A stretch of 35,331 nt of DNA from Phycisphaerales bacterium. Its GTDB lineage: Bacteria; Planctomycetota; Phycisphaerae; UBA1845; Fen-1342. How positions within the stretch are numbered: position 1 is the stretch's first letter; every line of letters starts with the position of its first letter. The DNA lies in contig PMMM01000100.1 in the NCBI GenBank assembly GCA_003162245.1, positions 1 to 35,331 on the forward strand, written 5' to 3'. Below, in pieces: positions 1 to 35,331 of this stretch. Made by a program: the position numbers and the translations under genes. Below the pieces are notes generated by a model. It was given only the letters and a program-made list of their open reading frames with translations. It made no database searches and had not been told where the DNA came from.

Positions 1-1
1 G

Positions 2-289
2 CTGGCGCTGACGATGCTGGCGCTGGCCGGGGCGCTGGACAACATCAGCGTGGTGATCCGGCATGTGCTGGTGCAGATGCGCACGCCGGACGAGGTGCGG
101 GGGCGGGTCAGCGCAGTGAACAGCGTGTTCATCGAGTGCTCAAACGAGTTGGGCGGGTTCGAGTCGGGCGTCGTCGCGGCGCTGTTCACGCCGGTGATTT
201 CGGTGGTCAGCGGCGGGATTGGGACGATCGTGGTGGTGGCGGCGATTGCGTGGACGTGGCCGGAGATCCGGCGGCTGGGGAGGATATAG
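2..289 (+). CDS. MFS transporter, C-terminal fragment
   Basis: This is the end of a gene that begins before the window; the frame is open from base 2 and ends with TAG at 287-289. The visible ~95 residues contain the segment VRGRVSAVNSVFIECSNELG followed by two hydrophobic stretches (about VVAALFTPVISVVSGGIGTI and VVVAAIAW). That arrangement is typical of the last cytoplasmic loop and final helices of major facilitator exporters of the EntS/MFS_3 type, where the motif R-G-R-V/A-x-S/A-V is conserved. The substrate cannot be told from this fragment. The gene converges on the TOPRIM gene with only 13 bases between the stop codons. Family assignment is fairly secure; exporter function is inferred. 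Confidence 0.75.
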   Translation: MALTMLALAGALDNISVVIRHVLVQMRTPDEVRGRVSAVNSVFIECSNELGGFESGVVAALFTPVISVVSGGIGTIVVVAAIAWTWPEIRRLGRI

Positions 290-302
290 GGGGCGGGCGT
301 TG

Positions 303-1067
303 TCAGGTGCAGAGCAGGGCCGCGATTCGCCAGGCGCCGCAGGCTTCGAGGCGCGGCCTGAGTTCGCGGACGACGGCGTCGTCTTGCCACAGGCTCTTGT
401 AGAAGTCCTGGCAGCCACGGTCGGCGTACCAGCCGGCCATGTGGGACCAGGCGTGCTCCTTCGGACCGGCCAACGGCGCGAGAGGTCGGCCGTCGAGCCA
501 GTTCTTAACCGCCGGACCGCGACCAGGATACGCAGCGCAAATGGCGGCGCACACCAACCGCTCCAACGTCTGCACCGCAGGTACCCCGGGGCCATCATCA
601 TCGGCGAGTTCCCAGCGCACGAGCATCACCTTCGTCGCGCCGCCGTCGAGTTCGATCTCGTCATCGGCGTTCGCACGGGCGCTAGCATCAATGGCGCGAA
701 TCTCGCGCTCGAGATCCTCTTGGCGCAAGCCCGTCGGCCCTGTCGAGGCACCCGCAACCGCGTCCGGATCGACGACGAGGACAAGGCGCGACGGCCTGAT
801 GCCGGTAGCGCGATTCGCGAGCCAAAATCGCGCTGCAGCGAGGACGAAATCGCGCCCACCGCAAGGAACCACGCGAATGAAGTTGTTGGAGCGTGTCCAG
901 AAACCGAATTGGCCCTCCCCCTTCACGACCTTGCCGGCCGGATCAAATACGTCCTGCCCGGACTTCCGAGCCGAGCAGCCAAGGTACTCCAGCCAGCCGG
1001 CCCAGAAGGCCCGGTCGTGGAACCCCTCGCACAGCACGACAGCTTCAGAAGCCCCCGGGGTGCTCAT
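303..1067 (-). CDS. TOPRIM-fold nuclease-like protein, partner of AAA ATPase
   Basis: The protein has 254 residues. The N-terminus reads VVLCEGFHD (Glu at about 14), and LVLVVDPDAV follows at about 95-104 with Asp 100 and Asp 102. An acidic E...DxD pair spaced this way after beta strands is the signature of a TOPRIM domain as in OLD nucleases, DnaG and AriB. The C-terminal half has a Trp-rich region (KEHAWSHMAGWYADRG, then QDFYKSLW) resembling the DUF3226-like TOPRIM family, though I cannot confirm the family by search. The ATG start overlaps the TGA of the upstream ATPase gene in an ATGA, so the two are translationally coupled. Context suggests a two-protein ATPase-TOPRIM complex acting on nucleic acid, perhaps in defence or repair. 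Nuclease activity and role are inferred. Confidence 0.7.
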   Translation of the reverse strand: MSTPGASEAVVLCEGFHDRAFWAGWLEYLGCSARKSGQDVFDPAGKVVKGEGQFGFWTRSNNFIRVVPCGGRDFVLAAARFWLANRATGIRPSRLVLVVDPDAVAGASTGPTGLRQEDLEREIRAIDASARANADDEIELDGGATKVMLVRWELADDDGPGVPAVQTLERLVCAAICAAYPGRGPAVKNWLDGRPLAPLAGPKEHAWSHMAGWYADRGCQDFYKSLWQDDAVVRELRPRLEACGAWRIAALLCT

Positions 1068-1963
1068 CGCAGGTCGTCCTGGATTTGGTTGCGCGCGAAA
1101 GCCACGTCCTTGCCGGCCAAGCGACTCGACGCAAGCGCGCCGTCCTGGAGCTTCAAACGGAAGAGGCTCAGCTTCTCCAGGTCGTCTGGCTTTGCCTCGG
1201 CGAGCAGTATGTCGATGAGTTCGAGGCTGTGAGTCGTCAGGACCACTTGGACATCGCGGCGGACGGCGGCCAGGATTGCCCGGATGCTCTGGCGTATGGC
1301 ACCGGGGTGTTGGTGCGCCTCCGGCTCTTCTGAGAGGAAGAGTCCACCGCTACACGCGGCTAGTTCAAACAGCAGGCGCAGCAGAGCGTGTATGCCGTCA
1401 CCCGCAAACGCAACGGGGATGGCGCCGTCGGGGTAGACGACGTTGAGGACGGGCTCGTTTTGCTCCGTCAGGATTTCGATGCTGGTCGCGCCGGGAATAA
1501 TCTCCGTCACGATGCGAGTAAGTTCCTGTCGGCAGCCGCGCTGAATCGCCCTTGTGTACACCTGGTGCAGCGGAAGCGCATGGTCCGCGCTGGCGAAATC
1601 GACTAAGCGTACAGGTCCCGGCTGGAATCCGCTGCCTCTTTCGTAGAAGAAGCTAATCGTGTCGGCCGGCGCCATTCGCAGCAGACGATTCCCTCCAGCG
1701 GGCTGCGTGGCGTGGATTGTCAGGTCGCCGTGCGGTTCGGCGCGCCAGAAGAACCAGCGGGGCCATTTGGCAAGCACGCCGTGGCGGCTACATATGGTGC
1801 GCGCCGGCTCCTCCGACAGGGCCGACGAAACCAGAAAAAGGGCGTCAAGTATCGTGCTCTTGCCGCAGCCGTTGGGGCCCACCAAGATCGTGAGGGCGGT
1901 AAGGCCGTCCAATTTGCCTTCGCGTATGCCGCGAAGATTCTTGATTTCGACGGACTGAATCAC
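1064..1963 (-). CDS. AAA-family ATPase (OLD/RecF-like), split-OLD system
   Basis: I chose the GTG start at 1963 (MIQSVEIKNLRGI): a GGAG lies 8 bases upstream at 1972-1975 and the protein then begins exactly as SMC/RecF/OLD-type ATPases do. It has 299 residues. Visible motifs are Walker A GPNGCGKST (29-37), a Walker B/D-loop SEEPEAHQHP near 207-216, and a switch histidine in VVLTTHSLELID near 245. These define an AAA_21/AAA_15-type ABC ATPase of the OLD class; no TOPRIM domain is fused, but a TOPRIM protein is encoded by the next gene with a 4-base overlap. The last residues before the TGA are IQDDLR. Such pairs are split versions of OLD nucleases, and PARIS (AriA/AriB) is the best known comparison. 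Defence function is inference. Confidence 0.8.
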   Translation of the reverse strand: MIQSVEIKNLRGIREGKLDGLTALTILVGPNGCGKSTILDALFLVSSALSEEPARTICSRHGVLAKWPRWFFWRAEPHGDLTIHATQPAGGNRLLRMAPADTISFFYERGSGFQPGPVRLVDFASADHALPLHQVYTRAIQRGCRQELTRIVTEIIPGATSIEILTEQNEPVLNVVYPDGAIPVAFAGDGIHALLRLLFELAACSGGLFLSEEPEAHQHPGAIRQSIRAILAAVRRDVQVVLTTHSLELIDILLAEAKPDDLEKLSLFRLKLQDGALASSRLAGKDVAFARNQIQDDLR

Positions 1964-2079
1964 GTTGGCGACTCCGGACGAGTTGCGACCGCGTGGATAG
2001 TACGCGGACGCATCGGGGATGGCAAAGGGCGGGCGCGAAGGCCGACATGCGGCTACGTGGGTCGGCCGCGACACGGCGA

Positions 2080-2101
2080 CGTTGGCCACGGGGGGCCAAC
2101 G
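2080..2101 (-). terminator. Possible terminator hairpin downstream of pckA
   Basis: A perfect 8-bp inverted repeat, CGTTGGCC (2080-2087) and GGCCAACG (2094-2101) with a 6-base loop, lies about 50 bases after the pckA stop and before the start of the ATPase gene. It has no clear U-tract, so termination is a guess; it could also be an operator for the ATPase/TOPRIM pair. Confidence 0.4.
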
Positions 2102-2151
2102 CTACGCGCTGCGGCGGCGGCCGGTACGCAGAGCAGCGGGACGCCGGCCGT

Positions 2152-3804
<1,653 letters not shown>

Positions 3805-3820
3805 CAGTGGGCTCCGTTGC

Positions 3821-3856
3821 TCAAAGCTCTCAGCTATCAGCTCTCAGCTTTCAGCC
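3821..3856. repeat. Left 36-bp heptad inverted repeat of cassette
   Basis: Read on the minus strand this is a run of 7-bp units (GGCTGAA, AGCTGAG, AGCTGAT, AGCTGAG, AGCTTTG). It matches the repeat at 4742-4777 in inverted orientation at 32 of 36 positions. It supplies the TGA stop (3844-3846) of the four-helix-bundle gene and ends 16 bases before the pckA ATG. Confidence 0.85.
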
Positions 3857-4248
3857 AGAGAGCTCCGGCGCACGTGGCGACGGTGGTCATCATCCTGTGG
3901 GCTTAGTGTGTCGATCAGCGCCGCCAACATCCGTTTGATTTCGATGACGGCTTCATGGTTCGCCTGGTAGTGGTCGTCAGCCAGGAACTTGAGGTCGCGT
4001 GCCAGCAACAGGAAGTACTCCAACTCGCAAGCGGACCCCATGGCAATGTAGGTCGATCGCGCGAATTCCCTGTCCGTCTGGCGACCGCAACCTTCCGCCA
4101 GGTTGGCCGGTATCGAATAGGCAGCACGCCGAAGCTGACTCGTCAAGCCATATATTTCACGGCGCGGGAATGACTCAGTAGCGGCGTAAACGCTCAGCGC
4201 TAGCTGGTGTCCTTTCTGCCAAACCTTCAAGTTCCGAAAGTCCTGCAT
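3844..4248 (-). CDS. Four-helix-bundle protein (S23/IVP family)
   Basis: The protein has 134 residues. The sequence opens FRNLKVWQKGHQLALSVY and continues FPRREIYGLTSQLRRAAYSI, then PANLAEGCGR and ACELEYFLLLARDL. These are the hallmarks of the S23 / 23S rRNA intervening-sequence protein family, also related to the Avd protein of diversity-generating retroelements. Members are about 120 residues and form a four-helix bundle; Avd is pentameric and binds nucleic acid, while the function of the free-standing members is unknown. The ATG at 4248 has GAGG 7 bases upstream. The last residues and the TGA come from the flanking heptad repeat. The gene sits in an inverted-repeat cassette rather than in rRNA. 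The family call is firm; the role is unknown. Confidence 0.9.
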   Translation of the reverse strand: MQDFRNLKVWQKGHQLALSVYAATESFPRREIYGLTSQLRRAAYSIPANLAEGCGRQTDREFARSTYIAMGSACELEYFLLLARDLKFLADDHYQANHEAVIEIKRMLAALIDTLSPQDDDHRRHVRRSSLAES

Positions 4249-4308
4249 CTCCCAGCCTCGGGTTCGTTGACTTCCGCATAACGGACGAGCAGCGAGCTAG
4301 CCTTCGGC

Positions 4309-4677
4309 CTAGTCCTCCTCGTCGTCGTCGCGTCGATTCAGATCCGCCTCTCCCGGCAGGTCGCGGTACGTAAGAAACTTGGCCTCGAGCGCCGCAGCGG
4401 CGTTCAGAACCATGCTTCGAAAATTGCTCTTATTGGTCAGCGTTGCGTTTGAAAACGCGAACTTCACTTGTTGATCGATCGCTGTCCCTGCGAGATCGGG
4501 ATTACCCGTCGGGGCCCGAAGCTCAACGGCAAGGGCCTGCAAGAAATCCAGGTACTCCTGTTGGCGATCTTGAGGGTAGTTCGTTGTTGTGCCCCATGAA
4601 CTCCACGGCCCGAACCGCTCTCGGATTCTCCCAAAAACGAATTTGCGCAGCTCGTGGTTCCATTTCGTTCGCGGCAT
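4309..4677 (-). CDS. Hypothetical protein in the cassette
   Basis: I do not recognise this protein. I chose the ATG at 4677 because a GGAG lies 8 bases upstream, giving 122 residues; an in-frame ATG at 4737 would add 20 residues but has a weaker ribosome site. The sequence starts MPRTKWNHELRKFVFGRIRE, is rich in basic and aromatic residues early on (FGPWSSWGTT), and ends in an acidic tail (NRRDDDEED). No signal peptide, membrane segment or Cys/His cluster is visible, so it is likely a small soluble cytosolic protein. It lies 60 bases upstream of the four-helix-bundle gene in the same direction, inside the same inverted repeats, so the two may be co-expressed and may work together. GC is lower than in the flanking genes, which fits acquisition from elsewhere. 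Confidence 0.65.
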   Translation of the reverse strand: MPRTKWNHELRKFVFGRIRERFGPWSSWGTTTNYPQDRQQEYLDFLQALAVELRAPTGNPDLAGTAIDQQVKFAFSNATLTNKSNFRSMVLNAAAALEAKFLTYRDLPGEADLNRRDDDEED

Positions 4678-4741
4678 GGTCAGTTCTCCAAGCACGTCCA
4701 CCTTCACGACCCAGGGAAAAAGTGTAGTTGCGTCCATCTCT

Positions 4742-4777
4742 GGCTGAAAGCTGATAGCTGATAGCTGACAGCTCTCA
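4742..4777. repeat. Right 36-bp heptad inverted repeat of cassette
   Basis: The plus strand reads as heptamers GGCTGAA, AGCTGAT, AGCTGAT, AGCTGAC, AGCTCTC plus A. It is the inverted partner of 3821-3856 (32/36 identical). The final three bases form the stop codon of the aminotransferase on the minus strand. Because the period is 7, the successive TGA triplets fall in all three reading frames. Confidence 0.85.
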
Positions 4778-5989
4778 CCAGTCTCTGACCAGCTTCCGGT
4801 TCCCGATGTACAGCTCGTTCGGGGCGTCGGGGTCGAGGACCCATTTCATGCGCTCGATGCCCTCGATGACGTCCTTGATCGTGCCGCAGTAGCTGATGCG
4901 CAGGTAGCCCTCGAGGCCGAACTCGATGCCGGGCATGACCAGCACGCGGACCTTGTCGAGCAGGCGCTGGGCGAGCTTCTGCGAGCTCTTGCCGTAGGCG
5001 CTGAAGTCGGCGAAGCAGTAGAACGTGCCGTCGGGCTTGTAGACCTTGACGCCGGGGAAGGTCTTGAGGCGGTCGATGAGCACGTTGCGGTTGTTCTCGA
5101 GGGTCATCCGGAGGCTCTCGACGCTGGACTGGACGCCGTTGAGGGCCCCCACCGCGGCGTACTGGCAGAGAGCGGAGGGGCCGGAGGTCTGGTGGCTCTG
5201 GATGTTGGTCATGACCTTCATGATCTGCTTGTTGGCGACGGCCCAGCCAATGCGGAAGCCGGTCATGGCGTACTGCTTCGAGACGCCGTTGACGACGATG
5301 AGCTTGGAGTTCTCGGAGAGGTCCTTGGCGAAACGGTAGCAGTTAATGGGCTTGCGGCCATCGAAGATGAGGCGGTGGTAGATGTCGTCCATGATGAGCC
5401 AGAGGTCGCGTTTCTCGCAGAACTCGACGATCTCGGCGATGAACTGCTCGGAGTACATGGCGCCGGTGGGGTTGTTGGGGCTGTTGATGATGACGGCGCG
5501 GGTGTACGAGCCGACCTTCTGCTCGATGTCCTGGAGGCGCGGGTAGAACGTGCCATCCTCGGCGTACACGGGCACGCCGAGGGCGCCGCAGAGCTTGGCC
5601 ATCTCAGGGTAGCTGACCCAGTACGGGGCGGGGTAAACGACCTCTTCCTGGGGGTTCAGGATGGCCTGGAGGGCGACCATGATGGACTGCTTGGCGCCGC
5701 CGGAGCAGATGACGTTCTCGGGCTCGACGTGGCGGTCGTAGAATTCCTCGGTGTAGCGGATCACGGCTTTCTTGAGGGCCGGGATGCCGTCGGCGGGCGT
5801 GTAGCGGATCTCTCCGCTGTTGAGCAGGGCGGACGCGGTGACGAGGGCATCGATGGGCGGCTTGGTCTTGGGCTCGCCGCCGCCGAGGTGGATGACGGGC
5901 TCGCCCTTGGCCCGCAGGATGGCCGCCGTCTCGTTGAGCTTCAGCGTGGCGGACTCGCTGATGGATCGACCAATCTGGCTGAGACTCAT
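4775..5989 (-). CDS. Class I aminotransferase, aspartate aminotransferase type
   Basis: The ATG at 5989 is chosen because AAGGA lies 9 bases upstream and the protein then begins MSLSQIGRSISESATLKLNE, as in bacterial Ib-type aspartate aminotransferases. It has 404 residues, the usual length. PLP-enzyme motifs are present: SGGAKQSI (phosphate binding), NSPNNPTGAMYS (Asn for the PLP ring), MDDIYH, the Schiff-base lysine in NGVSKQYAMTGFRIGW near 237, and a C-terminal GYLRISY with the carboxylate-binding Arg. It would interconvert aspartate/2-oxoglutarate and oxaloacetate/glutamate (EC 2.6.1.1), though other amino donors are possible. It is followed by the repeat cassette and then pckA, which uses oxaloacetate. 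The TGA stop is part of the right repeat of the cassette. Confidence 0.9.
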   Translation of the reverse strand: MSLSQIGRSISESATLKLNETAAILRAKGEPVIHLGGGEPKTKPPIDALVTASALLNSGEIRYTPADGIPALKKAVIRYTEEFYDRHVEPENVICSGGAKQSIMVALQAILNPQEEVVYPAPYWVSYPEMAKLCGALGVPVYAEDGTFYPRLQDIEQKVGSYTRAVIINSPNNPTGAMYSEQFIAEIVEFCEKRDLWLIMDDIYHRLIFDGRKPINCYRFAKDLSENSKLIVVNGVSKQYAMTGFRIGWAVANKQIMKVMTNIQSHQTSGPSALCQYAAVGALNGVQSSVESLRMTLENNRNVLIDRLKTFPGVKVYKPDGTFYCFADFSAYGKSSQKLAQRLLDKVRVLVMPGIEFGLEGYLRISYCGTIKDVIEGIERMKWVLDPDAPNELYIGNRKLVRDW

Positions 5990-6182
5990 GCGTTGGGTTC
6001 CTTCCAGCCTAGTGGCCCGCGGACTGCGCCCGGCGGGCGTGGTGAAACATTGTACGCTACAAGTCATTCGCGAGGCCGTCAATGCGGGCAGCGGCGTTGC
6101 GGCGAGCGCGGGGCTCGCATAGCATCGCGATGACTCGGCGGCGGGCACGCGGGAGCCGGACGACCGCCAGCGGAACAGAACC

Positions 6183-6986
6183 ATGCTGATCGACATTCAC
6201 GCCCATTTTGGCCAAGCGAGCGCCGGCGCGGTGCCCGCCACGCGTCTGGCAACGTACGCGGGGGTGAGCGGCATCGACTTCCTGCTGGTTTCGAACTGCG
6301 ACGCGGCGGCCGAGCCGGCGGGGGCCGCCAATCTGGACGAGACGGATGCGAACGTTGCGTGCCTGGAAGCCTGCCAGCGGCAGCCACGCCTGGTTCCGCT
6401 GTATTGGGTGCGTCCGGGCCGGGTGGACAGCAGCGTGTACGCGTTCACCGGCGCTTTGGCGAGCGAGCCGTTCGCCGCCGCGGTGTTCGCCCCGGCCGCG
6501 AGTGGGTTCGACGCCGGCGACAAAGTTCTGGATGACTATCTTTCGGTGCTGGCGGGCATCGGGCGACCGGCGGTTTTCTGCGTCGGCGACGACGCACGGG
6601 CGGCCCCGGGGAAGATTTGCGAGGCGGCCCGCCGCCACGCGGCGCTATCGGTCGTGCTGTGTCCGTGTGGGGCGGGCGACGCCCGCCGGCGTGAGTGTGT
6701 GGAGGTGGCCCGGCGAGCGCAACAGCGAGGAGGCGCAGGGGTTTACGTCGATACGTCACACGCCGGCGCCGCGGAAGTGCGGGCGGCGGTGGAGGCGCTT
6801 GGTGCCGAACGCGTGCTGTATGGGACGAACGCGCTGTCGTTCGGCGATTCGCACGTGCCGCGGCACATCGCGCTGCTGGAGGAGTTGCGCGGGTTGTTGC
6901 CGGGGGGCCAGTTTCAGCAGGTCACGGCCGATAACGCCATGCAGCTATTCCGCTTAGGGAAGCGGGCGAGCGGCGTGGCGCGTTAG
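6183..6986 (+). CDS. Amidohydrolase-like TIM-barrel protein, eroded active site
   Basis: The protein has 267 residues. The start MLIDIHAHFG carries the HxH metal motif (His 6, His 8) of the amidohydrolase-2 (PF04909) and TatD-like superfamily. The C-terminal region AERVLYGTNALSFGD aligns with the usual R-V-L-F-G-S-D-x-P segment, and the last part (VTADNAMQLFRL) matches the N-A-x-x-L-F/L-x-L ending of that family. The catalytic Asp is replaced by Asn (GTN), and the strand that normally carries a metal His reads VVLCPCG. The protein may therefore be non-hydrolytic or use metal differently. It stands alone, divergent from the aminotransferase gene. Fold assignment is good; substrate is unknown. 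Confidence 0.7.
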   Translation: MLIDIHAHFGQASAGAVPATRLATYAGVSGIDFLLVSNCDAAAEPAGAANLDETDANVACLEACQRQPRLVPLYWVRPGRVDSSVYAFTGALASEPFAAAVFAPAASGFDAGDKVLDDYLSVLAGIGRPAVFCVGDDARAAPGKICEAARRHAALSVVLCPCGAGDARRRECVEVARRAQQRGGAGVYVDTSHAGAAEVRAAVEALGAERVLYGTNALSFGDSHVPRHIALLEELRGLLPGGQFQQVTADNAMQLFRLGKRASGVAR

Positions 6987-7231
6987 GGAGTGGGGTGGGG
7001 ACGGGCACCGGCACCGGGCACCAGCGGGGCCGGGTCGCCGAACGGACTGCTGCGAATGGAGCCGGCAGACGCCCGAAAGCCACGTGTGAGGAGTGAGCGC
7101 AGGGTGCGCGATGCGTACTGTTGTGATGCGGATTTGGCCGTGGCCGGGTGCGATTATCCGGGCGTCGGCTGGCCCGAGTTTTTGTGCCCCGTACGAACTG
7201 ACAAGTCCTGACAGCGTATCAAGGGTCGAAG

Positions 7232-7825
7232 GTGTTGCACAGATCTGACGAGGAACTGCTGGCAGAGCACTTGGCCGGCAAGGCGGGAGCGTTCGACGTC
7301 CTCGTTGGTCGATACGTGGATGGCCTTTATGCGTTCTTCAAGCGTGTGGTTGCAAACGCCGCGGCGGCCGAGGACCTCGTGCAGGAGACGTTCCTGCAAG
7401 TTCACCTGGCAGCGGGGTCGTTTGACCCCGCGCGGACCTTTCGGCCGTGGCTGTACACGGTTGCCGCCAACAAAGCCCGAGATTACATGCGGGCCCGTGG
7501 CCGGCGTCCGGTGCAGTCCCTGGACGTATCGTGGGGCGATGCCGATGGTCCTACGGCAGGAGCGCAGGTCGAGGCCGCGGGGACTGCCGGCGGCGAGCAG
7601 GTGGATGGAAAAGAGCAGATTCAGGAGGTCCGTGCGGTGATCGCCCAGATGCCCGAGCACCTGCGACTCATCCTGGTTCTGGGCTATTACCAGCGGCTGC
7701 CGTACGTCGAGATCGCCGAGATACTCGGTATCCCGGTGGGGACGGTGAAGTCGCGGCTGCACAGCGCCGTGAGCCAATTCGCACAGATGTGGCTGGCGCG
7801 GACAAAGAACGCAACGCCCGAGTAG
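7232..7825 (+). CDS. ECF-type RNA polymerase sigma factor
   Basis: The protein has 197 residues and a GTG start preceded by AAGGG 6 bases upstream. Sigma region 2 is clear: AFDVLVGRYVDGLYAFFKRV, then AEDLVQETFLQVH and FRPWLYTVAANKARDYMR. Region 4 follows at about 128-185 with QMPEHLRLILVLGYYQRLPY, EIAEILGIPVGTVKSRLHSA, the helix-turn-helix that reads the -35 element. Region 3 is absent, as expected for ECF factors; a variable linker of about 40 residues joins the two. The next gene, 20 bases on, encodes a membrane protein with an anti-sigma-like N-terminus, so the factor is probably held inactive at the membrane until a signal arrives. Confidence 0.93.
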   Translation: MLHRSDEELLAEHLAGKAGAFDVLVGRYVDGLYAFFKRVVANAAAAEDLVQETFLQVHLAAGSFDPARTFRPWLYTVAANKARDYMRARGRRPVQSLDVSWGDADGPTAGAQVEAAGTAGGEQVDGKEQIQEVRAVIAQMPEHLRLILVLGYYQRLPYVEIAEILGIPVGTVKSRLHSAVSQFAQMWLARTKNATPE

Positions 7826-7845
7826 CGACTGTGGAGTAACGCGGG

Positions 7846-8868
7846 ATGTCGTCAACATACGAGCACGGCTTCGACGCACGGCTGCTCGACCTGCACCTCG
7901 GCCACCTGTCGACGAGCGAGCAGGCCGAGCTGCGGCGACGGATTGCAGACGATCCCGGCCTCGGCGCGCAGAACGAGGCGTTGGCGACGGTATTCGCGGC
8001 GCTGCGCGCGGTGCAGGACGAACCGGTGCCGGCCACGCTGTTGCAGCGCGTGACGGCGAGCGTGCGTAACGCGGGGCCGGCGCCGCGTGTGGTCCGTCCG
8101 ACGGACGAGTTGACCGTGGCAACGGAGCGGACGAACGGGCGGATAATTCGTCTGGGGAACGTGCGCGACCTGGCGGCGGTGGCGGCGCTGATCGTGCTGG
8201 CAGTCGGCGTCGGCGTGCCCAGCCTCATGCACATGCGTGAGCGCCACGACCGCCTGGGCTGCTCCTGGAACCTGGCGCAGCTCGGCCGCGGCGTGCAGCA
8301 GTACGCCGCGACGTTCAACGCGAGCTTGCCGTTCGTGGGGTGGGGGCAGCATCAATCCTGGCAGCCGAGCAACGAGCCGGGGGTGGTGATGGTTCCGAAC
8401 CGCCGGCACGTGTACCCGCTGCTGTTGCAGGCCTACATCCTCGACCCGCGGCTGTTCGTGTGTCCGTCGTCGCGCGGGGTGCCAATGCCCCGGGAGGCGG
8501 TGCGGCAGCGCGACGACTTCCTGGAGAGCCGGAACCTCAGCTACGCGTACCAGAACATGGCGGGGGTGCGAGCGTCCGCCAACGACGACGCGGGGCTGTC
8601 CATCCTGGCCGACGAGAACCCGCTGTTCGATGGCGGCGTGCCTTTGTTTGACGCCCACCGGCTGCCCTGGTCCGACCCCAGTCACGTCAACTCGCGTGCG
8701 CACGGCGGCGCCGGGCAGAACATCTTGACGCTGGGCGGCCACGTCCAGTGGACCACCACGCCGCTTAGCGGGGTCAACGGCGACAACATCTGGACGCTGG
8801 ACGGTGTCACCGAATACACGGGGCACGAGGGGCCGCGGGCCGCGACGGATTCACACTTACTGAAGTGA
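7846..8868 (+). CDS. Anti-sigma-like membrane protein with pseudopilin/DUF1559-like outer domain
   Basis: The protein has 340 residues; the ATG has GGAG 9 bases upstream. Residues 1-60 (LLDLHLGHLSTSEQAELRRR, IADDPGLGAQ) look like the cytoplasmic anti-sigma domain, but the zinc-binding HxxxCxxC is missing. A single membrane helix lies at about 107-128 (LAAVAALIVLAVGVGVPSLM). Just after it, RLGCSWNLAQLGRGVQQYAA resembles the C-x-N-L-K-Q-I-G helix of planctomycete DUF1559/pseudopilin proteins. Near the C-terminus, HGGAGQNILTLGGHVQW resembles their H-x-G-G-x-N-x-x-x-x-D-G-H-V motif, with Asp changed to Gly. I infer a one-pass anti-sigma factor whose outer part is a pseudopilin-like sensor. It is paired with the preceding sigma gene. 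Confidence 0.75.
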   Translation: MSSTYEHGFDARLLDLHLGHLSTSEQAELRRRIADDPGLGAQNEALATVFAALRAVQDEPVPATLLQRVTASVRNAGPAPRVVRPTDELTVATERTNGRIIRLGNVRDLAAVAALIVLAVGVGVPSLMHMRERHDRLGCSWNLAQLGRGVQQYAATFNASLPFVGWGQHQSWQPSNEPGVVMVPNRRHVYPLLLQAYILDPRLFVCPSSRGVPMPREAVRQRDDFLESRNLSYAYQNMAGVRASANDDAGLSILADENPLFDGGVPLFDAHRLPWSDPSHVNSRAHGGAGQNILTLGGHVQWTTTPLSGVNGDNIWTLDGVTEYTGHEGPRAATDSHLLK

Positions 8869-8902
8869 ACGCGGCCGCGATCGGCCCGGGGTGAATGCCG
8901 GG

Positions 8903-8919
8903 CGGCGGGCTTTCCGCCG
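8903..8919 (+). terminator. Weak hairpin after the anti-sigma gene
   Basis: A 6-bp GC stem (CGGCGG/CCGCCG, loop GCTTT) lies 35 bases after the anti-sigma stop, in the 209-base gap before the LolA-like gene. There is no U-tract, so it is at best a weak or Rho-assisted terminator. Confidence 0.3.
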
Positions 8920-9077
8920 GAGGGGCTGGCGTCTACAATCTCCCCATACGGCCGCGGCGTCCCCGAGCTTGCGCTTTCGGTTTCGTTTTGTGCGGGGGGA
9001 TCGGTTGCGCATGCAGTTCAGCACATACGTTTGTGCCGACGGGAGCGCGGCGGCCCGAACACTGAGGAGCATTGTAA

Positions 9078-9809
9078 ATGACCAGCCAAATGCGACGGTT
9101 GACGCTGACGTGCGTCCTGCTGGGTGCGGCGACGGCGGCGCTGGCCGACGACCTCGAAGCGGCAGAGAAGCGCATCGTCGAGGCGTGGGGCAAGCACAAG
9201 TCAATGTCGGCCAAGATCGCCACGACCAACCACATGGAGATGGGCGACATGGTGATGGACGGCAAGGGCGAGGGCACGCTGGAGATGCAGCGCGAGGGCG
9301 ACAAGCAGTTCATCCGCATGGAACTGAAGAACGCGATGACGCGGAAGGCCGGCGGGCAGGAAACGAAGACGGACCAGGCCATGACGCTCATCGCCGACGG
9401 CGAGTTCGCGTACACATCGAGCGACGCGATGGGCAAGCCGGTTGTGGTGAAGTCGAAGATCGACCCGATGATGACCAGTGAGCCCAAGGCGCTGCTGGCC
9501 GAGCTCCGCAAGCAGAACGATCTGAAGCTGCTGCCGGAAGACAAAGTGGACGGCCAGAAGGTCTTTGTCATCGAGGCCACCCCCAAAGAGAAGAAGGCCA
9601 GCCCCGGCGCGCCGGCGAAGATGGTACTGAGCTTCGACCAGGAGCACGGCGTCATGGTGAAGAGCACCGCGCTAAGCGAGGACGGCAAGCCGGTCAACAC
9701 GATGACATACTCGGACCTGAAGTACGACGTCAAGATCGACGCCGACCGGTTCAAATTCAAGGCGCCCGAGGGCGTGCAGGTCATCGACAGCACGGGCGAA
9801 AAGCCATAG
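9078..9809 (+). CDS. LolA-like exported protein
   Basis: The protein has 243 residues. A signal peptide is visible at the start (MRRLTLTCVLLGAATAALADD, cleavage expected after the ALA near 22); an alternative start at the second Met would still keep it. The mature part is rich in Lys, Asp and Met and has the alternating strands of an outer-membrane lipoprotein carrier (LolA/DUF2092-like) half-barrel, including GEFAYTSSDAMGKP, VFVIEATPKEK, MVLSFDQEHGVMVKS and YSDLKYDVKIDADRFKFKAP. This last D-x-F-x-F-x-x-P ending is typical of that fold. It probably acts in the periplasm on lipids or lipoproteins. GAGGAG lies 8 bases before the ATG. Fold is likely; ligand is unknown. The methyltransferase gene follows after 44 bases. 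Confidence 0.7.
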   Translation: MTSQMRRLTLTCVLLGAATAALADDLEAAEKRIVEAWGKHKSMSAKIATTNHMEMGDMVMDGKGEGTLEMQREGDKQFIRMELKNAMTRKAGGQETKTDQAMTLIADGEFAYTSSDAMGKPVVVKSKIDPMMTSEPKALLAELRKQNDLKLLPEDKVDGQKVFVIEATPKEKKASPGAPAKMVLSFDQEHGVMVKSTALSEDGKPVNTMTYSDLKYDVKIDADRFKFKAPEGVQVIDSTGEKP

Positions 9810-9853
9810 CGAGGGCCGCGCCGGCGTAGGGCCGCCGCAGCGGGAGAACGAAC

Positions 9854-10867
9854 ATGAAGGCGACGGGCAGGACCGGCGAGGCATTGCTGGCGCTGGCCCG
9901 CAACTACATGGAAAGCCGGATCCTGCTGACGGCGGCCCAGGTCGACCTGTTTACGTTTCTCGCCCGGACGCCGCACACCGCGGCCGAAGTGACCGCGCAT
10001 CTGGCCGGTGACGCGCGGGCGACGGCGATCGTGCTCGACGCGCTGACGGCGATGGGGCTGCTACGCAAGGTCCGCGGGCGCTACCGTTGTGCGCCGGAGA
10101 TCGCGCCGCTGCTGGCGAGCGATTCGCCGGAAAGCGTGTTGCCCATGGTGCTGCACGCGGCGAGCCTGTGGGAGCGGTGGACGGAGCTGACGGGGCTGGT
10201 GCGCGGCGACGAGGCGGCGCGGGCGCGGGCGTATGCGCAGCGCGGGCCCGAGCGCATGGCCGCGTTCATCGGCGCGATGCACGTGGTGTCGCGCGGGCGG
10301 GCGCCGGAGATCGTGAAGGCGGTCAAGCCGGGCAAGGCGCGGGCGCTGCTGGACATCGGCGGTGCGTCGGGGACGTACATCCTGGCGTTCCTGAACGCGG
10401 TGCCGCAGATGCGGGCGACGCTGTTCGATCTGCCGGCGGTAATCGCGCTGGCGCGGGAGCGGCTGGGGGCGGCGGGCGTGCTCGACCGCGTGACGCTGGC
10501 GGCGGGGGATTTCTACCAGGACGAGCTGCCGGGCGGGCACGACCTGGCGCTGCTCTCGGCGATCATCCACCAGAACAGCCCCGCGCAGAACGTCGAGCTG
10601 TATCGGAAGGTGTGGCGGGCGCTGGAACCGGGCGGGCGGCTGGTGGTGCGCGACCACGTCATGAGCCTGGACCGCACGGCGCCGCGGGGCGGCGCGGTGT
10701 TCGCGGTGAACATGCTGTGCGGGACGCCGGGCGGCAATGTGTACACGTTCAACGAGATCCGCGCGGGCCTGAGCGCGGCGGGTTTTGCGCGCGTGCGCCT
10801 GATCCAAAAGGGCGACGAGCGGATGAATGGGTTGGTGGAGGCGTTTCGGCCACGGGGGAACGCCTGA
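9854..10867 (+). CDS. SAM-dependent O-methyltransferase (AOMT type)
   Basis: The protein has 337 residues; the ATG has GGGAG 7 bases upstream. The N-terminal ~95 residues form a winged-helix dimerisation domain (LTAAQVDLFTFLARTPHTAA, TAIVLDALTAMGLLRKVRGR, YRCAPEIAPLL) as in plant-type and polyketide O-methyltransferases. The catalytic Rossmann domain follows with motif I ALLDIGGASGTYILAF, then RATLFDLPAVIALARE, LAAGDFYQDELPGGHDLALL and LEPGGRLVVRDHVM. These are the standard SAM-binding and late motifs of the methyltransf_2 (PF00891) family. The substrate is probably a small hydroxylated or amine compound; no biosynthetic genes lie next to it. The gene is followed by a GC hairpin and a convergent gene. 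Confidence 0.85.
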   Translation: MKATGRTGEALLALARNYMESRILLTAAQVDLFTFLARTPHTAAEVTAHLAGDARATAIVLDALTAMGLLRKVRGRYRCAPEIAPLLASDSPESVLPMVLHAASLWERWTELTGLVRGDEAARARAYAQRGPERMAAFIGAMHVVSRGRAPEIVKAVKPGKARALLDIGGASGTYILAFLNAVPQMRATLFDLPAVIALARERLGAAGVLDRVTLAAGDFYQDELPGGHDLALLSAIIHQNSPAQNVELYRKVWRALEPGGRLVVRDHVMSLDRTAPRGGAVFAVNMLCGTPGGNVYTFNEIRAGLSAAGFARVRLIQKGDERMNGLVEAFRPRGNA

Positions 10868-10875
10868 CCTTCCAC

Positions 10876-10898
10876 GGCGGCGACGGAGCACCGCCGCC
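10876..10898 (+). terminator. GC hairpin between convergent genes
   Basis: A perfect 7-bp stem, GGCGGCG (10876-10882) and CGCCGCC (10892-10898) with a 9-base loop, begins 9 bases after the methyltransferase stop and before the end of the opposing gene at 10945. It could act in both directions; there is no U-tract. Confidence 0.4.
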
Positions 10899-10944
10899 AT
10901 GTTTCGCGGGGGCGACGGCGGGGAGATCCGGAGCCGAGTCCGCG

Positions 10945-11445
10945 TTATTGCCCGCTCCACCAGAGCGTGTGGGCGGTGGGATAGAGCTGGCAGATGCGGG
11001 CGCGGACGGCGTCGAACTGCTCGGGTCGCCAGGCGTTGCGCGAGCGGACCACGTTGAGCAGGTCCTGCGCCTGCGACCGCAGGACGTTCTTCAGGCGAAA
11101 GGAGCGGGCGATGCGGTCGGTGACGAGGTGGACGTCGATGCGCGGCTGCGCGGCGAGATCCTGGAGCACGCGGACGCCGCCGGGGCTGCCAGCGTCGATC
11201 CAGAACTCGAAGGTCGTTAGATCGGTGCGCGCGAGGCGCAGCAGGAGCACGATCAGCAGGACGGCGTCGATGTCCCAGGTGCATAGGCGCAGCTCGGCCG
11301 GGCAGCGATCAGCGTATTTCTTCAGGCCCCACTCATCCTCACGCAGAAACAACATCGCGCGGTCCTCGATCGGGAGGGCGACGAGAGTCCCTGGCAGGAG
11401 GCCAAGCACCGCCTCGGGGAGCTTGCTCTGAACGATTCTGCACAC
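10945..11445 (-). CDS. Hypothetical protein
   Basis: The protein has 166 residues and I do not recognise it. The start is a GTG at 11445 with a weak purine run (GGGA) 8 bases upstream; no nearer ATG gives a better start. The sequence is soluble-looking except for one short hydrophobic strand (AVLLIVLLLRLA, about residues 60-71). It has a mixed alpha/beta character (FEFWIDAGSPGGVRVLQDLA, IDVHLVTDRIARSFRLKNVL) and ends with LYPTAHTLWWSGQ. The codon pattern follows that of the neighbouring genes, which supports a real gene. It points toward the methyltransferase gene and is not obviously in an operon. Confidence 0.6.
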   Translation of the reverse strand: MCRIVQSKLPEAVLGLLPGTLVALPIEDRAMLFLREDEWGLKKYADRCPAELRLCTWDIDAVLLIVLLLRLARTDLTTFEFWIDAGSPGGVRVLQDLAAQPRIDVHLVTDRIARSFRLKNVLRSQAQDLLNVVRSRNAWRPEQFDAVRARICQLYPTAHTLWWSGQ

Positions 11446-11572
11446 GTATCACGTCCCAGCGCTGGCCGGGCACGGTTCGTGGGGGGCGGCCAGTGCGGAG
11501 GCAGAATAGTAGTTGTCCGCGGGCAGGACAAGGGCCGTGGGCGGAAGGCGAGCACGGCAGGGCGCGGGGCCT

Positions 11573-11602
11573 CGCCGTCAGCCGCAGAGGGCTGACGCTG
11601 CG
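11573..11602. repeat. REP-like palindrome, copy 1
   Basis: This 30-base unit holds a perfect 8-bp inverted repeat CGTCAGCC (11576-11583) and GGCTGACG (11590-11597) with a 6-base loop. A degenerate copy in the same orientation starts 34 bases on (23 of 30 identical). It may also serve as a terminator. Confidence 0.6.
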
Positions 11603-11606
11603 CGGT

Positions 11607-11636
11607 CGCCGTCAACCACAGCGGGTTGGCACTACG
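11607..11636. repeat. REP-like palindrome, copy 2
   Basis: This is the second, degenerate copy of the 30-base unit at 11573-11602, with arms CAACC/GGTTG. Its last bases contain the TAG stop codon (11632-11634) of the thiamine-binding protein gene on the minus strand. Confidence 0.55.
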
Positions 11637-11931
11637 TGAGCTTCTGTTGGACGCTGCGGACCTTGTCGTCCATGGTTTGCAGGCGGTCCGTGCGCGTGCC
11701 GACGCGGAGCGTGGTCGCGATGCGCGGGGCGCCCATCTCGTGCACCACCTCGTGGCAACGCTTCACTGCGGCGAAGACCGCGTCCCATTCGCCCTCGACG
11801 TTCGTGCCGTAGGCGTGCAAGTGGGTCTTGAGGCCGGCGTCGGTGAGGATGCGCTCGCAGGCGGCAACGTACTTCGACGTCGAGATGCCGACGCCGACCG
11901 GGATGACACACAAGTCAATAATGACGTGCAT
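11632..11931 (-). CDS. MTH1187 family thiamine-binding protein
   Basis: The ATG at 11931 is chosen because a strong GGAGGT lies 7 bases upstream, and it gives 99 residues, the usual ~100 of the MTH1187/YkoF (UPF0045, PF01910) family. The sequence MHVIIDLCVIPVGVGISTSK, followed by YVAACERILTDAGL, THLHAYGTNVEGEWDAVFAA and VKRCHEVVHEMGAPRIATTL, matches the family nearly end to end, including the N-V-E-G-E/D-W-D segment. Members are small ferredoxin-fold proteins, often oligomeric, that bind thiamine or related molecules; some sit with thiamine transport genes. No thiamine gene or TPP riboswitch is visible nearby. The last codons overlap a REP-like repeat. Confidence 0.88.
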   Translation of the reverse strand: MHVIIDLCVIPVGVGISTSKYVAACERILTDAGLKTHLHAYGTNVEGEWDAVFAAVKRCHEVVHEMGAPRIATTLRVGTRTDRLQTMDDKVRSVQQKLT

Positions 11932-11969
11932 GAGCGGTACCTCCATGCGGCGCGCCGCCCCGCAACGGG

Positions 11970-12527
11970 CTACTTCCCGGTCCCAGCGGCCGCAGCCGCC
12001 AGCGGTTGCTCGGTTCGTCGAGCGAGGAGGGCGTCGAGACAAAAGCGGCGGGAGACGGAGAAGAGCGGGATCAGGGCCGCGAGGAGCAGCGCGATGTTCT
12101 CGGTCAGCTTGTGGCAGATGAAGACCTCGCCGGTGCCGCAGCCGCAGTCGAACTTCACGGCGCAGAAGGCCGAGTAGTGCCGGGCGGGGTCGGTGTAGAG
12201 CCCCCAGGCGTGCAAGGCCAGCATGGGCGTGAAGAACAGCAGCAGTGCGACGGCGACGAGGGCCGCGCCGCGCGTCGTCAGGCCGAGGAGCAGCGCCAGG
12301 GCAGAGAGCAGCTCGAGCCAGGGCATCACGATCGCGGTCAGGTTCAAGAGGACGGGCATTGAATCGGGCAGGACACCATACTGGTGCGTCAGCTTCAGGA
12401 AGTCGATGGGGTTGGTCAGCTTCATGATCGCGAGGTAAGCGAACATGCCGCCCACGAACAGCCGGGCGAGCAGCAACGGAACGCCGGTGCGGTCAAGGCG
12501 CTGGATCACGGACGGTTGTGGGGACAC
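11970..12527 (-). CDS. MauE/DoxX-family membrane protein
   Basis: The GTG at 12527 is chosen: GGAG lies 8 bases upstream and the stop of the rhodanese gene is 5 bases before it. The protein has 185 residues and four hydrophobic segments: LLLARLFVGGMFAYLAIMKL (about 18-37), LLNLTAIVMPWLELLSALAL (about 62-81), ALVAVALLLFFTPMLALHAW (about 89-108) and LTENIALLLAALIPLF. This is the DoxX/MauE four-helix layout, with the typical M-P-W-L-E segment in helix 2. A Cys motif FDCGCGTGEVFIC sits in the loop before the last helix and may take part in thiol-disulfide exchange, as proposed for MauE. It is coupled to a membrane-anchored rhodanese, suggesting a shared extracytoplasmic sulfur or redox task (inference). 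Confidence 0.82.
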   Translation of the reverse strand: MSPQPSVIQRLDRTGVPLLLARLFVGGMFAYLAIMKLTNPIDFLKLTHQYGVLPDSMPVLLNLTAIVMPWLELLSALALLLGLTTRGAALVAVALLLFFTPMLALHAWGLYTDPARHYSAFCAVKFDCGCGTGEVFICHKLTENIALLLAALIPLFSVSRRFCLDALLARRTEQPLAAAAAGTGK

Positions 12528-12532
12528 GCGGG

Positions 12533-13120
12533 TTACTCCGGCGATGGGGCGGTTTCGACGCGCTGGCCGCTCTTTTGCCACTCTTCCCAACCGCCTTTGA
12601 AGAGGTAGATGGAGCCCCAGGGGATCTGGCTGGTGTAGAGTTCGCTGCACAGGTGCAGGCTGTCCTCGCAATCGCCGCCGTTGCAGTAGACGATGATCTT
12701 CTCGGCACCATAGAGGCGTGGGAGGACGGACTCGAGGTCCTTCTCGCGGTAATAGTCGCACTGGACGGCCCCGGGGATGTGGCCGGCGCGGAACGGGTTG
12801 TCCGCCCGGGCGTCGACGAAGATGAAGGCGCCCTCGGCGGTCTTGGGATCCTGGAAGAGCTTAATCACGTCTTCGACCGTGACGATCTGAAAGGGGTGGT
12901 CGGGCGTGGGGCCTTCCATCTTGGCCGGCGCATTGGGCTCCGGTTTCTCAGTCGTGGCAGATGTAGTGGACGGCTGGACGATTACCGGCGGCTTGGCGAA
13001 ATAGTCGCGGGTCAGGTTGATGCTGTTGCGGGCGCGGACGGCATTGACGCCCAGCCCGACGACCAGCGCGAGAATGACCAGGACGGCGGCTTGACCGAAC
13101 GCACAGGCGACTTTTCCCAT
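12533..13120 (-). CDS. Membrane-anchored rhodanese-like protein
   Basis: The protein has 195 residues. The N-terminus is a signal anchor (AAVLVILALVVGLGVNAVRA, about 11-30), followed by a Pro/Thr-rich linker to about 75. The rhodanese domain then reads ITVEDVIKLF-like (IVTVEDVIKLFQDPKTAEGA), FIFVDARADNPFRAGHIPGA and IIVYCNGGDCEDSLHLCSEL, with the likely catalytic Cys near 145 and a second Cys in the loop. The loop CNGGDCE is longer and more acidic than the CRxGxR of sulfurtransferases, so substrate use may differ. It ends with IYLFKGGWEEWQKSG, as in the family. It is translated just ahead of the MauE-like gene (5-base gap), so the two likely form a unit on the outer face of the membrane. Confidence 0.85.
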   Translation of the reverse strand: MGKVACAFGQAAVLVILALVVGLGVNAVRARNSINLTRDYFAKPPVIVQPSTTSATTEKPEPNAPAKMEGPTPDHPFQIVTVEDVIKLFQDPKTAEGAFIFVDARADNPFRAGHIPGAVQCDYYREKDLESVLPRLYGAEKIIVYCNGGDCEDSLHLCSELYTSQIPWGSIYLFKGGWEEWQKSGQRVETAPSPE

Positions 13121-13181
13121 ATCCGGTTCCTATCGACCCACTTCGGCGACCCGCGCGGCTTCGCCGGACACTCGTAGTCTA

Positions 13182-14540
13182 TTATATCCGCCGGCGTTGG
13201 AACACTTGCTCGAACACGTTACGCGAGGCGTTGGACCAGCGGCGCCACCACGGTCCGTGGCCGGGGCCGGGCAGTTCGGCGCGCAGCCGTCTGATAAACG
13301 CGGCCACGACGTCAGGCCGGCAGGCGGGCATGTCGATGCCCGGGTGGTCGTGATGGTACTGCTCTTCGCCGCGGGCGTGGATCCAGCCGTGTTCGAGGCA
13401 CAGGTCGCGTGCGCGCGTGCCGGGCCAGGGGTAGTACGGACGGACGTCGGCGATGTCGGGCTTGAGGTCGAGCAGCAGGTGGCGGGTCTCGGCGAGCGAC
13501 GCTTCGCTTTCGTAGGGGGACCCGAGGTAGACGATGGCGCGGGAGCGGATGCCCGCAGCCCGCAGCCAGGCGAAAGTGTCGTGAATCTGCGTGCTGCTCA
13601 GGTCCATATCGAAAACTTCGTTGCGGATGAAGTCGCTGGCGCTGATGAGCTCCAGGTCGGCGAACCGGCAGCCCGCGGCGGCGAGCCGGGCGACGGTGTC
13701 CTGGCTCGCGGCATTGGCGCGCAGGTGGCAGCGGAACGGGAGGTCGCACTGGCGCGCATAGGTTTCGAGGAACGCGACCAGCCACTCGCCGTCGAGCGCG
13801 AACGCGTGGTCGAGAAAGCGGACGAGCTGCACGCCGTCGTAGCGTTGGCGCAACTGGGCGATCTCCGCCAGGATGTTGCCGGGCGAGCGGCGGCGGACCC
13901 ACGTTCCGCGGCCGTCGTACAGCCCGCGCAGCCGGTCGTTCGTGCAGTACGCGCAGCGCTGGGGACAGCCACGGCCGACGGCGAGCTCGATTTGGCCGGT
14001 GCGGCGGACGTAATCGGCGTAGCCGAAGAGGTCCCGCTGCGCGAACGGCAGCGAGTTGAGGTCCTCGACGAGCGGCGGCAGCTCAGGCTGGGACGTGCCG
14101 CGCTCGTCACGGAGCCAGACGCCGGAGACGATCTGGCCGACGGCCTGGTCCTTCATGCGTTCGAGGTAGGTGGCGAGCGAGGCATCGGGCTCGCCGATGG
14201 CGACGGCGCTCACGCCCGGCAGGCTGAGAGCGGCGGCGGGGTCCACGGTCGGGAAGCCCCCGCCGACCACGACCGGGAGGTGCTCGCGCTGGTCGAGGAA
14301 CTCGAAGACGCGTCGGGCGGCCTCGACACAGACGGCCGAGATGTCCGCGTAAATCAGCTGCGGCAGCGTCTGGGCCAGGGCGGCCTTGACGCGGAGGAGG
14401 TCAAAGCGCGCCAAGCCCACGAGGGCCGACTCGTGCCCACGGCGTTCCAGCAGGCTGAGGAGCGTGCCGAGTTGCGGGTCGAAGCGCGGGACGGGGCGAC
14501 CGCGCGTCCCCGGGATAAACTGCACGGCGAGAATCCGCAT
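13182..14540 (-). CDS. B12-binding domain radical SAM protein
   Basis: The protein has 452 residues. The N-terminal ~150 residues have a B12-binding-like Rossmann domain (LSLLERRGHESALVGLARFD, VVVGGGFPTVDPAAALSL, VSAVAIGEPDASLATYLE) as in the BchE/PhpK group. The radical SAM core follows with the [4Fe-4S] motif GRGCPQRCAYCTND (about 192-205, three Cys spaced 3 and 2). Later segments VRFLDHAFALDGEWLVAFLE, FRCHLRANAASQDT, DLELISASDFIRNEVFDMDL and VYLGSPYESEASL match the (beta/alpha) barrel of this family. Such enzymes do methylations or ring formations on unknown substrates. No SPASM domain is seen. It could be a methyltransferase or a cyclase; the neighbours do not decide. Confidence 0.88.
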   Translation of the reverse strand: MRILAVQFIPGTRGRPVPRFDPQLGTLLSLLERRGHESALVGLARFDLLRVKAALAQTLPQLIYADISAVCVEAARRVFEFLDQREHLPVVVGGGFPTVDPAAALSLPGVSAVAIGEPDASLATYLERMKDQAVGQIVSGVWLRDERGTSQPELPPLVEDLNSLPFAQRDLFGYADYVRRTGQIELAVGRGCPQRCAYCTNDRLRGLYDGRGTWVRRRSPGNILAEIAQLRQRYDGVQLVRFLDHAFALDGEWLVAFLETYARQCDLPFRCHLRANAASQDTVARLAAAGCRFADLELISASDFIRNEVFDMDLSSTQIHDTFAWLRAAGIRSRAIVYLGSPYESEASLAETRHLLLDLKPDIADVRPYYPWPGTRARDLCLEHGWIHARGEEQYHHDHPGIDMPACRPDVVAAFIRRLRAELPGPGHGPWWRRWSNASRNVFEQVFQRRRI

Positions 14541-14644
14541 ACGACGATGCTATCCCGGTTGGCGGCGGGCGCAAAGGCTCGGCTGGGGGTTGCGCGACGC
14601 AGGCAAAGCTGGAGCTGCATCCAGGCTGGAGTGGAGGCGGGGTG

Positions 14645-14953
14645 CTAACGGGGCGTCACGGTGACCCAACGTGCGACACTCGCGAGATCGCGGATGACGT
14701 CGACGCTTGCCAGCAGGGAGAAGCGATTGCCCGGGTCCAGGGTGAGGCCGGGGCTGCTCTTCATCTGGTGGTGCCATTGGCGTCCGCCGCGGCGCCAGAC
14801 TTGCCAGGAGGGTCGCTGACGGTCCTGGACCCGTTGCTGGCGGGCGACCGCGGGGTCCTTGCGGCAAAGACGGGTGAGCGTTTTGCGCGCGGCGGGGGTC
14901 CGCGGGGCCACGGTGATTTCGACGGTAATCTTGGAGCCGGGCTGAACGTCCAT
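14645..14953 (-). CDS. Conserved small hypothetical protein
   Basis: The protein has 102 residues. The ATG at 14953 is preferred (GGAG 8 bases upstream); a GTG directly before it is possible. The sequence starts MDVQPGSKITVEITVAPRTP, is very basic in the middle (RKTLTRLCRKD, RRGGRQWHHQMKSS) and ends with strands LLASVDVIRDLASVARWVTV. I have the impression of a planctomycete-conserved family but cannot name it. The basic WRRGGRxW patch could contact RNA or DNA; this is only a suggestion. No signal peptide or membrane segment is visible. The 125-base leader upstream contains nested and competing inverted repeats, so expression may depend on leader structure. Confidence 0.6.
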   Translation of the reverse strand: MDVQPGSKITVEITVAPRTPAARKTLTRLCRKDPAVARQQRVQDRQRPSWQVWRRGGRQWHHQMKSSPGLTLDPGNRFSLLASVDVIRDLASVARWVTVTPR

Positions 14954-14971
14954 CACTCTTACTCCAGCGAG

Positions 14972-15030
14972 GCCGAGGGCCTACCGAGCCCCTTATGATA
15001 AGGGCTGCGCGTCCTCGGCACAAGGGGCTC
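14972..15030 (-). promoter_or_regulatory. Leader/terminator with competing stems
   Basis: This lies between the GT-C-like gene and the small hypothetical gene. Segment 14986-14994 (GAGCCCCTT) can pair with 15022-15030 (AAGGGGCTC, 9 bp perfect). Alternatively the overlapping 14987-14995 can pair with 14999-15006 (TAAGGGCT, one bulge), enclosed by GCCGAGG (14972-14978) with CCTCGGC (15013-15019). The two folds exclude each other. It could be a terminator or an attenuator just upstream of the ribosome binding site. Confidence 0.45.
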
Positions 15031-15078
15031 ATCTACGCTAGCTCAAGGCGGCAAGGACCGGTGGCCCGGCCCAAGCGT

Positions 15079-16884
15079 TTACCACACGCGTCCGCGCCCC
15101 GCGGGCGGCTGGGGCCGCAACTCGAGGGTGGTCCCGACGGGCAGCGGGGTGAACGGCACGAACTCGCCGTGATCCCATTGCAGCCAGCGGAGCGAGGGGT
15201 CCTCCAGGGGCACCGCAAAATGGAAGGCGACCTCCGCGGGCCGGCAGTCGGGCGTCAGCGCGGTGACCTCGGCCGTCATCCCGGTAAGCGCCACGCGCTG
15301 GCCGACGCGCATCGGGTCGCGCTGATCGCGAAACATCTGGTCAAATCTGAACGCCATGTACCCGAGCTCCGGCCGGATGGTCAGGGTGTGCTCGTCCGGC
15401 CGCCGTACTACGACCGCCGGCAGCCCGGGCGCCAGGGCGCGCGTGAAGCGCGGGACAGGCTGGCCGCTCATCTCGCGGAAGACCGGCAGGCCGTTGGCGT
15501 GTACTGTGCTCGGCGGATTAACGATAACGAGGGTTTGGTCCGTGATCGAGCCGTCCAGCGCGGTGTGCACATAGAGGCTTTCCAACATGCTGGGTGTACC
15601 CATCGGAAAGGCCGCGCGGGCCATCAGGATGAGCGGCGCGAGCACGATGTGGATGAGCCCAGCGGCCCCGCCCACTGTAAGCAAGGGGACCCGCCAGGCC
15701 CACTTTCCCGGCTTGCACGCGCGGACTGCCAACGCCGCCGCCAGCAGCGACGCCAGTAGCGGCATGGCGCCAATACCGATGAAGAGCAGCAATCGATCGG
15801 CCGGCGTGGTCGCGCAGGCCGGTATTACCGCTAACGCCATCCCGGCGCACCAGAATCGACTGAGCCGGTTTCGCCGCAGGACCGGCACGAGCACGACTGC
15901 CAGCACGGCCACGAACGCGACCGAAACGAGCCACAGAATGTGCAGCCCCTTGGGGGCAAGAAGGACGGAGAAGTCCGGCGGCGGCGTCGAGAGCTGCCCG
16001 ACCAGCAAGATCGGGCCCCGTTCGACGACCGCCGCGAGAAAACGGGCCGGCTCGGCGAGCGGGTCCATGTACAGACCCATGTGCGCCGTTCCGTAGCCCA
16101 GGCACGTCCACGACACCCGCCAGAGCACGACGACGGCGACAAACGGCAGCAGGGCCGCCGCGCGTCGAGACCACGGCCCGCGCTCGAGGAACTGCGCGTA
16201 CGCGATCAGGTAGGCGCACGTTCCGATGCCCGCTTCGCCGGACAGCAGGCTCAGCGCCAAGAGCACCGGGCCGACGATCGCGCCGGCCCGCCATTGCTCG
16301 CGTCGCCAGCGATCATGGGCCAGCAGCGCGCACACGCCGAAGAAGGCAGCCACCAGCGCGTTCCGGTTGGCGAGCCAGGCGACCGGAACGGCGTGCACGT
16401 CGTCGATCGCGTAGAGCAGGGCCGCCAGTCCCGCCACCCAAAGCCCGCCGATGACCCGCCGGTACAGGAGCGTGACGGCCGCGACGAGGGCACCCAGCCA
16501 CAGCAGGCTTTGGGCGTGCATCAACAGGGGGTACTGCGGCCACAGGCGATAGTCGAGCCAGTGGGTCAGGGCGGACACCGGCCGCCAGAACATCACCTTG
16601 ATCTCCGGCACCGTCCACCAGGGCAGGACACCGTGGTCCATGATCTGGAGAGTGCGGTGGGGATCGCCGTCGAGGAAGCAGAACAGGTTCATCAGCACGG
16701 GCGCCAGGCCCTCGTAGCGCGGGCCGCCGGGGAGCATGGCGCGGTGCAGATGGTCGTCCAGGAGGAGGCCGACGCGAAGCGAGGGGAGCGTCAGGACGAT
16801 CGCAAACATGGCCGCCCAGAGGGGCAGGTAGCGGTGGGCGAGCAGCGCGCGGAGCGGGCGCGGGAGGTCTTTGCCCGGGGTCAT
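15079..16884 (-). CDS. Polytopic membrane protein, GT-C glycosyltransferase-like
   Basis: With the ATG at 16884 the protein has 601 residues; the ribosome site is weak, and an upstream GTG (V-V-S-N-H-W) could add about 17. The first helix (LPLWAAMFAIVLTLPSLRVG) is followed by LLLDDHLHRAML, an acidic DD pair in the first outer loop, as seen in GT-C membrane glycosyltransferases. About ten further hydrophobic segments follow, for example LLWLGALVAAVTLLYRRVIG, LWVAGLAALLYAIDD, ALVAAFFGVCALLAHD, LAVVLVPVLRRNRL and LLASLLAAALAVRACK. The last ~150 residues are soluble (MLESLYVHTALDGSITDQTL to the end) and beta-rich. It resembles planctomycete hypothetical proteins with a PMT_2-like core. Sugar transfer is an inference; substrate and partner are unknown. 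Confidence 0.65.
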   Translation of the reverse strand: MTPGKDLPRPLRALLAHRYLPLWAAMFAIVLTLPSLRVGLLLDDHLHRAMLPGGPRYEGLAPVLMNLFCFLDGDPHRTLQIMDHGVLPWWTVPEIKVMFWRPVSALTHWLDYRLWPQYPLLMHAQSLLWLGALVAAVTLLYRRVIGGLWVAGLAALLYAIDDVHAVPVAWLANRNALVAAFFGVCALLAHDRWRREQWRAGAIVGPVLLALSLLSGEAGIGTCAYLIAYAQFLERGPWSRRAAALLPFVAVVVLWRVSWTCLGYGTAHMGLYMDPLAEPARFLAAVVERGPILLVGQLSTPPPDFSVLLAPKGLHILWLVSVAFVAVLAVVLVPVLRRNRLSRFWCAGMALAVIPACATTPADRLLLFIGIGAMPLLASLLAAALAVRACKPGKWAWRVPLLTVGGAAGLIHIVLAPLILMARAAFPMGTPSMLESLYVHTALDGSITDQTLVIVNPPSTVHANGLPVFREMSGQPVPRFTRALAPGLPAVVVRRPDEHTLTIRPELGYMAFRFDQMFRDQRDPMRVGQRVALTGMTAEVTALTPDCRPAEVAFHFAVPLEDPSLRWLQWDHGEFVPFTPLPVGTTLELRPQPPAGRGRVW

Positions 16885-17065
16885 CGGCTCGCCGAGCGGG
16901 ATCGGGGGGTCTCCCCAGTGGTTGCTCACTACATCCTCGCACAGGACCTGTGGCTGGCGACACAGACCCCAGAAGCGCGGCGGTCTTGGCGACAAGACGC
17001 CGGGACCTGGGGGCGCGCATACTCATCCGCGTACAGGGGCTACGATACTCGAAGCGTGCGTGGAA

Positions 17066-17094
17066 TTACAGTGCGACGCATTGGCGGTTATGAT
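17066..17094 (+). promoter_or_regulatory. Possible promoter of larC
   Basis: TTACAG (17066-17071) and TATGAT (17089-17094) are separated by 17 bases, 19 bases before the larC ATG. The -10 is good (5/6 to TATAAT), but the -35 fits poorly. It is the best candidate in the 229-base divergent gap. Confidence 0.3.
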
Positions 17095-17113
17095 GCCCCG
17101 TCGAGGTGTGGGT

Positions 17114-18331
17114 ATGCGTTGCGGGTACTTCGACTGTTTCAGCGGGGCTGCGGGCGACATGATCCTGGGCGCGCTGGTCGACGCGGGCGTGCCGCTCGAC
17201 ACGCTGCGCGAGGCGCTCGGGCGGCTGAAGCTGCCGGGAGTGCAGCTCGAAACCGAGGCGGTGCAACGCGGCGGGTTTGCGGCGACGCAGGTCCACGTTG
17301 AGGTCGACCGCGCGGCGCAGACGCATCATCGGCATTTGCCAGATATTCTGGACATCATCGCAAAAGCGGGGATGTCGCCAAACGTGACCGAGCGGGCCGG
17401 GCGCATCTTCACGCGGCTGGCCGAGGCGGAGGCGCGTGTCCACGGGATCGACGTGGAGCACGTGCACTTCCACGAGGTGGGAGCCGCCGACGCGATCGTC
17501 GACATCGTGGGAGCGTGCGTGGGGGTCGTAGCGCTCGGTCTGGAGCGCATCACGTGTTCGCCGATCCCCACCGGCTCGGGGACCGTGAAATGCGAGCATG
17601 GCGTGCTGCCGGTGCCGGCACCGGCGACCGCGGAACTACTCCGGGGCGTGCCGCTGGCGGAATGCGACGTGGTCGGCGAGCTCACCACGCCGACGGGGGC
17701 GGCCATCCTGACCACGCTGGCCGAATCGTACGGCCCGCTGCCGGCGCTGCGGGTGAGCGCGATCGGCTGCGGGGCCGGGACGCGCGAAAACCGCGCTCGG
17801 CCGAATCTGCTGCGGCTGTTCGTGGGTGAGGCGGACGCGGCCAGGGTCCCGCTAGCGGACCTGGAGCACGACCGCGTCTTGATGCTGGAGACCCAGGTTG
17901 ACGACGTCGCGGGGCAGGTCCTGGCGCACGCGTGCGAGCGGCTGCTCGAGGCGGGTGCGCTCGACGCATACCTCGTGCCGATCATCATGAAGAAGGGTCG
18001 CCCCGGGCAGTTGCTGGCGGTCCTGTGCCGCCCGCAGGATCTGGCGGCCGTGGAGGCGGTCCTCTTCCGCGAGATCGGGACGCTGGGCGTCCGGCGGCAG
18101 GAGTGGTTCCGCGACAAGCTGGCCCGGCGGCACGTGACGGTGACGACGGCGTACGGGCCAATCCGCGTCAAGCTCGGGCAGGCCGGCCACGAAGTGCTGC
18201 GGGCGTGGCCGGAATACGAAGACTGCGCGGCGGCCGCCCGGGCGCGCGGCGTGGCGCTACGCGACGTGCAGGACGCGGCGCTGCAGGCATGGATGCAAGA
18301 GAATGCCCGTCGGGACAATCACGCTGAATAG
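17114..18331 (+). CDS. larC: LarC, nickel-pincer cofactor biosynthesis nickel insertion protein
   Basis: The ATG at 17114 is chosen (GAGG 7 bases upstream; the protein then starts MRCGYFDCFSGAAGDMILGA, the family's invariant opening). It has 405 residues. LarC is a CTP-dependent cyclometallase that inserts nickel into pyridinium-3,5-bisthiocarboxylic acid mononucleotide to make the nickel-pincer cofactor of lactate racemase-type enzymes. Other family segments are HHRHLPDILDII, HVHFHEVGAADAIVDIVGAC, CSPIPTGSGTVKCEHGVLPV, PAPATAELLRGVPL, ELTTPTGAAIL, LETQVDDVAGQVLAHACERL and PIIMKKGRPGQLLAVL. In Lactiplantibacillus plantarum larC is read through a frameshift; here it is one continuous frame. 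No larB, larE or larA is in the window. The next gene overlaps its end by 29 bases. Confidence 0.93.
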   Translation: MRCGYFDCFSGAAGDMILGALVDAGVPLDTLREALGRLKLPGVQLETEAVQRGGFAATQVHVEVDRAAQTHHRHLPDILDIIAKAGMSPNVTERAGRIFTRLAEAEARVHGIDVEHVHFHEVGAADAIVDIVGACVGVVALGLERITCSPIPTGSGTVKCEHGVLPVPAPATAELLRGVPLAECDVVGELTTPTGAAILTTLAESYGPLPALRVSAIGCGAGTRENRARPNLLRLFVGEADAARVPLADLEHDRVLMLETQVDDVAGQVLAHACERLLEAGALDAYLVPIIMKKGRPGQLLAVLCRPQDLAAVEAVLFREIGTLGVRRQEWFRDKLARRHVTVTTAYGPIRVKLGQAGHEVLRAWPEYEDCAAAARARGVALRDVQDAALQAWMQENARRDNHAE

Positions 18332-18818
18332 CGGCGTCGGCTACGCGTTGGGGGCACTGTGTTTGGCGATGTTGTCCGTCGGCGTGCTGCGCTACACGCG
18401 CGACCGGCGCGCGGGGGCCCGTGACCTGACACGCGAGCAACGGGCACGGCTGCGAGACCAGCAGCAGGTGCGGCAGGCCATGGAGGAGCTGCTCGCGCAG
18501 CTCGAAGAGGTCACGCGGCGGATCGATACCGACGTGGACACGCGGTTCGCGAAGCTGGAGGGCTTGCTGCGCGCGGCGGACGAACGCATTCGCGTGCTGC
18601 AAAAGTCGAACGATGCGCCGGCGGTCCGGCAGGTCGATCCGCCGACGGCGGGGGCGAATTCGAGCGAGGGTGGGGGGCAGGCCGAGCCGCCGGAGGCGCG
18701 GAAGCAGCGCATCTATGAGTTGGTGGACGCGGGGGCGAGTGCGATCACGATCGCCGACCGGCTGCACCTGCCGGTCGGTGAGGTAGAGTTGATTCTCAAC
18801 CTGCGACGGTTTCGCTGA
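18303..18818 (+). CDS. Membrane-anchored coiled-coil DUF2802 protein
   Basis: The protein has 171 residues. An N-terminal membrane helix (ALGALCLAMLSVGVLRYTRD, about 15-34) is followed by a charged coiled coil (REQRARLRDQQQVRQAMEEL, LAQLEEVTRRIDTDVDTRFA) and a low-complexity linker. The C-terminal helix-turn-helix-like end RIYELVDAGASAITIADRLH then LPVGEVELILNLRRF matches the DUF2802 family. In other bacteria such proteins occur near flagellar or chemotaxis genes; here it overlaps larC by 29 bases, so it is translated from within that gene. The ribosome site is weak (AAGAGA close to the ATG). It probably sits at the inner membrane with its HTH-like tail in the cytoplasm. Function is unknown. 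Confidence 0.72.
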   Translation: MPVGTITLNSGVGYALGALCLAMLSVGVLRYTRDRRAGARDLTREQRARLRDQQQVRQAMEELLAQLEEVTRRIDTDVDTRFAKLEGLLRAADERIRVLQKSNDAPAVRQVDPPTAGANSSEGGGQAEPPEARKQRIYELVDAGASAITIADRLHLPVGEVELILNLRRFR

Positions 18819-18824
18819 GGGCGA

Positions 18825-20636
18825 TTACGGCTGCTTGTCCGGCGGCGGCGGGGGCGAGGAGGGCGGGGCGTTGTCCTGCTGGGCGCGCATCAGGCCCGCG
18901 AGACGCTCGAAATACTCGCGTAACGCGCGCTGATACTGGCGGGGCACTTCCTCGCGCTCCACGGCGTCCATCTGGTCGCGGACCTCGGCCTGGGCGGCGC
19001 TCAACTGCTCGGCGGTCGCCTGGCCGCGGACCTGGGGCCCCTCGACCAACATGCGGCCGATGATCGCACCGCCCTGGAAGCGGGTTTTGGCCTTCTGGGC
19101 GTCGGTCTGGTAGGCGGTCTTTTCCTTGCCGACTTTGGAGCCGAGACCTAGACCGAGGTTCGGGCCCTGCTCGCCGATCGGGTCCTGATTTCCACCTGGG
19201 CACTTGCCGGGGCACTTATCACCCTTGCAGACGCCGTCGCGCATCTTCTCGAAGTCAGAAATCTGGGCTTGCAGCTCGTTCATAAGCTGCTCGCTCATCT
19301 CCATCTGGGAGAGCTGCGACGCGGCATCGGAGAGCGCGTTGGCGGCGTTCGCGGAGCCGGAGCCGGCGCTGCTGGGGCTCTGACACTGCTGGGCGGCCTG
19401 GGCGGCCTTGGACAGCGCCTGGCTGAGATTCTGGCAGCTCTTCTTAGACTGCTGTTGCTGCTGCATTTTCTTGGCGAGGTCCTGAACCTGCTTTTGTGAC
19501 ACGCCCTTGTCGCCCAAACGCTTCTGGAGTTCCTTCTCGAGCTGCTTGGGGTCCATCTTGGAGAGCTCGTCGAGCAGCTTCTTCGCTTCCTCGGGCGTTA
19601 GGCCGGCCTTGTTCTCCAGTTCCTTCTGGAGGTGCGTGGTGTCGCTGAGCTCGGAGAGCTGGTTGGCCAGCTTTTGCAACTGCTCCTGCATTTGCGCGAG
19701 CTTCTGCTGGGCCTCGGGGTTATCGGTGTGCTTGGCGGCGTCTTCGATGTCCTTGGCAATGTCCTCGAGGGCCTGCTTGGCGCCGGCGAAGTCGCCGCTG
19801 GCGAGCGTCTGCGACAGCTTGTCGCTGGCGGGCTTCTCGCCGGGCTCGTTGAGCTTGTTGAACGTGCGGCGGGCTTCCTTGAGGGCCTCGTCGCCGCCCT
19901 GCTCCATTTCGCGCTGCAGCTTCTCGCGGACGTCGTCGATGCGCTGGACGGCCTTGCGGCGGACGTCGTCCGGGGTGACGTTCGGGCCTTCGGGCATCTC
20001 GGGGACCTGGACGTCGTCGAGCAGTTTGTCCAACTCGGGGTTGTTCTTGCTCATTTCCTTGAGCTTGTCGAGCTTCTCCTGGAACTCGGTCTTGATCGCG
20101 AACTGCTCGGCCTCGACCTGGGCACGCGGGACGACGGTCTCGGGCTTCCGCTGCGCGGCGAAGAGGTCGACGGTCGGCATGAACCAGGCCAGGAGCAACG
20201 CGGAGACGACGGTGGCGGCCGACCAGGGCCACAGGGGCGGCAGATGACGCGGGATGTGCGACGGGACGTGCACGGACCCGGCGGTTTTCTCGGCGTCTTG
20301 CACGGCGGCCCGCGCGAATGGGTCGCCGTCCCGCCGGATGACCCATGCGGTGCTTAGCCGCTCCTTGAGACCCGCGGCGGCGTCCAGGGCGACGGCAGCC
20401 TGCAAGGGACTCGGGCGCGCGAGCAGCGTGCCAACCAGCCCGACGAGCAGGGCGAGCAGCGCGGCGGCATAGCCGGCGTACACCAGCGGCACGCCGAGGG
20501 CCAGCAGGCGAACGACGAGGATCGTGAGCGCCCACAGTCCGCCGGTCACGAGCAGGCCAAGGGAGAAGCGGTGGAAGAAGACATTGTGAGTGAGGCGGCG
20601 GCGGGCATGATGGATCTGGCGATCGAGGTAGGACAT
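18825..20636 (-). CDS. Large membrane-anchored coiled-coil protein
   Basis: The protein has 603 residues; the ATG has GGAGGT 6 bases upstream. The first 70 residues hold two membrane helices (FSLGLLVTGGLWALTILVVR, VYAGYAAALLALLVGLVGTL). A third lies near 137-155 (LWPWSAATVVSALLLAWFMP). The rest is a long Lys/Glu/Gln-rich coiled coil (FQEKLDKLKEMSKNNPELDK, LEDIAKDIEDAAKHTDNPEA, QQKLAQMQEQLQKLANQLSE, a QQQQQ run) and ends with a Pro-rich tail. A short Cys motif CKGDKCPGKCPGG lies near residue 470. The layout recalls DUF4175-like planctomycete proteins, but I cannot confirm the family. It is probably an inner-membrane protein with a large extracytoplasmic rod. It is transcribed divergently from the DUF72 gene. 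Confidence 0.7.
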   Translation of the reverse strand: MSYLDRQIHHARRRLTHNVFFHRFSLGLLVTGGLWALTILVVRLLALGVPLVYAGYAAALLALLVGLVGTLLARPSPLQAAVALDAAAGLKERLSTAWVIRRDGDPFARAAVQDAEKTAGSVHVPSHIPRHLPPLWPWSAATVVSALLLAWFMPTVDLFAAQRKPETVVPRAQVEAEQFAIKTEFQEKLDKLKEMSKNNPELDKLLDDVQVPEMPEGPNVTPDDVRRKAVQRIDDVREKLQREMEQGGDEALKEARRTFNKLNEPGEKPASDKLSQTLASGDFAGAKQALEDIAKDIEDAAKHTDNPEAQQKLAQMQEQLQKLANQLSELSDTTHLQKELENKAGLTPEEAKKLLDELSKMDPKQLEKELQKRLGDKGVSQKQVQDLAKKMQQQQQSKKSCQNLSQALSKAAQAAQQCQSPSSAGSGSANAANALSDAASQLSQMEMSEQLMNELQAQISDFEKMRDGVCKGDKCPGKCPGGNQDPIGEQGPNLGLGLGSKVGKEKTAYQTDAQKAKTRFQGGAIIGRMLVEGPQVRGQATAEQLSAAQAEVRDQMDAVEREEVPRQYQRALREYFERLAGLMRAQQDNAPPSSPPPPPDKQP

Positions 20637-20680
20637 CGCAGGACCTCCGCAAACCGCGGCCGTGGGGCTAATCCACTAGT

Positions 20681-20709
20681 ATCATAGATCGTCCACAAGG
20701 GCGGCTCAA
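20681..20709 (-). promoter_or_regulatory. Sigma-70-like promoter of coiled-coil membrane gene
   Basis: On the minus strand TTGAGC (20704-20709) and TATGAT (20681-20686) are 17 bases apart, giving an expected start of transcription about 38 bases before the ATG at 20636. The fit is 4/6 and 5/6 to the consensus boxes with ideal spacing. Confidence 0.55.
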
Positions 20710-20791
20710 TGAGAATCCGGCGGAGCGGGGGCGCTACCCCCCTACCGTGCGTCGCCTTGTCGCCGCCGGGGTCGCGTGATACACCACCGGT

Positions 20792-21700
20792 ATGGCCACG
20801 TCACCTGCCGCGAGACTGTGGATCGGACCGTCCGGGTGGAGCTACGACGACTGGGAGGGCGTCGTGTACCCGCGCCCGAAGCCGCGGGGGTTCAAGCCAC
20901 TGGCGTTGCTGACACGGTATTTCAACGCGGTCGAGGTCAACTCCAGCTTTTATCGCATTCCGACGGCGCGGATGACATCTGCTTGGACGCCATTGGTGCC
21001 GCGGGAGTTCCGTTTCGCCTTCAAGCTGACGCAGGTTTTCACGCACGAGCGGGCGGAGATGCCGGGGCGCGAGGTCGTGCGGGAGTTTTGCGAGGGCGTG
21101 CGGCCGGTGCGGGAGGCGGGGTTGCTGGGGCCGCTGCTGATGCAATTTCCGTGGTCGTTTCGATTTACGCCGGTGGCGGTGGACTGGCTGCGGCGACTGG
21201 CGGAGAGCTTTCCGGATTTCGAGCGGTTTGTGGAGGTGCGGCACGCGTCGTGGGCGCAGCCGGAGGCGTTGGAGGCGCTGCGCGGGGTGGGCGGGTACTG
21301 CAACATCGACCAGCCGCGGCTGCGCGACTGTCTGCCGCCGACGCAGCACGTGTTCGGGCGCAGCGCGTACGTGCGGCTGCATGGACGAAACGCGAAGAAC
21401 TGGTTCGCGGAGGGACAGCCGGCGTACGAGCGGTACAACTACTTGTACAGCGAGCGGGAGCTGCGGGAGTGGGTCGAGCGGCTGAACGCGATGTGCAAGC
21501 AGGCGGACGACGTGCACGTGTTTGCGAATAATCACTATCGCGGGCAGGGAGTCGTCAACGCGCTGGAGTTGCGGGCGCTGCTGGAGGGGCATCCGGTGGC
21601 GGCGCCGGCGGAGTTGCTGGAAGCGTACCCGCAGTTGCGCAAGCTGGTGCGGGCGACGGGACAGCAGACGCTGTGGACGCAGGGCGCGGAGCCCGTTTGA
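20792..21700 (+). CDS. DUF72 (YecE-like) protein
   Basis: The protein has 302 residues. The opening LWIGPSGWSYDDWEGVVYPR and the following LALLTRYFNAVEVNSSFYRI, FRFAFKLTQVFTHER, LGPLLMQFPWSFRFTP and FVEVRHASWAQPEAL are the defining motifs of DUF72/YecE, a TIM-barrel family of unknown reaction. Later, AYVRLHGRNAKNWFAEG and VHVFANNHYRGQGVVNALEL (with the invariant N-N-H/D segment) complete it. The ATG at 20792 has no good ribosome site. It is divergent from the coiled-coil membrane gene, and the YfhO-like gene follows after 44 bases in the same direction. The family is certain; function is unknown. Confidence 0.92.
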   Translation: MATSPAARLWIGPSGWSYDDWEGVVYPRPKPRGFKPLALLTRYFNAVEVNSSFYRIPTARMTSAWTPLVPREFRFAFKLTQVFTHERAEMPGREVVREFCEGVRPVREAGLLGPLLMQFPWSFRFTPVAVDWLRRLAESFPDFERFVEVRHASWAQPEALEALRGVGGYCNIDQPRLRDCLPPTQHVFGRSAYVRLHGRNAKNWFAEGQPAYERYNYLYSERELREWVERLNAMCKQADDVHVFANNHYRGQGVVNALELRALLEGHPVAAPAELLEAYPQLRKLVRATGQQTLWTQGAEPV

Positions 21701-21744
21701 CGGATACCAAGGCGCCGGGAGGGGCGTACGGTACGATCCGCACC

Positions 21745-24063
21745 ATGCGCCCGATGCGGCTGGTGGTTCTACTCGCGGTCGTGCTGCTGCCCGGCGTGAT
21801 GCTTGCGCCGGTGTGGCGGAACGCAGGGCTGGGGGCCGCCGAGGACGACATCCTGTACTACTTCCCGATGCGGTCGCTGTTCGGGGAGATGGTGCGCAGC
21901 GGCACGGGGCCGTGGTTCAATCCGTGGACCGGGCTGGGACGGCCGTTCATGGCCGATCCGCAGACGGCGGTGTGGTATCCGGCGACGTGGCTGTTCGCCG
22001 TGCTGCCGCCGCTGCAGGCGTACCCGATATCGCTGTGGGTGCATTACAGCCTGGCGCTGTGGGGGATGTACCGGCTGCTGCGGGGGCTGGGGCTCGAAGC
22101 GCGGGCGGCGCTGTTCGGCGGGATCAGCTTTGCGTTCTGCGGATTCATGCTGGCGCACCGGGCGCACTTTGCGCTCCAGCACGCGGCGGCGTGGACGCCG
22201 TGGGTATTCTGGCTACTGCACCGCTATGTGACGGCGGATGCGGGCGGTGGCGGGCGGTCGCCAGGAGCACAGCACGCGAGCCTGCGGCGGCTCGCGCTGG
22301 CGGCGGCAGTTGTCGCGCTGCAGTGCTTCGCCGGGCATGTGCAGGTGGCGGCGATGACGGCCGTGGGAGCGCTGGTGTTTGTGCTGGCGGCGCCGGCGGC
22401 GGGCGGCCGTGGGACGGCGGGACGGGCGGGGCTAGCGAGCGCCGCGGGGCGGTGGCTGCTGGTGTATATGTGCGCCGCCGGGCTGTTCGCAATCCAATGG
22501 CTGCCGACGTTCGCATACGTGCGCGTCTGCACGCGGGTCGAGCGGACGTACCTGGACTTTGTGGAGAACAGTTGGCATCCGGCGTCCGTGCTCGATTGGA
22601 CGATGCCGATGCTGTTCGGCCAGCGGACGCCCAACTTCTTCGACCAACGGTACTGGGGGCCGTCACACCAGGTGGAGCAATTCGCGTACGGCGGCATTCT
22701 GCCGCTGCTCTTGGCGGCCCTGGCAGTCCGCGCAGGGTGGCGTGGGGACGCGCGGCGCCGGGCGTGGGTGGTCGTGGGCGCGCTGGGGTTGTTGCTGGCG
22801 CTCGGGCAGTACGGGCCGGTGTGCCCGCTATTGTACTGGGTGCCGGGGAGCAGCCTGTTTCGCTGCCCGGCGCGGGCGCTGCTGCTGGTCAACCTGGCGG
22901 CGGCTGGGCTGGCGGCCGTGGCGCTGCATGACGTAGGTTCCGGGTCGTCCCCACAGCATACACGCCTCCGCGTGCTGGCGCTGGGCTGGTCGCGCCGGCC
23001 GGTATTGGTCGGCGCCCTGCTGGTGGCGGTGCCGTTGGGCGCGATCGCGGCGGCGATGCCGTTTGTGGACGCGGCGACGCGCGGCGCGGCGTGGCACGCG
23101 TTGCGGCCGTGGGGCAGCGCGGTCTGGGTCCCGTTGCTAACGGCGATTGTCGCGCTGGGGGTGTTGGGGCTGGCGGCGCGCCGCTGGCGACAGTCAGTGT
23201 GGTCGTGGCTGATCGTGTTGCTCACGATGCTCGACCTGGGCGTGATCGGGTGGACGATCGACGTGCCGCGCGACGTGCGCGACGGCGCGGCGCTCATCAC
23301 GCCGCGGACGACGGACTGGCTCGACCGGATCCGCGCCGCGCCGCATCGGCTGTGGGTCGTGACGGGGCGGCAGGGGCGAGCGCCGGGCGAATACGTCGAT
23401 CCGGTCGACAAGGCGGTCGCGAACACCAACATTCTGCGCGGCATCGAGACGCTGACGGACTATGGGCCGTTGCAGCCACGGGTGGTCGTCGCGCGTTTCG
23501 GGTTCAAGCCGTGGGGGGAAACAGATGTGGCGGGCGAGCTGCTGGACGACACGGCGTGGATGCGGCTGTACGACGTGGGCTGGATTCTGCTGTGCGATGC
23601 GGATCGGCCGGCGCCGGCGGGGTGCGAGCTGTGGGCGACGACGCCTGAGGGCTGGCGGCTGTTCGCCAATTCGAGCGCGACCGGGCCAGCGCTCGTCGAG
23701 CAGGCCGAGCAGCCGGGGGTCGCTCAATTGGTGCCGCTAAGCGCGACGCGTTTCACGACGTTAGTGGATACGTGGCCAGCGCGGGTTGCGTCGCACGGCG
23801 AGAAGCAGTCCGCCGACGAGCCGGGGGATGGGCCGCGACTGGTCGTGTCACGGCTGGCCTTGCCGGGGTGGACGGCGCGCGCGGGCGATCAGGTGGTGCC
23901 GATCGAAACGGTGGACGGGGTGCTGATGGGCGTACGCGTGCCGCCGGGCGAGGCCGCGGAGGTGGCGTGGTCGTACTTCCCGCCGGGGCTGTACCTGGGG
24001 GCCGGTGTATCGGTGCTGTCGGTCGCGGTGCTGGCATGGGCCGTTCTGCGCGGAGCACGGTAG
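21745..24063 (+). CDS. YfhO-family polytopic membrane protein
   Basis: The protein has 772 residues from the ATG at 21745; an in-frame ATG at 21673 would overlap the DUF72 gene. The N-terminus (MRLVVLLAVVLLPGVMLAPV) and the first loop (DDILYYFPMRSLFGEMVRSG, then GPWFNPWTGLGRPFMADPQT) are characteristic of YfhO-like proteins, which belong to the GT-C membrane glycosyltransferase group. About twelve hydrophobic segments follow up to residue ~530. A soluble C-terminal part comes next (RTTDWLDRIRAAPHRLWVVT, ILRGIETLTDYGPLQPRVVV), then LVVSRLALPGWTARAGDQVV and YFPPGLYLGAGVSVLSVAVL with a last helix. It would work in the cell envelope, perhaps on sugars of glycolipids or wall polymers. Family call is good; the substrate is not known. 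Confidence 0.85.
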   Translation: MRPMRLVVLLAVVLLPGVMLAPVWRNAGLGAAEDDILYYFPMRSLFGEMVRSGTGPWFNPWTGLGRPFMADPQTAVWYPATWLFAVLPPLQAYPISLWVHYSLALWGMYRLLRGLGLEARAALFGGISFAFCGFMLAHRAHFALQHAAAWTPWVFWLLHRYVTADAGGGGRSPGAQHASLRRLALAAAVVALQCFAGHVQVAAMTAVGALVFVLAAPAAGGRGTAGRAGLASAAGRWLLVYMCAAGLFAIQWLPTFAYVRVCTRVERTYLDFVENSWHPASVLDWTMPMLFGQRTPNFFDQRYWGPSHQVEQFAYGGILPLLLAALAVRAGWRGDARRRAWVVVGALGLLLALGQYGPVCPLLYWVPGSSLFRCPARALLLVNLAAAGLAAVALHDVGSGSSPQHTRLRVLALGWSRRPVLVGALLVAVPLGAIAAAMPFVDAATRGAAWHALRPWGSAVWVPLLTAIVALGVLGLAARRWRQSVWSWLIVLLTMLDLGVIGWTIDVPRDVRDGAALITPRTTDWLDRIRAAPHRLWVVTGRQGRAPGEYVDPVDKAVANTNILRGIETLTDYGPLQPRVVVARFGFKPWGETDVAGELLDDTAWMRLYDVGWILLCDADRPAPAGCELWATTPEGWRLFANSSATGPALVEQAEQPGVAQLVPLSATRFTTLVDTWPARVASHGEKQSADEPGDGPRLVVSRLALPGWTARAGDQVVPIETVDGVLMGVRVPPGEAAEVAWSYFPPGLYLGAGVSVLSVAVLAWAVLRGAR

Positions 24064-24114
24064 CGCGACGCGGGGATCCGGCAATACAAATCGCGGGGTC
24101 GGCGGCGCGGCTGG

Positions 24115-24939
24115 TCAGGAGGCCGGCGGGTGCTTGGGCCAGCGCAGGCGGAAGGTGCAGCCTGGGCCGTCGTTGGGCAGGGCCCGCAACGTGGCACCGT
24201 GATGGTGCGCGATGAGGCGGCAGACGCTGAGGCCCAGGCCAACAGTCTGCCAGTCCTGCGGCCGGGCGCGCGGGTCGGCCGCCAGGAACGGGTTGAAGAC
24301 GGTCGCGAGGCGGTCAGGCGGAATGCCCTTGCCGCTGTCGCGGACGTCGATCTGGACGTGGTCGGAGTCGGCCGTCGCCGTAACCGTCAGCACGCCGCGG
24401 CGGCCCTGCATGGCCTGCCGGGCGTTGAGCAGCAGGTTCAGGAGGACCTGACAGAGGAGGGCCTCCTGGGCGCACACGCGCAGCTCCTCGGGCACGGTGA
24501 CCCGCAACTCAATGCCGTCCTTCTGGAACGGGCGGACGGCGGTCTCGAGCGCCTCGCGCACCGCGGCGGCCACCGAGCATAGTTCCGCAGGGCGGTATTC
24601 GCGATGGGCCAGGGCAAGCAGGTGGTCGCTCAGGCCGATCGCCCGCTGCACCTGAATGAGGGTCCGGTCGAGCGCCTTGTGGGTGAGCGCCGGGTCGGCC
24701 GCCGTCAAGGCGGCCTCAACGAGTGCGACGACCGGCGTCATCAGGTTGTTGAATTCGTGGGCGGCCATCCCGGCCAGGCTGCCGAGCAGCGCCAGGCGCT
24801 GGCAGGCGACCAACTCGTTCTGGGTCGACTCCAGCGCAGACCGGAGCTTCTCGTCGGTCTCGGTTGCAGCCATCGGGAACGCCGCCACGGGCCAACCCGG
24901 GCCGCCCGGGGCCAGAGACGCCGTGTAGTCTTCGCTCAC
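24115..24939 (-). CDS. Sensor-less histidine kinase
   Basis: The GTG at 24939 is chosen (AGG 7 bases upstream), giving 274 residues; a downstream ATG (MAATETDEKL) is the alternative. A short coiled coil (EKLRSALESTQNELVACQRL) leads into the HisKA-like helix LALLGSLAGMAAHEFNNLMT with the phospho-acceptor His near 62. The ATP-binding domain follows: QVLLNLLLNARQAM (N box), VRDSGKGIPPDRLATVFNPF (G1/F boxes) and TVGLGLSVCRLIAHHHGATL (G2). It resembles NtrB-type kinases (HEFNN). There are no membrane helices, PAS or GAF domains, so signal input must come from a partner. No response regulator gene is in the window. The gene lies 109 bases after gpsA in the same direction and converges on the YfhO gene. 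Confidence 0.88.
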   Translation of the reverse strand: MSEDYTASLAPGGPGWPVAAFPMAATETDEKLRSALESTQNELVACQRLALLGSLAGMAAHEFNNLMTPVVALVEAALTAADPALTHKALDRTLIQVQRAIGLSDHLLALAHREYRPAELCSVAAAVREALETAVRPFQKDGIELRVTVPEELRVCAQEALLCQVLLNLLLNARQAMQGRRGVLTVTATADSDHVQIDVRDSGKGIPPDRLATVFNPFLAADPRARPQDWQTVGLGLSVCRLIAHHHGATLRALPNDGPGCTFRLRWPKHPPAS

Positions 24940-25048
24940 ACGAACACCTGTTGTACTGCGTTCGCCCCCGGCTGATCGCACACCATGACACGTACCTGTA
25001 TGGTACCGAGCGCCGCCCCACGGCGTCAATGTTCGCTTGGCACCCCGG

Positions 25049-26119
25049 TCAAGGCCCGGGCGTTTCGACCCTCCCCCGGCCCCTTCCTGAGAGCGAGGAA
25101 GGTTGGCTCAGGCACGCATCGCGCGGGTCCTCCGCCTTCGGGGGGCGGCGCATGAGCTCCGTGATCGCGACCAGGGGCGGCTTGCCCTCGAAAAGCACGT
25201 CGTAAACCGCGCGCGTGATGGGCATTTCGACGCCGTGGCGCTCCGCGAGCATCAGGACGGCGCGGGTCGTGGGGATACCCTCGATGACGGCGGGGGTTTC
25301 GCGCACAATTTGCTCGACGCTGGCACCCTCGCCGATGCGCTGGCCGGCGGTACGGTTGCGGCCGTGGGGCGAGACGCTGGTGGTGATGAGATCGCCGACG
25401 CCGGCGAGGCCGCTGAAGGTTTCGGGGCGGGCGCCCAACGCGACCCCGAGGCGAGTGATCTCGACGAGTCCGCGGGTGACGAGGGCGGCTTTGGCGTTGT
25501 CGCCGGCGCGCAGGCCATCGAGGATGCCGGCGGCGAGGGCGATGACGTTCTTGAGGGCGCCGGCCAGCTCGACGCCGAGGACGTCGCGGCTCGTGTAGAC
25601 GCGGAACCAGGCGGTGCTGAGCGCGTGTTGCAGCAACTCCGCGACAGCGGGCGTCTGCGAGGCAACGACCGCGGTGGCGGGGAGGCACCGGGCGAGCTCG
25701 CTGGCGATGTTGGGGCCAGACAGGACGCCGATCGGATTGCCGCGGACGTGCTCGGCGATAATCTGGCTCGGGCGTGCGCCGGTGCTGATTTCGAGGCCCT
25801 TGGTGACGCTGCCGATCGGGACGCCGGGCGGGACCGCTGGGCCGTGGCGCTGCCACTCGCCGCGCAAATACTGACACGGGATCGCAGAGATGATCAGCCC
25901 ACAGCGCTCGAAGGCCACCGCGGGGTCGTTCGTCGGCGTGATACGCTCCGACAGCGGGATGCCCGGCAGATACCGGCGGTTCTCGTGGCCGGCAAAAAAT
26001 TCCTGGACCGGCTCACTGGCGCGCGCCAGGAGGGCGACGCGGATGCCGTTGCCGGCGAGTATCTGGGCGGTGACGGTGCCCATGGCGCCGATGCCGATTA
26101 CTGCGGCGTGCTCGACCAT
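25049..26119 (-). CDS. gpsA: NAD(P)-dependent glycerol-3-phosphate dehydrogenase
   Basis: The ATG at 26119 is chosen (AGGAG 8 bases upstream). The protein has 356 residues, slightly over the usual ~335. It makes sn-glycerol 3-phosphate from dihydroxyacetone phosphate (EC 1.1.1.94), the first step to phospholipids, in the cytosol. Motifs: the nucleotide-binding AAVIGIGAMGTVTAQILAGN, the segment LIISAIPCQYLRG, GSVTKGLEI (Lys), VLSGPNIASEL, the catalytic GVELAGALKNVIALAAGILD, FSGLAGVGDLITT and GRNRTAGQRIGEG. These match GpsA well. The last ~20 residues (SQPSSLSGRGRGRVETPGP) look like read-through into a repeat-like sequence rather than family sequence. It follows addA after 40 bases in the same direction. 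Confidence 0.94.
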   Translation of the reverse strand: MVEHAAVIGIGAMGTVTAQILAGNGIRVALLARASEPVQEFFAGHENRRYLPGIPLSERITPTNDPAVAFERCGLIISAIPCQYLRGEWQRHGPAVPPGVPIGSVTKGLEISTGARPSQIIAEHVRGNPIGVLSGPNIASELARCLPATAVVASQTPAVAELLQHALSTAWFRVYTSRDVLGVELAGALKNVIALAAGILDGLRAGDNAKAALVTRGLVEITRLGVALGARPETFSGLAGVGDLITTSVSPHGRNRTAGQRIGEGASVEQIVRETPAVIEGIPTTRAVLMLAERHGVEMPITRAVYDVLFEGKPPLVAITELMRRPPKAEDPRDACLSQPSSLSGRGRGRVETPGP

Positions 26120-26159
26120 GCGGGGCTCTCCTGTGTCCGCGCCCATCGCGGTGGGCATT

Positions 26160-29100
26160 TTAGCGCCGATTCGATTGGGCGTCCCGGGCCGTGGGCGGGT
26201 TTTCAGCGACGACCTCGCGCAGCAGCGCGGGCAGCGAAGGCGCGGTGAGCGGGACGGCGATGGTCCGGCGCGCACGGAGGAAGATCAGCAGCGCCCGCAC
26301 GACGGGGCGGGCGAAGATCGAGGCGGCGGCCTGGGCGTAAAGCTGCAACTGCACCGTGTAGCCCGCGAGGCGGGCGGCGAAGTCGGTCTCGTCGCGCGGG
26401 CGGTCCGTTTTGTAGTCCAAAATGACGAGGCCGTCGGGCGTTTCGAGCAGGCAGTCGATCACGCCGCGGACGATGGTGTGTTCGTCGGCGGGGCCGAGAC
26501 AGAGCGCGTAGACGAAGGGTACTTCGCGGCGAGCGTGCGCGGCGGAGCTCGCGAGAAGGCAGCCTTCAGGCGTGCCAGCGAACCAAGCGATGTCCGCGGC
26601 GGGGATAAGCGCGGCCTCGGCGGGCTGGAGGCGGCCGGCCGTCGTCAACTCGTCCAGTTGGGCGCGGACGGCGGCCTCGGAGCTCAGTCGCGCGAGGTCG
26701 GCGAGCTGCAAGAAGCGGTGACAGGCGGCGCCGAGCTCGCGGCCGTCGGCTTGGGCGGCGCCGGCGGCGAACGTCGGCACGTGCAACGGATGAGCCGGCG
26801 TATCCAGCAACGCCGGGGAGTCCGCGGCGGCTTCGCGCAGGGCCAGCTCCTTGGCGGCGCTGACGGAGAGCACGGCGGGCAGGCTGGCAAACGAGCGGTC
26901 CGGCGGCGAGGCCAGCAATGTACAACTACGCTGGACCCAGGCTTCATCGTCCGCGCTGGAGGGCGGTAGCGGCGGGGTTTCCGTCGTTGTCGCCGGTGCG
27001 CCCGGCTCGGGGACGCGGATTTCAGTGGCTGGGTGCGTCACGACGGGCACAGACGGCGGGGAGCCATCGCGCGATTCGTGCAAGCGGCCGGCGGCGGCCG
27101 CCATCATGATCCACTCAAGGCGATGGCGGACGCTCTGGCGGGAGATGAGCGGCACGGCGCTGGCGGCGGTCTCGTAGCGGGCCCGGCAATCCGCCCAGGC
27201 ACCTTCGGATGCGGTGCCGACGACGAAGAGCAGCTCGCGGGCGCGCGTCGTGGCGACGTAGAGCAGGCGAAGCTCTTCCTCGAGCTCGCGCCAGGCGCGG
27301 CGCTGGCGGGCCACGAGGTGGCGAGCGCTGGTCAGCTCGGCGCGGGCGGGGTAGTCCTTGCAGCGGAGGCCGAGACCGAGTTGCTCGTCGCAGAGCAGAC
27401 CTTCGCGCTGGGATAGATCGTTGAACTTGGCCCCCGTTCCGAGCAAGAAAACGACGGGGAATTCCAGGCCTTTCGCGGCGTGGATCGTCATGATCCGCAC
27501 GACGTCCTCGTCGCCGGCGGCGAGGGCGCCGGGGTCGATGTCCTCCGCGGCGAGCGTGTCCAGGTATTCGACGAACTCGGCGATGCCCTGGCCGGCGGTG
27601 GCGAAGGTGGCGGCGAGGTTCTGGAGGGCGCGGAGGAGGGCGACGCGCTGGTCGCCGCTGGGGAGGGCCTGTGCGAAGAGAGGCAGGGCGCCGTCGTGGA
27701 GAATGCGTTGGAGCAGCGTCGGGAGCTCCTCCTCGCGGGCGGCAACTGACCATGCGTCGAGCTGGGCGAGGGCTTGCGCGAGCTTCTGGGCAAGGACGGG
27801 ATTGGGATGGCGGCGGAGGTAGTGCATGACGGCGTCGTAGAAATCGCCGCGGGCATCCTTCATCGCAGCGCGGAGCGCGAGCAATTCGTCGGCGGACAGG
27901 CCGACCAACGGGCCGCGGAGGTACGCGGCCAGGGGGACGTCCTGCCGGCGGTTAACGAGGAGCTGCAGCACGTTGCGCACGTCGAGGACTTCGACCGCGT
28001 CGAGGAGCGCTTCGCGGGCGCCGGCGAGGCAGCGAATGCCGCTGGCGCGGAAGACGCGCGCGACGTGGGCGGCGTTCTGGCGGGCGGCACGCAACAGGAC
28101 GACGATGTCGGCGAGGCGCAGCGGGCGCAGGGCGAGTTTCTCGTCGGGGCCACGGACGGGGATCTGGACGCCGGTGGCCAGCAAGCTGTGAATCTGCGCG
28201 GCCGCGAGCTGGGCCTCGCGCTCGATCGTCTCGACGGAGCCCTGATCGTCGGCGCCCTCGGTGGGTTCCGCGGCACGCCGGCCGGGTTGCTCGATGACGT
28301 GAATTTCGATTCGCGGGCGGGCGGCGAGAGTCGGATTGGCGATCTCGTCGCGGCCGGCGCGGAGGCGTTCGGCGGGGTCGAACGGCGTGCCGCCCAGGGC
28401 GCGGTCGAAGAGCAGGGCGAACAGACGGTTTAGGCCGTCCAGGACCGCGGGGTGGCTGCGGAAGTTGTCCGAGAGGTACTGCACGCGGCCGTCGGCGCGG
28501 TTGGCGGCATAGGCCTCGATCAGCTCGGCAAAGAGCTGCGGCTCGGCCTCGCGGAAGCCGTAGATGCTCTGCTTGAGGTCGCCGACCATGAAGCGGTCCG
28601 ACTGGCCGGGGCCGTCGCGTGTGACGAGGCGCAGGATTTCGACCTGCACCGGGCTGGTGTCCTGGTACTCATCGACGAGGACGTGGTCGTAGCGCTGCTG
28701 GAGGCGGCGGGCGATGGGCGTGGGGGCGCGCCGGCGGTGTTCGGTTGGCGTGCCGAGGAGGTCGAGGGTCATGCGCAGGACGTCGGCGAACTCGTACGCG
28801 GCGCGGGCCTGCTTCGCGTCGTTCAGCAATTGCTGATAGCGCGCTTCGAGACGCAGCAGCGTGGCAAGGTGGCCGGCGACCAGCGGGGCGTGCTTCAGGA
28901 TCGAGCGCACGTCGTCGGGTGACCAGCGCTTCTGCAGGCGGCCTTTCAGCCAGCGGTCGCGGACCTCCCCTACCGCCGGCGATTCCGCACTTTCGCCGCG
29001 GCGCGGCTTGGGGAGCTTGAAGGTGGCCACGGCGTCCGCGACCTCGATGAGCTTGCCGGGGGTCGCGAGCTGCTGGCACCAGGTTGCGAGTTGGTCGGCG

Positions 29101-29834
29101 TAGGGTTGCAGGGCGCGCGGCGTACCATTCGTAGTCGGTTCGGCCAGGAGCGACTGGACTTGCTCATGCTGGTACAGGCATTCCTCGGCGAGGGCGGCGG
29201 CGAGGACGTCGGCGGCGTCGTTGACGTTGCAGGCGGCGCGCTGGCGGTCGAACCACGCGTCGGGGTTCACGAGGTGTTCGCGGAAGGCGCTGAGGCGTGC
29301 GACGAGGGCGCGGAGAAAGTCGTCGCCGGGGGTGGGCGCACGGGCCAGCCACGCGCGGACTTCGCCGGCGAGCGGCTCGTCGCCGCGGTGGATGCCGTCA
29401 AAGAGCGCGTCGAGCACTTCGCGTCGCAGCAGGATGGCGTCCTGTTCGCCAAGGACGGAGAAGCCGACGTCGATGCCGGCCTGCGCGAAATGCTCGCGGA
29501 CGATGCGGCCGCACCAGGCGTCGATGGTGCCGATGTCGGCGGTCTCGACGAGCAGTTCCTGGCGGCGCAGGTGCGCACGCGGCCCGGCCGCGGCGGATTG
29601 CTCTGCCGCTTCACGCAACATGCGGGCGATGCGGACGCGGAGCTCGGCGGCGGCGGCGCGCGTGAAGGTGACGACCAGGAGGCGCTCGACATCGCAGGGC
29701 TGCGCGGGGTCGGCGATGAGCGCGACGCAGCGGCGGGCCAGGACCTCGGTCTTGCCGGAGCCGGCGGACGCGGCCACGAGCAGGTTCGAGCCGCGGTAGT
29801 CGATGGCGGCGCGCTGGCTGTCAGTCAGCTTCAT
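26160..29834 (-). CDS. addA: AddA, helicase-nuclease subunit
   Basis: The ATG at 29834 is chosen (MKLTDSQRAAIDYRG, with GGGGGG just upstream). The protein has 1224 residues, as usual for AddA. It is the UvrD-type helicase with a C-terminal nuclease of the AddAB complex, which resects double-strand breaks for RecA-dependent repair. Motifs: Walker A ASAGSGKTEVLARR near 24, VTFTRAAAAELRVRI, VDEYQDTSPVQVEI near 388, GDLKQSIYGFREAEPQ, YLSDNFRSHPAVLDGLNRLF, IMTIHAAKGLEFPVVFLLG and LLYVATTRARELL. The RecB-type nuclease is shown by GRELGAACHRFLQ and VILDYKTDRPR near 1139. It overlaps addB by 14 bases, so the two subunits are made together. Confidence 0.95.
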   Translation of the reverse strand: MKLTDSQRAAIDYRGSNLLVAASAGSGKTEVLARRCVALIADPAQPCDVERLLVVTFTRAAAAELRVRIARMLREAAEQSAAAGPRAHLRRQELLVETADIGTIDAWCGRIVREHFAQAGIDVGFSVLGEQDAILLRREVLDALFDGIHRGDEPLAGEVRAWLARAPTPGDDFLRALVARLSAFREHLVNPDAWFDRQRAACNVNDAADVLAAALAEECLYQHEQVQSLLAEPTTNGTPRALQPYADQLATWCQQLATPGKLIEVADAVATFKLPKPRRGESAESPAVGEVRDRWLKGRLQKRWSPDDVRSILKHAPLVAGHLATLLRLEARYQQLLNDAKQARAAYEFADVLRMTLDLLGTPTEHRRRAPTPIARRLQQRYDHVLVDEYQDTSPVQVEILRLVTRDGPGQSDRFMVGDLKQSIYGFREAEPQLFAELIEAYAANRADGRVQYLSDNFRSHPAVLDGLNRLFALLFDRALGGTPFDPAERLRAGRDEIANPTLAARPRIEIHVIEQPGRRAAEPTEGADDQGSVETIEREAQLAAAQIHSLLATGVQIPVRGPDEKLALRPLRLADIVVLLRAARQNAAHVARVFRASGIRCLAGAREALLDAVEVLDVRNVLQLLVNRRQDVPLAAYLRGPLVGLSADELLALRAAMKDARGDFYDAVMHYLRRHPNPVLAQKLAQALAQLDAWSVAAREEELPTLLQRILHDGALPLFAQALPSGDQRVALLRALQNLAATFATAGQGIAEFVEYLDTLAAEDIDPGALAAGDEDVVRIMTIHAAKGLEFPVVFLLGTGAKFNDLSQREGLLCDEQLGLGLRCKDYPARAELTSARHLVARQRRAWRELEEELRLLYVATTRARELLFVVGTASEGAWADCRARYETAASAVPLISRQSVRHRLEWIMMAAAAGRLHESRDGSPPSVPVVTHPATEIRVPEPGAPATTTETPPLPPSSADDEAWVQRSCTLLASPPDRSFASLPAVLSVSAAKELALREAAADSPALLDTPAHPLHVPTFAAGAAQADGRELGAACHRFLQLADLARLSSEAAVRAQLDELTTAGRLQPAEAALIPAADIAWFAGTPEGCLLASSAAHARREVPFVYALCLGPADEHTIVRGVIDCLLETPDGLVILDYKTDRPRDETDFAARLAGYTVQLQLYAQAAASIFARPVVRALLIFLRARRTIAVPLTAPSLPALLREVVAENPPTARDAQSNRR

Positions 29835-32800
29835 CCGACCCCCCTTCCGCGTCGCCGGCGGTCGCGAGCCGCGGCAAGACGGCCTCTGCGAGGCGTGGGC
29901 GGTTGAACGCACGGTCGAAGCGGCACACGGTCTGGAAGTCGCAGGTGCGGCAGGCCAGCGTGCGCTTCTCCACCAGCGGAGCCACGTCGATGCGGCCGGC
30001 GGCGACGCCGCCGGCGGCGAACAGCACCGTCTGCTCAGCGAGGGCGAGGCGGGCGTCGATGTCGGGCGCTTCGACGGCATCCGCCGTGTGCGCGAACGCA
30101 CCGTCTTTCTTGCGCTGCATCTGGGCGATGGGCGAGTGGCCTTGGGTGTGCTGCGGGTGGAGCAATTGGGCGGCCGCATCGCTGAACAGGCCACGCGGGC
30201 GAAACATGTACATGAGTTGCTCGGCGGGCGGGGCATCGGCGACGTAGCCGGTGTCGAGCACTGCAAGGTCGGGGTACAGCGGGGCGAGGAAAACGCCCGC
30301 GGGCAGCGCCGCGGCGTCCGCAGGGGCGTGGCGGGCGGCGAGCAGATAGATGAAGAGTTGCAGACGCTTCCCGATGAGGAACTCGCCGCGGACGGGTTCG
30401 GCGGTGCTCTTGTAGTCGTAGACGAGCAAGAGTCGCGGGTCGCCGGCGAGGGTCTGGTCGATGCGGTCCAGGCGGCCGTGCAGGTGGACGCGTTGTCCGC
30501 CGGGCAGATGCAACTCGGCGGCGGGCCACACGTCGGGGCCGCCGCGCGGGTCGAATTCCTGTTCGCAGGCGAGCGGTGCGAAGCGGCCGCGGCGCCAGCG
30601 GGCGGCGTGGACCAGGACGAGGTCGCGCAGCAACGCGGGGAGGAGGGCGCTGAGCGAGACGAAGTCGGGGCGGCGCTGGGCGAGGTCCGGCGGCTGCTGG
30701 TCGTGCCATTGGCGGACGGCGTCGGCGAGGAGTTCCTGCCAACGGTCGTCGGAGAGCTGCGTGACGCCGGCGGGTTCGCGGATGGCGCGGCGGGTTACGT
30801 CGGCGAGCAGCTTGTGGGCCTCGACGCCGAGGTCCCAACGGAGGGGTTGTGGGCCACGGGCGGGGTCGAGGCGCAGGGCGAAGCGCGCGAAGTGCTGGAA
30901 CGGGCACTGGAGGTAGGCTTCGACTTCGGACGGCGAGGCGCGCCAGATGACATCGCTGGGTTGGGCGTCGGCGTGTCGGTAATTGCCTAACGGCGCGGGG
31001 TCGTTGCGATACGCTCCGCCGCGCAAGAGCCAAGTGAGGCGATCGGCGGCGGCTGGCTGCGCGCGCGCTTGGTCGAGGACTCGCTCGTAGCGGCGGCGCT
31101 GGGCGCGTTGCCGGTCGTCGCGACGGACGCGCAGGTACTGGCGGGCCAGCTCGGGCAGGCAGACAGGCGGCTCGTGCTCGTTGAAACGCTCGGTCGGCAG
31201 GCCGGGGAGGGCGCGCGTGACATCCGCGAGCAGAGGCGAGGGCTGGAGCGGCGCGCCGTCGTCGCCGACGGTGGCGTAGCTGATCGTGAGGCCGAGCGAT
31301 GGGCGCGTGAGGGCGATGTAGGCCAGAAGCCGCTCGCCGAAGGCGTCCTGCCGGTGCGCGGCGGGCGCGGATAAGCCGGCCTGGGCGAGGGCGTCGCGCT
31401 CGGCGGTGCTGAGCAGAATGTCTTCAGGCGGACGGGCGGGGAAAACGCCTTCGTTGAAGGCGAAGACCCAGGCGTGCTTGATGTCGGGGTGGCGGCTGCG
31501 CTCGATGGAGCTGACCAGGACCTGGTCGACGGTCGGCGGGGCGAGGCCGAGAGTCGTTTCGGCCAGGGCGGTGCCGACGATGGCGCTCACGTCGCCGGCG
31601 AGCAGCGGCGTCTCGGCGAGCGCGTCGTGGAGGTCGTCCAGGACGGCGCAGAGCGCCTCCCACGCGAGGCGGTGCACCTCGGCGCTCTGCCAGCGGCGCG
31701 CGGCGCGGGCTTCGGCGACCCACGCGGCGATTACGTCGCGCACGTCGAGGCTCTCCAGCGTCCCGTGCAGCGTTTCCGCCCAGATGGCGCCGGTCGCGCC
31801 GTCGGCTTGTTGTTGCAGGGCGAGGAGCGGATCGAGGGCGGTCACAATGCGGAGGCGCCGGGGGTGCGACGCGGCGAAGGCGGTAGTCTGATCGTACTCA
31901 AGTTGGCAGGTTGGTTGTCGCCAGAGGGTCGCACCGCGGACGGCGCCGCTCAGCACGAGGTTTTCGAGGTCCTCGGCTTGCTCGCGGGAGAGCGGGAGCA
32001 GGCGGGTGCGCAGCAGGCGGACCATCGGGGGCACGTCGAGGTCGGTGTCCGCCGCGTCGAACAGAGCGGAGACCAGGCGAGCGAGCGGGTGGGCGCCCAT
32101 TGGCTGTCGACGGTCGAGGAAATACGGGATTTCGTATTCGGCGAAGACCTCCGCGACAATCTGGGCAAAAGGCGAGAGGTCGCGGGCGATGACGGCGAAG
32201 TCGCGCAAGCGCAGGCGTCCGCCGGCGTCGGCCATCTGGGTGCGAATCCAGCGGGCGGCGGCGCGCAGCTCGTCACGGTGCGTGGGGCATTCGAGGACAC
32301 GCACGTCGGCGGGCGGTGCGGCGGCACCGGGGGCATCGTGCTGGGCGGCGAGGCCGAGCTCGAGCGACGCGAGCTGCGGGGCACTCGCAAAACGCGGCAG
32401 CGCGGGCGGTGTGAGGCGGATCGGCGGCGCGACGGGCACGCGGGCGGCGTCGAAAAGGCGGAGCAGCCGCTGGTACGTGACCTCCGTGCGCTGGAAGAGG
32501 CCGAGCGGATCGGGCGTGCGGCGCGGGTCGGCCACGGCGGGTGCGTGCGGATCGACGAGCAGCGTGATCGTCACGTCGCGGGCGAGGCAGGCCAACTCGA
32601 CGAGCGTCTCGAGTTCCTGGCCGGTGAATCCGGCGAAGCCATCGACCCAGATGGAGGCGCCGCGCAACCAGGCCACGTCGGCGAGGCGCGCGCGGAGCAC
32701 GGCGAGACGGGCGGCGGAGTCGGTGCGCTGCGGGCCGAGCCAGGCGAGATACTCGGCGTACAGGGCGGCGATCTCGCGCACTTTTGCGGCGCTGTCGGTA

Positions 32801-33243
32801 TCAGCAATGCGGTCGGCCGCGGCGCTCAGGTCGGCGGGCGGTACGTTCTCGCGCAGCAGCTCCTCGATGATCCGGCTGAGTTCGTCGCGAAACCCCGGCG
32901 TGCGGGCAGCACGGCGGAGGATGCGCAGAGCTGGGCTCTGCTGAGCGACGAGGCGGCGCAGAACCAAGGCGCGGGTGCGCGCGGTCACGGACGGGGGCTC
33001 AGAGCCCGTGTCGTTGAAGACCGCGTGGGCGAGACGGGAGAAGCTGAGAACCGCGGTCCGGTGATAGCCGTGGCCCGGCGCGCGGACGGCGAGGGCGCGC
33101 TCCATCTGGAAGCTGGCTTGTTCGGGGACGAGCAGGATCAGCCGGCGCGTGTCATCCGGGCGCGCGAGTTCCGCGAGGAGCGCGTCGAGGCAGGCGCGCG
33201 TCTTCCCCGCGCCGGCGCGGCCGAGGATGAACGTCACCGGCAT
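29821..33243 (-). CDS. addB: AddB-like helicase-nuclease subunit
   Basis: The protein has 1140 residues and starts MPVTFILGRAGAGKTRACLD, with a Walker A. AddB has one inactivated helicase-like core and a RecB-type nuclease. Segments SFQMERALAVRAPGHGYHRT, VLVSSIERSRHPDIKHAWVF and AFNEGVFPARPPED (near the motif where AddB checks the strand) fit AddB (TIGR02773-like). The nuclease is shown by LLVYDYKSTAEPVRGE near 942. The iron-sulfur cluster ligands are one Cys in VEAYLQCPFQHFARF near 779 and three in LACRTCDFQTVCRF near 1096; this is the [4Fe-4S] pattern of AddB nucleases. It precedes addA with a 14-base overlap and follows the lipoprotein gene after 33 bases. Confidence 0.92.
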   Translation of the reverse strand: MPVTFILGRAGAGKTRACLDALLAELARPDDTRRLILLVPEQASFQMERALAVRAPGHGYHRTAVLSFSRLAHAVFNDTGSEPPSVTARTRALVLRRLVAQQSPALRILRRAARTPGFRDELSRIIEELLRENVPPADLSAAADRIADTDSAAKVREIAALYAEYLAWLGPQRTDSAARLAVLRARLADVAWLRGASIWVDGFAGFTGQELETLVELACLARDVTITLLVDPHAPAVADPRRTPDPLGLFQRTEVTYQRLLRLFDAARVPVAPPIRLTPPALPRFASAPQLASLELGLAAQHDAPGAAAPPADVRVLECPTHRDELRAAARWIRTQMADAGGRLRLRDFAVIARDLSPFAQIVAEVFAEYEIPYFLDRRQPMGAHPLARLVSALFDAADTDLDVPPMVRLLRTRLLPLSREQAEDLENLVLSGAVRGATLWRQPTCQLEYDQTTAFAASHPRRLRIVTALDPLLALQQQADGATGAIWAETLHGTLESLDVRDVIAAWVAEARAARRWQSAEVHRLAWEALCAVLDDLHDALAETPLLAGDVSAIVGTALAETTLGLAPPTVDQVLVSSIERSRHPDIKHAWVFAFNEGVFPARPPEDILLSTAERDALAQAGLSAPAAHRQDAFGERLLAYIALTRPSLGLTISYATVGDDGAPLQPSPLLADVTRALPGLPTERFNEHEPPVCLPELARQYLRVRRDDRQRAQRRRYERVLDQARAQPAAADRLTWLLRGGAYRNDPAPLGNYRHADAQPSDVIWRASPSEVEAYLQCPFQHFARFALRLDPARGPQPLRWDLGVEAHKLLADVTRRAIREPAGVTQLSDDRWQELLADAVRQWHDQQPPDLAQRRPDFVSLSALLPALLRDLVLVHAARWRRGRFAPLACEQEFDPRGGPDVWPAAELHLPGGQRVHLHGRLDRIDQTLAGDPRLLLVYDYKSTAEPVRGEFLIGKRLQLFIYLLAARHAPADAAALPAGVFLAPLYPDLAVLDTGYVADAPPAEQLMYMFRPRGLFSDAAAQLLHPQHTQGHSPIAQMQRKKDGAFAHTADAVEAPDIDARLALAEQTVLFAAGGVAAGRIDVAPLVEKRTLACRTCDFQTVCRFDRAFNRPRLAEAVLPRLATAGDAEGGSDEAD

Positions 33244-33276
33244 GGCAGGCTCAGGCCGTCGGAGACGGCGTGCGGC

Positions 33277-33579
33277 CTAATCCGCTTCGTGCTTCTTGAG
33301 GCGCTTGCGGCAGTCGTCGCGCTCGCGCTTGTAATCATCCGCCTTCTTCTTGAGCTTCTCGTTCTGGCCTTCCAGATACTGGATGTTCTGGTACGCCTTG
33401 ACCAGCTCGGCGCGGCAGTCGTCGAGCGTCGGCGTCTGCGGCACGCGGCTGCTGTCCACCGGGGCCGGGCGGTTGTCGCCGCCCACGTTGACCGAGATGT
33501 TGTCGGGCGCCTTGACGCACCCGACCGCGGCGAGCAGGACGCCGGCCGCCACACCCAACCACCATCCTCGTGCAACCAT
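33277..33579 (-). CDS. Small coiled-coil lipoprotein
   Basis: The protein has 100 residues. The ATG has GAGGAGG about 8 bases upstream. The N-terminus is a lipoprotein signal (WWLGVAAGVLLAAVGC, lipobox AVGC with Cys near 21). A short linker (KAPDNISVNVGGDNRPAP) is followed by a coiled coil at about 53-98 (CRAELVKAYQNIQYLEGQNE, KLKKKADDYKRERDDCRKRL) with two further Cys. It should be lipid-anchored in the inner or outer membrane with the coil in the periplasm. It is the first gene of an apparent operon with addB and addA and is divergent from miaA. I do not recognise a family beyond planctomycete-like small lipoproteins. Confidence 0.75.
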   Translation of the reverse strand: MVARGWWLGVAAGVLLAAVGCVKAPDNISVNVGGDNRPAPVDSSRVPQTPTLDDCRAELVKAYQNIQYLEGQNEKLKKKADDYKRERDDCRKRLKKHEAD

Positions 33580-33595
33580 CGTACGGGCCTCCTCG

Positions 33596-33622
33596 TTGAT
33601 TCGACCGACCGGTCTATATAAT
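33596..33622 (+). promoter_or_regulatory. Probable miaA promoter
   Basis: TATAAT (33617-33622) is a perfect -10 box; TTGATT (33596-33601) is a possible -35 at a short 15-base spacing. The expected start of transcription is near 33629, about 50 bases before the miaA ATG. An operator-like palindrome occupies the spacer. Confidence 0.5.
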
Positions 33623-33644
33623 CGCCGCTCGCGTGCGACCGGTC
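33607..33644. promoter_or_regulatory. Paired GACCGGTC palindromes (operators)
   Basis: The same 8-bp palindrome occurs at 33607-33614 and 33637-33644, exactly 30 bases apart (about three helical turns), with a leading C shared. One copy is in the promoter spacer and the other is just after the expected transcription start. This is a typical layout for a dimeric repressor that binds both sites on one face of the DNA. The protein that binds it is unknown. Confidence 0.5.
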
Positions 33645-33679
33645 AAAAGGTAAGACCGAACGGACGACGGAAGGTTTGC

Positions 33680-35331
33680 ATGGAGAACCGGGTCATCGCC
33701 ATTGTCGGCTGCACGGCGGCGGGCAAGGGGACGCTCGGCCGCGCGCTGGCCCGGGCGATCGGGGCAGAGATCGTCAGCGTGGACTCGATGAAGGTCTACC
33801 GCGGGATGGACATCGGCACGGCCAAGCCGCCCGCGGCGGAGCGTGCGGCCGTCCCGCACCACCTGCTGGACGTGGCCGACCCGTGGGAGAGCTTCAGCGC
33901 GGCACGGTTCGTCGAACTGGCGGACCACGCGGTCGAGCAGATTCATGGTCGCGGCCGGCCGGTCGTCGCCGTCGGCGGCACGCTGTTGTATCTCAAGTGC
34001 TGGTACGCGGGCATCTTCGAGGGGCCGGCGGCCGATCCGGAGTTCCGTGCCGAGCTTCGCCGGCGGGCCGTGACCGAAGGACTGGAGGTCCTGCACGCTG
34101 AGTTGGAGCGCGTTGATCCGACGGCGGCCGCGCGAATCCACCGCAACGACCTGCGGCGGATCGAGCGGGCGCTGGAAGTCCATCACGTCACGGGACAGCG
34201 GATCAGCGAGCTACAGCGCGAATGGGAAGGCGCCGGGCCGCGGCGGCGCGATTGGCGGTGGATGCTGATCGGTTTGCGCCGGTCGCGGGAGGACCTTAAT
34301 CGCCGGATCAATTTGCGCGTGAAGCGGATGGTGGCCACGGGTTTGGTCGATGAGGCGCGGCGGGTCTGGAGCGATCCGCGCGGCGTGGGGCAGCAGGCGG
34401 GGCAAGCGGTCGGTTACGCCGAGCTCTTTGAGCATTTTGCAGGGCGCGGGTCGCTGGAGGAGGCGGTGGAGCAGATCAAGATCCACTCCCGGCGCCTGGC
34501 CAAGCAACAGCGGACGTGGCTGAAGGCCATGCGCGAAATCCAGTGGATTGACGCCGAGGGCGTCGACGACACCGCCGCCCTGGTTCCCGCCCGCGCCGGT
34601 CGGAGCGGTCTGCTCCTTGAAGTCCGTCTTGCTGGAAAGCTGCTTCTTGTACCATGCCGAGACTTTCTCGACCGAGTCCTTCGTCCACAGCATCGTCGCG
34701 TTCATGTTGCCGGGGTTCTGTCCGTTCATGCCGGGAGCGCTGCCCGTGGGCCCTGGAGCGCTGGAGCCTCCGGGAGGAGTGGCCCCGCCAGTCGGCGGCG
34801 TCCCGTTGCCGGGCCCGGGCATGCTGCCGTTGGCGCCCGACGGCTGTGGCCTGCTGGAGTCCGTGCCCGCAGGGCCTCCGGCGCTGGTCATGTCCACCTT
34901 TGTGGCGCCTGGGTAGACAGGAACTCCGAGATCGGCCTCGCTCACGGTGCTGTTGCTACTGCCCGATCCCCCTGTCGTCTGGCTCGATCCGCCGCAGCCG
35001 GCCAGCCCGATGATCGCTACGACCAGGAGCGCCCCTGCGATCAGGCACAAGATCTTCTTCATCTCCACTCCCTAAGATTGTCCGGTGATATCACTCAGGT
35101 GCCCGTCTCTCATATGAAAAGCGCGGTCGGATACATCCAGGATGCTCTCGTCGTGTGTCACCATCAGCACGCACTTGCCTTCGTCATGCGCGAGGGCGGT
35201 CAATATCTCGATGACGGTGTTGCCGGTCGCCGTGTCCAGGTTCCCGGTGGGCTCGTCGGCCAGGAGCAGCTTGGGGTTGCAGGAGAGGGCGCGCGCCACG
35301 GCCACCAACTGCTGCTGCCCGCCGGAAAGCT
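33680..35331 (+). CDS. miaA: tRNA dimethylallyltransferase MiaA, tail replaced, frame open to window end
   Basis: The ATG has GAAGG upstream. Up to about residue 295 (base ~34,565) this is MiaA: P-loop IAIVGCTAAGKGTLGRALAR, IVSVDSMKVYRGMDIGTAKP, VPHHLLDVADPWESFSAARF, VVAVGGTLLYLKCW, then RIHRNDLRRIERALEVHHVT, GLVDEARRVW and the ending IKIHSRRLAKQQRTWLKAMR. It transfers a dimethylallyl group to A37 of tRNAs reading UNN codons. The family normally stops 10-20 residues later (total ~300-316). Here no stop occurs in this frame before the window end, so about 255 more codons are read through DNA that encodes a lipoprotein and an ABC ATPase on the other strand. The P-loop has GKG where GKT/S is common. 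Start and core are certain; the true end is unknown. Confidence 0.88.
   Translation, partial: MENRVIAIVGCTAAGKGTLGRALARAIGAEIVSVDSMKVYRGMDIGTAKPPAAERAAVPHHLLDVADPWESFSAARFVELADHAVEQIHGRGRPVVAVGGTLLYLKCWYAGIFEGPAADPEFRAELRRRAVTEGLEVLHAELERVDPTAAARIHRNDLRRIERALEVHHVTGQRISELQREWEGAGPRRRDWRWMLIGLRRSREDLNRRINLRVKRMVATGLVDEARRVWSDPRGVGQQAGQAVGYAELFEHFAGRGSLEEAVEQIKIHSRRLAKQQRTWLKAMREIQWIDAEGVDDTAALVPARAGRSGLLLEVRLAGKLLLVPCRDFLDRVLRPQHRRVHVAGVLSVHAGSAARGPWSAGASGRSGPASRRRPVAGPGHAAVGARRLWPAGVRARRASGAGHVHLCGAWVDRNSEIGLAHGAVATARSPCRLARSAAAGQPDDRYDQERPCDQAQDLLHLHSLRLSGDITQVPVSHMKSAVGYIQDALVVCHHQHALAFVMREGGQYLDDGVAGRRVQVPGGLVGQEQLGVAGEGARHGHQLLLPAGK
34211..35062 (-). CDS. Lipoprotein with Gly/Pro linker, C-terminal half replaced by miaA antisense
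   Basis: The ATG at 35062 (MKKILCLIAGALLVVAIIGL) has GGGAG about 5 bases upstream and lies 9 bases after the ABC ATPase stop. A lipobox LAGC puts the lipidated Cys at 23. A long Gly/Pro/Ser linker (about 60-120) leads to ATMLWTKDSVEKVSAWYKKQ and LSSKTDFKEQTAPTGAGGNQ. That D-S-x-E-K-V-x-x-W-Y-K segment, with the earlier VPVYPGATKVD, is typical of a small exported family that usually continues with beta strands. After residue ~163 the frame runs into the antisense strand of miaA (to 34211), so the real C-terminus appears lost at the junction near 34,575. Treat the region below about 34,570 as non-family sequence. Function is unknown. Confidence 0.6.
   Translation of the reverse strand: MKKILCLIAGALLVVAIIGLAGCGGSSQTTGGSGSSNSTVSEADLGVPVYPGATKVDMTSAGGPAGTDSSRPQPSGANGSMPGPGNGTPPTGGATPPGGSSAPGPTGSAPGMNGQNPGNMNATMLWTKDSVEKVSAWYKKQLSSKTDFKEQTAPTGAGGNQGGGVVDALGVNPLDFAHGLQPRPLLLGQAPGVDLDLLHRLLQRPAPCKMLKELGVTDRLPRLLPHAARIAPDPPRLIDQTRGHHPLHAQIDPAIKVLPRPAQTDQHPPPIAPPRPGAFPFAL
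35072..35331 (-). CDS. ABC transporter ATP-binding protein (LolD/MacB type), C-terminal part
   Basis: The gene continues beyond the window. The visible ~86 residues start with the ABC signature LSGGQQQLVAVARALS, followed by Walker B KLLLADEPTGNLDTATG and the switch His in VLMVTHDESILDVSDRAFHM. The D-E-P-T-G-N-L-D segment is typical of the LolD/MacB/FtsE class of ATPases, which power extraction or export of lipoproteins or small molecules with FtsX-type permeases. The stop TAG (35072-35074) is 9 bases before the lipoprotein gene, so the two are in one operon. Which permease it serves cannot be seen. Confidence 0.92.
   Translation of the reverse strand, partial: LSGGQQQLVAVARALSCNPKLLLADEPTGNLDTATGNTVIEILTALAHDEGKCVLMVTHDESILDVSDRAFHMRDGHLSDITGQS

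What the first reader, a model, noticed from the sequence alone, without database searches (positions are those of the whole stretch)
3821..4777. Inverted heptad-repeat cassette carrying a four-helix-bundle gene and an unknown gene
Two 36-bp repeats at 3821-3856 and 4742-4777 are inverted copies (32/36 identical), each built from AGCTGAN-type heptamers. They enclose a lower-GC segment with an S23/IVP-family gene and an unrecognised gene, but no transposase. The segment fits exactly between an aminotransferase stop codon and the pckA leader. S23 proteins are known from rRNA intervening sequences and, as Avd, from diversity-generating retroelements; a stand-alone unit with its own terminal repeats could be a non-autonomous or novel mobile element in which the four-helix bundle acts on nucleic acid. 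The repeats and genes are seen; mobility is inferred.
Basis: partly seen in the sequence, partly recalled or inferred. Interest (0 to 1): 0.72.

Follow-up and report, generated by a model that had tools for sequence, protein, structure and literature searches.

The report
S23 gene bracketed by cognate heptad arrays
This 957-bp insert is one copy of a widespread, overlooked bacterial genetic element in which the gene for a small ring-forming protein (S23) sits between two mirror-image arrays of about five 7- or 8-letter repeats that change together with the protein; relatives of it even lie inside other genes, in a second reading frame, without breaking them.

Summary
In detail: two inverted heptad arrays (five GCT motifs each) bracket an S23/PF05635 gene and an orphan ORF between an aminotransferase gene and pckA. 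It is not peculiar to this locus. Of 109 ordinary S23 genes examined in relatives and other phyla, 100 lie between inverted arrays of 7- or 8-mers, against 7 of 197 control pairs. The repeat unit differs between elements but tracks the S23 sequence (Mantel p<=0.0005, also across genomes and sites). Matching solo arrays are scattered through the host genome (about 39 loci) and nearly absent from genomes without S23. Sites lacking S23 exist. In 17 relatives the element lies inside dnaE2 or Eco57I-methylase genes as an in-frame insertion, S23 overprinted always in the same second frame and the host frame open throughout. Best reading: a selfish S23 element, of which rRNA intervening sequences are the rRNA-resident members, related to its solo arrays as a RAYT is to REPs; the S23 pentamer probably recognises the array. 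Binding and the transfer reaction are inferred.

The parts
3818..3861 (-). Left (S23-downstream) arm: inverted, outward-reading heptad array, GGCTGAA AGCTGAG AGCTGAT AGCTGAG AGCT, five GCT motifs; contains the S23 stop codon
3844..4248 (-). S23 / four-helix-bundle protein gene (PF05635, TIGR02436), 134 aa; relative of the pentamer XCC0516 (PDB 2GSC, E 2.5e-17)
   Evidence: only PF05635 gene in the genome
4309..4737 (-). 142-aa orphan ORF, extra cargo between S23 and the right arm; third-position GC 0.65 like S23; start codon abuts the array
   Evidence: no homologue
4737..4780 (+). Right (S23-upstream) arm: GGCTGAA AGCTGAT AGCTGAT AGCTGAC AGCT, five GCT motifs; contains the aminotransferase stop codon
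2152..3804 (-). pckA (ATP-dependent PEP carboxykinase), left neighbour of the insertion
4775..5989 (-). Class I/II aminotransferase gene, right neighbour (start at 5989 inferred from relatives)

Best explanation
The cassette is an 'S23 element': a selfish or horizontally spread unit made of an S23 gene and two inverted arrays of about five 7-mers that are the cognate recognition sites of that S23 protein. Shown by sequence: the architecture is near-universal for ordinary S23 genes; the array unit is private to the element and varies with the S23 protein; arrays of the same unit are scattered solo and as inverted pairs through S23-bearing genomes; sites lacking S23 exist; elements also occur in frame inside protein genes with S23 overprinted in one fixed second frame. 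Inferred: the S23 homopentamer (as in 2GSC) binds the array, probably as a single strand or hairpin, with roughly one repeat per protomer; this binding drives copying or retention of arrays and of the S23 unit, with cellular replication or repair enzymes doing the strand transfer. The 23S rRNA intervening sequences would be the members of this family that landed in rRNA. The window copy came from outside, carrying one extra orphan ORF, into an insertion-prone junction between an aminotransferase gene and pckA.
For: Flanking arrays: 100 of 109 ordinary S23 loci (adding the five GTDB loci that it left out), inverted 81/95 versus direct 5/95 and control pairs 7/197; periods matched 7-7 or 8-8 in 60 of 61 two-sided cases versus 10 of 201 control windows with any array. 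Other phyla and named plasmids: Chloroflexi, Bacteroidota, Acidobacteriota, Fibrobacteria, Cyanobacteria, Azospirillum, Gemmatirosa. Protein-array co-variation: Mantel r=0.38 across genomes and r=0.20, p<=0.0005 for pairs in different genomes and different sites, while elements in one genome are hardly more alike than distant pairs (0.106 vs 0.091). The nearest relative of the window S23 (Chloroflexi, 68%) has the same TCAGCNN unit. Solo arrays: 80 GCTGA hits in the host with 0 for the reversed pattern; 28 of 47 S23-bearing versus 2 of 14 S23-less genomes (p=0.005). Copy number: five motifs in 18 of 37 own solo arrays, mode 4-5 in S23 arms. Sites lacking S23. Overprinting: 11/11 dnaE2 site-1 insertions a multiple of 3, host frame open, same phase; 17 of 17 in-gene versus 3 of 79 other loci.
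Against: No binding, expression or movement has been seen. No catalytic partner was found: reverse transcriptase is absent from the host and several array-rich genomes and Y1 transposase from two of them. S23 copies within one genome are mostly far apart in sequence, and S23s at one site mostly form one clade, so recent transposition is not shown and much of the distribution is vertical. G001 has 68 GCTGA-array hits but its only S23 has a different unit. Some arrays have many more than five copies. The link between five repeats and the pentamer is a coincidence of numbers until tested.
Confidence: 0.6

Rival explanations
1. S23 is a regulator, not a mobile-element protein: the pentamer wraps RNA carrying the array (as TRAP wraps trinucleotide repeats) and controls its own and neighbouring transcripts; arrays spread by other means and were kept as operators.
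For: Arrays sit at gene ends and between operon genes; about five repeats matches a pentamer; S23s at one site are long-resident clades; the transcript of the window segment folds better than shuffles, z=-3.9, with the arms paired.
Against: Does not explain why the S23 gene itself is nearly always bracketed, the sites lacking S23, the cross-phylum spread with the same unit, or elements overprinted inside unrelated host genes.
Confidence: 0.2
2. An mRNA version of the rRNA intervening sequence: the inverted arms pair in the transcript and RNase III cuts the S23 segment out.
For: Coxiella's rRNA IVS carries S23, a 28-bp terminal inverted repeat and GACAGAT heptamers and is cut by RNase III (PMC4990558); arms pair in the fold.
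Against: In 17 in-gene cases the host frame stays open through the element, which would be unnecessary if the segment were removed; cutting without ligation would destroy the mRNA.
Confidence: 0.1
3. The arrays are ordinary low-complexity tandem repeats that arise by slippage; their place beside S23 is incidental.
For: Heptamer arrays without any reported S23 link are described in Xanthomonas, Nostoc and Beggiatoaceae (PMC4692102, PMC4679880).
Against: 100 of 109 S23 loci versus 3-5% of controls, inverted only; tight copy number; unit tracks the protein; none in 100 kb of S23-less G024 versus 6 and 27 in two S23-bearing genomes.
Confidence: 0.03
4. A non-autonomous element moved in trans by a transposase or reverse transcriptase that recognises the arrays, with S23 as an accessory, as Avd is for diversity-generating retroelements.
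For: S23 is related to Avd (NF033474 1.1e-5; phrog_3206 6e-8); REP/RAYT systems look similar.
Against: RVT_1 not found in G000, G003, G010, G014, G045, G048, G060; Y1_Tnp not found in G010 and G048, all array-rich; the array unit tracks S23.
Confidence: 0.12

Closest known systems
23S rRNA intervening sequences (IVS) with an S23 ORF (Coxiella, Leptospira)
   Same: S23 gene, terminal inverted repeats, lower GC; Coxiella's IVS even has tandem GACAGAT heptamers upstream of S23 (PMC4990558)
   Different: Here the element lies between or inside protein genes, not in rRNA; arrays on both sides with element-specific units and genome-wide solo copies; S23 keeps an open reading frame
REP/RAYT systems (REPINs, REPtrons)
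   Same: A gene bracketed by inverted copies of a short repeat that is dispersed solo and as inverted pairs in the same genome; repeat and protein co-vary
   Different: No HUH/Y1 transposase; the repeat is a 7- or 8-mer array of about five units, not a GTAG-type palindrome; the unit differs between elements of one genome
Rickettsial palindromic elements (from general knowledge)
   Same: Selfish DNA inserted in frame in protein genes
   Different: The S23 elements carry a complete protein gene in a second frame with a fixed phase
Avd of diversity-generating retroelements
   Same: Distant S23-fold relative
   Different: No reverse transcriptase in the genome at this sensitivity; far below the Avd model cut-off
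Heptamer arrays of Xanthomonas (GGGAATC) and Nostoc (GGGGATT)
   Same: About 180 dispersed heptamer arrays per Xanthomonas genome, many in convergent inverted pairs (PMC4692102); X. campestris has the S23 protein XCC0516
   Different: No S23 link is made in that paper; whether XCC0516 is bracketed by GGGAATC could not be tested here

Membership tests
S23 / PF05635 protein family | PF05635 match over the gathering score | tested here: met
   126 bits versus cut-off 33.8; TIGR02436 123 bits versus 24
S23 rRNA intervening sequence (IVS) | inserted in a helix of 23S (or 16S) rRNA | tested here: not met
   lies between aminotransferase and pckA genes; no rRNA match in the region
S23 rRNA intervening sequence (IVS) | S23 ORF with terminal inverted repeats that can pair | tested here: met
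S23 rRNA intervening sequence (IVS) | excised by RNase III | not testable with these tools
   needs RNA
REP/RAYT system | gene bracketed by inverted copies of a dispersed short repeat | tested here: met
REP/RAYT system | HUH (Y1) transposase encoded by the bracketed gene | tested here: not met
   bracketed genes are S23 and an orphan; Y1_Tnp not found in array-rich G010 and G048
REP/RAYT system | co-variation of repeat and protein | tested here: met
   Mantel tests
Diversity-generating retroelement (Avd) | Avd model cut-off | tested here: not met
   NF033474 25.7 bits versus cut-off 80
Diversity-generating retroelement (Avd) | reverse transcriptase in the locus or genome | tested here: not met
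   RVT_1 not found in G000
MITE / composite transposon | several near-identical copies with the same ends and a target-site duplication | tested here: inconclusive
   solo arrays common but no second S23 cassette in the genome; no clear duplication seen beside the arms

The most novel reading that the evidence does not exclude
S23 proteins and their cognate arrays of about five repeats form a bacteria-wide class of selfish element without a known nuclease: rRNA IVSs, dispersed 7/8-mer arrays in many bacteria and in-gene overprinted S23s are one system. The elements persist inside protein genes because a second reading frame through the element stays open, so the host protein simply gains a linker.
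Probability: 0.4. Interest if true: 0.9.

Novelty: new variant of a known kind. Interest (0 to 1): 0.76.

Why it matters
S23 ('four helix bundle protein') is a common bacterial family, solved as a pentamer in 2006, with no known function, and dispersed heptamer arrays were reported in several bacteria without explanation. Pairing the two gives S23 a testable ligand, places the long-known rRNA intervening sequences inside a larger family, and offers a likely source for many unexplained simple-repeat arrays. A protein gene nested in a second frame inside an in-frame insertion, repeated at unrelated host-gene sites with the same phase, would be an unusual way for selfish DNA to persist in coding sequence.

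Tried and rejected
The orphan ORF was searched in Pfam, NCBIfam, PHROGs, PADLOC, PDB, 60 relatives, GTDB contigs, viral contigs, phages and plasmids without a credible hit; a single-sequence AlphaFold model was poor (pLDDT 50) and was not searched further. Reverse transcriptase and Y1 transposase as obligatory partners were rejected from their absence in array-rich genomes. The idea that all S23 are alike was rejected: divergent sets (for example EKL.VYQ..VDFAD..FPRGY.FL.DQLNRA) lack matching inverted arms in all ten cases examined. Rfam gave only matches far below gathering scores. Testing XCC0516 in Xanthomonas was not possible: the genome search could not be centred there and plasmids hold no close copy. 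A first null for the arms (left flank of one locus against right flank of another) was inflated by shared units and was replaced. In one search the last 12 residues of the first query were typed without a source, so that row is not used.

Full report
WHAT IS THERE. The two arrays, the S23 gene and the orphan ORF are as described. The arms are 44 nt, 89% complementary, at 3818-3861 and 4737-4780. Both read outwards and have five GCT motifs spaced by 7 nt; they are the only period-7 arrays in the window. The right arm holds the aminotransferase stop codon and the left arm holds the S23 stop codon. The S23 ORF is a solid PF05635/TIGR02436 member and the only one in the genome. The 142-aa ORF has no relative in any collection searched. 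Both ORFs have third-position GC of 0.65-0.69 against 0.92-0.94 in the neighbours, so the segment looks foreign.

THE SITE. At the same aminotransferase-pckA junction the spacer is 2 bp in G002, 40 bp in G003 and 137 bp in G010. In G001 (same genus, neighbours 91-95% identical) and G011 it holds an unrelated ORF6N-domain gene. So the segment is absent from relatives and the junction accepts different inserts. The other inserts do not have these ends, so 'same ends, different cargo' is not met.

THE PATTERN IS GENERAL. PF05635 is present in 47 of 61 genomes of the window's relatives, up to 12 copies each. I read 96 loci there, 13 from GTDB contigs and 10 from named plasmids. Most S23 genes lie between inverted arrays of a 7- or 8-mer, but the unit differs: GGGATTNA, GAGATCGA, GGGACGAA, GTGGGAAN, GTGATAAG, AACAAGGT, TCAGCNN, TTAGCNN and so on. 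One search counts 100 of 104 ordinary S23 loci at an arm score of at least 28; it left out five GTDB loci that scored below that, so the fair figure is 100 of 109. The same score is reached by 7 of 197 control window pairs, and S23 flanks compared in direct orientation reach it in 5 of 95. Two-sided arrays have equal period in 60 of 61 cases. Ten S23s of divergent subfamilies lack matching inverted arms, an internal negative control.

PROTEIN AND ARRAY CO-VARY. S23 identity correlates with array similarity across genomes (r=0.38). It still does when pairs at the same insertion site are removed (r=0.20, no permutation of 2000 as high). Different elements within one genome are hardly more alike in array (0.106) than distant S23s (0.091), so the unit belongs to the element, not to the genome. 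The window's nearest S23, in a Chloroflexi genome (68%), has the same TCAGCNN unit, and its next relatives in other families have TCAGCNN, TTAGCNN or similar.

SOLO ARRAYS. The own genome has about 39 further GCTGA-array loci, 80 pattern hits against 0 for the reversed pattern. Copy number is sharply peaked: 18 of 37 arrays have exactly five motifs. S23 arms peak at four to five, although the detection threshold would admit fewer. The counts per genome follow S23: 28 of 47 S23-bearing against 2 of 14 S23-less genomes have any GCTGA array. All seven genomes with a GTGGGAAN-type S23 have such arrays, though in two of them the counts could be the arms alone. In 100-kb samples, S23-less G024 has none and G013 has 27, many of the units of its own S23 elements. 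Solo inverted pairs also occur, and array insertions lie in frame inside a protein-kinase gene of the host. G001 is an exception: many GCTGA arrays, no S23 of that type.

OVERPRINTING. Eleven genera carry an S23 element at one position of dnaE2, the error-prone DNA polymerase (NF004225: upstream piece matches 216-560, downstream piece 572-806). In all eleven the insert is a multiple of three, the dnaE2 frame has no stop through the whole element, and S23 lies in the same second frame. G006 is a twelfth case. Two genomes carry a second S23 element elsewhere in the same dnaE2 gene, and three carry one just before the DPACG(S/C)G motif of an Eco57I-type methylase. All 17 have the host frame open and the same phase; among 79 other S23s only 3 have that frame open. 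By the S23 tree these are at least three independent arrivals. A caveat: an element that broke its host gene would be harder to recognise as in-gene, so 17 of 17 may be biased. The dnaE2 site lacks S23 in the host itself and in about ten relatives. In G009, which has no S23, a short in-frame array (GGGATCA x3) remains at that very site, which looks like a scar.

HOW IT MOST LIKELY WORKS. XCC0516, the solved S23, is a homopentamer of four-helix bundles (PMC4990558 citing Lin 2006). A pentamer facing an array of about five repeats, whose sequence changes with the protein, suggests that each protomer contacts one repeat, as in ring proteins that wrap repeat-bearing RNA; this is inference. If S23 also promotes annealing or copying of its arrays during replication or repair, the arrays and the S23 unit would spread without an encoded nuclease. 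Reverse transcriptase and Y1 transposase are each missing from some array-rich genomes. S23s at a given site mostly form one clade, so movement is rare and most copies are inherited while their arrays turn over on both sides together.

COMPARISON. The Coxiella rRNA IVS has an S23 ORF, terminal inverted repeats and tandem heptamers (PMC4990558), so IVSs are probably the rRNA-resident members of this family. The window element is not an IVS in the strict sense, since it is not in rRNA. The relation of bracketed gene to dispersed repeat resembles REP/RAYT, but the defining transposase is missing. Reported heptamer arrays in Xanthomonas, with many convergent pairs (PMC4692102), fit the model and make a direct prediction for XCC0516 that I could not test. 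I found no paper in the open library that joins S23 to such arrays in general or describes overprinted S23s; subscription literature was not searchable.

VERDICT. Observation confirmed; interpretation partly supported and considerably widened. Architecture and co-variation are well shown; recognition by S23 is likely; active mobility remains inferred.

Noticed in passing
L079 (G001) and L080 (G011), aminotransferase-pckA junction: The same junction holds an ORF6N-domain gene. A palindrome like GGTCRCAAWTTGYGACC occurs inside the gene (coding SLRSQIVTL) and related ones in the spacer; G010 keeps only spacer palindromes. Possibly another protein-repeat pairing.
   Followed up: partly
L043:545-3067 (-), own genome: A Ser/Thr kinase gene carries two in-frame insertions made of GCTGA arrays without S23.
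   Followed up: partly
L206 (Pseudanabaena plasmid) and L210 (Anabaena sp. 90 plasmid): S23 elements with arrays lie between cas6 and cas4 in two cyanobacteria; another lies between nrdB and nrdA in Nostoc (L208).
   Followed up: no
L156 (G009), dnaE2: A genome without S23 has an in-frame three-copy GGGATCA array at the dnaE2 site where relatives carry S23, perhaps a scar.
   Followed up: partly
own-genome contigs C21, C29, C77, C103, C104, C110, C146, C198, C214, C216, C236, C240, C255, C260: About 14 of 39 GCTGA-array loci lie within about 400 bp of a contig end, so the assembly tends to break there; several arrays are embedded in a longer interspersed repeat (gatgaatact...ccgcgcggac...).
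   Followed up: no
L138, L139, L142-L144, L146-L148, L150, L151: Divergent PF05635 subfamilies lack matching inverted arms and may have another function.
   Followed up: partly
L036, L115, L121, L122, L125, L136, L140, L152: S23 elements recur between a conserved gene pair whose downstream member begins MGLFKSKEERR; its function was not examined.
   Followed up: no
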